From contig NZ_CP036291.1 in NCBI RefSeq assembly GCF_007750855.1, forward strand, positions 2,170,001 to 2,234,000: 64,000 nucleotides of DNA, read 5' to 3'. Source of the stretch: Pirellulimonas nuda (GTDB lineage Bacteria; Planctomycetota; Planctomycetia; Pirellulales; Lacipirellulaceae). Position 1 is the stretch's first letter, and each line of letters starts with the position of its first letter. Shown piece after piece: positions 1 through 64,000 of the stretch. The position numbers and the translations under genes were made by a program. Under the pieces are notes generated by a model that was not told where the DNA came from, did no database searches, and was given only the letters and a program-made list of their open reading frames with translations.

Positions 1-1
1 G

Positions 2-499
2 CTAGCCCGCCTCAAGCCGCTGTTGATGGACGAGAGCGCGCACAACTGGGAACTGGTGCGGCTTGGCGCGTCGTTGGGCTGGACCGGCGTTGCGCTGAAG
101 ACTTGCAAAACACTTACCGGCGCGCTGCTTTCGCACAGTTGGGCGAGGCCCCACGGAATGGACTTGATGGTGCAGGATCTCACCAACCCCATGCTGGCCC
201 AGATCCCGCACCTGCTGCTGGCCGCGAACATCGACACGCTGCTGGGGGTCGAGACGAACTCTATGCAGTTCTACCCGAGCGCCTCGGAGATCGAAGCCAA
301 GATCCATCCCGGGGTCTACCAGCGGAGGGACGGCCGAGTCGACCTCTCCACCATCCGCGGTCCCGGCTTCGGCTACCGCATCGACGAGATCGCCCGTCAG
401 CTCCCCGAGCCGGCCGCGTCCTTCGGCAAAGTCGCCGAGCCGCTGCGCGGGGCGCCACCCCCGCATATCCGAGCGCGAAGCGATGTCAAGACGCAATGA
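2..499 (+). CDS. Enolase-superfamily enzyme (mandelate racemase-like), C-terminal part
   Basis: The frame is open from the first bases of the window, so the N-terminal capping domain and most of the barrel lie outside; about 165 residues remain. The visible part starts with PLLMDES, a strand-end signature carrying acidic residues in this superfamily. ALKTCKTLTGAL and QDLTNPMLAQI follow and fit later barrel strands, with VETNSMQFYP near the end. Family members abstract a proton next to a carboxylate, for example in sugar-acid dehydration or epimerisation; the substrate cannot be told. Its last 17 bases overlap the next gene, which suggests translational coupling to the epimerase-like protein. 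The family call rests on the C-terminal part only. Confidence 0.72.
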   Translation, partial: LARLKPLLMDESAHNWELVRLGASLGWTGVALKTCKTLTGALLSHSWARPHGMDLMVQDLTNPMLAQIPHLLLAANIDTLLGVETNSMQFYPSASEIEAKIHPGVYQRRDGRVDLSTIRGPGFGYRIDEIARQLPEPAASFGKVAEPLRGAPPPHIRARSDVKTQ

Positions 500-2105
500 T
501 TCTCGTTCGTTCACGGCCGCATTCCTCTTCGGCGGGATCGGCGTAGCCCTTGCGGCGAACTGCGTCAGGGAAGCCCGCGCGCACAGCCCGCTGCTCTTTG
601 CGATCGGCAATCCCGTCACGAACGTCATGTTCGCCGACGAGCCGAAATACTCGGTGACGATCCTCGACAAGGCTGTGCCGGCGCCGCCCGCGGTCGAGCT
701 TCCCGATACAGCACGCCTTACGGCCGCCGACGTCCGGCGCCTGGCGCCCGCGACCGGCGCCGGGAGCGTGCGGGTCTGCCCGGCCGGCGACCTGCCGCTG
801 TTGGACGAGGCGTTCCGGAGCGACCGCGGCCGCGACCTGCGGCGCCGCCAGGGCGCGGAGTCCGCGCGAGCGATCTTCATCGACTCCGGCGTGCTCACCC
901 TCGACCAAGCAGCCGAGCAACTGGCGGACGCGGAAGTCGCCGAGAACAACCAGGGGGTGGTGACCCTCCGTCTGCCGCTGGTCGTCGGACCGGGGGCAAC
1001 GCTGATCATCGACGGCGCCCGCACGCCCGAGCTGTGGATGTCGACCGATCGCGGCGCGTTCTTGGCCAATGCGGGGGGTCTGTTCTTGTTTGACGCGGTG
1101 GTCACGTCGTGGAGCGAGTCGACCAAAAAGCCTACCGAGTTCGTCAACAAGAAAGAGTTCCGACCTTTCATCTCGTCCTACGTCCGCTCCAAGACCTACG
1201 CGGCAGGATGCAAGTTTATGAACCTGGGGTTCGACGCTCCGACGGCCTACGGTTTTAGCCTGTCGAGCCACCCCGAACGCGAACGGGGCGAACCGCGCGA
1301 CGACTGGCCGACGGGCGCGCTGGTCGACAACGAGTTCCGCGGGCTCTACTACGGGTTCTACTCGTTCGAGGCTCGCGACGTCGCCATCCTCAACAATCTT
1401 TATCAAGACAACATCGTCTACGGCATCGATCCGCACGACCGCTCCACGCGGCTCGCCATCGTTGGGAACAAGACCATCGGCACTCTGCAGAAGCACGGCA
1501 TCATCGGGTCTCGCGGGGTTTCGCACAGCTTTATCTGCGACAACCAGTCGTTCGGCAACGCCGGGTCCGGGGTCATGCTCGACCGACAGTGCAGCCACAA
1601 CGTCGTCCGCGGCAACCAGGCGTACAACAACGGCCAAGGGATCGCCGTCTACGAGAGCGGGTCCAATGCCGTGTGCGACAACCTTGTCGCGTTCAACAAA
1701 GCCTCCGGGGTGCGCATCCGCAACAGCGACTCGATCCTCGTCCAGAACAACACCATTGTCGGCAACGGCGACTACGCGCTTGAGGTCTACGCAAAGCGAC
1801 TCGACGACCACGACGCCCGCCTCGAGCGGGGAGACACTTACGACGAACAAACGCGGGTGACGTTCCTCGGCAACCGCGTCGGCGGCAACCTCGGTCTCGC
1901 CAAGGGGACCGACTTCACGGTGCTCCGACTGGGCGACGTCCGGCCCGTCAAAGACCTGGGCGCCATCGCGACGCGTCTCGGACACACCCCCCCCAAACAG
2001 TGCGACAGCGCCGACGCCAAGCTTGGACAGGAGCTCAGCGACGTTGCGCCCCGGATCTCCGCAGCGCTCAAGGGGGGCAATGGGATCGTCGAGGTAAGGC
2101 AGTGA
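483..2105 (+). CDS. AlgG-like mannuronan C5-epimerase / parallel beta-helix protein
   Basis: This is a 540-residue protein. A hydrophobic stretch at about residues 10-27, ending before an ARA-H type site, suggests export to the periplasm. The middle (about 240-440) is an Asn/Gly-rich right-handed beta-helix with repeated GN, NN and NQ turns. YGIDPHDRS contains D316-P317-H318-D319, matching the DPHD motif of AlgG, in which the histidine is the catalytic base that epimerises mannuronate to guluronate. YGFSLSSHPE upstream also fits AlgG. Family knowledge supports polymer-level C5-epimerisation; whether the substrate is alginate is inference, because no other alginate genes are visible. The start overlaps the preceding enolase-type gene by 17 bp. 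Confidence 0.75.
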   Translation: MSRRNDSRSFTAAFLFGGIGVALAANCVREARAHSPLLFAIGNPVTNVMFADEPKYSVTILDKAVPAPPAVELPDTARLTAADVRRLAPATGAGSVRVCPAGDLPLLDEAFRSDRGRDLRRRQGAESARAIFIDSGVLTLDQAAEQLADAEVAENNQGVVTLRLPLVVGPGATLIIDGARTPELWMSTDRGAFLANAGGLFLFDAVVTSWSESTKKPTEFVNKKEFRPFISSYVRSKTYAAGCKFMNLGFDAPTAYGFSLSSHPERERGEPRDDWPTGALVDNEFRGLYYGFYSFEARDVAILNNLYQDNIVYGIDPHDRSTRLAIVGNKTIGTLQKHGIIGSRGVSHSFICDNQSFGNAGSGVMLDRQCSHNVVRGNQAYNNGQGIAVYESGSNAVCDNLVAFNKASGVRIRNSDSILVQNNTIVGNGDYALEVYAKRLDDHDARLERGDTYDEQTRVTFLGNRVGGNLGLAKGTDFTVLRLGDVRPVKDLGAIATRLGHTPPKQCDSADAKLGQELSDVAPRISAALKGGNGIVEVRQ

Positions 2106-2890
2106 CCAAGCGCCGCTGTCCGACGGCGCCTGGACCGACGCGCGGGTCGTGCAGAGATCGATGCCATCCTCTTCCATCAGAACCGTGGCCTCACCCCCGT
2201 CCAGCTCGACGCATTGCTGACCGCTGGCGCCCCGCCGCACCAGCACCCATTTCAGCCTCACCCTCCCGCTTCCCCTCCCGCCGGTAGCGACCCGTTCGGC
2301 GCTTCTCCCCCCCTGCCCTGTCTCCCGCGGCCGACTTCTGTCCTTTTGTCCCGTGTCCGGCCGCGTTTTTTTGGTCGCTTGCTGCCCCGACGAGCGCCGG
2401 CGGCCACGTGCCGTAACGACTTACGTCGATTCCCCGGCCGGCGTCCTCCGTCGGAAGGGACAAAACCCTCCCCCTAGCGGACACTTCACCCCCGCCAGCG
2501 GACACCTCAGGGACAAAACCGTGCGCCTTTTCTTGCCCGGTGGCTGCCGCGGCGCCGGCGCGCACCTTCGGCGTACCCCCGCGCCCGGGGGGCGACGCCC
2601 GCGGCCCCTATTGTCGGGGATGGGGTGGCTAAATGCGACGCAAAAATCGCCGTGAATCCGCGCCGCGGGTGTTGGGTCGCAGGCGCCGCTACAATCACGG
2701 GGTCGGACCGCAGCAAGCCGCCGGCAAGATTGTGGGAATTGGAGCGAATGATTTGCAGCCCAGCAGCGAATCATTAGCAGCGTCCGGCGGCGCACAGCGC
2801 GACCCCCCCGGGCGCGGCCGATCGTCGACCGGCGGGCTGGCTTGGTAGTAAGTCCGGCGCCGCGTTTGGTTTCTTCCCAGGAGTCCTCGC
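2106..2890. other. Intergenic region without a convincing gene
   Basis: These 785 bases lie between the epimerase-like gene and the next hypothetical gene. Several frames stay open because of the very high GC content, but none gives a protein with a recognisable domain or a plausible start. The centre holds a cluster of short direct and inverted repeats, listed separately. The end has an AGGAG ribosome-binding site seven bases before the start at 2891. A minus-strand frame over 2106-2261 has a coding-like composition but runs on antisense through the epimerase gene, so I do not call it. Confidence 0.6.
2341..2520. repeat. Cluster of short direct and inverted repeats resembling decayed transposon ends
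   Basis: GGGACAAAACC occurs at 2457-2467 and 2510-2520. AGCGGACACYTCA occurs at 2476-2488 and 2497-2509, 21 bases apart. The reverse complement of 2341-2358 reads GGACACGGGACAAAAGGA, so the same two words appear inverted about 115 bases upstream. Repeated short words in opposite orientation are what remains around IS21-like or MITE-like ends, but no transposase or target duplication is visible. The repeats are seen; the mobile origin is inference. Confidence 0.45.
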
Positions 2891-3991
2891 ATGCCCACCA
2901 TCGTTCAGCGTCCCGCGACACGCGGCCCTGCCTATCAGCAGCACGGCGGGTGGACCGCCCCTTCGCCGGTCGTCACCCCTTCGATCGTTGCTCCCGGCGC
3001 CGCTCGCCCGTTCACGCTCGACCAGGAGCTCGAGCCGTTCGGCGCGTGGTCGGGCGGGCCGATCTGGGTCCCCCCCAAGGACGCCAGCGCCGCGCTGGCC
3101 GAGTCGATGCTGCGGCGTTCGCGGCCCTTCACCCCGCGGGGTAAGCGCTGGCAGGCGGTGATCGACGCCCACCGGGCCGAGTTTACCCAGGTGCGCGAGA
3201 TCGACCTGCTGAGGCCGTCGATCCGGCTGCCGCAGGGCCGGTTCTTTGTCACCGTCACCGAGCAGCAGCACTTCGATCAAATTACCGACACGATCCCCGC
3301 CTGCGTCCAGACCCGCCTCGACGAGTTCCTGGCCGGCCCCGGCCGGGCGCCGGGGGTCAAGGTCTACTACCTGAAGCCGCTGTGCGTCGAGGCGGGGGAC
3401 GAGCTGATCCTGACCGACGCCGCCGACGTGCACGCCGCGGTGGCCAAGATCCAGCAAGAAGTGTTTGCCGAGTACCGCCGCTTGGCGTTGGTCCGCCGCC
3501 CAGCCGAGGCCGCCCGCGCCGCGGCCAACCTCGCCTTGGCGCTGCCGCGGAGCGTGGTGAACTACTTTGTCGAGCGGCGGCAGAAGGCGATCAACGCGTA
3601 CCAGGCGCGGCTTGAATTCAAGCGGAGACGGACCGCGCTCGACGCCGCCAACACGCATTGCCGGCTGCGAACCAACGGCTGCACGTTCGACGAGATGCTC
3701 GCGCTTACCACCCCGCTCAATCGGGCCGATGTGGTGCAGCAGTACTGCCTAGAACAAGAGCTCTCCAGCGTCCAGCGCAAGCAGCTCTTGAAGATCGCCG
3801 CGGGGAGCGTGCCGTGGTTCATGTCGCTGTCGCTCACCATCTCGCACCTAGCGTCGCTGATGGTGGTGGCTTCGAGCCCCGTCATCGTGTGCGACCCGGC
3901 GTTCGTCGCCGAGCTGCCCGGCTCGGGGGGCGTGGTGCTGAAGATCGGGCACTTTGACGAGGTGGGCGGGGTGACGCACGTCGAGATTTAG
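2891..3991 (+). CDS. Hypothetical protein of unknown function
   Basis: This 366-residue protein is preceded by a good AGGAG ribosome-binding site at seven bases. I do not recognise a family. The N-terminal 60 residues are Pro/Ala-rich and probably disordered. Residues about 105-180 look like a compact alpha/beta unit, and about 185-270 are strongly helical and Arg/Ala-rich (VVNYFVERRQKAINAYQARL), possibly a coiled coil. A hydrophobic SLSLTISHLASLMVVASSP segment near residue 320 might be a buried helix. There is no signal peptide. It stands alone between longer spacers. Confidence 0.7.
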   Translation: MPTIVQRPATRGPAYQQHGGWTAPSPVVTPSIVAPGAARPFTLDQELEPFGAWSGGPIWVPPKDASAALAESMLRRSRPFTPRGKRWQAVIDAHRAEFTQVREIDLLRPSIRLPQGRFFVTVTEQQHFDQITDTIPACVQTRLDEFLAGPGRAPGVKVYYLKPLCVEAGDELILTDAADVHAAVAKIQQEVFAEYRRLALVRRPAEAARAAANLALALPRSVVNYFVERRQKAINAYQARLEFKRRRTALDAANTHCRLRTNGCTFDEMLALTTPLNRADVVQQYCLEQELSSVQRKQLLKIAAGSVPWFMSLSLTISHLASLMVVASSPVIVCDPAFVAELPGSGGVVLKIGHFDEVGGVTHVEI

Positions 3992-4303
3992 CGGGGCGGA
4001 CCTTCAAGATCGCGAGGATACGGCTCAGCGGATGGCGTGATTGGGCAAAAGGGGTCTTCATTCTGGCCGACGGCATCGACGTAGGTTCGATGCGTTCTTT
4101 CGTTGTCCACCGTGGGCTTTCCAGCCAGGCGCAGTGCGCCTCTCGTCGCAGGTGTTCACCCCAGGTGTTGGGTGGCCGGCGCGTCTGGTGCGAATTAGGA
4201 TAGGCCCGCGGCCCTAGTGCTGCGCCCCGCGGCGACAACCCATGTCTTGTCGGCCGGCGCCGGGAAACCTTTCTGTCACTATGCTCTCGATCGGAGTCTC
4301 GCG
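3992..4303. other. Intergenic region upstream of the oxidoreductase
   Basis: This 312-base spacer shows no convincing gene on either strand. A TAGGAT hexamer at 4196-4201 could be a -10 element for the oxidoreductase gene, but I find no matching -35 at the right distance. The minus-strand open frame crossing it has an Arg/Pro/Ser-rich translation typical of chance frames in GC-rich DNA. Confidence 0.5.
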
Positions 4304-5758
4304 ATGCCATTGGAAACCGTTAGCAGACGTGACTTTCTCGCCACGTCTGCCGTGGGCGCGGCGTTGGCCTCTGCGCCGGCGGTCGCCCAGACCAACGCCA
4401 ACAGCCGGCTACGACTCGGCTATATCGGCGTGGGGGGGCGCGCCCAGACGCACATCCACAGCGGGTGCGACCTCTACAATGTCGACGGCTCGGTCGAGAT
4501 CGCGACCGTCTGCGACGTCTTCAACCGCTATCGCGACGAAACCGCGGCGCGGGTGGCGGCCGTTACTGGCAAGTCCCCCGCCAAGACGGGCGACTACCGA
4601 GACATCCTGGCCGATAAGTCGATCGACGCGGTCGTCATCGCCACCCCGGACCATTGGCATGCAAAGCAGACGATCGACGCGCTCCAGGCAGGCAAGCACG
4701 TCTACTGCGAGAAGCCGATGACGCACTCCGTTGAAGAGGCGATCCGGGTCTACAAGGCGTGGAAAGAGTCGGGCCTAGTGATGCAGGTTGGCGTGCAGTC
4801 CACCTCGCTGCCGGTGTGGGGAGCGATCAACGAGCGCATCAACGCCGGCGGGTTCGGGAAGATCTTGCAGTACCAGACCGAGTACTTCCGCAACTCCGAC
4901 CTCGGCCAGTGGCGCTACTACAAGCTGGCCGAGGACATGACGCCCAAGAACATCGACTGGAAGATGTTCCTCGGCGCCGACCTGGGCCTGGCGCCCCAGA
5001 TGCCGTTCGACCGGGCCAAGTTCGCCCAGTGGCGTTGCTACTGGGATTTTGGCGCGGGGATGTTTACCGATCTGTTCGTGCACCGCACCACCTCGATGCT
5101 CAAGGCGACCGGGCTCCGCTTTCCGGGCCGCGTGGTGGGCGCAGGGGGCATCTACCTAGAGTACGACGGCCGGGGCGTGCCGGACGTAGCAACCGTGGTG
5201 GCCGACTTTGACGAAGGGGTCCAGGGCCTGGTGACCGCTACCATGTGCAGCGGCGAGACCCCCATCAAGCAGGTGATCCGCGGCCACCACGCCTCGGCGG
5301 TGCTGGGGGTCGGCGAAGGCTTCTCGGGCTACGACTTCGTCGCGGAGCGCCCCCAGGTGACCCACGACAGCTCGATCGTCAGCGAGCGGGTCAAGGTGGG
5401 TGGGGTCGAGAACAGCTCGCTGGCGCACTTCAAGAACTTCGTCGACGCGGCCGTGGCCGGCAGGCCTGAGCTGGTGAACTGCTCCCCCGAACTGGGCGCC
5501 GCTGCCATGACCGTCGTGAAGCTCGGCTCGCGCAGCTACCGCGAGGGGAAGGTGTTCCACTTCGACCCAGACAATCTTACCTACTCCGACGGCAGCAGCG
5601 CCTGGGCCGACCGGTGGGAGAAGATGTCCGCCGAAGGCGCCGCCCCACGCCACGTGCCAGGCTGGACGGCCGGCGACAAGGGAAGCGTGCTCTTCCCCAG
5701 CGAATACCAGAAGCTGGCCGGCCCATGGGTCAACGGCAAAGACCCGGCAGACGCCTAG
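4304..5758 (+). CDS. Gfo/Idh/MocA family oxidoreductase, Tat-exported
   Basis: This 484-residue protein probably acts as an NAD(P)-dependent sugar or inositol dehydrogenase in the periplasm. The twin-arginine signal SRRDFL is at residues 7-12, with a hydrophobic stretch and an Ala-rich end (about 30). A Rossmann motif GYIGVGGRA starts at residue 39 and the family EKP motif is E136-K137-P138, where the lysine normally takes part in catalysis. The ATG at 4304 is chosen because it places the Tat motif at the N-terminus; the longer open frame adds 29 unrelated residues. Planctomycetes carry many such paralogues. The next gene, an SGNH-sulfatase, starts 67 bases later, so both may act on the same polysaccharide breakdown products. 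Confidence 0.88.
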   Translation: MPLETVSRRDFLATSAVGAALASAPAVAQTNANSRLRLGYIGVGGRAQTHIHSGCDLYNVDGSVEIATVCDVFNRYRDETAARVAAVTGKSPAKTGDYRDILADKSIDAVVIATPDHWHAKQTIDALQAGKHVYCEKPMTHSVEEAIRVYKAWKESGLVMQVGVQSTSLPVWGAINERINAGGFGKILQYQTEYFRNSDLGQWRYYKLAEDMTPKNIDWKMFLGADLGLAPQMPFDRAKFAQWRCYWDFGAGMFTDLFVHRTTSMLKATGLRFPGRVVGAGGIYLEYDGRGVPDVATVVADFDEGVQGLVTATMCSGETPIKQVIRGHHASAVLGVGEGFSGYDFVAERPQVTHDSSIVSERVKVGGVENSSLAHFKNFVDAAVAGRPELVNCSPELGAAAMTVVKLGSRSYREGKVFHFDPDNLTYSDGSSAWADRWEKMSAEGAAPRHVPGWTAGDKGSVLFPSEYQKLAGPWVNGKDPADA

Positions 5759-5825
5759 CACGCTTGCCGCCCGGCAAACGTCCCCCCGCAACCGACCCTG
5801 CCGTACAACTAGGGAGCCCCTTTCG

Positions 5826-7952
5826 ATGACTCGACTTTGCACGATCGCGTTTTCTGCCTTGCTAATGGGGATCGCCGGCGCGTGGAGCGTCTGCCTCGCC
5901 GACGCCCCCCCTGCCCCGCGGGTGCTGCTGATCGGCGACTCGATCTCTATCGGGTACACCCCGTTTGTGACGTCGATGTTGGACGGAGAAGCGGACGTCA
6001 CCCGGATCAAGGGGAACGCCGCCTCGACGACGAAGACGCTGCAGCGGATCGACGAGGTGCTCGGCGATGAGCCTTGGGACGTGATCCACTTCAACTGGGG
6101 GCTCCACGACCTTTGCTACCGCAGCCCGGATTCCAAAGAGCAGGGCAACCGCGACAAGATCAACGGGGTGCTTTCGACCACGCTTGACCAGTACGAGCAG
6201 AACCTGAACACGCTGGTCGAGCGTCTGGAGAAGACCGGCGCCAAGCTGATCTGGGCGTCGACCACCGTCGTGCCCGAGGGGGAGGCGGGCCGGTTTGTCG
6301 GCGACGACGTCAAGTACAACGCGGTCGCGGCGCGCGTGATGCAGCAGCACGGCGTCGCCGTTAACGACCTGTACGAGGTGTCGGCGTCGTTCCCCGCGAC
6401 GGACTTCGTCGGCCCCGGCAACGTGCACTTCACGCGCGCGGGCTACAAGAAGCTGGCCGCCCCCGTGGCCGAGAGCATCCGCACGGCCCTCCGGCAGCCG
6501 GCCACCGACAAGGCAGAGAGCCGTCCCCCCAACATAGTCGTCGTGCTGGTAGACGACCTGGGCTGGATGGACCTGGGCTGCCAGGGGTCGGACTTCTACA
6601 AGACCCCCAACATCGACCGACTGGCCGCCGGCGGCATCCGGTTCACCAACGGCTACGCCGCGTGCGCGGTTTGTTCGCCTACCCGCGCGGCGTTGCAGAC
6701 GGGCCGGTACCCGCACCGCGTGGGGGTGACGGACTGGATCCGGTCGCGGTTCCAACGCGGGGGGATGGGGACGCCCGAGGAGAACCCCACGCAGTACGTG
6801 GGGGGCAAGGGCCGCAAGCTGCTGTGCCCCCCCAATCCGTACTGGATGGAGCACGAGGAATTGACGATCGCCGAGCTGCTGCGTGACGCAAAGGATTACC
6901 GCACCGGCTACGTCGGCAAGTGGCACTTGGGCGACCCCGATTGGTACCCGGAGAAGCAAGGGTACCAGGAGAACCGAGGAGGCTGCGACTACGGCCAGCC
7001 CCCGTCCTATTTCGATCCCTTCCATCAGCCGAACAGCGCGGACGCGAGCCTCCGCAGCGGCATCTACCACCTGCCGGGCAAGCAGCCGGGGCAGTTCCTT
7101 ACGCACCGCGAGGCCGACGAGGCCGAGGCGCTGATCCGCCGGTGGAAGGACGAGCCGTTCTACATCCAGGTGAGCCACTACGCGGTCCACACGCCCATCC
7201 AGGCCATCGAGGAAGTAGCCCAGCGGTACCGCCAGTCGCCCGGGCGGCTGCAGACCAACGCCAAGTACGCGGCGCTGGTGGAATCGGTCGACGATTCGGT
7301 CGGTCAGATCCTCCGCACGCTGGAAGAACTGGAGTTGTCGGATCAGACGCTGGTGATCTTTACCAGCGACAACGGCGGCCTGCTGGGCCCCACCAACAAC
7401 GCCCCGCTCCGCAGCGGCAAGGGCTTTGCGTACGAGGGGGGGATCCGCGTCCCCTTCATCATGAACTGGCCCGGCCGTATCCCGGGGGGCAAGGTGAACG
7501 ACACTCCCATCGTTTCGATGGACGTCCTGCCGACGGTGCTCGCGGCCGCGGGGGTCGAGCCGCCGGCCGACCGGCCGATCGATGGCGTCTCGCTGCTTCC
7601 CCTTGCGCTGTCGGGGGGCGCCGATGCACTCCCCACGCGGCCGCTGGTTTGGCACTTCCCGCACTACCGCGAGGCGCCGGGGCCCTACTCCATCATCCGC
7701 GACGGCGACTGGAAGCTGATCAAGTACTGGCAGGGGGAGAACGAGCTCTACAACCTGAAGCGCGACCTGAGCGAGACCAACGACCTGGCCGGCGCGGAGC
7801 CGGAGAAGGCCGCCGAGCTCGAAGCCATGCTGCTGGCGCTGCTGCGACAACAGGACGCGAGGCTCCCGCGTCCCAACCCCGACTACGCGGGCGCCCCGGC
7901 GCAGCAGAAGCCTTCCCGAGCGCTCGGCGCCAGGCCCGTCGGCGCCGGCTAA
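5826..7952 (+). CDS. SGNH/GDSL hydrolase-sulfatase fusion, exported
   Basis: This 708-residue protein has a signal peptide (residues 1-25) and two hydrolase domains. Residues about 30-222 are an SGNH esterase domain: VLLIGDSIS carries the nucleophile Ser39, and VHFTRAGY near 205 carries the block-V histidine, although the asparate usually three residues before that histidine is not present. Residues about 232-690 are a type I sulfatase with the metal motif VDDLGWMDLG and CSPTRA, whose Cys283 would be converted to formylglycine. KWHLG and TSDNGG are also present. The likely joint role is removal of ester and sulfate groups from one glycan outside the cytoplasm. No maturase gene is visible nearby. 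Confidence 0.9.
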   Translation: MTRLCTIAFSALLMGIAGAWSVCLADAPPAPRVLLIGDSISIGYTPFVTSMLDGEADVTRIKGNAASTTKTLQRIDEVLGDEPWDVIHFNWGLHDLCYRSPDSKEQGNRDKINGVLSTTLDQYEQNLNTLVERLEKTGAKLIWASTTVVPEGEAGRFVGDDVKYNAVAARVMQQHGVAVNDLYEVSASFPATDFVGPGNVHFTRAGYKKLAAPVAESIRTALRQPATDKAESRPPNIVVVLVDDLGWMDLGCQGSDFYKTPNIDRLAAGGIRFTNGYAACAVCSPTRAALQTGRYPHRVGVTDWIRSRFQRGGMGTPEENPTQYVGGKGRKLLCPPNPYWMEHEELTIAELLRDAKDYRTGYVGKWHLGDPDWYPEKQGYQENRGGCDYGQPPSYFDPFHQPNSADASLRSGIYHLPGKQPGQFLTHREADEAEALIRRWKDEPFYIQVSHYAVHTPIQAIEEVAQRYRQSPGRLQTNAKYAALVESVDDSVGQILRTLEELELSDQTLVIFTSDNGGLLGPTNNAPLRSGKGFAYEGGIRVPFIMNWPGRIPGGKVNDTPIVSMDVLPTVLAAAGVEPPADRPIDGVSLLPLALSGGADALPTRPLVWHFPHYREAPGPYSIIRDGDWKLIKYWQGENELYNLKRDLSETNDLAGAEPEKAAELEAMLLALLRQQDARLPRPNPDYAGAPAQQKPSRALGARPVGAG

Positions 7953-8166
7953 GCCGCGCGCCCGGCGAGATCTTCGTGTTGACAATGGTTTTGTGCGGGG
8001 GGAGACTGCTGCGGCCGAACCGGCGGCGGGCGGGTCCCGTGATCGGTTCGGCAGGTTCAGCGCCTCTCCGCTTGCCAAGCAGAACCAAGAGTGCTGCGCA
8101 ACGATAATCACTTCAATTCGCTCATCGGGCAGCCTCGGCGGCGGGCCGTGACGAACTCTCGCTGGG

Positions 8167-10419
8167 ATGGCGATGTCCGCTGGCGAGACCGCTAAGGATC
8201 ATCAACACGCAAAGTTCGGCGCGCTGGGCGGGGTGTTTACCCCGTGCACGCTCACGATCTTAGGCGTCATTATGTTCCTGCGGTTCGGCCAGGTGGTCGG
8301 GCAGGCGGGGTTCTGGGGCAGCATCGCGATCGTGCTGGCCGCCAAGGCCATCACCACGCTGACCAGCCTGTCGCTGTCGGCCATCGCCACCAACACGCGT
8401 GTGCGCGGCGGGGGCGCCTACTACCTCATCAGCCGCAGCCTCGGCGTGGAGTTCGGCGGCGCGATCGGGATCGTCTTCTTCCTGGCGCAGGCCATCTCGG
8501 TGGCGATGTACGTGATCGGCTTCACCGAGGCGTTGGTCAACACGTTCCCCTCGCTCGCCCCCTCCAGCACGTGGGTGGCGTCGGTGGTGAACCTGGCGAC
8601 GTTCGCGTGCGTGTACGTGGGCGCGGGTTGGACCATCAAGGTGCAGTACGCCATCCTGGCCGTGCTGGGGGCGGCGCTGACGTCGTTCTACCTGGGGGCG
8701 GCCGGCCAGTTTTCCGTAGGGGTGCTGCAAGAGAACCTCGCGCCCCACTACCTGGCGGGCGAGAACTTCTTCTCCATCTTTGCGCTCTTCTTCCCGGCCG
8801 TGACCGGCATCATGGCGGGGGCCAATATGTCGGGCGACCTCAAGAGCCCGGCGCACGCCATCCCGCGGGGCACCCTGGGCGCCGTGGCGGTAACCGCGCT
8901 GATCTACCTGTCGCTCGCCTGCGTGCTGGCCGGGGTCCGACCGCACCAAGAACTGATCGCCAACAACTTCGTCATGCGCGACGTCGCGGCCTGGCCCATC
9001 CTCATCACCGCCGGCGTGTTCGCCGCCACGCTCTCCAGCGCGTTGGGGTCGATGATGGGCGCCCCGCGCATCCTGCAGGCCCTGGCCCGCGACGACGTGT
9101 TCCCGTTCTTGCGGTTCTTCGGCGCCGCCAGCGGCAAGTCGAGCGAGCCGCGGCGGGCCGCGGTGCTGTCGTTCGTGATTGCGCAGTGCTGCGTCCTGCT
9201 GGGCGACCTGAACGCGATCGCGCCGATCATCACGATGTTCTTCATGATCACCTACGCGCTGCTGAACCTGGCCACCTTCTTCGAGGCGGTCACCAAAAAC
9301 CCCAGCTACCGCCCCACCTTCCGCTACTGCCACTGGTCGCTGTCGCTGCTGGGCGCCGTGGGGTGCCTGGCGGTCATGCTGCTGATCAACTGGGCGTGGG
9401 CGGTGGGTTCGATCGTCGTGATCGCCGCCATCTACGGCTACATCCAGTACCGTGAGATCGAGGCCCGCTGGGGCGACCTCCAAGGGGGCGTCGTCTTCGA
9501 ACGCGCCCGCAGGTCGCTGTTGCGCCTCGAGGCGATGTCGTACCACCCCAAGAACTGGCGCCCGATCGTGCTGGCCATGTCGAGCAGCGCCTGGAACCGC
9601 CCCCACCTGGCAATCTACGGCGAGTGGCTGACCGCCGGCCACGGCATCCTGACCCTGGCGCAGGTCGTGTGCGGCGACGTCGAGAAGCACGCCGAGCGAC
9701 GCGAGAGCTACGAGCGGGCCCTGCGGAAGTTCATCGAGAAGCAAGAGCTGTTGGCGTTCCCCACGGTGGTGATCGCCCCCTACCCGTCGGACGGCATCGA
9801 GTCGCTCGTGCAGTGCCACGGCATCGGCGGGTTCAAGCCGAACACCGTGCTGATCGGTTGGCCCAGGTCGGAGGAGAAGGCCGAGGCGTTCGGCGCCACG
9901 CTCCGGCTGCTCGCCCGGCTGCGGCGCAGCATCATCTGCGCGCGGCTGCTGCGAGACGACGATGACGACGAGCCCGCCGAGGGCGAAGAAGAGCAGCCGC
10001 GCGACGACGCCTGGTTCGTCCCAGAAGGGACCATCGACGTGTGGTGGCGCGGCATGGAGAACGGCGAGCTCATGCTGCTGCTGGCGCACCTGCTGAACCG
10101 GAACCCATCGTGGCGCCGCAACCCGATCCGCGTGCTGCGGATCGTCCCCAACGAAGAGGCCGTGCAGGAGGTGCGCGGGCACATCGCCAACCTAGCGGCC
10201 GACTCGCGGATCCGCATCGAGCCGGTGGTGATCGTCGCCAAGGACCCGCCGGCCGTGATCCAGCAGGCCTCGCGCAACGCGGCGCTGCTGCTGCTGGGCT
10301 TCGAGGCGCCCAAGGAGGGAGACGAGAAGTCTTTCTACCGCAGAATGGACGAGCTCGCCGGCGGCTTGCCGCGGGTGCTGTTTGTCGACAGCGCCGGTGG
10401 GATGACGCTAGAGTCGTAG
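8167..10419 (+). CDS. SLC12-like (cation-chloride cotransporter family) membrane transporter
   Basis: This 750-residue protein has about twelve membrane helices in residues 18-440 and a soluble C-terminal half. The N-terminal FGALGGVFTPCTLTILGVIM and the segment TGIMAGANMSGDLKSPAHAI with IPRGTLGA are highly typical of the SLC12 branch of the APC superfamily (Na-K-Cl type cotransporters), not of ordinary amino-acid permeases. The C-terminal part (about 470-750) resembles the regulatory domain of that family and contains an acidic run, DDDDDEPAEGEEE, near 600. Ions are inferred from family knowledge only. ATGs at 8167 and 8173 are both possible. The 214-base spacer before it has no clear promoter. 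Confidence 0.82.
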   Translation: MAMSAGETAKDHQHAKFGALGGVFTPCTLTILGVIMFLRFGQVVGQAGFWGSIAIVLAAKAITTLTSLSLSAIATNTRVRGGGAYYLISRSLGVEFGGAIGIVFFLAQAISVAMYVIGFTEALVNTFPSLAPSSTWVASVVNLATFACVYVGAGWTIKVQYAILAVLGAALTSFYLGAAGQFSVGVLQENLAPHYLAGENFFSIFALFFPAVTGIMAGANMSGDLKSPAHAIPRGTLGAVAVTALIYLSLACVLAGVRPHQELIANNFVMRDVAAWPILITAGVFAATLSSALGSMMGAPRILQALARDDVFPFLRFFGAASGKSSEPRRAAVLSFVIAQCCVLLGDLNAIAPIITMFFMITYALLNLATFFEAVTKNPSYRPTFRYCHWSLSLLGAVGCLAVMLLINWAWAVGSIVVIAAIYGYIQYREIEARWGDLQGGVVFERARRSLLRLEAMSYHPKNWRPIVLAMSSSAWNRPHLAIYGEWLTAGHGILTLAQVVCGDVEKHAERRESYERALRKFIEKQELLAFPTVVIAPYPSDGIESLVQCHGIGGFKPNTVLIGWPRSEEKAEAFGATLRLLARLRRSIICARLLRDDDDDEPAEGEEEQPRDDAWFVPEGTIDVWWRGMENGELMLLLAHLLNRNPSWRRNPIRVLRIVPNEEAVQEVRGHIANLAADSRIRIEPVVIVAKDPPAVIQQASRNAALLLLGFEAPKEGDEKSFYRRMDELAGGLPRVLFVDSAGGMTLES

Positions 10420-10446
10420 GGGCTGTGTCGTCAGACGGGGCAAGGA

Positions 10447-10455
10447 TGCTAGAAT
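10447..10455 (+). promoter_or_regulatory. Candidate extended -10 element for katG
   Basis: TGCTAGAAT matches an extended -10 (TGnTAGAAT) and lies about 110 bases upstream of the katG start. No good -35 is visible, which is acceptable for extended -10 promoters. Prediction from sequence only. Confidence 0.3.
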
Positions 10456-10463
10456 CTGGATAG

Positions 10464-13025
<2,562 letters not shown>

Positions 13026-13242
13026 ACGCCCGCGGTGTTGATCGTCTGTCGCACAATAGGATGCGTAGAACGTGCGCGCCTGCCGCGGCGCCTGGGCTAG
13101 CACTGCTGGTGGCGGCAGGGTCGGCCCACCCTACCGAGCTCGAACAAACGGAGAAAGCTTCTCCGAAACGATGGCGGACGAACGATGGATGGTCTGGGCG
13201 GTTGCCCACGTCTCCCATGATTCCTCCCAGCGTGAGTGCCGG

Positions 13243-14250
13243 ATGCGTCTGTTGTTTTTGATGGGCGTCTCGGTATTGGCATGCTGCCCGGGCGCCAGCG
13301 CCGCAGTGCCAGCGCCCAGCGCTGAACTGCTGCCGGTCGATCCGATCGGGCCGAGCGTCGCGCTGACCGAATTCACGACCGAAGCAGTCCAGCCGGTCTC
13401 CCTGTGCGACTGCTGCGCGTGCGGCCCGTCCGCCTACTGGTACGACGAGCTGACGCTGTTCGCCGGCATCGACGGGTCGAAGCAGCCGCAAGACTTCGGG
13501 GTGAACGCGAACCTGGGCGCCCAGTTGCAGTTCAACCTGGGGCTGCCGGTGTCGCGCGAGTACGGCATCGGAGCGCAAATCGGCTCGAGCCTGATCCCCT
13601 CTACCAACGCGGTTCAGGTGTACGACCTGGTGGGCGAAACGACCGACCGGCTGCAGAGCTACACCACCGTCGGCCTCTACCAGCGCACGCCCAGTGGGTT
13701 TGCATGGGGATTCGTCTACGACTTCCTCTACGAGGATTCCTACGACCAGTTCTCGCTGGGGCAGTGGCGCGTGCGGGGGGCTTTCGACGTGGGCCCCCGC
13801 AGCGAGGTCGGCCTGACGGCGCACCTATCGGGGCAGGACGCCTCGGGCGAGTTCAACGCCGCCGGGCTCGGCGGCCCCAAGCCGCTCACGCTACGCCCGA
13901 TCGCTCAAGGGAGCCTCTACTGGCGACGGTTCTGGGAGACCGGCACGCAAACGACCCTGTGGTTCGGCCTCGCCGAAGGGCACGGGGAAAACAACGCGGT
14001 GACCGGCCCCGCCGCCGACAAGGACGAATCGTTTGTCATGGGGGCAGACATCCTAGCGCCGCTCAACGACTACCTGGCCATCTACGGCGAGACCAACCTG
14101 ATCATGCCCCCAGACACCGGGACCGTCGACGCGTTCCTGGGCGTGCAGTTCTTCCCCGGCGGGGGCGCCAAACGGGCCCGGCGTACCCCGTTCGCCCCGC
14201 TGCTGCCGGTCGCGGCGCCGACCAGCTTCTCGGTCGATTTAGTGCAGTAG
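13243..14250 (+). CDS. DUF6666-like exported protein, probable outer-membrane barrel
   Basis: This 335-residue protein has a signal peptide (MRLLFLMGVSVLACCPGASA). The mature part opens with a Cys-rich CDCCACG and then WYDELTLFAGIDGSKQPQDF, which matches my memory of the planctomycete DUF6666 family. The rest shows alternating aromatic/polar strands (SLYWRRFWETGTQTTLWFGL and similar) typical of an outer-membrane beta-barrel. The function is unknown. The ATG at 13243 is chosen because it starts the signal peptide; the longer frame adds 57 residues without that character. A frame starting inside this gene continues into the kinase gene downstream, but only the part after 14403 is real there. 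Confidence 0.75.
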   Translation: MRLLFLMGVSVLACCPGASAAVPAPSAELLPVDPIGPSVALTEFTTEAVQPVSLCDCCACGPSAYWYDELTLFAGIDGSKQPQDFGVNANLGAQLQFNLGLPVSREYGIGAQIGSSLIPSTNAVQVYDLVGETTDRLQSYTTVGLYQRTPSGFAWGFVYDFLYEDSYDQFSLGQWRVRGAFDVGPRSEVGLTAHLSGQDASGEFNAAGLGGPKPLTLRPIAQGSLYWRRFWETGTQTTLWFGLAEGHGENNAVTGPAADKDESFVMGADILAPLNDYLAIYGETNLIMPPDTGTVDAFLGVQFFPGGGAKRARRTPFAPLLPVAAPTSFSVDLVQ

Positions 14251-14402
14251 CGGTTCGCAACCGGCGCAATCGGCAGATCCGGCGCCATCGCCCACAAAGG
14301 GGCGGACGGCGCCGTGCCATCACCCGCCATCTCTCAGAACCCAGACGCGTGTGGCGTAGGGTTGCCGTGCCCGGCCCGGTAGGTGGGACGGAAGGCCGGA
14401 TC

Positions 14403-17400
14403 ATGCTCCGGCGCAAGGCGTACCCCCAGCGACCGTGCTTCGTGACCCTCGCCCCCGCAGACCCAGCCTCGCTCCGCAGCTTCCCCTCGCCACAAGCAGC
14501 GGGGATCGAGCGGCTGCGCGATCTGCGCCGCATTAGCAGCGGCCCCGACGGCGTCGCCTACGACGCGCTGCTGGATGCCGACGGCCGACGCGTAGAGCTC
14601 CGGCGGCTGCTGGGGCCGGCCCGCTCTGACCCCCGCCGCCAGGCGCTCGCGCAGCGGCTCCGCCTGATCGAGCTACTAGGACTCCCCGCCGTGCGTCGCG
14701 TCGTGCTCTCCTGCCTAGAGGGAGAGGCCCCGGCGGTGGCGCTCGAGGCAGCCGGCCAGACGCCCCTCACGGCGTCTACGGACGACGGCCGCCGGTTGCT
14801 GGGCGTGCTGGTCGAAGCCGCTTCGTGCGTCGACGCGGCCCACCACCTCGGCCTGTACGGCGTCGACCTCAGGCCAGAGGCGATCACGCTCCGCGACGGC
14901 GTCCCCCGGCTCGACTTTAGCGGGCTGGCAGTCGACGCGTTACGCGGGCTAGAGACCGACACGCCACGCGCGCCGGCGCCGACGCAGGCGGGCGCCGGGG
15001 ACGACCCGCGGCTGGCCGACCTGCGCTCGCTGGCCGGGCTGATCGCTTGGGCGCTCCAGCAGCCCGCGGTCGCCGCGTACTGCCAAGACCGCTCCCACCG
15101 CGAGACGGCCCGGCTGAACCAGCTCTGCTCCGCAGCGAGCGGAACGATCAGCGACCCACCCGCTGCGAGCCGGTTCGCTCGCTGCCTAGAAGCCTTGCTC
15201 GCGGACGATCCGCCGCCACGCGTGGCGTCCGCGGGGGGCGCCTCTGAGATCGCGGTAACCCCGCTGGCCGCCGACGGCACCGCGGAGGTCGCCAACCTGG
15301 CGCCCCCGTCGCAGGCGCCGCGTGGGCGCGAGCCGCAGGTCGGCGACCGGCTGGGGCGGTTCCGGATCGAGGCGAAGCTGGGCGAGGGGGGGATGGGCGC
15401 CGTGTACCGCGCCGCCGACCTCGCCAGCGGCGAACCGGTCGCCGTGAAAGTGCTCAGCCAACGCGCCATGCTACGCGGCAACGCGCTGCAGCGATTCCAG
15501 AAGGAGGCCCGGCTGCTCGCCTCGGTGAACAACCCGCACGTCACGAACCTGATCGAGGTGAACGACGAGGACGGGCTGCACTACCTGGTGCTCGAGTTTG
15601 TCGACGGCGTCGACGTGCGTTGCCTGCTCGACCACCGCGGCGCCGATCGGGGCGCCGATCGGGGCGGCGGCCCGCTGCGTGAAGCGGCGGCGCTGTCGAT
15701 CGCGGCGGACGTGGCCCGTGCGCTGGTAGACGCCCACCAGCGCGACATCATCCACCGAGACATCAAGCCCGATAATATCCTGTTGGTCGGCGCCCGCGCG
15801 GACCACGCCGACGAGCTCCCCACGCCGCGGGCCAAGCTGACCGACTTCGGCATCGCCCGGCACGTCGATCAATCGGAGTCGCTGGCGCTCACCATGGCCG
15901 GCGGCATGATCGGCACGCCGGTGTACATGGCCCCCGAGCAGTGCCGCGGCGGCGGCGACGCGGGCCCCCCGGCCGACGTGTACGCGCTCGGGGTGACGCT
16001 GTTCGAGATGCTCACGGGCCGCACGCCCTTCGAGTCGGACGACCCGATGAAGCTGGTCGGCATGCACTGCTTCGAGCCTGCGCCCGCCGTCCGACGGCTC
16101 AACCCGCTGGTGAGCGAAGCGGCCGAGCAGCTCGTCGCCAAGTGCCTGCAGAAGCACGCGGGCGACCGCTTCGCGGACGCGGCCCACCTGCTGCGCGAGC
16201 TCGACGCCATGCAGCGCGGCGAGCCTTCGACCGTCGCGGTACGCCCGCTGCTGCCGGGGCACGACCCGACCCGGGTGCTGAGCAATCAGATGACCTGGGA
16301 GCTCCGCTCGCCGCCGGAGCGGGTGTGGCCCTACGTGTCGAACACCGAACGGCTGAATCGCGCCATCGGGTTGCCGCCCGTGGAATACCGGGTCGAGCGC
16401 GACCCCCAGGGCGCCGTGCGGCGGTGGGCCACGGTGCGCTTAGCGGGGATGGCGATGAGCTGGGAGGAGCACCCGTTCGAGTGGGTCGAGGGGCGCCGGA
16501 TGAGCGTGCTCCGCGAGTTCACCGGCGGCCCGTTCCAGTGGTTCGTCAGCACGGTGGAGCTCGAGCGTACGCCGGAGGGGGGATCGGTGTTGAGGCACGA
16601 GGTGCGCATCCTGCCCCGCAACGCGCTGGGCCGATGGATCGCCAAGGTTGAGACGGGCGCCAAGTGCCGCCGTTCGCTCGACAAGGTCTACACGCGGATC
16701 GACCAGACGCTGGCGGGGCAACAAGAAAACAAGAGCGACGCCTTCGAGGCGCCGGCGAAGCTCGACCGCGGCCGGCTCGATCGGCTAGCCAGGCGTGCCG
16801 CGGCGCTAGCGGCGCAGGGCGTTGAGTCGTCGTTGGTCGACCGGCTGAGCCAGCACCTCGCCGAGGCGCCTGCGCAGGAGGTCGCTCAGATCCGCCCCGT
16901 GGCGCTGGCGGACAAGCTGGGCCTGGACGAGGGGGCCGTGATCGACGCCTGCCTGCTGGGCGCCGCCCAGGGGCTGCTGCGGATGGAGTGGGACGTCCTC
17001 TGCCCCACCTGCCGGGTGGCCGCCGACTCGAAACAGGCGCTCAAGCAACTTTCGGCGCACACCCACTGCGAGGCGTGCGACGCCGACTTCCGCTCCGACC
17101 TGGCGGGCGCTGTGGAGCTTGTGTTCCGCGTGCACCCAGAGATCCGCAACACCAGCGTGGGCCGGTACTGCGTCGGCGGCCCGTGGCACGCGCCGCACGT
17201 TGTGGCCCAGTTGCGGCTGGAGCCGGGCGAACGGCTAGAGCTAGAACTCGAACTGCCAGCGGGCGACTACCTGCTCCGCGGCCCCCGGCTGCCGGGGGCC
17301 GTGCCGCTGCGCGTGCAGCCCTCCGGCGCCCCCAGCCAGCACGAGTTCGCGCTCGAGGCGGCCGCGGACCCTAAGCGGACGGTCGCGCTGCGAGCCGGCA

Positions 17401-18101
17401 AGCAACTGCTGACGCTCGACAACCGGTACGACGTTCAGCAGATCGTCCGCATCGAGAAGACCATCCCGCGGGGCGACGTGCTGACCGCCGCCCGCGCCGC
17501 CGCCCTGCCCCGCTTCCGAGAGTTGTTCCCGGGCGAGGTGCTGGACTCGGGCAACACGATCTCTGCCGAGCAGGTCTCGCTGCTAACGACCGCGATCCCA
17601 GAGGTCGACCACCTCTACGCCCGGCACGGCGACGCCCAGGGCTACGCCGTGGTGGAAAGGCACCTGCGGGTCTTGGAGTCGACCATCCGCGCAGGCCGAG
17701 GCGAGGTGGTGAAGGTGGTGGGCGAGGGGGTTATGGCCGCCTTCGACGACGTGGGGGACGCGGTGCGAAGCGCGCTGGCCATCGACGCCGCGCTGGCCGC
17801 GGACCCGATCACGTCGAACCTCGCACTAGCGATCGGCGTCCACCGCGGCCCGGCGATCGTGACGACCTCGAACGACCGGCTCGACTACTTCGGCGCCGTC
17901 GCACGGCAGGCGCTGGCGCTCCCCACCGCGGCGGGTGTGGGCGTGACGCTCACCGAGCCGGTAGCGGCCGACCCCTTGGTCGACGCGCTGCTGGCCCGCC
18001 TGACCTGCGTCGGAGAGACCCTCACCCTCGCGCTGCCCGGCCGGCCGGCCCAGCTTGCGCAGCATTTTTCTATCGACACACGAGTCCCCGATGATTGCTA
18101 G
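14403..18101 (+). CDS. Multidomain Ser/Thr kinase with SRPBCC-like, zinc-ribbon and degenerate cyclase domains
   Basis: 1232 residues. Residues about 40-190 look like a decayed kinase fold (AAHHLGLYGVDLRPEAITL in place of the HRD loop). Residues 319-600 are an intact Hanks-type kinase: GEGGMG from 327, Lys349, His451-Arg452-Asp453 and Asp481-Phe-Gly. A START/polyketide-cyclase-like domain follows at about 625-780 (SPPERVWPYVSNTERLNRA). A CPTC...CEAC zinc ribbon lies near 866-895, then a DUF5939-like stretch, then a class III cyclase fold (about 1053-1220). In that fold the first metal aspartate is Ala (TTAIPE) and the second is Glu (GEGVMAAF), so cyclase activity is doubtful. No membrane helix is visible. 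GGAAGG precedes ATG 14403. Its end overlaps the FHA-EAL gene by 11 bases. Confidence 0.88.
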   Translation: MLRRKAYPQRPCFVTLAPADPASLRSFPSPQAAGIERLRDLRRISSGPDGVAYDALLDADGRRVELRRLLGPARSDPRRQALAQRLRLIELLGLPAVRRVVLSCLEGEAPAVALEAAGQTPLTASTDDGRRLLGVLVEAASCVDAAHHLGLYGVDLRPEAITLRDGVPRLDFSGLAVDALRGLETDTPRAPAPTQAGAGDDPRLADLRSLAGLIAWALQQPAVAAYCQDRSHRETARLNQLCSAASGTISDPPAASRFARCLEALLADDPPPRVASAGGASEIAVTPLAADGTAEVANLAPPSQAPRGREPQVGDRLGRFRIEAKLGEGGMGAVYRAADLASGEPVAVKVLSQRAMLRGNALQRFQKEARLLASVNNPHVTNLIEVNDEDGLHYLVLEFVDGVDVRCLLDHRGADRGADRGGGPLREAAALSIAADVARALVDAHQRDIIHRDIKPDNILLVGARADHADELPTPRAKLTDFGIARHVDQSESLALTMAGGMIGTPVYMAPEQCRGGGDAGPPADVYALGVTLFEMLTGRTPFESDDPMKLVGMHCFEPAPAVRRLNPLVSEAAEQLVAKCLQKHAGDRFADAAHLLRELDAMQRGEPSTVAVRPLLPGHDPTRVLSNQMTWELRSPPERVWPYVSNTERLNRAIGLPPVEYRVERDPQGAVRRWATVRLAGMAMSWEEHPFEWVEGRRMSVLREFTGGPFQWFVSTVELERTPEGGSVLRHEVRILPRNALGRWIAKVETGAKCRRSLDKVYTRIDQTLAGQQENKSDAFEAPAKLDRGRLDRLARRAAALAAQGVESSLVDRLSQHLAEAPAQEVAQIRPVALADKLGLDEGAVIDACLLGAAQGLLRMEWDVLCPTCRVAADSKQALKQLSAHTHCEACDADFRSDLAGAVELVFRVHPEIRNTSVGRYCVGGPWHAPHVVAQLRLEPGERLELELELPAGDYLLRGPRLPGAVPLRVQPSGAPSQHEFALEAAADPKRTVALRAGKQLLTLDNRYDVQQIVRIEKTIPRGDVLTAARAAALPRFRELFPGEVLDSGNTISAEQVSLLTTAIPEVDHLYARHGDAQGYAVVERHLRVLESTIRAGRGEVVKVVGEGVMAAFDDVGDAVRSALAIDAALAADPITSNLALAIGVHRGPAIVTTSNDRLDYFGAVARQALALPTAAGVGVTLTEPVAADPLVDALLARLTCVGETLTLALPGRPAQLAQHFSIDTRVPDDC

Positions 18102-19170
18102 TGAACCCTGCTTGGCGTCCGGCCTGTGGACGCTGCTGGAATGCCGAGACGACGGCGCCGCCGGCCGCAGCTACGCGCTGCGGAGCGAGGGGCTCGTCGT
18201 CGGCCGCACCTCCGAGGCAAGCCTGACGCTCGATTCTGGGGGTGTGTCCAAACGCCACGCGGCCATCGCGATCGAGGCGGGGCGGCCCGTGGTCCGCGAC
18301 CTCGGCAGCACCAACGGCACCTACGTGAACGGCCGCCGTGTGGAGTCGGCGCCCCTGGCCGACGGCGACGTGGTGCAGTTCGCCGACCGCGCGTTCCGCG
18401 TCCAGCGGCCGCGGACCGCAGAGTCGGGCGCCACGATCGAAGGGGGCGCGCTGCCGTTCGCCGCGGCGCTGCTGCAGTTCGAAGAACTGATGAGCGGCGC
18501 CGGCGTGGCGCCCCACTTCCAGCCGATCGTCACGCTCCCCGACGGTCAGACCGTCGGCTACGAGCTGCTGGCCCGCAGCAACCTCGAGGAACTCCGCAGC
18601 CCGCTGGCGATGTTCCAGACCGCGGCCCGGCTCGGCCAGGAGTGCGCCCTCAGCGAGCTGATGCGGCGCGAAGGGGCCCGCGACGCGTTGCGGATGCCGG
18701 ACTGCCACAACCTGTTTGTCAACACGCACCCGAAGGAGATCGTGCAGGACCGGTTCCTGGCGTCGCTGGCAGAGCTGCGCGGGCTGGCGCCGACGCAGAC
18801 GATCACGATCGAGGTCCACGAAGCGGCGGTGACCAACCGCGACGACATGCGTCGCTTCCGAAGCGCGTTGTGCGATTTGGAGATGCAGCTCGCCTACGAC
18901 GACTTCGGCGCCGGGCAGGCGCGGCTGGACGAGCTGTGCGAGGTGCCGCCGGAGTGCCTGAAGTTCGACATCATGCTGGTGCGCGACATCGACAAGGCAT
19001 CCCCGACACGGCTGGCGATGATCCGCAGCCTGGTGCGGATGGTGCAAGACCTGGGCGTCACGACGCTGGCCGAAGGGGTGGAGACCGCGGCCGAAGCCGA
19101 GGCATGCACCGAGCTGGGGTTCGAGCTGGCCCAGGGCTACTGGTTCGGCCGCCCCGCGCCGGCCCCGTAG
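18091..19170 (+). CDS. FHA-EAL protein, predicted c-di-GMP phosphodiesterase
   Basis: This 359-residue protein joins a phosphothreonine-binding FHA domain (about 12-108; VVGRTSE, SKRHAAI, LGSTNGTYV) to an EAL domain (about 125-355). The EAL set looks complete: YELLAR for the EAL motif, Asn in NTHP, Glu in IEVHE, DDFGAG, Lys in LKFD, EGVET and QGY. It could therefore hydrolyse cyclic di-GMP; activity is inferred from motifs. The start overlaps the end of the upstream kinase gene by 11 bases, so the two are co-translated. A natural model is that the kinase phosphorylates a threonine that the FHA domain reads, tuning the phosphodiesterase. The longer frame start at 18055 lies inside the kinase gene and is rejected. 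Confidence 0.87.
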   Translation: MIASEPCLASGLWTLLECRDDGAAGRSYALRSEGLVVGRTSEASLTLDSGGVSKRHAAIAIEAGRPVVRDLGSTNGTYVNGRRVESAPLADGDVVQFADRAFRVQRPRTAESGATIEGGALPFAAALLQFEELMSGAGVAPHFQPIVTLPDGQTVGYELLARSNLEELRSPLAMFQTAARLGQECALSELMRREGARDALRMPDCHNLFVNTHPKEIVQDRFLASLAELRGLAPTQTITIEVHEAAVTNRDDMRRFRSALCDLEMQLAYDDFGAGQARLDELCEVPPECLKFDIMLVRDIDKASPTRLAMIRSLVRMVQDLGVTTLAEGVETAAEAEACTELGFELAQGYWFGRPAPAP

Positions 19171-19228
19171 CCGCGCATTCGCCCAGCGCAGCGGGCGACC
19201 AAGAACCGTCAGTCGGGGGTGCTTCTGG

Positions 19229-20221
19229 CTAATCCGTGCACAGCATCTCGGGCTTGATGAGCTTCAGGTAGCCCAGTTCATAGAAACGGTGGTGGGCCAG
19301 GCCGAGCTCGCGCCAGCCGGTGGTAGGCTGCCTGAGGCCGATGATCGCCGGGATGGGGTCCTTGGGGTCGGCCAGCGCGGTGAACTTCTTGGGCACCGGC
19401 CACACCTCGCGGTCCGCCAGGGGCAGGCCGGGCGCCACGAACGCGACGTGCTCGTTGACGAACTTCTCTTTGCCCAGCAGCGCCAGCGTGTACAGCGCGT
19501 TGCGGACGATCATCGCCCCCTGCGAGTAGCCGACGATCGACACGCACGACTCGGGGTGGTGGTACAGAAAGTGGGCCACCTGCCGAGTGGTCGGGTTGTG
19601 CTGCAGCACAGAGACGCCGAAGAACATCTTCTCTGCGGCCGCCTTGTACGAGCCCCCGGTCATCAGCCCGTGCAAGTAGACGGGCCAGACGCGGTCCTTG
19701 TAGGTCTCGTCGAGGTCGGCCGCGGCCAGCTTCGGATCGACGCGCGGGTCGGTCCCGGCGTTGTAGAACAGGTACACGGGGCGTCCGCCGCCGAGGCGCT
19801 TGGCGAGGTCGCGGGCCTCCTGACGCGCCACCTCGTGCGAGGTGAACATGCCGTTGACGAAGTAGACGGGCTCGCCGGGCGCCTGGTGGACCAGCTCGGG
19901 GGGGACGTCTTCCATCAGTTGCTGGGCGACCTGGTCGCCCACCAGCGGCGTCGCGATCAGCGGGCGGAGCTTCGCCACCAACGCGTCGGCGTACCCGGCC
20001 AGCTTCTGTCGGTCGCCGGTGCGGAGGGCTTCGATTTGTTCTTGGTACTCCCCGCGTAGGATGCCGATCCCCAGGTTGATCCCTTCGTCCAGCAGCGCGC
20101 CCAGCGTGTCTGCCTCGTACGGCGCCGCCGCGCCCGCCGCGGCGGCGTCTTGCCCTAGCGCAAGACGCGGGAGCAGCGACTGTCCGACGGCGAGCGCAGA
20201 AAGAAAGTGGCGGCGGAGCAT
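19229..20221 (-). CDS. Exported alpha/beta-hydrolase-like protein
   Basis: This 330-residue protein starts with MLRRHFLSALAVGQSLLP, a short signal peptide ending around ALGQ. VSIVGYSQGAMIV contains the G-x-S-x-G nucleophile elbow of alpha/beta hydrolases, and YFVNGMFTSHEVARQEARDL fits the preceding strand and oxyanion region. GLAHHRFYELGYL near the C-terminus may supply the catalytic histidine. Substrate unknown: lipase, esterase or a non-catalytic relative. The ATG at 20221 is preferred because it starts the signal peptide; the open frame extends 32 residues further. It converges with the EAL gene (58 bases apart) and diverges from the zinc-ribbon gene. Confidence 0.72.
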   Translation of the reverse strand: MLRRHFLSALAVGQSLLPRLALGQDAAAAGAAAPYEADTLGALLDEGINLGIGILRGEYQEQIEALRTGDRQKLAGYADALVAKLRPLIATPLVGDQVAQQLMEDVPPELVHQAPGEPVYFVNGMFTSHEVARQEARDLAKRLGGGRPVYLFYNAGTDPRVDPKLAAADLDETYKDRVWPVYLHGLMTGGSYKAAAEKMFFGVSVLQHNPTTRQVAHFLYHHPESCVSIVGYSQGAMIVRNALYTLALLGKEKFVNEHVAFVAPGLPLADREVWPVPKKFTALADPKDPIPAIIGLRQPTTGWRELGLAHHRFYELGYLKLIKPEMLCTD

Positions 20222-20372
20222 GGTCGCGATTCCGGGGGAGGCAAGGTAGCCGGTAAGTGTACCATCGGGCCGGCCGTGGATCAGCCGCGCGGGTATCAGT
20301 GGTTTCGGCGCCCGCAACGCGTTATTCTACAGCCAAACCGACCCCTCAACCGCTGATTCCAGGACCGGCGCC

Positions 20373-20732
20373 ATGCTCTGCCCACGTTGCCAGCTCACGC
20401 TCCAAGAGACGGACTACGAAGGCCAGCACGTTTATTTCTGCACGAACTGCTGGGGGTACTGGATGGAGAAGTCGCAGCTCGACGCGATCGTCGCCGACAA
20501 GTCGACCCGTTTTTCGGGGGCAGAGAAGCGCGTGGTCAGGCAGGCCGTCGGGGCGGGGAATCCGGCCCACGCGGCCGAATCCACGCCGGCCCCCTGCCCC
20601 GTCTGTCAGAAGGCGATGCAGAAGACCACCTACACCCAGGCCTGCCCGGTGGAGCTAGACCTGTGCCGAGCGCACGGCGTGTGGCTGGATGCAGGAGAGC
20701 TCAAAGAGCTGCAGGTGCTGTGGGAGTCGTAG
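20373..20732 (+). CDS. zf-TFIIB double zinc-ribbon protein
   Basis: This 119-residue protein has two zinc ribbons. The first is CPRC (residues 3-6) with CTNC (23-26) followed by WGYWM; the second is CPVC near 74 followed by CRAHGVWLDAGEL. The C-x-x-C...HGVWLDAGEL pattern is the signature of the zf-TFIIB family found in many bacteria, whose role is unknown. There is no signal peptide or membrane helix. The gene stands alone; the aromatic leader and DAHP synthase follow about 90 bases later and probably have their own promoter. Confidence 0.85.
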   Translation: MLCPRCQLTLQETDYEGQHVYFCTNCWGYWMEKSQLDAIVADKSTRFSGAEKRVVRQAVGAGNPAHAAESTPAPCPVCQKAMQKTTYTQACPVELDLCRAHGVWLDAGELKELQVLWES

Positions 20733-20783
20733 GTCGGCTGCGATGGGTTGCGCGCCGCGTTGGCGGACCGTGAAAAAAGTCTC

Positions 20784-20812
20784 TTGCGTTCCACGACGCG
20801 GTAGCCGATACT
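20784..20812 (+). promoter_or_regulatory. Candidate sigma-70-type promoter for the aro leader
   Basis: TTGCGT (20784-20789) and GATACT (20807-20812) are separated by exactly 17 bases. A start site about seven bases after the -10 would fall at the A of the leader ATG (20819), so the leader would be translated from a leaderless transcript; no ribosome-binding site is visible before it. Prediction from sequence only. Confidence 0.45.
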
Positions 20813-20818
20813 AACAGC

Positions 20819-20890
20819 ATGAGCTGCAACGCTTGGCGATTTTGGTGCTACTTTACCAGCCCGGTTCCCGGGGCCGGAGGTTGTGCCTAG
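20819..20890 (+). CDS. Aromatic-rich leader peptide upstream of DAHP synthase
   Basis: This is a 23-codon ORF (ATG 20819, TAG 20888). Codons 6 to 12 encode WRFWCYF, giving two Trp, two Phe and one Tyr in seven residues, followed by a Pro/Gly-rich tail. It sits directly upstream of a strong intrinsic terminator and of the first gene of aromatic amino-acid synthesis. Clustered codons for the pathway products are the hallmark of attenuation leader peptides such as those of trp and phe operons. The peptide itself would have no function beyond being translated: stalling at these codons when charged tRNAs are scarce would sense aromatic amino acids. No homologue can be checked here. Confidence 0.75.
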   Translation: MSCNAWRFWCYFTSPVPGAGGCA

Positions 20891-20957
20891 ACGCTGCGAG
20901 CGACCAGACCAACAATCCAAACCCCGAGAACCACCCTGGTTCTCGGGGTTTTTTTGT
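20860..20957 (+). promoter_or_regulatory. Attenuator RNA: mutually exclusive antiterminator and terminator
   Basis: Leader segment 20863-20873 (GGTTCCCGGGG) differs at one base from the terminator 3' arm segment 20938-20948 (GGTTCTCGGGG). It can therefore pair with the terminator 5' arm at 20922-20932 in 10 of 11 positions. The same segment can also fold on itself (CCCGG 20860-20864 with CCGGG 20868-20872). A ribosome stalled on the Trp/Tyr/Phe codons at 20834-20854 would leave it free and favour antitermination; a ribosome reaching the stop at 20888 would cover it and let the terminator form. The pairings are seen in the sequence; the switching is inferred. Confidence 0.7.
20920..20957 (+). 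terminator. Rho-independent terminator inside the aro leader
   Basis: A perfect 14-bp stem (20920-20933 with 20937-20950), a CCC loop and a run of T residues through 20955. It lies 30 bases after the leader stop codon and about 80 bases before the DAHP synthase start, so it would cut transcription off before the gene. Confidence 0.88.
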
Positions 20958-21036
20958 TGTCTTGACGCAAGGCAGGCAAGCCCAGCGGGCCGCGTCCGCA
21001 GATGACTAAAAACTAACCCCTAACGCCTGAATCCCA

Positions 21037-22050
21037 ATGATTGTTGTTATGAAACGTGGCGCAAGCCAAAAGGACATCGACCACATGATCTCGCAAGTAG
21101 AATCTCTCGGACTCAAAGCCAATGTGCTGCACGGCACCGAGCGCACCGTGATCGCAGCGATCGGCGACGAGCGCGTTAACGGGGTGCAAAGCCTCGAGAG
21201 CTCGCCCGGGGTCGACTCGGTGATGCCCGTCCTGGCGCCCTACAAGATGGCCAGCCGCGAGGCGCACGACTGCACCTCCGTGGTAAAGGCCGGCTCGCTC
21301 ACGGTGGGCGGCGCAAGCGTTGGGGTGATCGCCGGCCCCTGTAGCGTGGAAGACGAAGAGCAGATTGTCGCCTCCGCCAGGGCGGTCAAGGCGGCCGGCG
21401 CCACGGCGCTGCGTGGCGGCGCCTTCAAGCCCCGCACCAGCCCCTACAGCTTCCAAGGCCTCAAAGAGGAGGGCCTGAAGATGCTGGCGACCGCCCGGGA
21501 CGAAACGGGCCTCGCGGTCGTGACCGAGGTGATTGCGCCGGAGGACGTCGACCTGGTGGGCGAGTACGCAGACGTGCTGCAGATCGGCGCCCGCAACATG
21601 CAGAACTACCGCCTGCTGGAGGCCTGCGGCCGCAGCCACCGAGCGGTGCTGCTCAAGCGCGGCCCCAGCGCCACGCTGGACGAGATGCTGCTCGCGGCGG
21701 AGTACATCCTCGACGGCGGCAACAGCCAGGTGATGCTGTGCGAACGGGGCGTGCGGACGTTCGAGAGCCACACCCGCTTCACGCTGCCGCTGGCGACCGT
21801 GCCCTACCTGCACGAGAAGACGCACCTCCCCGTGGTGGTCGATCCCAGCCACGGCACCGGTCACACGAGCCTTGTGACCGACATGGCCAAGGCGTCCGTC
21901 GCCGCGGGCGCCGATGGGCTGATTATTGAGGTCCACCCCTGCCCCGAGAAGGCCAAGAGCGACGGCTACCAGTCGATGACGTTCGACCAGTTCGACGCGA
22001 TGATGAAGGCCTGCCGACGCGTGGCCGAGGCGGTCGATCGCACGATGTAA
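21037..22050 (+). CDS. aroF: 3-deoxy-7-phosphoheptulonate (DAHP) synthase, type I-beta
   Basis: This 337-residue cytoplasmic enzyme condenses phosphoenolpyruvate and erythrose 4-phosphate, the first step of the shikimate pathway. The barrel shows [37 protein letters not shown] and [10 protein letters not shown], which are substrate and metal-binding segments of the family. The first 70 residues ([18 protein letters not shown]) form the ferredoxin-like regulatory domain typical of the I-beta type with Tyr/Phe feedback control, as in Thermotoga. No ribosome-binding site is obvious before ATG 21037. The aromatic leader peptide and terminator directly upstream suggest a second, transcriptional layer of control. 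Confidence 0.95.
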
Positions 22051-22089
22051 AGGCCCGGGCGCCGCGGCCCGAGCGCCGCGGCGGGGCCG

Positions 22090-24087
22090 CTAGCGGTCGC
22101 CCGTCAACAGGGCGTGGGCGTCCCGCTGCGCGGCGGTAGCGGCGCGTACGATGAGCGTGCTTGCCGCCTGGTCGTAGCTGGCCGAGGCGCCCTCGCCGAG
22201 CGCCTCGACGGCGCGGGCGAGGTCGCTGGCGGACGCACGTTGGCCGGCCGCCAGCGGGTAGAACTCGACCAACGTCGCCCGGTCGGCGGCTTCGCGGGTC
22301 GTGATCTCGATCGTCTCGCCGTCGATTGGCCGCCACGCCAGCCCCAGCGGGCCGAGCACCGAGTCGAGCGCGTCGGTCCAGGGGCGGTCGACCACTCCGC
22401 AGGCGAGCAGCGTCTGGGGGGAGATCTCTACCGACTCAAGCTCGCGCCAATCGACAAGGATCGTCAGACGCGAAACCTGCCGCCAGTGGGCGACGATCTC
22501 TGCCATCGGGGTCCAATCGACAAAGCTGAAGGTGGTCTTGCGGTCGAGCGTGGGACGGAGCCCCTCGAGCGCGGGCGAAACGTGGAGCAGGTCTTGCGGG
22601 TACTTCGAGGCGGCCGCGAGCCCGCGGGCCTTGCGGAGACGCTCGCAGAAGATCCGCACGCTGTAGTGCGTGGCGGTGTCGCCCTGCACCTGGAGCTGCC
22701 CGCCGCGTACCGAGAGGCCCGAGGCGTCGCCCTGTGCGTCGGGCGCAGCCATCGTGCGCAACAGAGACTCGAGCGACTGCGGGTCGTCACCCATTAGATC
22801 GCTCACGTCGTATGCCCGCGTTTGCACGGCCGTCAGCCCGGGGCGGACCGCGACGGCTTGGCTTGCCGATATGTCGGCCTCGAGCCGCGCTTCGTGCAGC
22901 GCCTGGCCAAGCAACTGGGCGAGACTGACGTCTCTCCCCCCAAAAGTAACTGGCTGCCGCGGCGAAACGCCCGCCATGTCCAGCGCCTCGGGGGGCAGCG
23001 TTATCGGCACGCCGGAGAGCGTCGTCAGCAGCTCGGTCGCCTGCCACAGCGGCAGCCGCTGCGGCGTCAGCCCCGGCAGGCGCGACGCCAGACGCGTAGG
23101 CGCGTCGCCAGACGCCGGGGCGTCGGTCCCGGTCGGTCTCCGGCGGACCGGCGGCGATTTCAATTGAGCCGCGTTCGCAAGCCGCGCGTCGATCGTCGCG
23201 TCGCGTGGCGCGGGCGCCTCGGCGCTCAGGGCGATCCGGGGCGCCGCTGCCTCGGGCGGCTTGCGGGCCGGCGGCGGCGCAGCGGCCGGCCCTTTGCGGA
23301 GCACCAGGTCGAGGTTGGCCGGGTCGACATCCAGCGGATCGATCGGCCCCGCTCCCGCCGCGGGCTCGGTTGGGAGTGCGTTGGACGCTTCTGTGGTAGG
23401 CAGCCCCGCTTCTGCTGGGGCCTCGGCCTCGGTGGTTTCTGGCTTCTGCACCACGACCTTGTCGTGCGCCGGCGTCGGGTCCGCAGCGGGCGGGAGCTCC
23501 GGCGTCGCGTCGGCTTCTGGAGAGCCAGCTGCGGGCGGGGCCGCAGGCGCGGCGGCTTGCTGTGGCTGTTCGCTTGGCGGGTCGCCTTGGACTGGATCGC
23601 CTTGAACTGGGTCGGATTCCGCACGCTGCGCCGTCTCAGCGCCGGGGGGCGGAGCGGCAGAGCCCACCATCAACGCGGCGGCGACGACGACGACGCTCAG
23701 ACCGACGCCGCCAACGGTTACCAGCGTCGCCGCCTTCTGCAGCAGCGGCTTGGGGGCCGCCACGACGGGCGGTTCGGGGACGGGCGCCTGCGGGTCGGCC
23801 GGCGGCGGCTCGAGGGCTGCGCAGTCGAAGCTGTCGAGCGGGCCGGCGTTAACCGCGTCGCTGGGCGCCCCGGCCGCTGAGCCGGCGCCCTCGCCGGGGG
23901 GCGCAAGGTGGGCCGCCGGCACGGCCTCGGGGGGATCGGCGTCGACCGCGGCGGTCCAGCCGGCGGGGGGCGCCAGCAGCACCATGCTGCCGCACCTGGG
24001 GCAGGGATGGATCTGGCCGACCGTCCGCGCGTCGCGCACCCGCAGCGGTGCGGCGCAGGTTTCACATTGCACGCGGAACGGAGTCAA
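22090..24087 (-). CDS. Membrane-anchored protein with zinc ribbon and secretin-like N-domains
   Basis: 665 residues. The N-terminus has a zinc ribbon (CETC near residue 8, CPRC near 29) facing the cytoplasm. One membrane helix follows at about 125-150 (VTVGGVGLSVVVVAAALMVG), then a long Pro/Ala/Glu-rich linker to about 310. The C-terminal half contains two units resembling the short N-domains of secretins or TonB receptors (LWQATELLTTLSGVPITLPP, and FVDWTPMAEIVAHWRQVSRL). This looks like a protein reaching from cytoplasm to periplasm, but its job is unknown. The next minus-strand gene upstream (24171) is built similarly and ends 83 bases away; the pair is probably one operon. It converges with aroF. 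Confidence 0.68.
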   Translation of the reverse strand: MTPFRVQCETCAAPLRVRDARTVGQIHPCPRCGSMVLLAPPAGWTAAVDADPPEAVPAAHLAPPGEGAGSAAGAPSDAVNAGPLDSFDCAALEPPPADPQAPVPEPPVVAAPKPLLQKAATLVTVGGVGLSVVVVAAALMVGSAAPPPGAETAQRAESDPVQGDPVQGDPPSEQPQQAAAPAAPPAAGSPEADATPELPPAADPTPAHDKVVVQKPETTEAEAPAEAGLPTTEASNALPTEPAAGAGPIDPLDVDPANLDLVLRKGPAAAPPPARKPPEAAAPRIALSAEAPAPRDATIDARLANAAQLKSPPVRRRPTGTDAPASGDAPTRLASRLPGLTPQRLPLWQATELLTTLSGVPITLPPEALDMAGVSPRQPVTFGGRDVSLAQLLGQALHEARLEADISASQAVAVRPGLTAVQTRAYDVSDLMGDDPQSLESLLRTMAAPDAQGDASGLSVRGGQLQVQGDTATHYSVRIFCERLRKARGLAAASKYPQDLLHVSPALEGLRPTLDRKTTFSFVDWTPMAEIVAHWRQVSRLTILVDWRELESVEISPQTLLACGVVDRPWTDALDSVLGPLGLAWRPIDGETIEITTREAADRATLVEFYPLAAGQRASASDLARAVEALGEGASASYDQAASTLIVRAATAAQRDAHALLTGDR

Positions 24088-24170
24088 GGGATGAGGCAGC
24101 CCAGGGCTGTTAGAAGGAAGTGCTGATGCGGCTCGAAACGGCTCAGGGGTATTCGGGCCGAGGGGTTAAA

Positions 24171-25727
24171 CTATTCCGAAAACACGGGCGGAAGCGTGTC
24201 TCCCCGCTTCGCGGCGGCCGCCCGGGTGGTCACCACGATCCTATCGCCTGATACGACGTAAACCAGCTTTTGTTTTGGGTCGGTCGGCCCGGTCGCGGTT
24301 TTGTCGGGGTTGGCCTTGGACAAGATCGTCACCAGCACCTCTTCTGCCGGGCGGTCTTTGACGTCGAGCTCAAACGATTGGTTCTTGGTGATCCCCTCCA
24401 ATTGTAGGTCAGCCCCTTGGATCGTGATTGGCGTCGCCATCTCATCCGCTAAATACCGCACAGCCATCTCAAGCGTATCTCTGGCGAAGGAGACCGTGGC
24501 GGGCGCCCGAAGTTTCTCGGCAATCGTGGTGGGTTGACCCCCCGCCGCCGGGGCCCCGGCGGGGGCGCCCTGTGTGCCGGCCGATAGCTGCGCCAGCGTC
24601 AGCTCTGCGGCGAGCGCCAGGCTGGGCCCGGCGCCGGCGGGGAGGTAGCCGTTGAGCACCGCATGGCCGTTCTGCACGCCGTAGCGGGAGTACTGGGCGG
24701 CGACTCGGGCCATCGCGGGCAGCCCCGCCACCACCCGCCGCCCGTGGGGCGCGGGGTCCATGTCCAGCACCGCCAACTGCAACCCGCTGGGCCACCCGGC
24801 GATGCGGCCTTGGAGCGTCGCCGCGAGTTTCGAGGCCGGCATCTCGGCGACGCTGGCGGCGCGAAGCTCCCAGTAGAAACGCGGGCCCGTGTCGACGCTC
24901 AGCATCAGCCCACGCACCTCATCCGGCGTTTCGAGGAAGAGCGGCTCGCGGAGCGCGGCGGCCGCCCCCGAGAAAAGCTGCTTGCCGTCTGCATACAGAA
25001 AGTTTGGCGAGACGATCATCGAGAGCTGCCGGCCGGCGTCGCTGTGCTTGGCGAGCAGCTCGAGCTCGCGGCGTAGCGGGGGCGCCGCCCCCTGCAGCTC
25101 GCGGATCTCGCTCAATACCGCCGGGGCAGCGACCACGCCGACGCCGTCGGCGCCGGCGGGGCGGTAGACGCCTGGCTTGGCCCCGTCCGCGCCGCTGGAG
25201 ACGAACACCAGCGTCGTCTCTATGCCCTGGGCAGACGACGGCCGCAGCCCGACCGTCAGGCGCTCGATCGCGTCGAACCGCACGCCGGTCGCTGTCTCGA
25301 TCTGCTGGAGCAGCCGCGCCACGCCCGGTCCGAGGGCGCGGAGCGTCGCTTGGCCCGTCTCGCTGGCGGCGATCTCTGAGGGCCGCAACGCGATGATCAT
25401 CTGGCACCCCGGCGGCAGGTACGCCAGGTCGATCGGCCGACCGGACGTCGGCCCTTGCTCGGCGGGCGCCTGCCAGAGCGTGCGGCCGTCGTCCGCTACG
25501 AGCTGCGGCCCGGCGGGCGCGGCCTCGGAAGGGTCGGACGCGGCGGGCGTGTTGGGCCCCGTTTCGGCCCGCTGGGCCGCCGGAGGGGTGGGGGCCGGTT
25601 TGGGGGTCGAGAGGCCCGACCGGACAAGCACCCCTACCACAATGCCCAGCACGCTCATCACCCCTAAGGTGATGTAGAGCTGGTTGCGTTGTCGGCTTTT
25701 GCGTTTGGGGGTGGTGGGTGCGGGCAT
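24171..25727 (-). CDS. Membrane-anchored protein with C-terminal secretin/STN-like domain
   Basis: 518 residues. A basic N-terminus (KRKSRQRNQ) precedes one membrane helix (LYITLGVMSVLGIVVGVLV) and a Pro/Ala linker. The large middle part (about 100-380) has DLAYLPPGCQMIIALRPSEI near the start and looks like a periplasmic globular domain I do not recognise. Residues about 410-500 (VRYLADEMATPITIQGADL, then a strand-rich end) resemble the STN domain of secretins. Together with its downstream partner at 22090 it may form an envelope-spanning module; that is inference from architecture and order. Start ATG at 25727. Confidence 0.66.
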   Translation of the reverse strand: MPAPTTPKRKSRQRNQLYITLGVMSVLGIVVGVLVRSGLSTPKPAPTPPAAQRAETGPNTPAASDPSEAAPAGPQLVADDGRTLWQAPAEQGPTSGRPIDLAYLPPGCQMIIALRPSEIAASETGQATLRALGPGVARLLQQIETATGVRFDAIERLTVGLRPSSAQGIETTLVFVSSGADGAKPGVYRPAGADGVGVVAAPAVLSEIRELQGAAPPLRRELELLAKHSDAGRQLSMIVSPNFLYADGKQLFSGAAAALREPLFLETPDEVRGLMLSVDTGPRFYWELRAASVAEMPASKLAATLQGRIAGWPSGLQLAVLDMDPAPHGRRVVAGLPAMARVAAQYSRYGVQNGHAVLNGYLPAGAGPSLALAAELTLAQLSAGTQGAPAGAPAAGGQPTTIAEKLRAPATVSFARDTLEMAVRYLADEMATPITIQGADLQLEGITKNQSFELDVKDRPAEEVLVTILSKANPDKTATGPTDPKQKLVYVVSGDRIVVTTRAAAAKRGDTLPPVFSE

Positions 25728-25783
25728 GCCCCCAGTTTAGGGCGCCTACTCCCGCGGGTCGATTCTTCGTCGGATCCCCTGGC

Positions 25784-26809
25784 CTAGCCCCCTGCTTCGC
25801 GCAGGGCCGCGGCGGCTTGATCTATTTCTTGCGGGGATACCCCTAGGTGCGTGACCGCGCGGACACGTTTGGGCGAGATCGGCAGCGTCAGCACGCCGCG
25901 TTCACGCAACGCGGCGCAGAGCTCCGACGCCGATCCGAGCGCCGGAGCGACCTCGGCGACGACGATGTTCGTGTCGCAGCCGTACTCGATCAGCCCTAGG
26001 TTTGGCGCCTCGCGTACGGCGGCCGCCAGCTTCTGGGCCCCGGCGTGGTCGTCGGCGAGCCGCTCCAGGTGGCAGTCCAGGGCGTGCAGCGCCGCCGCGG
26101 CCAACACGCCCGCTTGCCGCATCCCCCCTCCCAGCGCCTTGCGGAGCCGACGCGCCCGGGCGATATGGTCGCGGCTGCCGCAAAGCGCGGAGCCGACGGG
26201 GGCGCCGAGCCCCTTGCTGAAGCAGACGCTCACGGTGTCGAAGCACCGCACCAGGTCCGCCGGGGGGACGCCCGTAGCCGCCGCCGCGTTCCACAGTCGG
26301 GCGCCGTCGAGGTGACGGGCGAGCCCACGGTCCGCCGCCCAGGCGCACAGCTCTTCTACCCGGTCTTGGGGCAGCACGCGCCCGCCGCGTCGGTTGTGGG
26401 TGTTCTCGAGGCAGACGAGCGTGGTCCTCGGCGAATGGATGCTGTCGGGGCGGAGGTGTTCTTCGACCTCCTGGGGACAAAGCATCCCGCCGGGGGCGTC
26501 GATCGTGCGGACCGAAATCCCGAACAACTGCGCGAAGGCCGCCTGCTCGTACTGGTACACGTGGGCGTGCAGGTCGCAGATGAACTCGTCTCCGGGCCCC
26601 GCGTGCAGGCGGATGCCGATCTGGTTGCCCATGGTGCCCGAGGGGACAAACAACGCGGCCTCCTTCCCCAGCAGTTCTGCCACCCTGGCCTCGAGCCGGT
26701 TGACGGTGGGGTCCTCGCCAAACACGTCGTCACCTACCTCGGCCATCGCCATGGCCTGGCGCATCGCCGGCGTCGGTTGTGTGAACGTGTCGCTGCGGAG
26801 GTCGATCAT
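25784..26809 (-). CDS. ltaE: Low-specificity L-threonine aldolase
   Basis: This 341-residue PLP enzyme cleaves L-threonine or allo-threonine to glycine and acetaldehyde. It begins [20 protein letters not shown], characteristic of the family. [20 protein letters not shown] follows, then [13 protein letters not shown] with the substrate/cofactor loop, [11 protein letters not shown] with the PLP-binding Asp, and [12 protein letters not shown] carrying the Schiff-base lysine. Length and motif order match the family. Its start faces hisD across a 264-base divergent spacer without an obvious promoter. Confidence 0.94.
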
Positions 26810-27073
26810 GGGTCGTCGGGTAGAGGTAGGAGTGGGGAACGACAGAACGCCCAGCGTAGAACACCCTCCGGCAAGGATGAAGCGGGCGAACCCCGATCGG
26901 CGGCGATCGGTCCGTCCTTGGCGTGGTCCTCACCGGCTGGCGGTCTGGCTGCGGCGCTCGTGGCCTCTGGGCGGTTCCTTTCCGTAGCGGGTTTGGGTTG
27001 TTAGCCTGCAGAAGGGATTAGCACCCCCGGGGGATTGTAGCCTCCCCGGGCCGTCTTGCTTACGCGATCAACT

Positions 27074-28456
27074 ATGCCAAATCAGCCATCTGCCGCAGCA
27101 GCACTGAGGGTCGAGCGGATCGACGCTCGCCTCGCCGGCGCCGCCGAAAAACTAGAGGCCCTGCGGCGCAAACTAGCGCCTTCTGGCGATGTGGTGAGCG
27201 AGGCGGGGCGGCGTAAGACCATCGAGGTGTTCGGCGAGCCGCTCTCCCCCGTGCAGGTGGTAGAGCGGATCTGCGGCGATGTCCGCGCCCGCGGCGTCCG
27301 GGCGGTGCTGGAGTACACGCACAAGCTCGACGGCGCAGAACTGGCCGCCGAGTCGCTCCGCGTGCCCCCCCACGAGCTGCAGGCCGCCCACGCCGCGGCG
27401 GCGCCCGAGTTTCTCGACACCCTCCGGCGGCTTCGAGCCAACATCCATACGTTTCAATCCGCCATCCTGCACCACGACGTGGAGGTCGCCACGGCCGGCG
27501 GCGGCACGCTGCGGCAACGCTACTTGCCGCTCGATCGGGTCGGCGTGTGCGTGCCGGGCGGGGCGGCGGCGTACCCTTCGACGGTGCTCATGACCGTCGT
27601 TCCGGCCCAGGCGGCCGGCGTCAAAGAGATCGCCGTTGTCGCGCCCCCGACCAAGTTCGGCAGCTACAACCAGGACCTGTTGGCGACCTGCCACGAGCTG
27701 GGGGTCACCGAGGTCTACCGCATGGGGGGCGCGCAAGCCGTGGCGGCGTTGGCCTACGGGCTTCAGGGGCTGACGCCCCGCGTCGACAAGATCGTCGGGC
27801 CGGGCAACCTGTTCGTGGCGCTCGCCAAGCGGCACGTCTACGGCGAGGTAGACATCGACTCGATCGCCGGGCCGAGCGAGGTGATCGTCGTCGCCGACGC
27901 CACGACGCCGGCCAGCTACGCCGCGGCCGACCTGATCGCCCAGGCCGAACATGCGCCGGGTTCGTCGGTGCTGATTACTTGGCACGAGCCGCTCGTCGAG
28001 CAGGTGGCGCAGCAGCTCGCCGCACAGCTCGCCCTGAGCCCGCGGGGCGACCTGGCCCGGCAGTCGCTCGAATCGTTCGGCGCGTTGGTCACCGCCCGCG
28101 ACCGTGAGCACGCCGCGGCGATCGCCGAGTTGCTAGCGACCGAGCACCTGCACCTGGCGTGCGAAGACCCGCAGGAGATGCTGGGCCGCATCCGCAGCGC
28201 CGGCGCCGTGTTCCTGGGCCCCTACAGCCCGGTGCCGGTGGGCGACTACGCCGCCGGCCCGTCGCACGTGCTGCCGACCGGCGCCACGGCCCGTTTTGCG
28301 AGCGGGCTCTCGAGCAACGACTTCCTCCGTTCGAACAGCGTGATCCACTGGAGCGAGGCCGACCTCCGCCAGAACGCCGCAGACATCGTCCGCATCGCCG
28401 AGAAAGAGGGGCTCGCCGCACACGCGGCGGCCGTGACGCTGCGGCTGGCGCCGTGA
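27074..28456 (+). CDS. hisD: Histidinol dehydrogenase
   Basis: This 460-residue enzyme carries out the last two NAD-dependent oxidations of histidine synthesis (histidinol to histidine). Motifs include RVGVCVPGGAAAYPSTVLMT, GGAQAVAALAYG, DKIVGPGNLFVALAKR, SIAGPSEVIV, AEHAPGSS, and TEHLHLACED carrying the Glu-His pair that acts as general base. Length is usual for the family. The ATG at 27074 is chosen over an upstream TTG at 27056 because it is the only ATG before the conserved part. hisC follows 121 bases later on the same strand; the other his genes are not in the window. Confidence 0.96.
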   Translation: MPNQPSAAAALRVERIDARLAGAAEKLEALRRKLAPSGDVVSEAGRRKTIEVFGEPLSPVQVVERICGDVRARGVRAVLEYTHKLDGAELAAESLRVPPHELQAAHAAAAPEFLDTLRRLRANIHTFQSAILHHDVEVATAGGGTLRQRYLPLDRVGVCVPGGAAAYPSTVLMTVVPAQAAGVKEIAVVAPPTKFGSYNQDLLATCHELGVTEVYRMGGAQAVAALAYGLQGLTPRVDKIVGPGNLFVALAKRHVYGEVDIDSIAGPSEVIVVADATTPASYAAADLIAQAEHAPGSSVLITWHEPLVEQVAQQLAAQLALSPRGDLARQSLESFGALVTARDREHAAAIAELLATEHLHLACEDPQEMLGRIRSAGAVFLGPYSPVPVGDYAAGPSHVLPTGATARFASGLSSNDFLRSNSVIHWSEADLRQNAADIVRIAEKEGLAAHAAAVTLRLAP

Positions 28457-28577
28457 ACGCCGGGCGTACGCACTGCCGCGGCAATGGATTCGGTGCGTCG
28501 GTTCACGCTATCCTGTCAGCAGAGCGGGCCCGCCTGTTTCTGTTCAACTCGTTCGATCCTTCCAACCGCACAATGCC

Positions 28578-29621
28578 GTGTTCCGACGCACCATCGCCTT
28601 GATGAGCGGCTATACGCCCGGCGAGCAGCCCCCGCGGGCCTCGAAGGTCATCAAGCTCAACACGAACGAGAACCCCTACCCCCCCTCGCCCAAGGTTGCC
28701 GAAGCGATCCGGGGCGCGCTCGAATCGGGGCTGCAACGCTATCCCGACCCGCACGCCACCGCGTTTCGGATGCAGGCCGCAGAGCTGCTGGGGGTCGAGC
28801 CAGACTGGATCCTGTGCGGCAACGGCAGCGACGATATCCTGACGATCGTGGTGCGGACGTTCGTCGATGCCGGGCAGGTGATCCGCTTCGCGGCGCCCAG
28901 CTACGTGCTGTACGACACGCTGGCGTCGCTGCAAGGGGCGATGGCGGACGTCGTGCGTTACGAGCCGGACTGGACGCTGGGCTACCGGTTCGCGCAGACC
29001 GTCGACGGGCTGCGGCTCGCGATCCTCGCAAACCCCAACAGCCCATCCGGGACGATGCTGCCCCCCGGCGAGGTCGCCGCGATCGCCGACGCCCTCCCCT
29101 GCCCGCTGCTGGTTGACGAGGCGTACGTCGACTTCGCCCAGACGAGCTGCGTCGACCTGGTCCGCACCAACGAACGCATCATGGTCAGCCGGACGCTGTC
29201 CAAGAGCTACGCACTGGCGGGGCTGCGATTCGGTTTTATCGTCGCCCAGCCGCAGGTCGTCGAGCAACTGCAGAAGGTGAAGGACAGCTACAACTGCGAC
29301 GCGCTCTCCATCGCCGGCGCCACGGCCGCCATCTCGGATCAGGATTGGCTGCGGGCGAATGTCGCGCGTGTACGCGCCTCGCGGAGCCGGCTGAGCGACG
29401 AGCTGCAGCAGATGGGCTTCGGGTTGTCGGAGTCGGAGGCCAACTTCGTGTGGGCGACCCACCCCACCGCGTCTCACGAAGAGCTCTACCTGACGCTGAA
29501 GGCGCAGGGCCTGCTGGTGCGGTACATGCGCTTCCCCCACTGGGGAGACGGGCTGCGGGTCTCGGTCGGAACCGACGACCAGATCGACGCGCTGCTGGGC
29601 CTGCTGCGCGAGCTCGTGTAA
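28578..29621 (+). CDS. hisC: Histidinol-phosphate aminotransferase
   Basis: This 347-residue class I/II PLP aminotransferase makes histidinol phosphate from imidazole-acetol phosphate. It shows KLNTNENPYPPSP, GNGSDDIL, ILANPNSPSGTMLP, DEAYVDFA and SRTLSKSYALAGLRFGF, where the lysine binds PLP. The GTG at 28578 is used because MFRRTIALMSGYTPGEQP aligns with the N-terminus I remember for planctomycete relatives; the internal ATG at 28602 would remove it. The downstream position next to hisD agrees with the function. Confidence 0.94.
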   Translation: MFRRTIALMSGYTPGEQPPRASKVIKLNTNENPYPPSPKVAEAIRGALESGLQRYPDPHATAFRMQAAELLGVEPDWILCGNGSDDILTIVVRTFVDAGQVIRFAAPSYVLYDTLASLQGAMADVVRYEPDWTLGYRFAQTVDGLRLAILANPNSPSGTMLPPGEVAAIADALPCPLLVDEAYVDFAQTSCVDLVRTNERIMVSRTLSKSYALAGLRFGFIVAQPQVVEQLQKVKDSYNCDALSIAGATAAISDQDWLRANVARVRASRSRLSDELQQMGFGLSESEANFVWATHPTASHEELYLTLKAQGLLVRYMRFPHWGDGLRVSVGTDDQIDALLGLLRELV

Positions 29622-29830
29622 CGCCCCACCCCCGGGCGACTCTACTGCGGCCCGGATGCTTTGCCGCCCCCAGCGGGCCGTAGGCGTGTGTCAAACTGGG
29701 TAGACTCTTCCGCCGGTAGCGGAAGTTACCGCATTGTGGCCCCGTCACGACCGATCAAACCGGTAGGACGCGCTCTGCGCGTGTGCCGGCCAGCGCAATT
29801 GGGCTCGGTCTGTCGAACCGGGGGAATTCA

Positions 29831-31060
29831 ATGATCGTCCGAAATCTAGTACGCCTCTTATCGTCCGCGCTGCCAGCAGCCGTGCTGCTAGCGTTGCCCC
29901 ATACGGTTCAGGCCCAGCCTGGGGCCGTGGCCTACGCGAGCGAGTCGCCCGCCAAGTCGTCGGCCTACCCGAAGGGGGACTTCGCCGCGCACCTCACGGC
30001 CGCGACCGGGGGCGACGGGTCGAGTTGCGGCGGCGGCGCCTGCGACTGGGGCTGGGGTTGCGGCGGGTCTCCCTTCCGCACCGGGCCCGGCCCCTGCGAC
30101 GATTGGCGCGTCGGGCCACGCTGGCGCGGCTCGGTCGGCGCCATCGTGCTGTTCCGCGAATCAATCGACCTGGTCGGCCTGGCGGCCGAGAGCATGGCGG
30201 GCGGAGCGGCTATCCCGCTGGGCGCCGACACCGTGACCGAGAACTTCGACCACGGCATCGGTGGACGCCTGAGGCTGATCAACGATTTCTCGGAACAACG
30301 CGGCTACTCGGTGGAAGTGAACTACGTCGGCATCCCCGAGTGGAACGCGAGCGCCTACTCGCCGGAGCGGCCCCCGGCGGGCCCCGTGATTCCGGGCGTC
30401 ACCCAGCAGCGGTCGCTTGAGTACACGTCGTATATGCACTCGGTCGAAGTGAACATGCTGCGTCAATCCGATTCCGTCGTCGAGGCCTATGGCGGGGCGC
30501 GCTACATCCGCCTAGCCGAGGACGTAGACGACTTCTTGAATCGGGCAGAGTCGTTCCCGGCGCTCCCGCCGAACGCGCCGGTGCCCGACCCGGTGCTGGA
30601 CGTGCGCGACCTGCTCCGACACGTCGGCGTTGCGAACAACCTGATCGGCATCCAAGGGGGACTGCGGTCCGACCTGTTTCAGGTCACGCCTCGGCTACGG
30701 TTCGAGGGATTCCTCAACGGCGGCGCCTACTGCAACCTGATCTACCGCGACAGCCGCATCGACGAGACGCGGCGGGTGGTCGCCTTGGACGACCCGAGCA
30801 CGCCGGACAGCGAAGCGATCGAGGTGACCCAAAGCTCCCAGGTAGGCTACGAGTCGGACCGCGCACGGATCGCGTACACCGCGGAAGCGAGCTTCGCTGC
30901 CGCGCTGCAGTGGAACCGCTGTCTGTCGACCAAGCTTGGGTACCAGGTCCTCTACCTCGACGGGCTCGAACTGGGCGCCTCGGCGTTCCGTGGGATCCCG
31001 CCTTCGAGTGAAGACCTGCTGCTGCACGGCTTCTTTGCGAGCCTGGAGTACCGGCGCTAG
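29831..31060 (+). CDS. Exported beta-barrel-type outer-membrane protein
   Basis: This 409-residue protein has a signal peptide (to about residue 29, HTVQAQ). A Gly/Cys-rich segment (SSCGGGACDWGWGCGG) precedes a region of alternating strands with many aromatic residues, ending HGFFASLEYRR. A C-terminal beta-strand is typical of planctomycete outer-membrane barrels such as the BBP7-like group. The specific role is unknown. The ATG at 29831 starts the signal peptide and follows a GGGGGAA run; the open frame extends 16 codons further upstream. A 7-bp hairpin (CTTCCGC/GCGGAAG, 29707-29725) lies in the spacer before it. Confidence 0.68.
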   Translation: MIVRNLVRLLSSALPAAVLLALPHTVQAQPGAVAYASESPAKSSAYPKGDFAAHLTAATGGDGSSCGGGACDWGWGCGGSPFRTGPGPCDDWRVGPRWRGSVGAIVLFRESIDLVGLAAESMAGGAAIPLGADTVTENFDHGIGGRLRLINDFSEQRGYSVEVNYVGIPEWNASAYSPERPPAGPVIPGVTQQRSLEYTSYMHSVEVNMLRQSDSVVEAYGGARYIRLAEDVDDFLNRAESFPALPPNAPVPDPVLDVRDLLRHVGVANNLIGIQGGLRSDLFQVTPRLRFEGFLNGGAYCNLIYRDSRIDETRRVVALDDPSTPDSEAIEVTQSSQVGYESDRARIAYTAEASFAAALQWNRCLSTKLGYQVLYLDGLELGASAFRGIPPSSEDLLLHGFFASLEYRR

Positions 31061-31090
31061 CCGACCGGTCGGCGCGGCCGGGGTCAGGGT

Positions 31091-31666
31091 TCACGCCGGA
31101 CGCGCGTGCTCGGCGACGGCGCCGTGACGCGCGCAGCCGATCAGGTGGTCGTTGACCAGCCCCGCCGCCTGCATGAACGCGTAGCAGGTGGTGGGGCCGA
31201 CAAACCGGAAGCCCCGGCGCTTTAGCTCCTTGCTCAGGGCCTTGGACGCCGGCGACTCGGCCGGCACGTCCTCGTGGCGCTTGAAGCGGTTCTGCACCGG
31301 CGCCCCGTCCACGAACGACCAGACGAGCGCGTCGAGCAGCACCCCGGCGTCCCGCAGTCGCAGCATGGCCTGCGCATTGCCGATGGTCGATTCAATCTTG
31401 CCGCGGTGGCGTACGATCCCCGCGTCGGCGACCAAGCGGGCGGCGTCTGCCTTGCCGAAGCGCGCGACCAGTTCTGGATTGAAGCCCCGGAAGGCCCGTC
31501 GATAGCCCTCTCGCTTGTTGAGGATGGTCCGCCAAGAGAGCCCCGCCTGCGCCCCCTCGAGCGTGAGCATCTCGAATAAGCGGTGCTCGTCGTGCACGGG
31601 GTCGCCCCACTCGTCGTCGTGATAGCGGGCTTCTTCCGGGGAATTCTCCGCCCAGGGACAGCGCAT
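31091..31666 (-). CDS. tag: DNA-3-methyladenine glycosylase I
   Basis: This 191-residue base-excision repair enzyme removes 3-methyladenine from alkylated DNA. The N-terminus MRCPWAENSPEEARYHDDEW includes the family zinc ligands Cys3 and His16, and NDHLIGCARH near the end provides the second pair. FEMLTLEGAQAGLSWRTIL and FVGPTTCYAFMQAAGLVNDH are highly conserved Tag segments. It converges with the outer-membrane protein gene (30 bases apart) and diverges from mnmG. Confidence 0.96.
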   Translation of the reverse strand: MRCPWAENSPEEARYHDDEWGDPVHDEHRLFEMLTLEGAQAGLSWRTILNKREGYRRAFRGFNPELVARFGKADAARLVADAGIVRHRGKIESTIGNAQAMLRLRDAGVLLDALVWSFVDGAPVQNRFKRHEDVPAESPASKALSKELKRRGFRFVGPTTCYAFMQAAGLVNDHLIGCARHGAVAEHARPA

Positions 31667-31829
31667 CGATCGTTTACCTCACACAGGCCCGGCGCTCAAC
31701 GCTGCAGCCACCCGGTTAGGCAGTCGAAGGCGCCGCGCGACGAATTTAGCAGATTTCTCCGCCCCAGCGGGCCGCATCCGCCCTCATCATCCCTAGAAGG
31801 ACCCCGCGGCCCGGTTTAGGCTGAGACCG

Positions 31830-33698
31830 ATGTCAACGCTTACCTACCCCTACGACGTGATCGTCATCGGCGCCGGGCACGCCGGCGTTGAGGCTGCGCT
31901 CGCCGCGGCCCGCATCGGGGCCAGCACCGCCCTGCTGACGACCAACCTCGACACCGTCGGCCAGATGAGCTGCAACCCGGCCATCGGCGGGGTCGGCAAG
32001 GGGCAGATCGTCCGCGAGATCGACGCCCTCGGGGGCGCCATGGGGCTGGCCATCGACCGCACCGGCATCCAGTTCCGGATGCTCAACCGCAGCAAGGGGC
32101 CCGCGATGCACAGCCCCCGCGCCCAGGCGGACAAGCGGGCGTACCAGGCCCAAATCAAGCGGATGGTTGAGGAGCAACCCAACCTGGCGTTGCGGCAGGA
32201 GGTGGTCGAGGACCTGCTGACGAGCAGCGAGGGACCAGAGGCGAGGGGCGAGCGCCCGGCGTCTGTCACCGGCGTACGCGTCCGTGGCGGCGCCGAATAC
32301 CACGCGCCGACCGTGGTGCTTACGACCGGCACATTCTTGCAAGCAATCATGCACACCGGCGAGTCGCAGACCCCAGGCGGGCGCGGCGGCGAGGGGACCA
32401 CCGCTGGCATTAGCGCCGCGCTCGCGAGGCTCGGGTTCGACATCCGGCGTTTCAAGACGGGCACCCCGGCCCGGCTCAATGGGCGGACGATCGACTACGA
32501 CGCTTGCGAGCCGCAGCCGGGGGACGAACAGCCTCGGCCCTTCTCGTACCTCACGGACGGGATCAATCGGCCGCAGACCCCCTGCCACATCACCTACACC
32601 ACGCCGGCTGTGCACGACCTGATCCGCGCCAACCTCCATCGGGCGCCGATGTACACGGGGCAGATCGGTTCCAGCGGCCCCCGCTACTGCCCATCGATCG
32701 AGGACAAGATCGTCCGCTTCGCCGAAAAGACTCAACATCAACTCTTTTTGGAGCCCGAAGGGACCGGCACTCTGGAAGTCTACGTCAACGGCGTCTCCAC
32801 CAGCCTGCCGCGCGACGTGCAGGACGCCATGTTCCAGATGATCCCGGGCTGCGAGCGGGCCCAGATCATGCGTTACGGCTACGCCGTTGAGTACGACTAC
32901 TGCCCCCCCGACCAGCTCTGCCCAACGCTCGAGAGCAAACGCGTCGCCGGGCTGTACCTGGCCGGCCAGATCAATGGAACCACCGGATACGAGGAAGCGG
33001 GCGCCCAAGGATTGATTGCGGGCGCCAACGCAGCGCTCAAAGTCGCAGGCAGGGCGCCGCTGGTGCTTTCTCGCGACCAGGCCTACATCGGCGTGCTAGT
33101 AGACGACCTGGTGACCCGAGGGGTCGACGAGCCGTACCGGATGTTCACCAGCAGGGCCGAATACCGGCTGCTGCTGCGTCAGGACAACGCCGATCGTCGG
33201 CTGACGCCGCTGGCGGCGCAGCTCGGCCTGGTCGGCAACGAGCGGAGCGAGCGGCTGCGCCACAAGCTGGCGCAGGTAGAACGGGGCAAGCAAACGCTGC
33301 GCGACGTGAAGCACGCGGGGGGCCCGCTGGAGGCCTACCTCCGCCGCCCGGAGGTCGGCTGGCACGAAGTGCGGGGGATCGCCCCCGCGTTGGCCTCGCT
33401 CGATGCGGATGCTTGCGAGCAAGTAGAGATCGACACCAAGTACGCTGGCTACATCGCGCGTCAGCACGTCGACGTCGAGCGCCAACAGCGGCTATCGGCC
33501 AAACGCATCCCCGAGGGGCTCGACTACGCGGCGCTCACGCAGATGCGGCAAGAGGCACGTGAGAAGCTGGCGAAGATCCGCCCCGCCGATCTGGCCCAAG
33601 CGAGCCGCATCGCCGGAATCACGCCGGCCGACATCGCGTTGCTGATGGTGCACCTCGCGGCGCCCGGGCGGGGTGGATCGCGCGCCACGGCAAGCTAG
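31830..33698 (+). CDS. mnmG: tRNA uridine-5-carboxymethylaminomethyl modification enzyme
   Basis: This 622-residue FAD protein works with MnmE to modify the wobble uridine of certain tRNAs. It shows the dinucleotide-binding [20 protein letters not shown], then [20 protein letters not shown] and [17 protein letters not shown]-type segments, [31 protein letters not shown], and the [19 protein letters not shown] region that contacts tRNA. Length is standard. TAGGCT at 31817-31822 could be a -10 with a very short leader; no ribosome-binding site is evident. MnmE is not in the window. Confidence 0.97.
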
Positions 33699-33815
33699 GA
33701 AACTTCGCCCGCGGGGCGTCTGATCCCTCCGATCGGGGCCGAATCAAAATCCAATGTTCTCGTCAATCGGTCGTAAGTGGAATCCGCAGAAGGGTTTAGG
33801 TTGATTCAAGCGATA

Positions 33816-33843
33816 TTGACTCAGCCCGGACGCCCGATATAAT
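33816..33843 (+). promoter_or_regulatory. Strong sigma-70-type promoter
   Basis: TTGACT (33816-33821) and a perfect TATAAT (33838-33843), 16 bases apart. This is the best promoter match in the window, set in a locally AT-richer stretch. Transcription would start near 33850, about 325 bases before the HTH-receiver gene. Confidence 0.65.
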
Positions 33844-33849
33844 TCGGAC

Positions 33850-34176
33850 GCGATTGGCAATTCAGGCAACTTCGGGAGTTGCGGAGAACACTGCGGTTTG
33901 CAGGGTTCGGTGGGGTTGGCGGCGTCAAGGCCAATTCCGTGCTCTGCGTGCTGAGGGTGTCTCGGGTGGTATACCCCGTTCGGGGTATCTGACCGGCTCC
34001 CAAGTCCGGAGGCGTTGCCAGGTCGCAAGTACACCAGAGGTCTGGCGGAGCCGGCTGATTGCCGGCCGCGTCAGAAAGTTGTTCGCCGCGCCGTCGAGCC
34101 GGTTCAACTGTGGAGCGGGTCCACCTTCGGACAGGGAACGTCTATCCAGCGACTACGGAGAGAGGTGGTAGTACCG
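33850..34176 (+). promoter_or_regulatory. Long structured 5' leader of the HTH-receiver gene
   Basis: Between the predicted transcription start and ATG 34177 lie several hairpins: GCAACT/AGTTGC (33866-33882), CTGC/GCAG (33891-33903) and ATACCCCG/CGGGGTAT (33971-33988). No ORF of note is present, and it does not match a riboswitch class I can recognise. It could be a regulatory leader or a small RNA that shares the promoter. Confidence 0.4.
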
Positions 34177-34755
34177 ATGAAAACCGTCTTCACAACTGGC
34201 GAAGCCGCCAAGATCTGTAAGGTCAGTCAGCAGACCATCATCCGTTGCTTCGACTCGGGGCAACTCAAGGGGTTCCGCGTGCCGGGCAGCCGGTTCCGTC
34301 GCATCCCACGCGATCAACTGTACGCGTTCATGCGGGACAACGGCATCCCGACCGACGCCCTCGATAGCGGCAAGCGCAAGGTGCTGGTGGTGGACGACGA
34401 CCAGGACCTGGTCGACCTGTTGGTGGACCACTTCGAGCGCGACGCCCGCTTCGACGTCCGCAGCGTCAACAACGGCTTCGGCGCCGGCATGCTGATCAAG
34501 GAGTTTCGGCCCGACCTGGTTGTGCTGGACATCATGCTGCCGGACATCAACGGGCTTGAGGTTTGCCAGCTGGTGCGCGGCGACAAGACGATGGACGACG
34601 TGCGGATCATCTGCATCAGCGGCATGGTGGAAGAAGACCGTATCCAGAAGCTCCGCGACGCGGGCGCCAACGACTTCATCAAGAAGCCGTTCGACATCGA
34701 TGTTCTCACCAACCGCGTGTGTCAGTTGCTCGACGTCGAAACCGCCGCGCAGTGA
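34177..34755 (+). CDS. Excisionase-type HTH fused to a response-regulator receiver
   Basis: 192 residues. Residues 1-55 (FTTGEAAKICKVSQQTIIRC, then GFRVPGSRFRRIP) are a MerR/excisionase-like winged helix that binds DNA. Residues about 68-188 are a receiver domain with KVLVVDDDQD, phospho-acceptor Asp118 (LVVLDIMLPDING), a Ser/Thr site in CISGM and Lys in IKKPFD. The output domain comes before the receiver, the reverse of usual response regulators. ATG 34177 has GGAG/GAGG upstream; the longer open frame back to 34015 lies in the leader. The histidine kinase 87 bases downstream is the likely phosphate donor. Confidence 0.9.
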   Translation: MKTVFTTGEAAKICKVSQQTIIRCFDSGQLKGFRVPGSRFRRIPRDQLYAFMRDNGIPTDALDSGKRKVLVVDDDQDLVDLLVDHFERDARFDVRSVNNGFGAGMLIKEFRPDLVVLDIMLPDINGLEVCQLVRGDKTMDDVRIICISGMVEEDRIQKLRDAGANDFIKKPFDIDVLTNRVCQLLDVETAAQ

Positions 34756-34842
34756 CGCCCCCGGGCAGTCGGAACCGCGGGCTCGGCAGGAAACGGCTCA
34801 ACCAGGCGTTGATCCTGCGCGTCCCGTTGGCCGGCGCCGTCG

Positions 34843-35667
34843 TTGTTGTCAATCGCAGAAGCTAGTCGGTGGGCCTACCGCGTGGCGTCGATCCCTTCCC
34901 GCCGACCCGAAATCCCCGGCGCGCGGCGGCCCGTCCGCCGGCGCTGCCGGCTGCCCTCGCCAGCGGACGGCTCGGCCGAGCGGTTCCGCGAGGCGCTGGA
35001 GCGGGCCAAGCTCGACGCGATGAAAGAGCTCGCCTACGGCGCCGGGCACGAGATCAACAACCCGCTGGCGAACATCGCCGCCCGCGCGCAGTCGATGCTC
35101 AAGCGCGAGACCGACGCCGAGAAGCGGCGTTGGCTGGAGGTGATCCACCGCCAGGCGATGCGCGCGCACGAGATGATCGCCGACCTGATGCTTTTCGCCC
35201 GCCCGCCGGCGATGGAGAGGGCGCCCGTCGACGTCTGGGCCCTCGTCCAGCAATCCGCGGACGAGCACCGCGCCGAGGCCGAGAAGGCCGGCATCGTGCT
35301 GCGGACCAGCACCTCCGCCGACGAAGACCCCGTCTGGGCCGACGCCACGCAGCTTGCCGTGGCGCTGGGCGCGGTGATCCGGAACGCGATCGAAGCCATC
35401 GGAGAGAACGGCGCCATCGAGGTTTGTGTGCGCGACGCGCCCGGCTGGCGCGTGATCGAGGTGCACGACTCTGGGCCGGGGATCTCCGAAGCGGTCAGGC
35501 CCCACTTGTTCGACCCCTTCTTCAGCGGCCGCGAGGCGGGCCGGGGGCTCGGCTTCGGGCTCAGCAAGTGCTGGCGGATCGTGACCGACCTGGGGGGACG
35601 CGTCGAGGCGGCCAGCCCGCCCGGCGGGGGCGCCGTGCTCTCGCTCTGGCTCCCCATCGATCGGTGA
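34843..35667 (+). CDS. Compact soluble histidine kinase
   Basis: 274 residues. The dimerisation/phospho-acceptor segment ELAYGAGHEINNPLANI carries His69, and the ATPase domain shows VIRNAIEAI (N box), HDSGPGIS (G1), GRGLGFGLS (G2) and a typical end. There is no membrane helix and only about 50 residues before the H box, so no room for a sensor domain; the input must come from elsewhere or from a partner. The frame is closed by a stop at 34810, so a longer N-terminus is impossible without a frameshift. The TTG at 34843 is the first possible start; a later one is possible. It probably phosphorylates the HTH-receiver protein just upstream. Confidence 0.82.
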   Translation: MLSIAEASRWAYRVASIPSRRPEIPGARRPVRRRCRLPSPADGSAERFREALERAKLDAMKELAYGAGHEINNPLANIAARAQSMLKRETDAEKRRWLEVIHRQAMRAHEMIADLMLFARPPAMERAPVDVWALVQQSADEHRAEAEKAGIVLRTSTSADEDPVWADATQLAVALGAVIRNAIEAIGENGAIEVCVRDAPGWRVIEVHDSGPGISEAVRPHLFDPFFSGREAGRGLGFGLSKCWRIVTDLGGRVEAASPPGGGAVLSLWLPIDR

Positions 35668-35704
35668 TAGCACTGCAATCGCCGGGTTTTTCGCCGTGAC
35701 GGGG

Positions 35705-35734
35705 TTGGTAGACCGCGGACCGATGGGTTAGATT
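35705..35734 (+). promoter_or_regulatory. Candidate promoter for the toroid-repeat gene
   Basis: TTGGTA (35705-35710) and TAGATT (35729-35734), 18 bases apart, about 70 bases before ATG 35802. A short hairpin (GTCACGC/GCGTGAT) follows. Prediction from sequence only. Confidence 0.3.
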
Positions 35735-35801
35735 TTCTGCCGTCACGCCGAGCGTGATGGGTTGTCAAGGACGACAACTCTCAGCCGCAAGGAATGCCGC
35801 C

Positions 35802-37349
35802 ATGATGCTCCGATTTGAGTCCCGGCCTGCGCGCCGTGTCCGTTCCATCCGATCCGTCGCCCCGCGTCTTCCGGGCGCCGCTCCGCTTATCGACGGGGCG
35901 CGGGTCGCCATCGTCACGGCTCGAGCCGCTCTGCTGGCTCGCCAATCGCCCTGCGGCGCTTGGCGCAGCGGGGCCGGCATCGACGCCGGGCTCACCGCGC
36001 GGCTCGTGCTGCTCGATCTTCGCGTCGGCGCGTCCGACCCGCTGCGTACCGAACAACTCTGCCGAGCCCTGCGCGGCGCCCAGTCCGAATCAGGAGGCTG
36101 GCCGGCCGCCGGCGACGGGCCGGTTGACCTGTCTTGCAGCGTGCTGGCCTACTTCGCCCTGAAGTCGGCCGGCGCCAGCCCCGCCGACCCCGACCTGCGA
36201 CGCGCTCGACAAGCGATCGCCGAGCTAGGCGGCTTGGGCGGAGTCGACCTCGATGCGCAGCGCTGGCTCGCGATGTTCGGCCAGGTCGCCCAATCGGGCG
36301 TAACGCCGGTGGTGACGCTCTCGCCCAAGCAGGGCGTAGCCGAGCTGATCGGCGCCGGCGACGCGACGACCTCTGCGGTGGCTCGGCCGATCGACCCGCT
36401 CGCCGAGGCGTTGTGGGAAGCAGCCGTCAACAACCGCCCGGCCGACCTCGCGGGGCGTCTGCACCACGACACGCAGGCCGAAACGCTGGCCGTCCACGCC
36501 CCCTGTGACCAAACGCTCAACACGGCCGCGGCCCTGGGTGGGCTGCTGGCGACGGGCGCGGACCCGCTGGACGGGGCGATCGTCGCCGGCCGCACCGCGC
36601 TGGGCGCTAGCGCCGCCGATGGATCGATCCTTGCTCGGGCAGCGGCGCTGCTGGCGCTGGCCGACGCCGGCCGCGCGGCAGACGCCCCCCCTTGGCTCCG
36701 CGTAGCACAGGAAGAAGAGGTGGCAGCCGGCACGGCCGCGGCTGCCGATGAGCTGCGTGCGGCCCTCGCCGAATCGCTCCGGGCCGAGCAGCAAGCCGAT
36801 GGCTCGTGGTGCTCCGCTGGATCGGCCGACGCTCTTACTACCGCGGTGGCGGTCCGCGCGCTCGCTTCGGCCGGCGTTCATCCGCAGAACGCACAGGCCT
36901 GCGGCGCCGGCCGAAAGTACTTGGCGGTCCAGCAGCAGCTAAGCGGCGGCTGGGATTCCTCGACGCTGGGGCCGGTGCCGGCGACCGCCGCGGTGCTGTT
37001 GGCCCTGGCCGGCGACGGGGCGGAGCACACTGTAGCCATCGAGGCCGCCGCCAACTGGTTGTTGGCCCACCAGCACGCCAGCGGCGCCTGGTGCAAAGAC
37101 GACACCGCCGCCACGGCCGCCGCGGTCGAGGCGGTTGTCGAGGCGGGAATGGAGCTCGACGCGCTGGAGCCGTCGGTGGCTTGGCTGCTGGACGCCTCGG
37201 CAGACGACGGCGGCTGGAGCGGAACCGACGACGCGTTCTGCCCTCAAGCCACCGCCGCGGCCCTCACCGCACTGGTTGCGTGGCGCGATGCGGCGAGCCG
37301 GCAGCTCGCCACCGCGCCTCGCCCTGCCCTGCGGCTGGTGCGCGCCTAG
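35802..37349 (+). CDS. Squalene-cyclase-type (toroid) repeat protein
   Basis: 515 residues composed of repeats of the terpene cyclase/prenyltransferase alpha-toroid: QSPCGAW, QSESGGWPA, QQADGSWCS, QQLSGGWDS, QHASGAWCK and ADDGGWSG, each followed by a helix ending VLLAL, AVRAL or similar. The only DXDDTA-like piece is CKDDTA, where the first Asp is Cys, so cyclase activity cannot be claimed. There is no signal peptide or membrane helix. AAGGAA lies nine bases before ATG 35802. Such toroid proteins are common in planctomycetes with unknown roles; another, membrane-bound one is encoded at 54147. Confidence 0.75.
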   Translation: MMLRFESRPARRVRSIRSVAPRLPGAAPLIDGARVAIVTARAALLARQSPCGAWRSGAGIDAGLTARLVLLDLRVGASDPLRTEQLCRALRGAQSESGGWPAAGDGPVDLSCSVLAYFALKSAGASPADPDLRRARQAIAELGGLGGVDLDAQRWLAMFGQVAQSGVTPVVTLSPKQGVAELIGAGDATTSAVARPIDPLAEALWEAAVNNRPADLAGRLHHDTQAETLAVHAPCDQTLNTAAALGGLLATGADPLDGAIVAGRTALGASAADGSILARAAALLALADAGRAADAPPWLRVAQEEEVAAGTAAAADELRAALAESLRAEQQADGSWCSAGSADALTTAVAVRALASAGVHPQNAQACGAGRKYLAVQQQLSGGWDSSTLGPVPATAAVLLALAGDGAEHTVAIEAAANWLLAHQHASGAWCKDDTAATAAAVEAVVEAGMELDALEPSVAWLLDASADDGGWSGTDDAFCPQATAAALTALVAWRDAASRQLATAPRPALRLVRA

Positions 37350-37489
37350 GCCGTGAACCTCTGGACGCTCGCGGCTCAAAGTGGTCGCGAGTCGACCGTG
37401 GCGATTGCGGCCAATGTTGAGCTATGGAATTGGCCGGCGCCGGGCGGGTCGGGTAGGCTGAAGCGAAACCACTTCCCCACGAGGCCGCT

Positions 37490-38281
37490 ATGGGCGCCGT
37501 CAACGAGACCGTGAAGACTGTCAACAGCACGCTGCGAACGCTGATCGCGGCGGTGTTCGTCGGGGGTGCGGGGTACGCGGGGTACCAGGGGTACGCGATC
37601 TTCAATGCGCCCAAGCAGCAGCTCGAGGCCAAAGAGAAAGAGCTAACCAAGCTGCGGCAAGACTACGAGACGATCCAGGCGACCATCGCCGAGAAGGACG
37701 CCGAGATTGAACGCCTCGACGCCGCCAACCACCTCTTGAAGGTCGACCAGCGCGTGGCGGAGCTGCGGGTGCTCGATCAGAAGAAGCAGGACGATGGCGA
37801 CACGCTGACCACCGTCGAGTTCACCGAAACCAGCCCCGACGGCATCAAGATTGGCGAGCCGAAGCGGTTCGATATCCCGGGCGACCGCGTCTACGTCGAG
37901 TACCTGGTCGTGAAGTTCAACGACGCGATGGTCGAGCAGGCCGACGTCGAGCGGGGGACCGCCATCGCATTGTTCCAACGCATCTTCGGCAATCAGCAGG
38001 AGGCGGACGAGGGGTTCACGCTCGACCAACCGGGCGCCCAACCCAACGGCTACGCCCGCGGCGGCATGCCGAGCAAGTTTGAGCAGCAGTTCTGGGACAA
38101 TTTCTGGGACCTTGCGCACGACCGGGAGAAGCTTGAATCGCTGGGGGTCCGCGCGCTGCAGGGCAACGCGCCGTTCTTCCAGGTGCGGCCCGGCGAGACC
38201 TACCGGCTGTGGCTGCGCACCAGCGGCGATTTCACGATGAGCCCGGTCACCGAACCAGCCCCCGCGGGCGACCTCAACTAG
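37490..38281 (+). CDS. Membrane-anchored coiled-coil protein of unknown function
   Basis: 263 residues. One N-terminal helix (LRTLIAAVFVGGAGYAGYQG) anchors it, followed by a coiled coil at about 43-95 (KEKELTKLRQDYETIQATIA, EKDAEIERLDAANHLL). The C-terminal part (about 100-250) contains many aromatic residues, FEQQFWDNFWDLAHDREKL, and ends in a beta-rich segment (FFQVRPGETYRLWLRTSGDF). I do not recognise the family. Candidate promoter elements TTGGCC and TAGGCT (18-base gap, ending 37459) precede it. A 7-bp CCCCGGC/GCCGGGG hairpin (38286-38306) lies just after its stop. Confidence 0.7.
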   Translation: MGAVNETVKTVNSTLRTLIAAVFVGGAGYAGYQGYAIFNAPKQQLEAKEKELTKLRQDYETIQATIAEKDAEIERLDAANHLLKVDQRVAELRVLDQKKQDDGDTLTTVEFTETSPDGIKIGEPKRFDIPGDRVYVEYLVVKFNDAMVEQADVERGTAIALFQRIFGNQQEADEGFTLDQPGAQPNGYARGGMPSKFEQQFWDNFWDLAHDREKLESLGVRALQGNAPFFQVRPGETYRLWLRTSGDFTMSPVTEPAPAGDLN

Positions 38282-38404
38282 CGCTCCCCGGCCTTGCGAG
38301 CCGGGGCGTCCCCGCCCCCGGCGCGGCTCGACTGGGTCGACCCCTGCTTCAGGGGCCGCCGGGGCCGGGGACGGCCCGGCTCGCGCGTTCGTCCATCGCC
38401 CACG

Positions 38405-39085
38405 TCAAGATATGTCGGGGCCGTCGAGGAGGTCTTCGCCGTACCCCGGCGGGAACCCTTCGAAGATCCCCTCGCCGAAGCGCTGCTGCTCCTTCTTAGG
38501 CTTCTTTGGCGGGAGCGGTTGCTTGGGGTCCTCGGGGGGACGCCGGGGGACGCTCCCCTTGCGCCGTGCTTCTTCGGCGGCCGCGTGTTCGAGCGCCGCG
38601 ATCGTCTCCGCGTCGCTGAACTGCTCCGCCCAGTACGCGGCGTCGCCGATGCCGGGGGCGTTTTCGAGGCGGTCCGAAGGATTGCGCTTCTTGACCCGCG
38701 GGAGCTCCCGCACCCATTGTTCGCTGTCGACCCAGCGGGCGCCCCGGCTCCGCGCGGCGCGTTGCACGCGGTGGTCGCTGGAGACTACCACCATCCCCTT
38801 GGGCGCGCGGTGCTGCTCGATGATCTCTTCCAGCAGCGCGTCCGCGTCTTCGTAGCCGCGGGCGTAGCGGATCTTGATTGATTCGTGGGTCGCGGTATCG
38901 GGCAACCCCGGCGGCGCGCCGGCCGCGTCGAACACGATTGTCGTCACCCGCCGCTGCTTGGCGGTGAGCCGGCCCGCGAGCATCGCCAGCAGGGCCTCGC
39001 GTTCGGCCTGCAGCGTGCCGGCCGCTTGCCCTTGGGCGAACACCCCGGCGGCGTGCAGCAGGTTGTAGCCGTCGATCAAGAACAT
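38405..39085 (-). CDS. NYN-domain (YacP/Rae1-like) RNase
   Basis: This 226-residue protein starts MFLIDGYNLLHAAG, the hallmark of the YacP/NYN branch of PIN-like nucleases. The acidic residues expected at the metal site appear in IDGYN, VFDAAG, YEDADALLEEII and VVSSDHRVQRAARSRGA. In Bacillus the relative Rae1 is a ribosome-associated mRNA endonuclease; that role here is inference. The C-terminal 60 residues are Lys/Pro-rich and probably disordered. The ATG at 39085 is chosen because it starts the nuclease fold; the open frame extends upstream through repeat-rich DNA. Confidence 0.85.
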   Translation of the reverse strand: MFLIDGYNLLHAAGVFAQGQAAGTLQAEREALLAMLAGRLTAKQRRVTTIVFDAAGAPPGLPDTATHESIKIRYARGYEDADALLEEIIEQHRAPKGMVVVSSDHRVQRAARSRGARWVDSEQWVRELPRVKKRNPSDRLENAPGIGDAAYWAEQFSDAETIAALEHAAAEEARRKGSVPRRPPEDPKQPLPPKKPKKEQQRFGEGIFEGFPPGYGEDLLDGPDIS

Positions 39086-39220
39086 GGGGGCTGCGCCCCC
39101 GTGGCTGGGGGTTGGGGGTAGGGGCTGGGGACGCGCACGGCGATCGGTCAACGTTGCCGCGATTTTGCGCGCGACGGGCCGGACCAGAGTACCACGCAGG
39201 GCGACCGCCTGGCGCGGCCC

Positions 39221-39276
39221 CAATCTCCAAGCCTCAATCTCCAAGCCCCAGCCACTAAACCCCAGCCACTAAATCC
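39221..39276. repeat. Two pairs of 14-base tandem repeats
   Basis: CAATCTCCAAGCCY occurs twice in tandem (39221-39234, 39235-39248), followed directly by CAGCCACTAAAYCC twice (39249-39262, 39263-39276). A related G-rich tract on the same strand lies at about 39101-39131. The last repeat runs into the end of the ATCase gene. Such C-rich/G-rich heptamer-like tracts could expand by slippage or form quadruplexes. Confidence 0.7.
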
Positions 39277-40519
39277 TAGCCCCTAGCCCCGGCGGCGCAG
39301 CCGCCACGTCGAGGCCCAGCACGTGGGCCAGCAACGCGGCGCGGATCCACATGCCGTTTCTTGCTTGCCGGAAGTACATCGCTCGGGGGTCGTTGTCGAT
39401 CTCGTGCGGGATCTCGCCGAAGTGCTGGTCGCGCGGGAACGGGTGCAGGATGGGGGCGTACCGCTTCATCCGCGACACAAGCGCCATGCTGAGCCGGTAC
39501 TGGCTGAAGTCGATCGCCGCGAGCGATTCGGCGTCGCCGGGCTCGTTGTGCTCCTTCTGTACGCGGGTCATGTAGAGCGCGTCGATCTGCTCGATGGCGG
39601 GCCGCCCGTCGATGGCGGCCTCGAACGAGTCGAGCTCGACCACGGCGACGCCCCGTTCACGCAGCCGATCCCGCAGGTCGTCTCGCATACGCAGCCGCGG
39701 GTGGTCGGGGGTGATGAACACCAGCCGCACGCCGGGGTAGGCGGCCAGCAGCATCGCCAGCGACCGCACGGTGCGGCCCCGGCAGATGTCTCCGCAGAAC
39801 CCGTACGTCTTCCCCGCCAGGCCCCGCTCCAGGCCCTCGAAGCCGTGCTGTTTGCGCAGCTCTTCTAGTTTGCCGGCGCCGGGGGAGTCCTTTGGGTTCT
39901 CGAAGTTGAACGTCCGCTGCAGCGTGTAGATGTCCAGCAGCGCCTGCGTGGGGTGCTCGTCGGCCCCGGAGCCGGCGTTGATGATCGGCACGCTGCGCGA
40001 GCCGCTGGCCTCCAGGTCGTTCATCAGGTAGGCGCAGCACTCGGCCAGCCTAGCGATGGGAGAACGCATGATGATCAGGTCGAAGTAACTGCTGAACATC
40101 CGGATCGAGTCGAAACGGGTCTCCCCCTTGGTCTCGCTCGAAGTAGAGGGGTCGCGGACCTCGTTGCAGGTGATCCCCAAGATCTGGCAGGCCGCCATGA
40201 AGGAGAGGAAGGTCCGCGTTGAGGGCTGCGTAAAGTACAGCATGGCCCGCTTGTGGGGGGCGAGGCCGATGAGAAAGTCTTGCCCCGCACGGGTCTGAGA
40301 GAGCAGCCGGATCCGATCGGCCGTGCCCGCCAGGGCGTCGAGCAGATGGGGGCTCAACTGCCCGGAAAAGATCACGTGCCGCAGCCGGCCGTCGGCGCAG
40401 AACTCTGCCGCCTTGGCGGCCACGGGACGCGTGAGACGCGTCTCGTAGTGCAGCAGGTCGCGGTCGTCTTGCGTCAGCGGCGCGGGGGGTTCCATATGGG
40501 GTGGGTTATCGCGTCGCAT
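39269..40519 (-). CDS. pyrB: Aspartate carbamoyltransferase, extended form
   Basis: 416 residues, about 100 more than the usual catalytic chain. The enzyme makes carbamoyl-aspartate for pyrimidine synthesis. Diagnostic pieces are FTQPSTRTFLSF (phosphate loop, with Phe instead of the second Arg of STRTR), SSETKGET (the mobile loop with Lys), INAGSGADEHPTQALLD, GDICRGRTVRSLA, YMTRVQKEHNEPGD and LHPFPRDQHFGEIP. The insertions lie mostly in the 190-240 region and at the N-terminus. ATG 40519 is the longest start; ATG 40495 is equally possible, and neither has a clear ribosome-binding site. No regulatory chain (pyrI) is adjacent. Confidence 0.9.
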   Translation of the reverse strand: MRRDNPPHMEPPAPLTQDDRDLLHYETRLTRPVAAKAAEFCADGRLRHVIFSGQLSPHLLDALAGTADRIRLLSQTRAGQDFLIGLAPHKRAMLYFTQPSTRTFLSFMAACQILGITCNEVRDPSTSSETKGETRFDSIRMFSSYFDLIIMRSPIARLAECCAYLMNDLEASGSRSVPIINAGSGADEHPTQALLDIYTLQRTFNFENPKDSPGAGKLEELRKQHGFEGLERGLAGKTYGFCGDICRGRTVRSLAMLLAAYPGVRLVFITPDHPRLRMRDDLRDRLRERGVAVVELDSFEAAIDGRPAIEQIDALYMTRVQKEHNEPGDAESLAAIDFSQYRLSMALVSRMKRYAPILHPFPRDQHFGEIPHEIDNDPRAMYFRQARNGMWIRAALLAHVLGLDVAAAPPGLGARI

Positions 40520-40598
40520 CGAGCGAGCGTCAAGCTAGCCGGCCGAGCCGACAGCGACGCACGACGGGCGCGGCCCGGCGATCCGTGCTTCCGTTGGC

Positions 40599-41978
40599 CT
40601 ACGCACACGCGCCGCGCCAACGCCGGCAACGCGCGAACGCCGCGAGCCCTAGGGCCATGAGCAGCGCCGAGGCCGGCTCCGGGACGGCCGAGATCTCAAG
40701 GCGGTACATCTGCACCTGCCCCGACACTCCGCGGGCCACCGCGTGGTAGATCACCCCCGGAAGCGCCTGGAGGCCCGAAATGGTCTCTGCGAAGCCGTAG
40801 CCACGCAGGTTTGCGAACCCGACCGTCTGGCTGTTGGCCAAGAGTTCGAGGCTGAGGTCGGCCAGGTGCGACGTGACGAACAGCGGGTCCCCGCTCGCGG
40901 CGTCGATCCCGTACGACGGGCCGACCGGCGTGAGCCGGACGTCGACCAGCATCGCCTGGGCGACAGAAAACTCGTAGTAGTCGACGTCCGAAAGGTTGTC
41001 GATGCTGATGAAGTCGGACTGGTCCGGCGTCACCACCGCAGAACCGGCCGACGTGCCGATCTGCCAAGAGCCGCCGGGCGAGATCACGCCGGCCTGTGTG
41101 GCGGTCGCGGCGGTGTCGTTGCCGCCGCTCTTCTCCAACCGGTCGCCGTAGTTGCGGTGCAGCGCCAGGATGTCGTCGAACTGCGGGCCGTCAAACCCGA
41201 TCGTGATCCGCGGCTCCATCAGGATGCCGTACTCGGCGCGGTCCTCGACGTGGTTGAACCCCAACGCGTGGCCGATCTCGTGGCCGACCGTGTTGCGGAA
41301 GCGGAGCGAGTTGAGCTCCGTGTTGCCGTAGAAGAGCACGTTTGCGGTGTCGAGCACCTGGTCGGCGTTGTTCGGGAAGTAGTTGATGGCGACGATCGAC
41401 GGCACGCCGGGCACCTCGCCGTCAATCAGGTGGCCGGCGATCCGGATGTCGGAGTTCACACCCAGCGTGCCGGTCACGGTCGAGATGCCCGAGGTTGTGT
41501 TGTTGGGCTCGTACACAAAGCTCACGCCGCCGAGTTCCGACCAGCGATCGAACACCTGCTTGTAAAGCTGCATCCACGGGCGGTCGATCAGCGGGTCCGA
41601 AGGGAGCCCGCCGGAAGGGTAGAGCCCGTCGAAGGTGGCGATAAGGTTGCTGGGGTCGTTTCCGTACGTCCCGGCAAAGACCGGCGTGCCGTCTGGCACG
41701 ACGCCCCAGGTGATAATGGCCGGCGAGCCGATGGCGCCGGTCCCGCCGCTGAAGGAGGGCTGGGTGGCGGTGGAGGTCCAGCGCGCGCTGACCTGGAAAG
41801 CGGGCACGCCGGGGTCGAACTCCGAGGCGAGCAGGGGGACGTCCTCGCCACCGCCGATGACCACGTGGGCGTGCAGAGGGCAGGCGCCCTGCTCACAGAG
41901 GACGCACGCGGCGGCCCTGTCGGCAGAGAGGCATAGCGCCGCCAGCATGATCGCTGCGGAGCGTGAATAGGTATGCAT
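40599..41978 (-). CDS. PEP-CTERM-anchored matrixin-type metalloprotease
   Basis: 459 residues. A signal peptide (residues 1-25, ending RAAA) leads to a secreted zinc protease with HEIGHALGFNH, the HExxHxxGxxH metal site of metzincins, followed by the Met-turn YGILMEP. A pre-peptidase-like beta domain follows at about 280-430 (DYYEFSVAQAMLVDVRL). The C-terminus VPEPASALLMALGLAAFARC plus basic residues is a PEP-CTERM sorting signal, so an exosortase would anchor or release it at the surface. None is encoded here. ATG 41978 starts the signal peptide. A 17-bp inverted repeat lies 50-130 bases upstream in its leader. Confidence 0.9.
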   Translation of the reverse strand: MHTYSRSAAIMLAALCLSADRAAACVLCEQGACPLHAHVVIGGGEDVPLLASEFDPGVPAFQVSARWTSTATQPSFSGGTGAIGSPAIITWGVVPDGTPVFAGTYGNDPSNLIATFDGLYPSGGLPSDPLIDRPWMQLYKQVFDRWSELGGVSFVYEPNNTTSGISTVTGTLGVNSDIRIAGHLIDGEVPGVPSIVAINYFPNNADQVLDTANVLFYGNTELNSLRFRNTVGHEIGHALGFNHVEDRAEYGILMEPRITIGFDGPQFDDILALHRNYGDRLEKSGGNDTAATATQAGVISPGGSWQIGTSAGSAVVTPDQSDFISIDNLSDVDYYEFSVAQAMLVDVRLTPVGPSYGIDAASGDPLFVTSHLADLSLELLANSQTVGFANLRGYGFAETISGLQALPGVIYHAVARGVSGQVQMYRLEISAVPEPASALLMALGLAAFARCRRWRGACA

Positions 41979-42322
41979 GTAGTTCTGCCTCGGTGTAGGT
42001 GCGCCACCCGGGTCGCCTAGAACCAAAAGCGGCGGCCAAGCGCTCCGACCGGCGCCGCGATCGCGTAGATCGTTGCGCCGCCGAGAGAGGGCTTGGCCGC
42101 CGCTTTTGCTGGCTTAGCGTTACCTTGGGTGGTTCCGCACGTGTGCGGGAAGGAGCTTGGAGGAGATCTTGCCTCGGTCGAAGGACGAGAAAACGGCCTA
42201 GTCCCGATCCTAATTGGCCGTTCAACCTCCGTCAATCAAACGGCCGCCGGCCCTCAGAACGCCGGCCGCGGGCCCCGTCAAACCGCTTCAACCGGGGCGA
42301 CCCGAGGCCCGCCCCGGGCGCG
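41979..42322. other. Upstream region of the metalloprotease gene
   Basis: A 344-base spacer between the metalloprotease start and the end of the permease gene (both minus strand). It contains a perfect 17-bp inverted repeat (separate entry) and the 14-base palindrome-like CCGCACGTGTGCGG at 42135-42148. No gene or confident promoter is visible. I considered a c-di-GMP riboswitch and rejected it. Confidence 0.55.
42025..42107 (-). repeat. Perfect 17-bp inverted repeat in the metalloprotease leader
   Basis: AAAAGCGGCGGCCAAGC (42025-42041) is the exact reverse complement of 42091-42107, with 49 bases between. In the minus-strand transcript this would form a very stable stem-loop 50-130 bases before the metalloprotease start. 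The interior is GC-rich with its own short pairings. It may be a regulatory leader structure; no T-run follows, so it is not an ordinary terminator. Confidence 0.6.
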
Positions 42323-43963
42323 CTAGTCCGCCACGCGCCACCGCGACCGGAACAACCAGACGATCAGCCCGAGGACGACCAGGTTGTACGCCACCGACCA
42401 GCCAAAGAACCCCAGAACGATGTAGGGCTCGCCGGCGGCCTGGGCTAAGTTGGTCTGGCCCCGCTCCCCACGTTCGATCGAGAGCGGCAGCGCGAAGGCC
42501 GCGGCCAGCGGGCTGGTGGACTGCATCGCCTCGACGGCGCTCGATGCGGGGGCGCCGCGGAAGAAGGTCTCTGTGAAGAACCGGGCCGCTACCGGGGCGG
42601 CGAACAGCGTCACCACCACTAGGTAGCTGGCGATCAGCGCCGTGCTCGACTTGCGGAACAGCGTCGAGGCGGCCAGGGCCGTCATCGCCGTGGTCAGGCA
42701 GGTGAATGCCACGATTAACATGTAGCCGGCCATCGTCGGCAGGTTGGTCAAGAAGCCGATGCCCGGCATGACGCACGCCAGCAGCACGGGCCACAACAAG
42801 AACCCGGTCAGCACGCTCGAGACGCGCAGCCCCGAGAGCAGCTTGCCCCACATCATCTGCCAGGGGGTGATGAGCGTCACCAGCAGCAGGTCGAGCGTCT
42901 GGCGTTCGCGTTCGCTGCAGACGCTGCCCGCTGAGAAGACCGGGCCGACGAGCATGTTGAACAAGATCACGTACGCGATGTACCACGGCGCGTACCAGGG
43001 CCAGATGTACAGCGCGCAGGCCATGATGGGGATGGCCAGCGCCATGCTCACCTGGATCACCACGCGCAGCATCAGCGTCCCCTGGGCGAAGATCTCGCTC
43101 CGCATCTCCTTGTCGTAGATCGGGTTGACGCCGTCTTCGATGAAGGTGGTGCGTTTGGGGGGGGCGAAGAGCTTGTCGGGGAACTCGTCGCGCTTGATGT
43201 AGAGCCCCACCGACTTCTGCGACTCCGACTCGAGGTCGATCACCTCGGCGCCGCCGGACCCCAGGTCGGCCGGGTAGAGCAATCGCCGACACGCCTGCCG
43301 CCACAGCACGGTGCTGAGGGTCAGGCAGACCGCCGGAAAGAAGACCAGGATCACCGCCAACCGGATCCCGCCGACCCGGCCCAACGCGTTCCACATCAGC
43401 ACCCCCAGCATGGCCAGAGGCAAGATCAGCAAGTAGGAGACCACCAGCGAAGCGCTGGTCCGTTGGAAGATGCTGCTGGCCCACAGGCTGATGACGCCGA
43501 ACAGCGCCACGCTGGTGATCATGGCAAAGTACGCGGCAAACACCTCGTACGCCGAGACGCCCCCCAGCGGCAGGCAGAGCATCACGATCGGCAGCGAGCA
43601 GAGCATCAAGATGCCCAGGTGCGTCAGCGCCGCCAGCAGCTTGCCCAGCACGATGGCCCCGGGCCTCAGCGGGCTGGCCAGCAGCATCTCGAAGCTGAGC
43701 CGCTCTTTCTCGCCCGTGATCGCCCCCGCGGCGAAGCTGGGCGCCATCAGCGACGCCAGCAGGTACTGCCCCAAGAAGAACAGGTTCACCAGCCGCTTGG
43801 CCTCTTCGGGCTGCGCCAAGTCAACCTTCTGCGCCTCCGGCCAGGCCAGCATCACCACCACACCCAGCAGCCCAATGTAAGCCGCAAGCAACAAGAACGC
43901 CCGCGGCATGCGGAGGTTCGCAAGCAGCTCGTGCTGAAGGACTGGGTTGTTGCTTAGGTACAT
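42323..43963 (-). CDS. ABC-2-type transporter permease
   Basis: 546 residues in two halves of about six membrane helices each. LRMPRAFLLLAAYIGLLGVV starts the first, and AGAITGEKERLSFEMLLASP and VCSERERQTLDLLLVTLITP are the two amphipathic EKER/ERER-type coupling motifs typical of ABC-2 permeases. It would move an unknown substrate (lipid, polysaccharide or drug) using a separate ATPase, which is not adjacent. The soluble loop around 245-290 is charged. The downstream gene is the metalloprotease, upstream the four-helix-bundle gene; nothing suggests a functional link. Confidence 0.85.
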   Translation of the reverse strand: MYLSNNPVLQHELLANLRMPRAFLLLAAYIGLLGVVVMLAWPEAQKVDLAQPEEAKRLVNLFFLGQYLLASLMAPSFAAGAITGEKERLSFEMLLASPLRPGAIVLGKLLAALTHLGILMLCSLPIVMLCLPLGGVSAYEVFAAYFAMITSVALFGVISLWASSIFQRTSASLVVSYLLILPLAMLGVLMWNALGRVGGIRLAVILVFFPAVCLTLSTVLWRQACRRLLYPADLGSGGAEVIDLESESQKSVGLYIKRDEFPDKLFAPPKRTTFIEDGVNPIYDKEMRSEIFAQGTLMLRVVIQVSMALAIPIMACALYIWPWYAPWYIAYVILFNMLVGPVFSAGSVCSERERQTLDLLLVTLITPWQMMWGKLLSGLRVSSVLTGFLLWPVLLACVMPGIGFLTNLPTMAGYMLIVAFTCLTTAMTALAASTLFRKSSTALIASYLVVVTLFAAPVAARFFTETFFRGAPASSAVEAMQSTSPLAAAFALPLSIERGERGQTNLAQAAGEPYIVLGFFGWSVAYNLVVLGLIVWLFRSRWRVAD

Positions 43964-43975
43964 GAAGGAGGGGCG

Positions 43976-43995
43976 AGGGGCGAGGGGCGAGTACG
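43976..43995. repeat. Left copy of a 20-bp inverted repeat flanking the four-helix-bundle gene
   Basis: AGGGGCGAGGGGCGAGTACG at 43976-43995 is the exact reverse complement of 44397-44416. The pair encloses the four-helix-bundle gene at 44006-44374. The repeat is itself made of two GAGGGGC units and continues leftward as further GAGGGGC copies. Confidence 0.8.
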
Positions 43996-44005
43996 GCTTG
44001 CGGCC

Positions 44006-44374
44006 TTACTTTTGAGGCAGACGTTTTTGAAGTGATGTCCTTAGGCCACTGAGCATCCGACTCAGCTCGTCTGCTTTATGAAGGATCTCGTTGGAGCTGT
44101 CTTGTCGCAAGAGCTCCAGCCGAGTCGCAATGATGAGCTGCGTCTCCAGCTCTGCCAGAGAACCACGAGCGATCGCTAAGAATCGCAGGAATTCCGGTGT
44201 CGAGCCGCGTGCATGTCCTTCGGCGACATTGGAGGGTATCGAAACTGCGGCGCGCCTCATCTGACTTACTAGGCCGTAAAGCTCTTCTTTCGGAAGCTGC
44301 TTGGTCGCGCGGTAGATATCCAGGCTAAGGGCAATGCCAGCCTGCCAGACTTTTAGATCACGGTAGCTATCCAA
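44006..44374 (-). CDS. Four-helix-bundle protein (23S intervening-sequence type)
   Basis: This 122-residue protein begins MDSYRDLKVWQAGIALSLDI and contains MRRAAVSIPSNVAEGHARGS, the highly conserved core of the family first seen inside 23S rRNA intervening sequences and widespread as stand-alone genes. The function is unknown; the fold is a pentameric helical bundle. The DNA is clearly less GC-rich than its neighbours and uses more A/T-ending codons, and a perfect 20-bp inverted repeat encloses the gene, both suggesting acquisition as a small cassette. Confidence 0.93.
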   Translation of the reverse strand: MDSYRDLKVWQAGIALSLDIYRATKQLPKEELYGLVSQMRRAAVSIPSNVAEGHARGSTPEFLRFLAIARGSLAELETQLIIATRLELLRQDSSNEILHKADELSRMLSGLRTSLQKRLPQK

Positions 44375-44396
44375 GACAGCCTCTCCATCGCTTGCG

Positions 44397-44416
44397 CGTA
44401 CTCGCCCCTCGCCCCT
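44397..44416. repeat. Right copy of the 20-bp inverted repeat
   Basis: CGTACTCGCCCCTCGCCCCT at 44397-44416, exact reverse complement of 43976-43995. Another GCCCCTA-type unit follows at about 44421-44430. The copies lie 10 bases from the stop and 22 bases from the start of the enclosed gene. Confidence 0.8.
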
Positions 44417-44464
44417 AACCGCTCGCCCCTAGCGGGCAGCAGTATATTGACCTGCCAGGCGGAC

Positions 44465-45520
44465 CTACGCAACGCGCAGCGCCGGCGCCGAGAGGCTCCG
44501 TTCGATCTGGCGCCAGACGGCGTCCACGGGGATCGACTCGAACGGTTCGGGGGTGAAGAGGCCGCACGCTTCGTGCGGCGAGGCGACGTCGGTCGAGGCG
44601 ACGAAGCGCTGGTGGGGCCGCGCAGGGGGGGACCACCGCACCGGGTTGATGCGGAACAGGGTGACGCTCGGCACGCCCGCCGCCGTGGCGACGTGGTGCG
44701 GGCCGCCGTCGTTGCCGATGAACAGGTCGCAGCGTGCGAGCACGCCGCGCAGCTCCGCGAACCCGAGCTGCGGGTAGTCGACTAGCGCCTGGCGCCGCAT
44801 GCGATCGGCGACGCTGCGGGCGGCCCCTTCCTGGCCCGGACCGTAGAGCAGCAGCGGCCGCAGCCCGCTGTCGGCCAACCGGTCGGCAAGCTCCGCGAAA
44901 CGCTCCAAGGGCCACTGCCTCTCGGGCGTGCTGGCGACGACAAAAATCGCCGCGGTGGGGCCCGCCAGGTAGCGGCGCGCGAAACGGTCCGCCACGGCCT
45001 CGGACTCCGGCCCTATCGGGAAGTCGAGGGCCAGGTCGTCGAGGTCGACCCGCGGGTCGAGCGTCAGCCTCAGGTTCTGGCGGCCGGCGTACTCCAGCGG
45101 CGCTTGCGCATCGTCGATGGCGTGGGTGTAGAACAGCCGGTTACGCAGCGGCCGGCTGCGGAGCGGGACGCGACGCGCGGCGCCCGACAGCCGGGTCAGC
45201 ACCGCGGTCTTCGGCATCGCTTGGCTGTCGAGCACCCAGTCGTACTTCTGCTGGCGCAGGCCGGCCGCGACCTCCAAAAACCGCCGGACCCCGGCGCCCG
45301 CGGGCAGAATGATCCGCCGGTCGATGTTCGGGTTGTGCCGCAGGATCGCTTCGTTCTGTGGCTGGCACAGCACGTCGATCTCGGCGGCCGGGTAGAGCCT
45401 GCGTAGCTGTCGCAGCAGCGGCGTCGCCAGCAGCGTGTCGCCGAGCTGCCGCAGGCGGATCACCAGGATCCGTCGCGGGTGGGGGCAAGCGTGCATCGGC
45501 AAGGATATCGTTTCGGTCAT
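44465..45520 (-). CDS. Glycosyltransferase family 9 (heptosyltransferase-like)
   Basis: 351 residues with two Rossmann-like halves. RRILVIRLRQLGDTLLATPL begins the acceptor domain, and IFVVASTPERQWPLERFAELA with LFIGNDGGPHHVATAAGVPS mark the nucleotide-sugar domain, as in ADP-heptose:LPS heptosyltransferases (WaaF/WaaC). It probably adds a sugar to lipopolysaccharide or another surface glycan at the inner face of the membrane. No other LPS genes are adjacent. Start ATG at 45520; the ATG at residue 9 is an alternative. Confidence 0.88.
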   Translation of the reverse strand: MTETISLPMHACPHPRRILVIRLRQLGDTLLATPLLRQLRRLYPAAEIDVLCQPQNEAILRHNPNIDRRIILPAGAGVRRFLEVAAGLRQQKYDWVLDSQAMPKTAVLTRLSGAARRVPLRSRPLRNRLFYTHAIDDAQAPLEYAGRQNLRLTLDPRVDLDDLALDFPIGPESEAVADRFARRYLAGPTAAIFVVASTPERQWPLERFAELADRLADSGLRPLLLYGPGQEGAARSVADRMRRQALVDYPQLGFAELRGVLARCDLFIGNDGGPHHVATAAGVPSVTLFRINPVRWSPPARPHQRFVASTDVASPHEACGLFTPEPFESIPVDAVWRQIERSLSAPALRVA

Positions 45521-45660
45521 AGCGCACCGGCCTCGTAGGACCTGGGCCGCGGAGCCTACAGAAGTGGGCCTCCCGACAAAAGACCGAACCGACGCCGCTA
45601 GCAGAACCAGCGGTCGATCGTGCTCCTTGCTCCAAAACGCGGCCCCAAAACGCGAAAACA

Positions 45661-45738
45661 GCCGACGGGCTCCGCCCCGTCGGGGTGCTTGGAAAACAGC
45701 GTCGTTCGATTCACCCCGACGGGGCGGAGCCCATCGGC
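45661..45738. repeat. 27-bp near-perfect inverted repeat (REP-like or terminator)
   Basis: 45661-45687 and 45712-45738 are reverse complements with one mismatch and a 24-base loop. They lie just after the argG stop on the minus strand and read into a T-rich stretch (TGTTTTCGCGTTTTGG), so this may terminate argG. The size and GC-richness also fit a REP-like dispersed element. Confidence 0.6.
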
Positions 45739-45786
45739 TAATAGCTCTTGGGATGCTCTAGCAGCGGGGCTGGCGCCTGTGGGGGC

Positions 45787-47004
45787 TCACCACTCCCGGG
45801 GGCGCACCCGGCTCTGCACGCGGCCCGGGAGGCCCTGCAGGCGGAGGAAGCCGGCGGCGTCGGTCTGGTCGTAGTCCGCGGCGCCCCCTTCCATGCTGGC
45901 GATCGCGGCGTCGTACAGGCTCGTGGGGCTGGTGCGGCTGTGGATGAGGATGTTCCCCTTGTAGAGCCCCAGCTTCACCTCGCCAGTGACCGGCCGCTGC
46001 GCCTCGCGGATGAACGCCATCAGGGCGTCCATCTTGGCCCCGTACCAGAAGCCGTAGTAGACCATCTCGGCCACCTCGGGGCTGATGCGGTCGCGGAGGT
46101 GCACCAGGTCGCGGTCCAGGGTGAGCTGCTCCAACTGCAAGTGGGCGGCGTACAGCAGGGTCATGCCGGGCGCCTCGTACACGCCGCGGCTCTTCATGCC
46201 GACGAAGCGGTTCTCGACGATGTCGATCCGCCCCACGCCGTTGCGTCCCGCGATCTGGTTGAGCGTCTCGACAACCGCGAGCGCCGAAAGCACTTTCCCG
46301 TTGACCGAGGTGGGGACGCCCGACTCGAAGCCGATCGTCACCTCCTCCACCTTGTCGGGCGCCTGCTGCGGCGAGACGGTCATCCCGAAGTCAACGCGAT
46401 CGACGCCGCACACGGCGGGGTCTTCTAGCTCGCCCGCCTCGTAGCTGATGTGCAGGCAGTTCTCGTCGCTGCTGTAGGGCTTGGCCAGCGACGCCTTGAC
46501 CGGGATCTGCTTCGCGTCGCAGTAGTCGATCATCTCCTTCCGGCCCGGGAAGAGCGAGCGGAACGACTCCATCCGCCAGGGCGCCAGGATCTTGACGTTC
46601 GGGTCGAGCGCCTCGGCCGCAAGTTGAAAGCGGCACTGGTCGTTCCCCTTGCCGGTGGCGCCGTGGGCGTAGGCCTCTGCATTGACCTCACGCGCTACCT
46701 CCAGACAAGCCTTGGAGATCAGCGGCCGCGCGATCGAGGTCCCCAGCAGGTAGATCCCCTCGTACTTGGCCTGCCACTGCAGCACCGGGAAGGCAAAGTC
46801 GCGGCACAGCTCCTCACGCACGTCGACCAGCCGCGCCGAGGCGGCCCCACAGTTGTGGGCCTTCTGCATGATCGCGTCGCGGTCTTCACAGGGCTGGCCG
46901 ACGTCGACGTAAACGCAGTGGACTTCGTACCCCTGGTCCTGGAGCCAGCCGAGGATGACGGAGGTGTCGAGGCCGCCGGAATACGCAAGGACGCAGTTGG
47001 GCAT
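45787..47004 (-). CDS. argG: Argininosuccinate synthase
   Basis: This 405-residue enzyme joins citrulline and aspartate using ATP in arginine synthesis. It begins NCVLAYSGGLDTSVILGWLQ with the P-loop-like pyrophosphatase motif SGGLDTS. ATGKGNDQCRFQLAAEALDP, SLAKPYSSDENCLHISYEAG and FVGMKSRGVYEAPGMTLLYA are standard segments of the family. Length is normal. Other arg genes are not nearby; the small hypothetical gene upstream (47131) starts a different unit. Confidence 0.97.
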   Translation of the reverse strand: MPNCVLAYSGGLDTSVILGWLQDQGYEVHCVYVDVGQPCEDRDAIMQKAHNCGAASARLVDVREELCRDFAFPVLQWQAKYEGIYLLGTSIARPLISKACLEVAREVNAEAYAHGATGKGNDQCRFQLAAEALDPNVKILAPWRMESFRSLFPGRKEMIDYCDAKQIPVKASLAKPYSSDENCLHISYEAGELEDPAVCGVDRVDFGMTVSPQQAPDKVEEVTIGFESGVPTSVNGKVLSALAVVETLNQIAGRNGVGRIDIVENRFVGMKSRGVYEAPGMTLLYAAHLQLEQLTLDRDLVHLRDRISPEVAEMVYYGFWYGAKMDALMAFIREAQRPVTGEVKLGLYKGNILIHSRTSPTSLYDAAIASMEGGAADYDQTDAAGFLRLQGLPGRVQSRVRPREW

Positions 47005-47130
47005 TGTTCTGTGTGAGGGGTGTCGGGGAGTTTTGTTTAGAGGGATTTTGCGCGCCGTCGGCCTCCGCCGATAGTCCGGGGAGCGCCGCTGGGGAGGGTG
47101 CTTCGAGAGGGCGCGGAGTTCGGATCGCGA

Positions 47131-47493
47131 TTACCCGTCCTCAACCTCCAACCAGACCTCCAGCACCGACGCGGGGTTCGCTCCCGCGGGTTCCGAGCGG
47201 CGGAGCCGCACTTCAAGGGTATTGGAGTCTTGCAGCATCGCCGCGACATCGTCGGCGCCGGGCTCGATCGCCGCAGCGTTCAGCGTGACCCCAAGAAGAT
47301 GGTGCGGGGACTCCGCGTGCACCGTAACGCGGTCGTGCTCGGTAGAGATAGAACCACGCTGAAACCGCCGCGAGAGCGACCCCTCGCCGGCTCCGCCCAG
47401 CGCTTCTGCCCAGGAGGCGGGCAGCCTCACCCGCCCCCCGTCGGCGGCCAGCCAGGGGCCGCGGAGGCGGATACGGTGGGTGGAGTCGTCCAT
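47131..47493 (-). CDS. Small hypothetical protein next to the prepilin-like gene
   Basis: 120 residues, beginning MDDSTHRIRLRGPWLAADGG. The composition looks like a compact beta-rich protein: alternating strands, a HDRVTVHAE segment and ending VLEVWLEVEDG. No signal peptide or membrane helix, and no family recognised. It starts 14 bases after the stop of the upstream prepilin-like gene, so the two are probably co-transcribed. The ATG at 47493 is preferred because the longer frame overlaps the preceding gene. Confidence 0.6.
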   Translation of the reverse strand: MDDSTHRIRLRGPWLAADGGRVRLPASWAEALGGAGEGSLSRRFQRGSISTEHDRVTVHAESPHHLLGVTLNAAAIEPGADDVAAMLQDSNTLEVRLRRSEPAGANPASVLEVWLEVEDG

Positions 47494-47506
47494 GGCGGCT
47501 GCCGGG

Positions 47507-49558
47507 CTACTTCGGCACAAACGCCTGGCGGACGCTCACTTCGCGGAGCTGCCGGCTGTCGCGTTCGTAGGCGCGGATCGAGACCTGAACGCCGCGCAGC
47601 GGCGTCTCGTACGGGGGAGCGGTTTCGCGCTCCGAGGGATCGTCGACGCCGTTGATGGGGAGGTCTGCGTTGTTGTCTACCAAAGACAGGTTTCCGCCGC
47701 CGCGTGGGTCGCGGTCGTCAAACCCGTTGGTCGACTCGTCGAACATAGCGTCCCCGTCCTCGTCGATGCCGTTGTTCTCGTAGTGTCGCGACCACGTGTC
47801 GTAGACGGAGTAGCCAGGTGCGATGTCGGCGCCGGTGTTGACGTTGCGGATAGCGCGAGCCTCGAAGAACTTGGGTTCGGCGCCGGTGAGGCTGGCGGCC
47901 AGGCCCGGGAAGGCCAACTGCCGAGCGGTGGTGTTGCCGGCGATGTTCAGGCGGTCGAACCCGTAGCCGAGATCGACGTAGGCGCCCTGGCCGACGTACG
48001 ACCAGCCGTTGTTCGCGGCGATGCTCCCCACAGCGTTGTCGAGGTTCACATCTGCCTGGTAGGCCGCGACCCAGCTCGCGTCGCTGGGCTGCACCACCAA
48101 GCTGGCCACGTTCTGCTGGTACAGCGGCGCACCGGGGTCAAACGCCCGCAGGTCGAACGCCGCGGCGTCGGTCAGCATCACGTCCTGGCCGCGGCGGTCG
48201 CCGGCCAGCGGCGCCATGCCGTGGGTGATGTAGGCGACCTCGCCTCGACCGTTGCCGATCTCCAGCAGGACCACGCGGGCCGTGGCGGGGAAGCTGGACG
48301 GCGTAGTGGGTCGAGCAAAGGGCCGCACCGCGTACGATCCGCGGGCCGTCACCCCGTACGCCACGATGGCGCCGTTGTTGACGACGACGCTGCCGGTTGC
48401 GGCGGGGGCCGGCGCCGCGAACTCTGGGTCCTGAACAAAGGAGACCCCACCGCCATTGGTGTAACCCGATCCGATCGATAGGGCGGCGAACGGGAAACGC
48501 CTCCCCTGCCCTGTGCTGTCGTCGTAGTAGCCGTGGTGCTCGTAGCGGTTCTCTCGCTTGGTCAAGTCAGCCAGCGTGTTGGCGACCAGCTTCCAGCGTC
48601 CGTCCGCGCCGAGCTGCGGGTCCCACTCCAGCCGGACCGAGAGGTCGTAGATCGATTGGAAGGCCACCAGCGACGCGATGGCTTGGTCGACTTCGTTCTT
48701 GTCAACGCCGTCGCCCAAGACCCGCGCCACCCCCGGACCGACCCGTGTGGTGCCGACCACCAGGCCGAGGTCGATCGACGGCAGGATCAACAACGCCCGC
48801 CGGTAGACGGTGCGGAACCCCTCGCCGAAGAAGTAGTTGGACTGGGCGCCGACGGGCTCGACCGGGTTCTCGAGCGCGTACCACACCACCTCCGCCAGCG
48901 GCGACTCCACTGTGCGGAACCCCCAGTTGGGGAACGTGTCGGTCACGTTGGATAGCTGCGGCACGCGGCCCACGAACGGCTCGGTCTCGTTCCGCACGGT
49001 GAGCATCAGCGTGTCGTCCCAGTCCCCCAGGCCGCGGCCATCGGTCACGCCCTGCGCGCTGGTGACGCTGGTCGGGGTGGCGTAGAGGTACTCTGACCCG
49101 GGGAGCACAAGCGCGGTGCTGCTGGGGATCTGCGACACCGCTAGGTCCAGCGACAAACCGCCGGGGCCGTCGGGGAGACCGTCGTTGTTGGTGTCTCGCA
49201 GCCAGATGCTGGGGTCGAAGTCGGTGCGCGGCCCCTCGATGATCTCCAGGTACCCGTGGTTCGACTCGGGGCGTTGCCAAGGGATGGCCGGGCAGGTGGC
49301 GCCGGCTAGGTCGCGCTGCAGCACGCCGCGGACGTGGCGGAGCTGGGTGTTCATCTCCATGGTCGCCCGGCGACGCGAGACGCTGCTGCTGATATTGGCG
49401 AACACGGTCACCGCGGCGGCCATCATCACCAGGGTGATCGCCATCGCGGCGAGCATCTCGACCAGCGTAATGCCGCGCAGAGAGCGGGCCCGTCGGGCGG
49501 GCAGGCGACGCGCAGCAGAGGGTAGGAAGTGCGCAGAATGAGACTGTGGGCCGGTCAC
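47507..49558 (-). CDS. Prepilin-type (PulJ/GspJ-like) large pseudopilin protein
   Basis: 683 residues. After a basic leader, RGITLVEMLAAMAITLVMMA is a type IV prepilin signal: cleavage after Gly, Ile at +1 and Glu at +5, followed by the hydrophobic assembly helix. The first 150 mature residues resemble minor pseudopilin GspJ/PulJ. The remainder, unusually long, is Asp/Asn/Gly-rich (NNGIDEDGDAMFDESTNGFD may bind calcium). It would be assembled by a type II secretion or pilus machinery encoded elsewhere. A promoter with a perfect TTGACA lies about 65-90 bases upstream. Confidence 0.82.
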   Translation of the reverse strand: MTGPQSHSAHFLPSAARRLPARRARSLRGITLVEMLAAMAITLVMMAAAVTVFANISSSVSRRRATMEMNTQLRHVRGVLQRDLAGATCPAIPWQRPESNHGYLEIIEGPRTDFDPSIWLRDTNNDGLPDGPGGLSLDLAVSQIPSSTALVLPGSEYLYATPTSVTSAQGVTDGRGLGDWDDTLMLTVRNETEPFVGRVPQLSNVTDTFPNWGFRTVESPLAEVVWYALENPVEPVGAQSNYFFGEGFRTVYRRALLILPSIDLGLVVGTTRVGPGVARVLGDGVDKNEVDQAIASLVAFQSIYDLSVRLEWDPQLGADGRWKLVANTLADLTKRENRYEHHGYYDDSTGQGRRFPFAALSIGSGYTNGGGVSFVQDPEFAAPAPAATGSVVVNNGAIVAYGVTARGSYAVRPFARPTTPSSFPATARVVLLEIGNGRGEVAYITHGMAPLAGDRRGQDVMLTDAAAFDLRAFDPGAPLYQQNVASLVVQPSDASWVAAYQADVNLDNAVGSIAANNGWSYVGQGAYVDLGYGFDRLNIAGNTTARQLAFPGLAASLTGAEPKFFEARAIRNVNTGADIAPGYSVYDTWSRHYENNGIDEDGDAMFDESTNGFDDRDPRGGGNLSLVDNNADLPINGVDDPSERETAPPYETPLRGVQVSIRAYERDSRQLREVSVRQAFVPK

Positions 49559-49620
49559 GGCGTACCTCGGAGACGTTTCTGTATTTCGGGAGCGACGCCG
49601 GCCCGCGTGCTGCTAGTACT

Positions 49621-49649
49621 ATTGCAACGCGCCGTAAGTAAAGTGTCAA
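49621..49649 (-). promoter_or_regulatory. Candidate promoter for the prepilin-like gene
   Basis: On the minus strand, TTGACA (49649-49644) and TGCAAT (49626-49621), with a 17-base spacer. The distance to the start at 49558 is about 60 bases. The -35 is perfect, the -10 matches four of six. Confidence 0.5.
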
Positions 49650-49856
49650 GCAAGAGTTGCGCCGTGGTCGCCCAGAAAAGTCGGCGGGCCTTCCGAATGC
49701 AGGGGCAAGGACCGAAATAGTTGGGCTCCGCGGGGGAGAATCGTACCGGTTGGCGGGGGGCACGCCGCACAGCGCGGGCGGTCCCGCCGACAAAGAAGCG
49801 CACCCTTAGCCGCGTTTGTGCTAGCCAAATGCGGCGCCATTGGGCGATAATCCTGC

Positions 49857-52436
49857 ATGCTCAACGTTTGCTATCGGATCTTTCTCGCGGCGGGACTGCT
49901 GGTCTCGGCGCCGGTGTGCGCCGCGGATTTCGCCGGCGCCATCGCCCTGCAGGACCGCGGCCTGCATGATTTGGCCGCGAAAGAGTGGCAGGCGATTATC
50001 GACGCCGACCCCGACGGCCCGGAGGTGGCCCGGGCGCGTTACAACCTGGCGGTCTGCCGCTTTTCGCTGGGGGCGTTCGACGAGGCGGCCGGCCTCTTCG
50101 AGACGGTCGTGGACAACTCTGGCGACGAATCGCTCGTCGAGCCTGCCCTGGCGAACTTGGGGCTCGCCTACTTCAACCAGTCTCCGGGGCCGACGCTCAA
50201 TGAACCGGCCATGCGGGCCGCGTTAGAGTCGTTCGACAACCTCATCCGGCGTTTTCCCAAGAGCAAGTTTGTCGACCAGTCTCGCTTCTACCGCGGCGAG
50301 ACCCTGGCGGCGCTGGGGCAGCTCGGGCCCGCCGCGGAAGCATTCCGCGGCTTCCTGAAGTCCAGCCCCGATGGCGACTTGGCCCGCCGCGCGAGGCTGA
50401 GGCTCGCCGCGACGCTGGTGGACGCGGGAGAGCCTCAGCAGGCGCTGAGCGCCTACGACGCGTTGCTCTCGTCCGCCGGCCTAGACAACGCCTCGCGGGG
50501 CGAGGCGCTGATGGGCCGCGGCGCCGCCCGGCTGGCGCTCGACCAGTTCCTGCCGGCGGCGCAAGACTTCGAGGCCGCCGCCAAGTTGCCCGGCGCTCCG
50601 GAGGCCGACTACGCGCTCGAGCGGCAGGGCTTCTGCCTCTACCGCGCTGAGAAATTCGAGGAAGCGGCCGCGGCCTACAAGGCCCTGGTCGAGAAGCACG
50701 CGCAATCGCCGCTGGCGGCGGACGCCCGGCTCGCGGCGGGCAAGTGCTGCTTCCTCGCGGAGAGGTACGGCGAAGCGGCCCGTTGGTTCTCGGCGGCCTG
50801 GAAAGCAGCGCCCTGGCCGGACTCGGCCGAAGCGGCCCACTGGCACTGTCAGGCGCTCTTAAAAGAGAAACGCCCCGACCTCGCCCTCAAGCAGGCCGAC
50901 GCGGCGCTGGCCACCGGCCCGGCGGCGGATTGGAAGAACAAGCTGCTAATGGACCGCGCAGACGGCCTGGCCGGCGCAGAGAAGACCGAGGCGACCAAGG
51001 TCGTGGCCGCGTACCTGGCCGTGGCCGACGACGCCCCGCAGGGGGCGCTGGCGCCCCGGGCGCTCTACCTGGCCGCCACGGCGGCGATGAGCGCCGATCA
51101 GTTCGCCGAGGCCCAGCGTCTGGCCGACCGGCTGCTCAAGCAGTTCCCCAACGACCCGCTGGCGGAGCGCGCGGCCGAAGCGGCCGGCGCCGCGCGGTTG
51201 GCCGCCGCAAGAAAGCTAATTACCCAGGGCAAGAACGACGAGGCCGCGGCGCTGCTCGCCGGTTCGGACGGCGCGGCCAGCCCACAAAAGGCGATGATGG
51301 TTGCCACCGCCCTGTTCGGCGCGGGCAAGCACCGCGAGGCGCTCGAGGCGCTCGACGGCGCCAACGCCGACGAGCCGCAGGCCCTGTACCTGCGGGGCGC
51401 GGCGCTCGCGGCGCTCGAACGCCCGCAAGACGCGGCTTCGGCGTTTGAGAAGGTGATCCGAAACCATCCCGATTCGGACGTCACCCAGCAGGCGATGTAC
51501 CAGCGGGCGCTGCTCGCCCGCGCCGCCGGCGACGACCAGCTAGCCGTGCGGCTGTTCGAACGCGCCGCGGCCAGCAAGAAGTCGCCCGTGCTCGCGGCCG
51601 AGGCCCGCTACCAGCTAGGCGACGTTGCCTACACGTTGGGCGAGCTCGATCGGGCCGAGGCCGCCTTTGCGCTCGCTGCGGAGCAAGCCGCCGACGCCGA
51701 CCTCAAAGAGCAAGCGCTGCACTTGCTCGGTTGGTCACGCTACCGCCAAGAGAAGTTCGCCCCCGCGGCCGAAGCGTTTACGGGGCAGCTCGCTCTCGCC
51801 CCCCAAGGGGGCTTGGCCGCGGACGCCAAGGTGATGCTGGGCGAGTGCCGGTTTGGCGCCAAGGACTACGCCGCGGCGATCAAGGCGTACCGCGAGGCGT
51901 TGGGCCCGGGGGGATCGCCCCGCGCGGAGCTGGCCTCGCTGGCCGCGCTGCACGCCGGGCAATCGGCCGGTCAGCTCGGGCAGTGGGAGGAGAGCCTGTC
52001 GCTGCTGGACGAGGCCCAGCAGCGCCACGGCCAGTCGCCCCAGGCGGACGAGATCTCCTACGAGCGGGCATGGGCGCTGGTCAAGCTGGGACGGAGCGGC
52101 GAAGCGATGCCGGTGTTCCAGACGCTCGCCGAGAAGAACGACGCCCCGCTTTCGGCACGCTCGAAGTTCATGATCGGCGAGCTCCAGTTCGCCGAGAAGC
52201 AGTACGAGCCCGCCGTTCGCACCTTCTTTCAGGTCGCCTACGGCTACGGGGCCCCCCAGTCGCCTGTCGAGTATCAACCGTGGCAGGCAGAAGCCTTGTT
52301 CGAGGCGGCGCGTTGCCTCGAGCAGCTAGAACGACAACAGGCGGCGGACAAATTACTTGGCGAGCTGGTGACGCGTTTCCCCGATCACGCCAAGACTCGG
52401 GAGGCGCGAGCGATCCTCGCCAAGCGACCCCAGTAG
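49857..52436 (+). CDS. Exported tetratricopeptide-repeat protein
   Basis: 859 residues with a signal peptide (to about residue 22, SAPVCAAD). Nearly the whole mature part is helical TPR-like repeats (for example YNLAVCRFSLGAFDEAAGLF, EARYQLGDVAYTLGELDRAE), about 20 units. It is likely a periplasmic protein-protein scaffold. It is followed by ExbB-, ExbD- and toroid-type genes in the same direction, an order I remember as recurring in planctomycetes. GATAAT at 49846-49851 ends five bases before the ATG, hinting at leaderless translation; no ribosome-binding site is seen. Confidence 0.87.
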   Translation: MLNVCYRIFLAAGLLVSAPVCAADFAGAIALQDRGLHDLAAKEWQAIIDADPDGPEVARARYNLAVCRFSLGAFDEAAGLFETVVDNSGDESLVEPALANLGLAYFNQSPGPTLNEPAMRAALESFDNLIRRFPKSKFVDQSRFYRGETLAALGQLGPAAEAFRGFLKSSPDGDLARRARLRLAATLVDAGEPQQALSAYDALLSSAGLDNASRGEALMGRGAARLALDQFLPAAQDFEAAAKLPGAPEADYALERQGFCLYRAEKFEEAAAAYKALVEKHAQSPLAADARLAAGKCCFLAERYGEAARWFSAAWKAAPWPDSAEAAHWHCQALLKEKRPDLALKQADAALATGPAADWKNKLLMDRADGLAGAEKTEATKVVAAYLAVADDAPQGALAPRALYLAATAAMSADQFAEAQRLADRLLKQFPNDPLAERAAEAAGAARLAAARKLITQGKNDEAAALLAGSDGAASPQKAMMVATALFGAGKHREALEALDGANADEPQALYLRGAALAALERPQDAASAFEKVIRNHPDSDVTQQAMYQRALLARAAGDDQLAVRLFERAAASKKSPVLAAEARYQLGDVAYTLGELDRAEAAFALAAEQAADADLKEQALHLLGWSRYRQEKFAPAAEAFTGQLALAPQGGLAADAKVMLGECRFGAKDYAAAIKAYREALGPGGSPRAELASLAALHAGQSAGQLGQWEESLSLLDEAQQRHGQSPQADEISYERAWALVKLGRSGEAMPVFQTLAEKNDAPLSARSKFMIGELQFAEKQYEPAVRTFFQVAYGYGAPQSPVEYQPWQAEALFEAARCLEQLERQQAADKLLGELVTRFPDHAKTREARAILAKRPQ

Positions 52437-52615
52437 CGTGCAGGCAGCCGCAGGTTGAGCGGCAACCAGTCCGCGCGGGGGCCGCTCCGTCGGGCCGTCC
52501 GGTGGGGTGAGCAATCTTGGAATCACCCGTTGCGGGCAAGCGTTGGACCGGGAATGATGAAATCCTGCCCCGGGGGTAGGCAATTGTTCAAGGCGATGTG
52601 GGAACCATACGGCTG

Positions 52616-53503
52616 ATGAATCGGATCGCAATCTTGTTGGTCTGCTTGGCGGGCGCGTTGGTCGCCCCTGCTCAGGCCCAGCCCCCCGACCCCTCTCGGC
52701 TGGCCGAACAAGCGCTCGCGCCCCCTGCGGCAGAAGCCGCGGAGGCCGAGCCGGGGGACGCTGCCTCGCTCAACTACCTCGAGCTGCTGCTCAGCGGCGG
52801 CCCGCTGATGATCCCCATCGGGCTGCTGTCGCTGCTGGTGCTGGCGATCGGTCTAGAGCGGTGGATCGGCCTGCGGCGGCGCGCGGTGGCCCCGCGGGGG
52901 CTGTTCGCAGGGCTCCGCCGGCTGGCGGACGACGGCGCCATCGACCCCCGCTTGGCGTACGCGCTGTGCCAACGCTACCCGTCGTCGGCGGCGCGTGTCA
53001 CCCAAGCGATGCTGCTGAAGACCGGGCGGCCGCAGAGCGAGGTTGAGCACGCGGTCAGCGAAGCCTCGCAACGCGAGGCCGACCGGCTCTACAGCAACGT
53101 CCGCACGCTGAACATGGCGGCCGCGGTGGCGCCGCTGCTGGGGCTGCTGGGGACGGTCTGGGGGATGATCCAGTCGTTCTTCGCCACCGCGAACCTGCCG
53201 ATCGGCTCGAACAAGGGGCAGGCGCTGGCCGAGGGGATCTACGTGGCGTTGGTGACCACGCTCGCCGGGCTGGCGGTGGCGATCCCCGCCGCGGTGCTGG
53301 CCCACATGTTCGAGGGACGCATCCTGCGGATGCTGCGAGACACGCAAGACTTCTTGGCGGAGATCATCCCGCAGCTCGACCGCTACGAGGGGAAGCTCAG
53401 GCTCGACCCACGCGATCTAGCGAGCGGCGGACCCCGCCGCCAGCCGACCGACCTCCCCCACCCTGTCCCCGCCCCCCATGCAGACGTCCGCTCGGCGACG
53501 TAA
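52616..53503 (+). CDS. MotA/TolQ/ExbB proton-channel family protein
   Basis: 295 residues. Unlike typical ExbB it begins with a cleavable-looking signal peptide (MNRIAILLVCLAGALVAPAQ) and a Pro/Ala/Glu segment before the first channel helix (LMIPIGLLSLLVLAIGLERW). The conserved pair of helices follows at about 155-240 (AAAVAPLLGLLGTVWGMIQS; ALVTTLAGLAVAIPAAVLAH). It would form the inner-membrane proton channel that powers its ExbD partner. ATG 52616 is preferred; a GTG at 52598 is in frame. ExbD follows after a 205-base repeat-containing spacer. Confidence 0.92.
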   Translation: MNRIAILLVCLAGALVAPAQAQPPDPSRLAEQALAPPAAEAAEAEPGDAASLNYLELLLSGGPLMIPIGLLSLLVLAIGLERWIGLRRRAVAPRGLFAGLRRLADDGAIDPRLAYALCQRYPSSAARVTQAMLLKTGRPQSEVEHAVSEASQREADRLYSNVRTLNMAAAVAPLLGLLGTVWGMIQSFFATANLPIGSNKGQALAEGIYVALVTTLAGLAVAIPAAVLAHMFEGRILRMLRDTQDFLAEIIPQLDRYEGKLRLDPRDLASGGPRRQPTDLPHPVPAPHADVRSAT

Positions 53504-53512
53504 CGGACGTGG

Positions 53513-53686
53513 AACCGCCAAGAGCGCCAAGACGCGCGTGGTTGATCTTGATGAGCTCGGTGACCAATCCGCCGGAAGAAGATCAAGAAAGTGTTTGAGA
53601 GTTTGCTGCGAGAGTTAACATTCAGTCCCCCGGTCGACCCCCCGCATCGCTTGCGTTTCGTGGCGCGTCTTGGCGTCTTTGCGGTT
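53513..53686. repeat. Inverted-repeat-bounded spacer element between exbB and exbD
   Basis: 53513-53537 (AACCGCCAAGAGCGCCAAGA...) and 53663-53686 are imperfect reverse complements sharing the word CGCCAAGACGCGC. They enclose about 125 bases that are noticeably A/T-richer than the genes around. The AACCGCAAAGACGCC-type word is of the kind found dispersed in many bacterial genomes. The element looks inserted into an operon without breaking either gene. Confidence 0.55.
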
Positions 53687-53708
53687 TCCTACCGTTCGTA
53701 GAACCAAA

Positions 53709-54116
53709 ATGGCAGTAAGCATCCAAAAAGGCAGGTCCGTAGGCGTGCTCAGCATGACGCCGCTGATCGATGTCGTGTTCTTGCTGCTGATCTTCTTCCT
53801 GGTCGCATCGCGGTTTGAGCAAGAAGAACGCGATATGGAAGTGAACCTGCCCAGGGCCAGCCAGGCCACGCCGACGATCTTCCCGGGGAAGGAGATCTTC
53901 GTGAACCTGACGCCGACGGGTGATTTTTTCGTCGACGGCCAGAGGCTCGACGTCCGGGGCCTGCGCGCCAAACTCCAGGCGGCCAACGACTCGAACCCTG
54001 GGAGGCAACGCGTCACGATCCGGGCCGACCAGGACAGCCGGACAGGCTCGCTGGTGGCGGTGATGGACGCCTGCAACCAGGCGAGGATCAAGAACTACAC
54101 GATCGCCACCGAGTAA
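53709..54116 (+). CDS. ExbD/TolR family protein
   Basis: 135 residues with one membrane helix (SMTPLIDVVFLLLIFFLVAS), containing the conserved Asp of TPLIDVVF that takes part in proton flow. The periplasmic part has the ExbD/TolR fold ending VMDACNQARIKNYTIATE. Partner of the ExbB-type protein just upstream. ATG 53709 is chosen since it starts directly before the helix; the GTG at 53670 lies in the repeat element. Confidence 0.94.
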   Translation: MAVSIQKGRSVGVLSMTPLIDVVFLLLIFFLVASRFEQEERDMEVNLPRASQATPTIFPGKEIFVNLTPTGDFFVDGQRLDVRGLRAKLQAANDSNPGRQRVTIRADQDSRTGSLVAVMDACNQARIKNYTIATE

Positions 54117-54146
54117 CCGCGCCCCGGCTACGCTCCGCCGCTCCCC

Positions 54147-57100
54147 ATGCCCGCCCTGCTCGATCAGCGCCGTATCACCCCCGAGCCATCGGCACCGCCG
54201 CCGCTGCTGACGGCCGCCGATCCGGGGCAGGACTCCCCCCGGCACGGGCGGCGCGCCGCGTACCTGCTGGCGATGTGGTCGGGGATGTCGGCGGGAGTGG
54301 TGCTCGCCCTCGGGGGCTTCGACCAGCCCGACCCCTTGCGGAACGGGTTCGTCCGCCTCGGCGTGCTGGCGGCGATTGTCGTGCTGCTGGTGTGGACGAT
54401 CGGCATGCGGCGGGCGTGGCTCGCGCGGCGGCTGCAGTTTGCGGTGGCGCTCAGCCTGCTGGCCCACACGGCGTTGGTCGTCGCCCTGGCGGTCTTCGAC
54501 CTGACCGTGCTCGCGGACGCGCTGCGTGCAGCAGCGGTCCCCGCGGCGGTCGAGACGCCGGCGCCCAAGGAGCCCGACCGGGTGGAGGTAGACCTGACGC
54601 ACGCCGACGAGCAGGCCGACTTCGAACGGCCGCTGGCGATCGGCGCCGCCCAGCTAGCGACCCTCGAGCCTTCGCGGGAGCGTTCTGCCCCCAAGGAAGT
54701 AGCGGATATTGCGCCCCCAGAGGCGCCCATCGACGCCACGCAGAAGCTCCCCCACACGATCGCCCTGCCCCGCCCCGAGTCGGCGGCTCCGAGGCTGGCA
54801 GAGAACCCGGGCCAGCGGGCGCACATGCGAGACACCGCGCCGGGCGTAGCGACGACCCCCACCCGCGACCGGGCGGCGCCCCCGCGGGTCGAGCCCAGGC
54901 CGGCGCCCGCCGTCGAGACGGCCCGCGACTTCACGCCCCCCGTGCCCGTGGCCGCGACCCCGCTCCCTTCGCTGGAAGACCTCCCGATCGCCGCCGCGGC
55001 GCCGGTCGTTGCATCGACCCCCGCGCCACAACGGCGGCCGGCCACGGCAGAAACCGCGGCGGCCAGCCCCGCCCCGCCGCAGCCGATGCAGCGCATCCCC
55101 GTGGTGAGCCCCGCCGCGCCGCCCGAGGCCGCCCGCCGGCAGCGGGTGGCGGAACTGCCGCGTATCGAACCGACGCTGCGAGCCGAGCAAACGCCGATGC
55201 CGCTCGCCGAGCGGTCGTTCGAGGGGCCCTCCATCATGCTCCCCAGCCGCCGGGCGCCGCAGCAACGCGACACGCCGCTGGCGGTGCTCGAGCAGGCCCA
55301 ACCGATCGCGGCGTCGGGCGCGGCGGCGCGCGAGCGGCCCGTGCAGCCTCGGCCGGGGCCGGCGCCCGCCCCCAACGCCGCGGCACGCAGCGGTTGGTCG
55401 CGGGCGGACGACCAACGCGCGGCGTCGGCGCTGCTCGCCAGGCTGATCGACAACCCCGATGCGGCCGGGCAGGAAGACCCAACGCGCAACCAGTCCGCCA
55501 GCGCGGCGAGCGAGAGCCGATCCGCCCAACGGGCCCTGACCGAGCGCTCTGCGGCAGACGCGGGCGACGGGCAGGTAGACGCGGCGCCGGGGCCGAACGT
55601 CTCGCCAGCGGCGCCTCGGCGGTCGACGGTGTCGGGGGGCGCCGCCGCAGCCGCCCAGCTTGCTGCGGCCGCGCCGGTCGTCGGGTCGCCCGAAGCGGCG
55701 CTGCCGGCGCCAGGTCGGGCCGATGCGGGGCCTAGCGTCGCCGCTCCGGTCGCTCGTGCGGCTTCCGGGGCGATGGTCGACAGCGCGGCCTTGCTGGGTG
55801 CGGTCGCTGGCCAAAGCGAATCGCCCGCGCCGTCCGCCGTTGGCGCGGCGCCCGGCGGCGACCGCCCGCTGCTCGCGTCGGCGGCGCGACAGGCGCCGAC
55901 GGTTAGCCGCGGCGGGCTGAGCATGGTCGGGCCGATGGCCGCGGCGATGCCGCTGCCTGCGCCCGCGCCGGCATCGAGCCTCGGCCCGCGTGCTCCCAGT
56001 CCTGGCATGTTGCGGCGGCCGGCACTGGATGTAGGGGTCGACGCCCTAGCGGCGCGGGCCGACAGCTCGGCTGTGCACGCCACGGCCGACCGCTTGCGGA
56101 GCGAGCTGGCCGGGGGCCAACCGACCATCGCGGGGCGCCAGCGCCGCGCAGCGGCGGCCTTCAGCAGCCGTGGCGACCGCAACGAACCGCTCCCGAGCGG
56201 CGCCGCGGGGGGGCCGACCCCGCGCACCGAGGCCGCGATCGAGCTGGGGCTCGACTTCCTCACGCGTTTGCAGCAGCCGGACGGGAGGTGGACTTTCCAC
56301 GACCTGGGCTCGGCGCCGATCCCCGCCGACGAAGCGGCGCAGGCCCGCGCCGATTCGGCGGCCACGGGGCTGGCGTTGCTTTCGTTCTTGGGCGCCGGCT
56401 ACGACCACTTTGAGGGGCCGCGGCGCGACGTCGTCGACCGCGGCATCAAGTACCTGCTGACCACGCAGCAGCCCAGCGGACTGGTGTTCGCCGAGGCGGA
56501 GGACGCCAACCCCTGGCAGGTGGCGCAGTTCTACAGCCACGGCATCGCCTCACTGGCGTTGTGCGAGGCCTTCGGCATGACCGGCGATCCGGAGCTCCGG
56601 GGTCCCGCCCAACGGGCGCTCGACTACACCGAACGCACCCAGGTCGCCGGCCTCGGCGGGTGGCGGTACACGCCGGGCCTGAACGCAGACCTGTCGGTCA
56701 CCGGTTGGCAGTTGATGGCGCTCCGCAGCGGCGAACTGGCGGGCCTGAAGGTCGATCGCAACACCTACCGCGGCGTGCGTTCGTTCCTCGAGCGGTGCCG
56801 CGAGCCCGGCGGCGAGCGGTGCCGATTCTGCTACAACCCCCTCGCCAGCCCGGGCGACCCCGTCACCGCCCACGGCCGCAACCCCGGCACCGTGATGACC
56901 AGCGTCGGGCTGCTGTGCCAGCTCTACCTGGGAGAGAACCGCGAGAGCCCCCGCATGCAGCGGGGCGCCGACCACCTGCTCAAGAACCTGCCAACCCCCG
57001 GCGCAGGGGGCCGGATCGCGGCCACCAGCACGCCGGACAACCCGCTGCGCGACACCTACTACTGGTACTACGCCACCCAGGTGATGTTCCATATGCGGGG

Positions 57101-57314
57101 CGAGCACTGGCGGGCGTGGAACGACGCCCTGCACCCGCTGCTGCTCGACTCGCAGTCTCAGTCGGGCGAGCTGGCCGGCAGCTGGAACCCGCGGAGCCCC
57201 GCGCCCGACAAGTGGGCCTCGTTCGGGGGGAGGCTGTACGTGACCGCGATGAACCTGTTGTCGCTCGAGGTGCACTACCGCCACCTGCCGCTCTACGCGA
57301 TGACGGCCGAGTAG
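54147..57314 (+). CDS. Long membrane protein with C-terminal squalene-cyclase-type repeats
   Basis: 1055 residues, 30 bases after exbD. Three N-terminal membrane helices (about 33-50, 58-80, 90-115) precede a very long Pro/Ala-rich disordered region (about 130-690) with scattered charges. The C-terminal domain (about 700-1040) is an alpha-toroid: LQQPDGRWTF, TTQQPSGLVF, GGWRYTPGLNADLSVTGWQL and a compact end with several Trp residues. It may receive energy from ExbB/ExbD and span the periplasm like TonB or TolA, but the toroid end is unlike either. Function unknown. Same-strand order with TPR, ExbB and ExbD argues for one system. Confidence 0.85.
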   Translation: MPALLDQRRITPEPSAPPPLLTAADPGQDSPRHGRRAAYLLAMWSGMSAGVVLALGGFDQPDPLRNGFVRLGVLAAIVVLLVWTIGMRRAWLARRLQFAVALSLLAHTALVVALAVFDLTVLADALRAAAVPAAVETPAPKEPDRVEVDLTHADEQADFERPLAIGAAQLATLEPSRERSAPKEVADIAPPEAPIDATQKLPHTIALPRPESAAPRLAENPGQRAHMRDTAPGVATTPTRDRAAPPRVEPRPAPAVETARDFTPPVPVAATPLPSLEDLPIAAAAPVVASTPAPQRRPATAETAAASPAPPQPMQRIPVVSPAAPPEAARRQRVAELPRIEPTLRAEQTPMPLAERSFEGPSIMLPSRRAPQQRDTPLAVLEQAQPIAASGAAARERPVQPRPGPAPAPNAAARSGWSRADDQRAASALLARLIDNPDAAGQEDPTRNQSASAASESRSAQRALTERSAADAGDGQVDAAPGPNVSPAAPRRSTVSGGAAAAAQLAAAAPVVGSPEAALPAPGRADAGPSVAAPVARAASGAMVDSAALLGAVAGQSESPAPSAVGAAPGGDRPLLASAARQAPTVSRGGLSMVGPMAAAMPLPAPAPASSLGPRAPSPGMLRRPALDVGVDALAARADSSAVHATADRLRSELAGGQPTIAGRQRRAAAAFSSRGDRNEPLPSGAAGGPTPRTEAAIELGLDFLTRLQQPDGRWTFHDLGSAPIPADEAAQARADSAATGLALLSFLGAGYDHFEGPRRDVVDRGIKYLLTTQQPSGLVFAEAEDANPWQVAQFYSHGIASLALCEAFGMTGDPELRGPAQRALDYTERTQVAGLGGWRYTPGLNADLSVTGWQLMALRSGELAGLKVDRNTYRGVRSFLERCREPGGERCRFCYNPLASPGDPVTAHGRNPGTVMTSVGLLCQLYLGENRESPRMQRGADHLLKNLPTPGAGGRIAATSTPDNPLRDTYYWYYATQVMFHMRGEHWRAWNDALHPLLLDSQSQSGELAGSWNPRSPAPDKWASFGGRLYVTAMNLLSLEVHYRHLPLYAMTAE

Positions 57315-57520
57315 TCTTCAGCGGCAGGGGCGCCGGCTCGTAGGCCTGCCAGTCCGCCCGCCCAGCGACCAGCCGGAAGGCCTAAACGCAAACCGGCGGC
57401 GCCGCACGAGACGTTCGAAGCGGATACAGCTCGCTGGTACGAAGTTTGCATCGGTAGGCCGTCACCACTCGACGAGGTTCGTCGCGTGGGCAACCTGATT
57501 TAGTTGAAGGAGCAGAAAGA

Positions 57521-57856
57521 ATGCGTACCGTCACCCCTCAGGGGCTCAAGGACATGCAAGACGCCGGGCAGAAGTTCGTGTTGGTCAACACGCTGCCCGC
57601 GGACCACTTCGAACAAACCAAGATCGTCGGCGCGGTGAACATCCCGGAATCGGACAGCGACTTTGTCGACCGCGTCAAGAAGCAGGCGGGCAACAAGCAC
57701 GAGACGGTGGTCGTGTACTGCGCCAACTCAGATTGCGACTCGTCGACGCGCGGGGCTCGCATGCTCGAAGACGCCGGCTTTACCCACGTGATCGACTTCG
57801 AGTCGGGCGCCGACGGGTGGAAGAACGCGGGGCTGCAAGAGACGGTCAGCGCGTGA
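57521..57856 (+). CDS. Rhodanese-like domain protein
   Basis: This 111-residue single-domain protein has the active-site loop YCANSDCDSSTRGA with a cysteine in the rhodanese position, VLVNTLPADHFEQTKIVGAV (the family start) and a standard end. It would carry sulfur as a persulfide or act in thiol chemistry in the cytoplasm. A strong terminator follows 21 bases after the stop. GAAGGAGC lies nine bases upstream of ATG 57521. Confidence 0.9.
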   Translation: MRTVTPQGLKDMQDAGQKFVLVNTLPADHFEQTKIVGAVNIPESDSDFVDRVKKQAGNKHETVVVYCANSDCDSSTRGARMLEDAGFTHVIDFESGADGWKNAGLQETVSA

Positions 57857-57877
57857 CGGCTAGCCGCCAGCCACATC

Positions 57878-57912
57878 AGCCGCCGATCGCCTAGCGATCG
57901 GCGGCTTTTTTT
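57878..57912 (+). terminator. Rho-independent terminator after the rhodanese gene
   Basis: A perfect 13-bp stem (57878-57890 with 57894-57906), a CTA loop and seven or more T residues. It ends the rhodanese transcript just before the convergent Hsp70 gene. Confidence 0.92.
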
Positions 57913-57920
57913 CTGCGCGC

Positions 57921-59939
57921 CTATTCGTCTACCCAGCCGGCCACCGCGGCCGTCAGGGTTCGGGCCTCGTCTGCTTCGGCGTGCAGTGCTTCTGGAACGG
58001 CGCCTTCTCGGATGCAGGCCGACCCCATCGCGATCCGGGAGTAGATGAAGTACGTCTCCACCTCCCCCAGGTAGTTCCGCAAGGCCGCGGCCGAGGACTG
58101 TAGCTTCGATTTCTCGAGTCGGTCTTGCTCCACCGCCATGGCGGAGCGGACCCGGCCCAGCAGGTGCTGCACCGCCACGTACTCGCGTCGCGCGCTTACC
58201 ACCTGTTTCTGCAGCGGCGCGAGCGCGGGTGGGGGCGCGGCGTCGAGGGCGCCTTGGCCGATCTGCTGACAGAGGTAGTCGATCCGCCGCACCACTTGGG
58301 GCCGGTCGAGCGGGTCGGGCATCGCCACCTTGGGCGCCAGCGGCAGGTCGGCGGTCACCACCGAGGGCGCCGTCACGCCGCGGAGCAGCCGGTCGCGCCA
58401 CACGGGGAGCGACTCGAGGTCCATGAACGCGTCGCGGCGGATCTCGACGTGGGCGGCCTGGTGCGTCGCCGGGACCAGCCCAGACACCGATACGGTGCCG
58501 TTGTTGCTGTACCGGCAGGTGACGAACACCTCGGTCTGCGCGGGGAGGTCGGGGCTGAGCGTCACGATGCACTTGCCCACCGGGACGCAGTAGTCGGGGT
58601 TCTCGCTCTCTCCCTCCACAATCTTGATCTCGACCGTGCGCTGCTGCCCCGTACGCGTGACGAACTTCTGCCGCTTGCTGGCGGGCAGCCGAGAGTTGCG
58701 CGGGATCAGGATGCGGTTGATGGGCTCGCCGGTGCGGACGTTTACCCCCGCGATCCCCAGGCTGTGCGCGTTGACGTTGATCACCCGGAACGGCGCCAGG
58801 GTCTTCGACGTCTTCATCGCCGCGAACAGCGCTGCCCCCTTCGCCACCGCCAGGTCGGGCTCGTGGCACAGCCGCGGCGCCTTGCCCGACGCCTCGGCCA
58901 GCTTCTTGGCGACGAACGGGATGCGGCTCGACCCCCCCACCAACAAGATCTCGTCGAGCTGAGACCACGCCAGGCCCGCCTGTTCGAGCGCGTCGATCGA
59001 CGTAGCGATGGTCCGCTCCAGCAGCGGCTCGATCAGGTGCTCGAAGCGGGCCCGGTCGATCTTGACGTCGAGTTCCATGCCGGCGAACGCGCACTTGATG
59101 ACGGTCGAGTCCGCGTCGGACAACTGGTGCTTGGCCCGTTGGACCAGCGACCACAGCCTCTGAACAAAGCCGAAGTCGGCGCGTGGGTCGATGTTGTGCT
59201 GCTTGAGGAACTTCTCGGCCACGTAGTCGACGAGCCTCTCGTCAAAGTCGCGCCCGCCCAGCCGCACGTCGCCGTCCGAGGCGAGGGTGGTCATCTCGTC
59301 GCCGGCGACCTCGAGGACCGACACGTCGAACGTCCCTCCCCCCAGGTCGTAGACCATGATCTTGGCCGGCACGCCGTGCGAGCCGTCCAGCCGGCCGGCG
59401 TGGTGGATCTCCGCTAGGGCGGCCGCCACGGGCTCGTTGATGATGTCCATCACCCGCAGCCCGGCCAGCCGCCCCGCTTCCAGGGTCGCCTTCCGGCGGC
59501 GTTCGTCGAAGTACGCCGGGACGGTGATGACGACCTCGTTGATCTCGCCGATATGGCGCGAGGCGCGCTCGCGGATCTCGTCGAGCATCATCGCGCTGAG
59601 CACTTCCGGCGGGACCCAATGCGCGCGGATCTTGCGGTTGAAGTGCGGCTCTCCCATGTCCCGCTTGAATGCCTCGACCACGGCGTCCGGGTTGTCGAGC
59701 CCCAGGTCGATCGCCTTCTGGCCTACTTCAATGTGGTCGCCGATGTACAGCACGCTGGGCACCAGCGGGCTTTCCCCCTCAAGCGGGAAGCACTCGACCC
59801 CGGCGCTCGAAAGCCGCGCCACCGCGCAGGTGGTAGTGCCCAGGTCGATGCCGATCGCGGGGGGATCGGGCGATCCCGAGCCGGGGGGCGGGTCGTTGGG
59901 GGCTGGGGGCTCGTTGGGCGTTGGGGGCAAAGACGCCAT
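57921..59939 (-). CDS. Hsp70 family protein (DnaK-like, divergent C-terminus)
   Basis: 672 residues. The ATPase domain shows AIGIDLGTTTCAVA, VYDLGGGTFDVSVLE-type (phosphate 2) and LLVGGSSRIPFV motifs. The substrate domain begins near 390 (NVNAHSLGIAGVNVRTGEPI) but is shorter and less conserved than DnaK, and the last 130 residues are helical without the DnaK lid sequence. The N-terminus has a 25-residue Pro-rich extension from a repeat-like DNA tract. ATG 59939 is chosen; the longer open frame lies antisense-like in the next gene. It starts 10 bases after the pseudokinase gene, so the two form one transcript. Confidence 0.9.
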   Translation of the reverse strand: MASLPPTPNEPPAPNDPPPGSGSPDPPAIGIDLGTTTCAVARLSSAGVECFPLEGESPLVPSVLYIGDHIEVGQKAIDLGLDNPDAVVEAFKRDMGEPHFNRKIRAHWVPPEVLSAMMLDEIRERASRHIGEINEVVITVPAYFDERRRKATLEAGRLAGLRVMDIINEPVAAALAEIHHAGRLDGSHGVPAKIMVYDLGGGTFDVSVLEVAGDEMTTLASDGDVRLGGRDFDERLVDYVAEKFLKQHNIDPRADFGFVQRLWSLVQRAKHQLSDADSTVIKCAFAGMELDVKIDRARFEHLIEPLLERTIATSIDALEQAGLAWSQLDEILLVGGSSRIPFVAKKLAEASGKAPRLCHEPDLAVAKGAALFAAMKTSKTLAPFRVINVNAHSLGIAGVNVRTGEPINRILIPRNSRLPASKRQKFVTRTGQQRTVEIKIVEGESENPDYCVPVGKCIVTLSPDLPAQTEVFVTCRYSNNGTVSVSGLVPATHQAAHVEIRRDAFMDLESLPVWRDRLLRGVTAPSVVTADLPLAPKVAMPDPLDRPQVVRRIDYLCQQIGQGALDAAPPPALAPLQKQVVSARREYVAVQHLLGRVRSAMAVEQDRLEKSKLQSSAAALRNYLGEVETYFIYSRIAMGSACIREGAVPEALHAEADEARTLTAAVAGWVDE

Positions 59940-59949
59940 GGGTGGTCCG

Positions 59950-61632
59950 TTAGAGTTCGAGCACGGATGCGTCGGGGACGGTCGGCTTGGGTTTGGCGGG
60001 CGCAGGTTTGATCGCGGCTGGATCTGCCGCGGCCGGATCGACCGTCGCTGGATCTGCCGCTGCTGGATCGACCGTGGCTGGGGGCGCCGGGTCGACCGGG
60101 ATCTCGATCTCGGGAGGGATGACCAGCGTGTTGGCGCCGGGGGGCGTCGGCTCGACGGGCTGCACGGGGACCGGTGCGACGTCGCTCCCCGAGAACCAGG
60201 CCCATTGGCCGAACGCCAACGCCGCGGCCAGCAACACGCCCACGGCAACCCACCACACGGCCCACGTCCAGCGGTCGGACGACGCTTCGGGCACCGGCTC
60301 GGTGGTCGTCGGGCTCATGGCCGACGCGGCGGCGTCTGATTCGGGCGCCTGCTGGACGAGCCGGGGGGCGAACTGGCTGGCCAGCTTCGCCAGCGACTCT
60401 ACGTTCTGGTTCAGGATGGTGAACTGCAGCCCCGCGCTCGAGGGGCGGAAGCGGACGACGTCGCCCGAGCGGAGCGCCGCGGATGAAGGGACAAAGTCTT
60501 GGTTCAAATAAAACCCGGCCCCCCCCGGGCTGTTGACCCGCCACCCCTCTGCCCCGCGGCCGAACCGCAACGCCGCGCCGCCAGACGGCTGCACCTCCGG
60601 GGGCATCGGAAAGTCGGCGTCTGGGCCGGGGCCGAGCGTGAAGACGTCTTGGTTAACGCCGATCATCTCTGCTTGGCAGCCCAAGAACCGCAGCACGACC
60701 GGCGCCGTGGGGCGCCCCGGGATGTCTTGCAGCGTGGGGAGCGGGCCGGCGCCAATCGGGGTCGCGGTGGTGCGTGGCTGGTTGGCCGAGACGGCCGCGC
60801 CTGGGGGCGAGGGGGTTACCCCGAGCGCCCGCAGGATCTCCCCCGCCTGCTCGGCGCGGTGGCCGGGGTTCTTGGCAAGCATGCGGGCGAGCAGGCCCTG
60901 CAACGCGGGGGGGGCGTTGGGGGCCTGCAACGCGATCTCGGGCAGCGGCTCGTCGCGCCCGGCCTGCCACCGCAGCCAGGTGCGCTCGGGGTCGATCGCG
61001 TCGACCCCGACGCCGCGGTATAGGTCGTCGAACTTGGGCCCGATCAGCAGCTCCAGCAGCACCATCCCGAGCGCGAAGATGTCTGTCGCGGGTCCGATCT
61101 TGCCGCAGTCGGCGTCGATGACTTCCGGCGCTAGGTACTTCATATTGCCGCGGGCTAGCTGCAGCTCTCCCGGCTTTGCCGCGGGCAGGCAGCGTCCGTC
61201 GATGAGCGCGGCCCGGTCTTGGTCGTCAACGAGCAGGTTGGTTGGCTTGATATTCAGGTGGAGCAGGCCTTGGCCGTGGAGGTGCTCCAGTCCGGCCGCG
61301 GTTTGTCCTAGCCATGCAACGACGCGTTCGCCGCTGGTGGGCGCCGCGGCGAGCAGCCGCGCCGCGGTGTTGGGACGCGGCTGGTAGATCACCGCCCCGT
61401 CGGCGCGGTCGACCTCGTACAGCCCCACCAACCCGTCGTGGGTTAGCTCCGACCAGCGCTGCGCGGCGGCGAAGAACGGCTCACGGATCGCGGCGTTGAG
61501 CCGGCCGTCGTCGCGGAGCCGCTTGATGGCGACCTTGCGATCGGCGCCCGCAGAGTCGCGGCCCAGGTACACGTCGCACGTGGGCCCGCTGCCCAATCGA
61601 TCGGTCGCCAAGTACTTTTCAGTCTTCGACAT
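59950..61632 (-). CDS. Membrane-anchored pseudokinase with FHA-like domain
   Basis: 560 residues. Residues 8-275 are a kinase fold with GSGPTCDVYLG and Lys37. The catalytic loop, however, reads His125-Leu-Asn127 (HLNIKPTN) instead of HRD, and DFG is Asp145-Gly-Arg, so catalysis is unlikely. Residues about 330-430 look like a weak FHA domain (FTLGPGPDADFPMPPEVQPS; SGDVVRFRP). A membrane helix follows (WAVWWVAVGVLLAAALAFGQ) and a Pro/Ala repeat tail with PAAADPATVD units. The ATG at 61632 is used; upstream frame is antisense to the sigma factor leader. It is co-transcribed with the Hsp70 gene and diverges from the ECF sigma gene. Confidence 0.85.
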   Translation of the reverse strand: MSKTEKYLATDRLGSGPTCDVYLGRDSAGADRKVAIKRLRDDGRLNAAIREPFFAAAQRWSELTHDGLVGLYEVDRADGAVIYQPRPNTAARLLAAAPTSGERVVAWLGQTAAGLEHLHGQGLLHLNIKPTNLLVDDQDRAALIDGRCLPAAKPGELQLARGNMKYLAPEVIDADCGKIGPATDIFALGMVLLELLIGPKFDDLYRGVGVDAIDPERTWLRWQAGRDEPLPEIALQAPNAPPALQGLLARMLAKNPGHRAEQAGEILRALGVTPSPPGAAVSANQPRTTATPIGAGPLPTLQDIPGRPTAPVVLRFLGCQAEMIGVNQDVFTLGPGPDADFPMPPEVQPSGGAALRFGRGAEGWRVNSPGGAGFYLNQDFVPSSAALRSGDVVRFRPSSAGLQFTILNQNVESLAKLASQFAPRLVQQAPESDAAASAMSPTTTEPVPEASSDRWTWAVWWVAVGVLLAAALAFGQWAWFSGSDVAPVPVQPVEPTPPGANTLVIPPEIEIPVDPAPPATVDPAAADPATVDPAAADPAAIKPAPAKPKPTVPDASVLEL

Positions 61633-61966
61633 GCGTTCATTCTGGCCAGCCGGACGGGGCGTTGCCATCCCTCGCGGTGAAAGCTTTGGCTGAATCACCC
61701 CGGCGCGACGCCCGTGAACAACGTCGCTGCAGAGCGCTCTGAGTGTTCTGGCCATAAACGCACCCGCGTTATTCTTTCTTGGTTGACATCTAGCATCCTC
61801 TAACGCCGCCCGGCCGGCGCGCGCACGCAGCGCCCGCGCTTCTTGCTGGTTTTGTGGAGGCGACACGCGCCCCGGGACAGGTTTCATTCCGCCGACGCCG
61901 CGGTTAGCATCGAAGGGAGTCGGCAGCCGAGTTTTAACGATCGTGCCACCTGGGGGAGGGTGCTCG
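61633..61966. other. Divergent spacer between the pseudokinase and sigma-factor genes
   Basis: 334 bases without a gene. A TTGACA hexamer at 61783-61788 on the plus strand has no good -10 at the usual distance. The end carries the strong GGGGAGGG ribosome-binding site of the sigma factor gene. I see no conserved operator. Confidence 0.5.
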
Positions 61967-62584
61967 ATGAGTTCATCCATCGAAGGAGAAGCGCGGATCG
62001 TTGCGGCCGTCGCCGGCGACGTCGACGCGCTCCAGTCGCTGCTGATCGAGCACCACCGTTCGCTCTCGGCGCATATCGAGCGCTTGATGCCGGCCAACGC
62101 CCGCTCGGCGATCGGACCCGAGGACGTGCTCCAGCAGACGTACCTCAAGGCGTTCAAGTCGATCGGCCGGTTCGAACCGCGGGGCGAGGCCGCCTTCTAC
62201 GGCTGGCTGAGGCTGATCGCCGAGCGGCAGTTAATGGACATGTGCCGCAAGCGGAACCGCGAGCGGCTCTCGAATCTGCCCGCGCACTCGCCGGGGGGCG
62301 ACGCGTCGAGTTCGATCCGCGGCTTGATCAGCATCGCCATCGGCGACGGGCCGAGCCCGGGCCAGGAGGTGATGCTGGAGGAGCTGCAGGGCGCCTTCCA
62401 GGTGGCCCTGGCCGGGATGCCGGAGCACTACCGCCAGGTGCTGAGGCTGCGGTACCTGGAGGACCGCCCGCTGGCCGAGGTGGCCGAGGCGATGGGGACC
62501 ACCGAGGGGGCGGTGCGGGGGATGTGCCACCGGGCCCGCCAGCAGCTCCGCGAAGAATTGTTGCGGCTTTCTCGTTTCGTTTAG
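61967..62584 (+). CDS. ECF-type sigma-70 family sigma factor
   Basis: 205 residues. Region 2 (VDALQSLLIEHHRSLSAHIE; GPEDVLQQTYLKAFKSIGRF) would bind the -10 element and region 4 is the helix-turn-helix PLAEVAEAMGTTEGAVRGMC. There is a Ser/Gly-rich linker between. No anti-sigma factor is adjacent; the downstream FHA gene and the divergent pseudokinase might control it instead, as inferred from position. ATG 61967 has GGGGAGGG seven bases upstream, a strong ribosome-binding site. Confidence 0.92.
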   Translation: MSSSIEGEARIVAAVAGDVDALQSLLIEHHRSLSAHIERLMPANARSAIGPEDVLQQTYLKAFKSIGRFEPRGEAAFYGWLRLIAERQLMDMCRKRNRERLSNLPAHSPGGDASSSIRGLISIAIGDGPSPGQEVMLEELQGAFQVALAGMPEHYRQVLRLRYLEDRPLAEVAEAMGTTEGAVRGMCHRARQQLREELLRLSRFV

Positions 62585-62672
62585 GCCATAATGCAGGGGG
62601 AGGGGCCGCCGAGCAGGCGCCCAGACTGTTCAAGACCCGAACAGGCGAGACGACTCCACGCGAGTGAGCCGA

Positions 62673-63680
62673 ATGAAAGATTCAGACGACTCCGCCGACC
62701 GCGAGGCCCGCGAACTCATCGAAGGCGCGGCGGCCAAGGCGCGCGCCGAGCAGTGGTCCAGTGCGCTCGATCGCATGGAAGTAGACGACATCCGCGACGA
62801 GGAATCGGGGTTCCAGGGAGACTCCGAGGCGCCTCCCGCCAGCGGGGAGAGCTCGGCCATCCCCGAGGGTCTGGCCGGTTCGGTCAGCAGCGGCGCTACG
62901 CTGCTCGAGGGGGACGTCGACCTCGACTCTACCCAGGACCTTTCGACCGATTTCAGCGTTGGGAGCGTCTCTTCCACCAAATCGGAGAAGCCCGCCGAGG
63001 GCGCCGGGAGCCAAACCAGCACCTGGGAGCCCAGCGGCGTGAGCCGGTCGCCGGCGACCCCCATCTACCGCCCTACGCAGCGGCCCCCGACCGCGGTTTT
63101 GCAGGTGTTCGACGACAACCAAGAGGGGTCCGAACGCGTGCGGATCCGCCAGGTGCCGTTCGATATCGGCCGGCAGGAGGGGAACCTCACCATCCCGCAC
63201 GAGCTGCAGATGTCGCGGCGGCACCTGCGGATCGACCGCCGCTCGGTCGACGGCCAGTGGCACTGGGTGCTCCGCGACCTGGGCAGCACCAACGGGACGT
63301 TTGTCAGCGCCCGCCGGGTCAGGCTCCGCAACGCCGACGAGCTGCTGCTGGGCGCCGACCTGGTGCGGTTTTTCCAGCCGGGGGGCCCCGAAACAGCGAT
63401 GCTCGCCAAGGTGGCGCCGGGCCGCTACGAGGAGCAGGTGGCGCTGAAGCCGGGCGCGCACTGGATTGGCTCCGACGCCAGCCAGTGCCTCCCGATCCTC
63501 AAGAACAACCCGTTCCTCGACCCCCGCAGCCTGCGGATCGAGCTGGACGACCAGCAGCAGTGGCGGTTGTACGACTGCGGTTGCACCAACCGCGTTTGGG
63601 TGAAGATCGAAGAGATCAAATTGGTCGACGGCTGCTGCTTCCAGGCCGGGGAGCAGCGGTTCAGCTTTCACCTGCCCTGA
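62673..63680 (+). CDS. Tandem FHA-domain protein
   Basis: 335 residues, 88 bases after the sigma gene. Residues 1-130 are acidic, Ser/Glu-rich and probably disordered. The first FHA domain (about 140-235) is canonical: DIGRQEGN, MSRRHLRI, LRDLGSTNGTFV. The second (about 255-335) is degenerate: WIGSDAS, DPRSLRIEL, YDCGCTNRVWV, keeping the fold but losing the phosphothreonine-binding residues. It would bind a phosphorylated partner through the first domain. A GTG at 62664 is an alternative start. Neighbour context suggests a link to the sigma factor or to kinase signalling. Confidence 0.88.
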   Translation: MKDSDDSADREARELIEGAAAKARAEQWSSALDRMEVDDIRDEESGFQGDSEAPPASGESSAIPEGLAGSVSSGATLLEGDVDLDSTQDLSTDFSVGSVSSTKSEKPAEGAGSQTSTWEPSGVSRSPATPIYRPTQRPPTAVLQVFDDNQEGSERVRIRQVPFDIGRQEGNLTIPHELQMSRRHLRIDRRSVDGQWHWVLRDLGSTNGTFVSARRVRLRNADELLLGADLVRFFQPGGPETAMLAKVAPGRYEEQVALKPGAHWIGSDASQCLPILKNNPFLDPRSLRIELDDQQQWRLYDCGCTNRVWVKIEEIKLVDGCCFQAGEQRFSFHLP

Positions 63681-63907
63681 CGGGCGATCTGACTCGCGCC
63701 GGCCCCCGCTCTCGCGCGCCAGAGCCGGCTCATGCTTGGGGCCCATTTGGGGCCCGCGGAGCGTGTTCTCGGTCGCAAATTATTTGACAGCCGGAAGTTG
63801 GGTGTTTAAACCAAGGTTTCGGGCACCCGCTAGTCCCGGCCGTCGGGCCGAGGGGTTTTCCGCTGCCTAACGGCAGATATTTTCGCGGTATGGGGGGGCC
63901 CGGCGCC

Positions 63908-64000
63908 ATGAGCATGGTTCGTCGTCTAGTCGACTGGTTTTCGCCACGCCCCCTGCCAAGGAGCGTCGCGGCGCCGGCGCTGCGCATCCTCCGTCTCGAA
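63908..64000 (+). CDS. N-terminal fragment of a protein, possibly LEPR-XLL type
   Basis: 31 codons from ATG 63908 run to the window end without a stop. They read as a short basic leader with RLVDWFSPRPLPRS and end LRILRLE. Planctomycete LEPR-XLL proteins have a basic N-terminus followed by a LEPRxLL motif, which would fit if the next codons give PR; this cannot be seen. A TTGACA at 63784 with a weak TTAAAC 16 bases later might be its promoter. Not enough sequence to be sure it is a gene. Confidence 0.45.
   Translation, partial: MSMVRRLVDWFSPRPLPRSVAAPALRILRLE

Follow-up and report, generated by a model that had tools for sequence, protein, structure and literature searches.

A candidate ribosome-mediated attenuator with Trp, Tyr and Phe codons upstream of the DAHP synthase gene in Planctomycetota

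Introduction

Does the short, aromatic-rich open reading frame in front of a DAHP synthase gene of the planctomycete Pirellulimonas nuda set the transcription of that gene, and if so, by what kind of device? The locus lies in a stretch of 64,000 nucleotides (the window; contig NZ_CP036291.1, positions 2,170,001 to 2,234,000). A sequence-only reading of this DNA had noticed a leader ORF, a terminator and a segment able to pair with it, had called the arrangement the textbook design of the trp and phe attenuators, and had set the conservation of the small ORF and of the alternative pairings in relatives beforehand as one of its tests. In E. coli, trpL and pheL each respond to one amino acid, stand before branch genes, have leaders initiated at Shine-Dalgarno (SD) sequences and use an established 1:2 hairpin. 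A survey from 2010 stated that leader-peptide attenuation was known only in Proteobacteria and Actinobacteria, to which it then added Firmicutes (PMC2965389). We found no planctomycete leader-peptide attenuator in the open-access papers searched, which agrees with the earlier statement that no case was described in this phylum.

Results

We first describe the parts of the locus, which are collected in Table 1. The coordinates given before were all exact, and a 23-codon ORF with Trp6, Phe8, Trp9, Tyr11 and Phe12, that is, five aromatic residues in seven codons, was confirmed between a promoter-like site and the terminator, upstream of the DAHP synthase gene. The product of this gene matched NF006421 (E 3e-145) and TIGR01361 (E 4e-112) and is of the B. 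subtilis type. The core of the 5' arm of the terminator, 20922-20932, doubles as the 3' strand of an antiterminator, and GGTTCCCGGGG differs by exactly one base, as claimed, from the 3' arm of the terminator, GGTTCTCGGGG (20938-20948). Folding of the RNA spanning leader to T-run gave a z of -4.8. An Rfam search of the element returned sub-threshold matches only, and a T-box or other Rfam cis-regulatory RNA was rejected as there was no match near the gathering score. The terminator has a near copy with 86% identity at G000:C1:161343-161379, which hints that such terminators may be shared or mobile.

Table 1. Features of the aroF leader region of P. nuda (window positions) and sets of aroF loci in other genomes.
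Feature	Position or loci	Strand	Remarks
Predicted sigma-70-like promoter	20784..20812	+	TTGCGT (20784-20789), 17-nt spacer, GATACT (20807-20812)
Leader ORF MSCNAWRFWCYFTSPVPGAGGCA	20819..20890	+	23 codons, ATG 20819-20821, stop TAG 20888-20890; read from sequence, kept in relatives
Aromatic codon cluster W-R-F-W-C-Y-F	20834..20854	+	predicted stall sites
Possible self-hairpin CCCGG-TTC-CCGGG	20860..20872	+	20860-20864 with 20868-20872; role not supported
Antiterminator 5' strand GGTTCCCGGGG	20863..20873	+	10/11 pairs with 20922-20932
SD-like GGAGG	20876..20880	+	7 nt before leader stop codon
Intrinsic terminator hairpin	20919..20951	+	15 pairs, 3-nt loop; T-run 20949-20955
aroF-type DAHP synthase (3-deoxy-7-phosphoheptulonate synthase)	21037..22050	+	regulated gene, predicted
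Pirellulales aroF loci without aromatic leader	L052, L056, L064, L067, L079, L086, L089, L093, L095-L098, L101
aroF loci beyond the phylum with leader, terminator and antiterminator-like duplex	L255, L258, L300, L302, L304, L305

To follow the element through the phylum, we collected the sequence upstream of aroF orthologues in whole genomes at four ranks of relationship: family, order, class and phylum. Of the 39 loci examined in the same family, 37 had an aromatic leader ORF with a terminator behind it, with leaders such as MSNKYRYFWFSFTPPGSGAGGDA and MQSKFWYYFWFSFTHPGSGVGGCA, and the arrangement was also found across Planctomycetota, where other orders carry different yet equally aromatic leaders, for example MSEPVQNSGSIARFWFSYRFWYSHRDHGVG and MNGSTYWFAYFYFFGGHTAA. 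The peptides diverge widely between families and have mainly their aromatic content in common. Among 168 aroF upstream regions of 350 nt each, an ORF with at least five aromatic residues in nine occurred in 65%, compared with 1.8% of dinucleotide shuffles; at six in nine, the values were 53% and 0%. Control residue sets gave 1-5%, with the exception of Ile/Leu/Met (20%). Some Pirellulales aroF loci had no aromatic leader within 700 nt, and the presence of several such cases in one family (f7) suggests lineage-specific loss. At L171, L174, L184 and L189, in distant planctomycete relatives, aroF has a distinct type of leader, e.g. MKSLIKSYFIFCYFRYYHKRGRS, and the terminator stem is shorter and richer in A/T.

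The alternative pairings were conserved and covarying as well, as the earlier reading had required. In 48 aligned leaders compared with shuffles, the antiterminator was paired at 79.7% versus 75.9%, with 24 versus 8.3 double-changed cells and a covariation score of 0.184 versus 0.121, and the terminator scored 0.311 versus 0.161; kinship among the sequences inflates such shuffle statistics, and the figures are to be read as support, not as probabilities. When the partner of the antiterminator was slid out of register, pairing dropped to 30-53%. For 122 distinct leaders of the phylum, the leader strand bound the terminator arm of its own species at -23.6 kcal/mol, the arms of other species at -18.5 kcal/mol, and a shuffled strand gave -15.2 kcal/mol. 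The proposal that 20863-20873 is the antiterminator strand was supported by covariation and by the preference for its own arm. One position of the duplex is mismatched (C-A in the window, G-A in many relatives), which shifts the balance from the antiterminator towards the terminator. The terminator usually starts about 20-36 nt past the leader stop codon in relatives.

We then considered how the leader is expressed. Six bases separate GATACT from the leader ATG in the window, which places the predicted transcription start at the A of the start codon. In Pirellulales leaders, CTTGC lies at a near-constant distance from the leader start, mostly 36-37 nt, and the gap between the -10 box and the start codon is mostly 6-7 nt. 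An upstream SD-like 5-mer was found in none of 82. This absence together with the spacing of the -10 box predicts leaderless initiation, the transcription start coinciding with the start codon or adjoining it.

The locus combines an ORF rich in codons for the pathway products, an intrinsic terminator, an overlapping antiterminator and a pathway gene downstream. On the basis of sequence and modelling, it is very probably a ribosome-mediated transcription attenuator that responds to how much charged Trp-, Tyr- and Phe-tRNA is available. Transcription would start at or beside the leader AUG, with a ribosome trailing the RNA polymerase. When any of the aromatic aminoacyl-tRNAs is short, the ribosome would wait in the aromatic cluster and leave 20863-20873 free to pair with the emerging 20922-20932; with the antiterminator formed, no terminator would arise and aroF would be transcribed. 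Under good aromatic supply, the ribosome would move on into the final ~10 codons and to the stop, cover 20863-20873 and let the terminator form, so that transcription would end. The GGAGG may pair with 16S rRNA and keep the terminating ribosome near the stop.

To examine this scheme, transcripts ending in the terminator loop were folded with the ribosome footprint masked at each codon. In this model, which is thermodynamic, uses truncated RNA and an assumed footprint and whose outcome kinetics could alter, 106 leaders formed a mean of 12.3 antiterminator pairs with the ribosome at an aromatic codon; this dropped to about 5 with the ribosome 4-9 codons ahead of the stop, and a ribosome at the stop itself gave 8.2. 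The leader in the window formed 12-13 pairs with the ribosome at its aromatic codons, 0-2.5 with it at codons 17-23 and 4.5 with it at the stop. In the 106 leaders, the aromatic codons cluster between 9 and 23 codons ahead of the stop and thin out where the modelled ribosome would begin masking the antiterminator strand. A modelled ribosome at the stop blocked the antiterminator only in part, and untranslated RNA still formed it (mean 10.75 pairs), suggesting that failed translation may give read-through, unlike in E. coli trp. In only 18 of the 106 leaders was there a difference of more than 3 pairs from the untranslated and the at-stop states alike.

GGAGG near the end of the leader ORF was found in 62 of 82 Pirellulales leaders, compared with an expectation of 0.04 each. 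The distance from its end to the stop codon is 7 nt in 45 leaders and 4 nt in 13, and the 3' end of the P. nuda 16S rRNA contains CCTCC. The first Gly codon at this site is GGA in 46 of 59 leaders; in two window genes, GGA accounts for 12 of the 164 Gly codons. Several leaders keep GGAGG despite a differing reading frame. Codon choice and frame changes suggest that the nucleotides are selected, and a constraint on the peptide only was rejected on these grounds. A start site for a second ORF was also rejected, since 55 of 59 cases had no ORF or a one-codon ORF. Intragenic SD-like motifs have been reported to extend ribosome footprints on the 5' side (PMC6377232). A serious though still tentative idea is that GGAGG acts as a built-in brake, pairing with 16S rRNA and keeping the terminating ribosome on top of the antiterminator strand. 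When the rear edge of the modelled ribosome was moved beyond 15 nt, the mean number of antiterminator pairs at the stop changed from 7.4 to 7.0-7.3, and in the window leader from 4.5 to 1.7-3.9; this small change means that a longer footprint alone lends the brake weak support.

Finally, we looked for the element at other loci. A covariance model gave full-length matches before leuA (2-isopropylmalate synthase) besides aroF, and most additional matches of model R1 were terminator-only. In P. nuda, a leucine-rich leader ORF and a terminator lie about 90 nt before leuA (G000:C1:1088277-1088394, minus strand; L220), and similar leuA arrangements occur in nine relatives (L221-L229). These leaders, for example MPILLLCLLLVSLSRKALGR and MPNLLLSLLLLLPPSSRP, have the same layout as the aroF leaders, and would constitute a second candidate attenuator in planctomycetes, for which we found no report. 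That the layout recurs with codons suited to the downstream pathway argues strongly, and independently, for reading the aroF element as an attenuator. Within P. nuda, no such leader precedes the DAHP synthase paralogue (L103, G000:C1:5164058), no aromatic leader was seen upstream of either of two TrpE-type matches, and no terminator stands before the stronger of these. Outside Planctomycetota, an aromatic leader with a terminator precedes DAHP synthase genes in relatives of Geobacter and Pelobacter and in other deltaproteobacteria, several of which have strong antiterminator duplexes. Bryobacter shows the same arrangement as a weaker case, and candidates from Calditrichota, Anaerolineae and one from Acidobacteriota failed the antiterminator duplex test.

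Discussion

Two other readings accept the attenuator and differ in how it works. It might respond mainly to Phe and Tyr, whose codons lie nearest to the antiterminator strand, with the Trp codons being minor. Phe codons are indeed the commonest in the 106 leaders (406 F, 220 Y, 153 W), and the C. glutamicum aroR-aroF attenuator, as far as its published description goes, answers to Phe and not to Tyr limitation with both codons present (PMC11802643). However, Trp occurs in 99 of 106 leaders, which is hard to explain without selection, and nearly the same number of antiterminator pairs formed in the model at W (12.6), Y (12.4) and F (12.0) codons, so we regard this as possible while leaning against it. 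The equal effect of the three codons and the presence of all three in 97 of 106 leaders support instead a sensor of three aromatic aminoacyl-tRNAs; of the earlier suggestion that one leader senses all three amino acids, the codon content has held, and the sensing is predicted from it. It is rather unlikely that the element is a classical four-segment attenuator of the trp type, in which a 1:2 self-hairpin would shield the terminator on ribosome-free RNA. The hairpin of Table 1 is able to form, and some relatives appear to carry a longer one with an inserted Phe-rich loop, but pairing in 48 relatives was the same as in shuffles (69.1% in both), without covariation, and the antiterminator beat the self-hairpin in the folding of free RNA. 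The lack of covariation makes a classical protector hairpin doubtful here, and the self-hairpin (P1) was dismissed as the key switch. The earlier detail that 20863-20873 also folds on itself thereby found no support; the textbook comparison is borne out for leader, antiterminator and terminator, and fails to find backing for the 1:2 hairpin.

The remaining readings deny the attenuator itself. We consider it very improbable that the leader encodes a small protein conserved for its function, or an arrest peptide, and is not a codon-reading device. A C-terminal GAGG peptide motif is widespread in the order Pirellulales, as such a protein would predict, yet the underlying GGAGG is kept as nucleotides, in other frames too, and the peptides vary strongly between families. 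Hardly any credit can be given to an ordinary terminator next to a chance ORF, with aroF transcribed from its own promoter: near copies of the terminator hairpin do exist elsewhere in the genome, but ORF, promoter spacing, antiterminator and terminator are conserved together.

The proposed three-aromatic attenuator resembles known systems in its logic. The C. glutamicum aroR-aroF attenuator also has a leader peptide before a DAHP synthase gene, and stalling at aromatic codons raises transcription there, the same stalling logic as proposed here; compared by its published description, it belongs to another phylum, has a Phe-Tyr-Phe leader in place of Trp, Tyr and Phe, and responds to Phe (Neshat et al. 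2014; PMC11802643, PMC4046766). In Acholeplasma, uORFC-13-1 is a computationally predicted uORF with one or more Phe codons before a terminator stem and aroF, based on 24 sequences from one genus plus environmental DNA (PMC8632094); it has a ribosome-binding site, whereas the planctomycete leader is predicted to be leaderless and carries all three aromatics. Leaderless attenuator RNA that starts at the leader AUG is known from trpL (peTrpL) of S. meliloti, which encodes 14 residues and precedes trpE (PMC10117765); in planctomycetes, such a start is predicted from sequence. The logic of leader peptide, antiterminator and terminator is shared with E. coli trpL and pheL, and the aroF leader differs from these in serving the common first step, in having no covarying 1:2 hairpin and in its conserved GGAGG. 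Attenuators in front of DAHP synthase genes have been described before, outside planctomycetes, and the element reported here appears to be a new form of ribosome-mediated attenuation, spread across the phylum.

In summary, our results would extend leader-peptide attenuation to Planctomycetota. If the brake exists, termination would occur only once the leader peptide is complete, in a ribosome-masking attenuator that works without a 1:2 hairpin and lets transcription read through when the leader is not translated, the reverse of E. coli trp. Judging by the aroF leaders of deltaproteobacteria, the strategy seems to be much more widespread than the literature we found records. E. coli uses separate isoenzymes and repressors at the first aromatic step (PMC11802643), and in planctomycetes this shared step stands under what looks like a single sensor for all three products.
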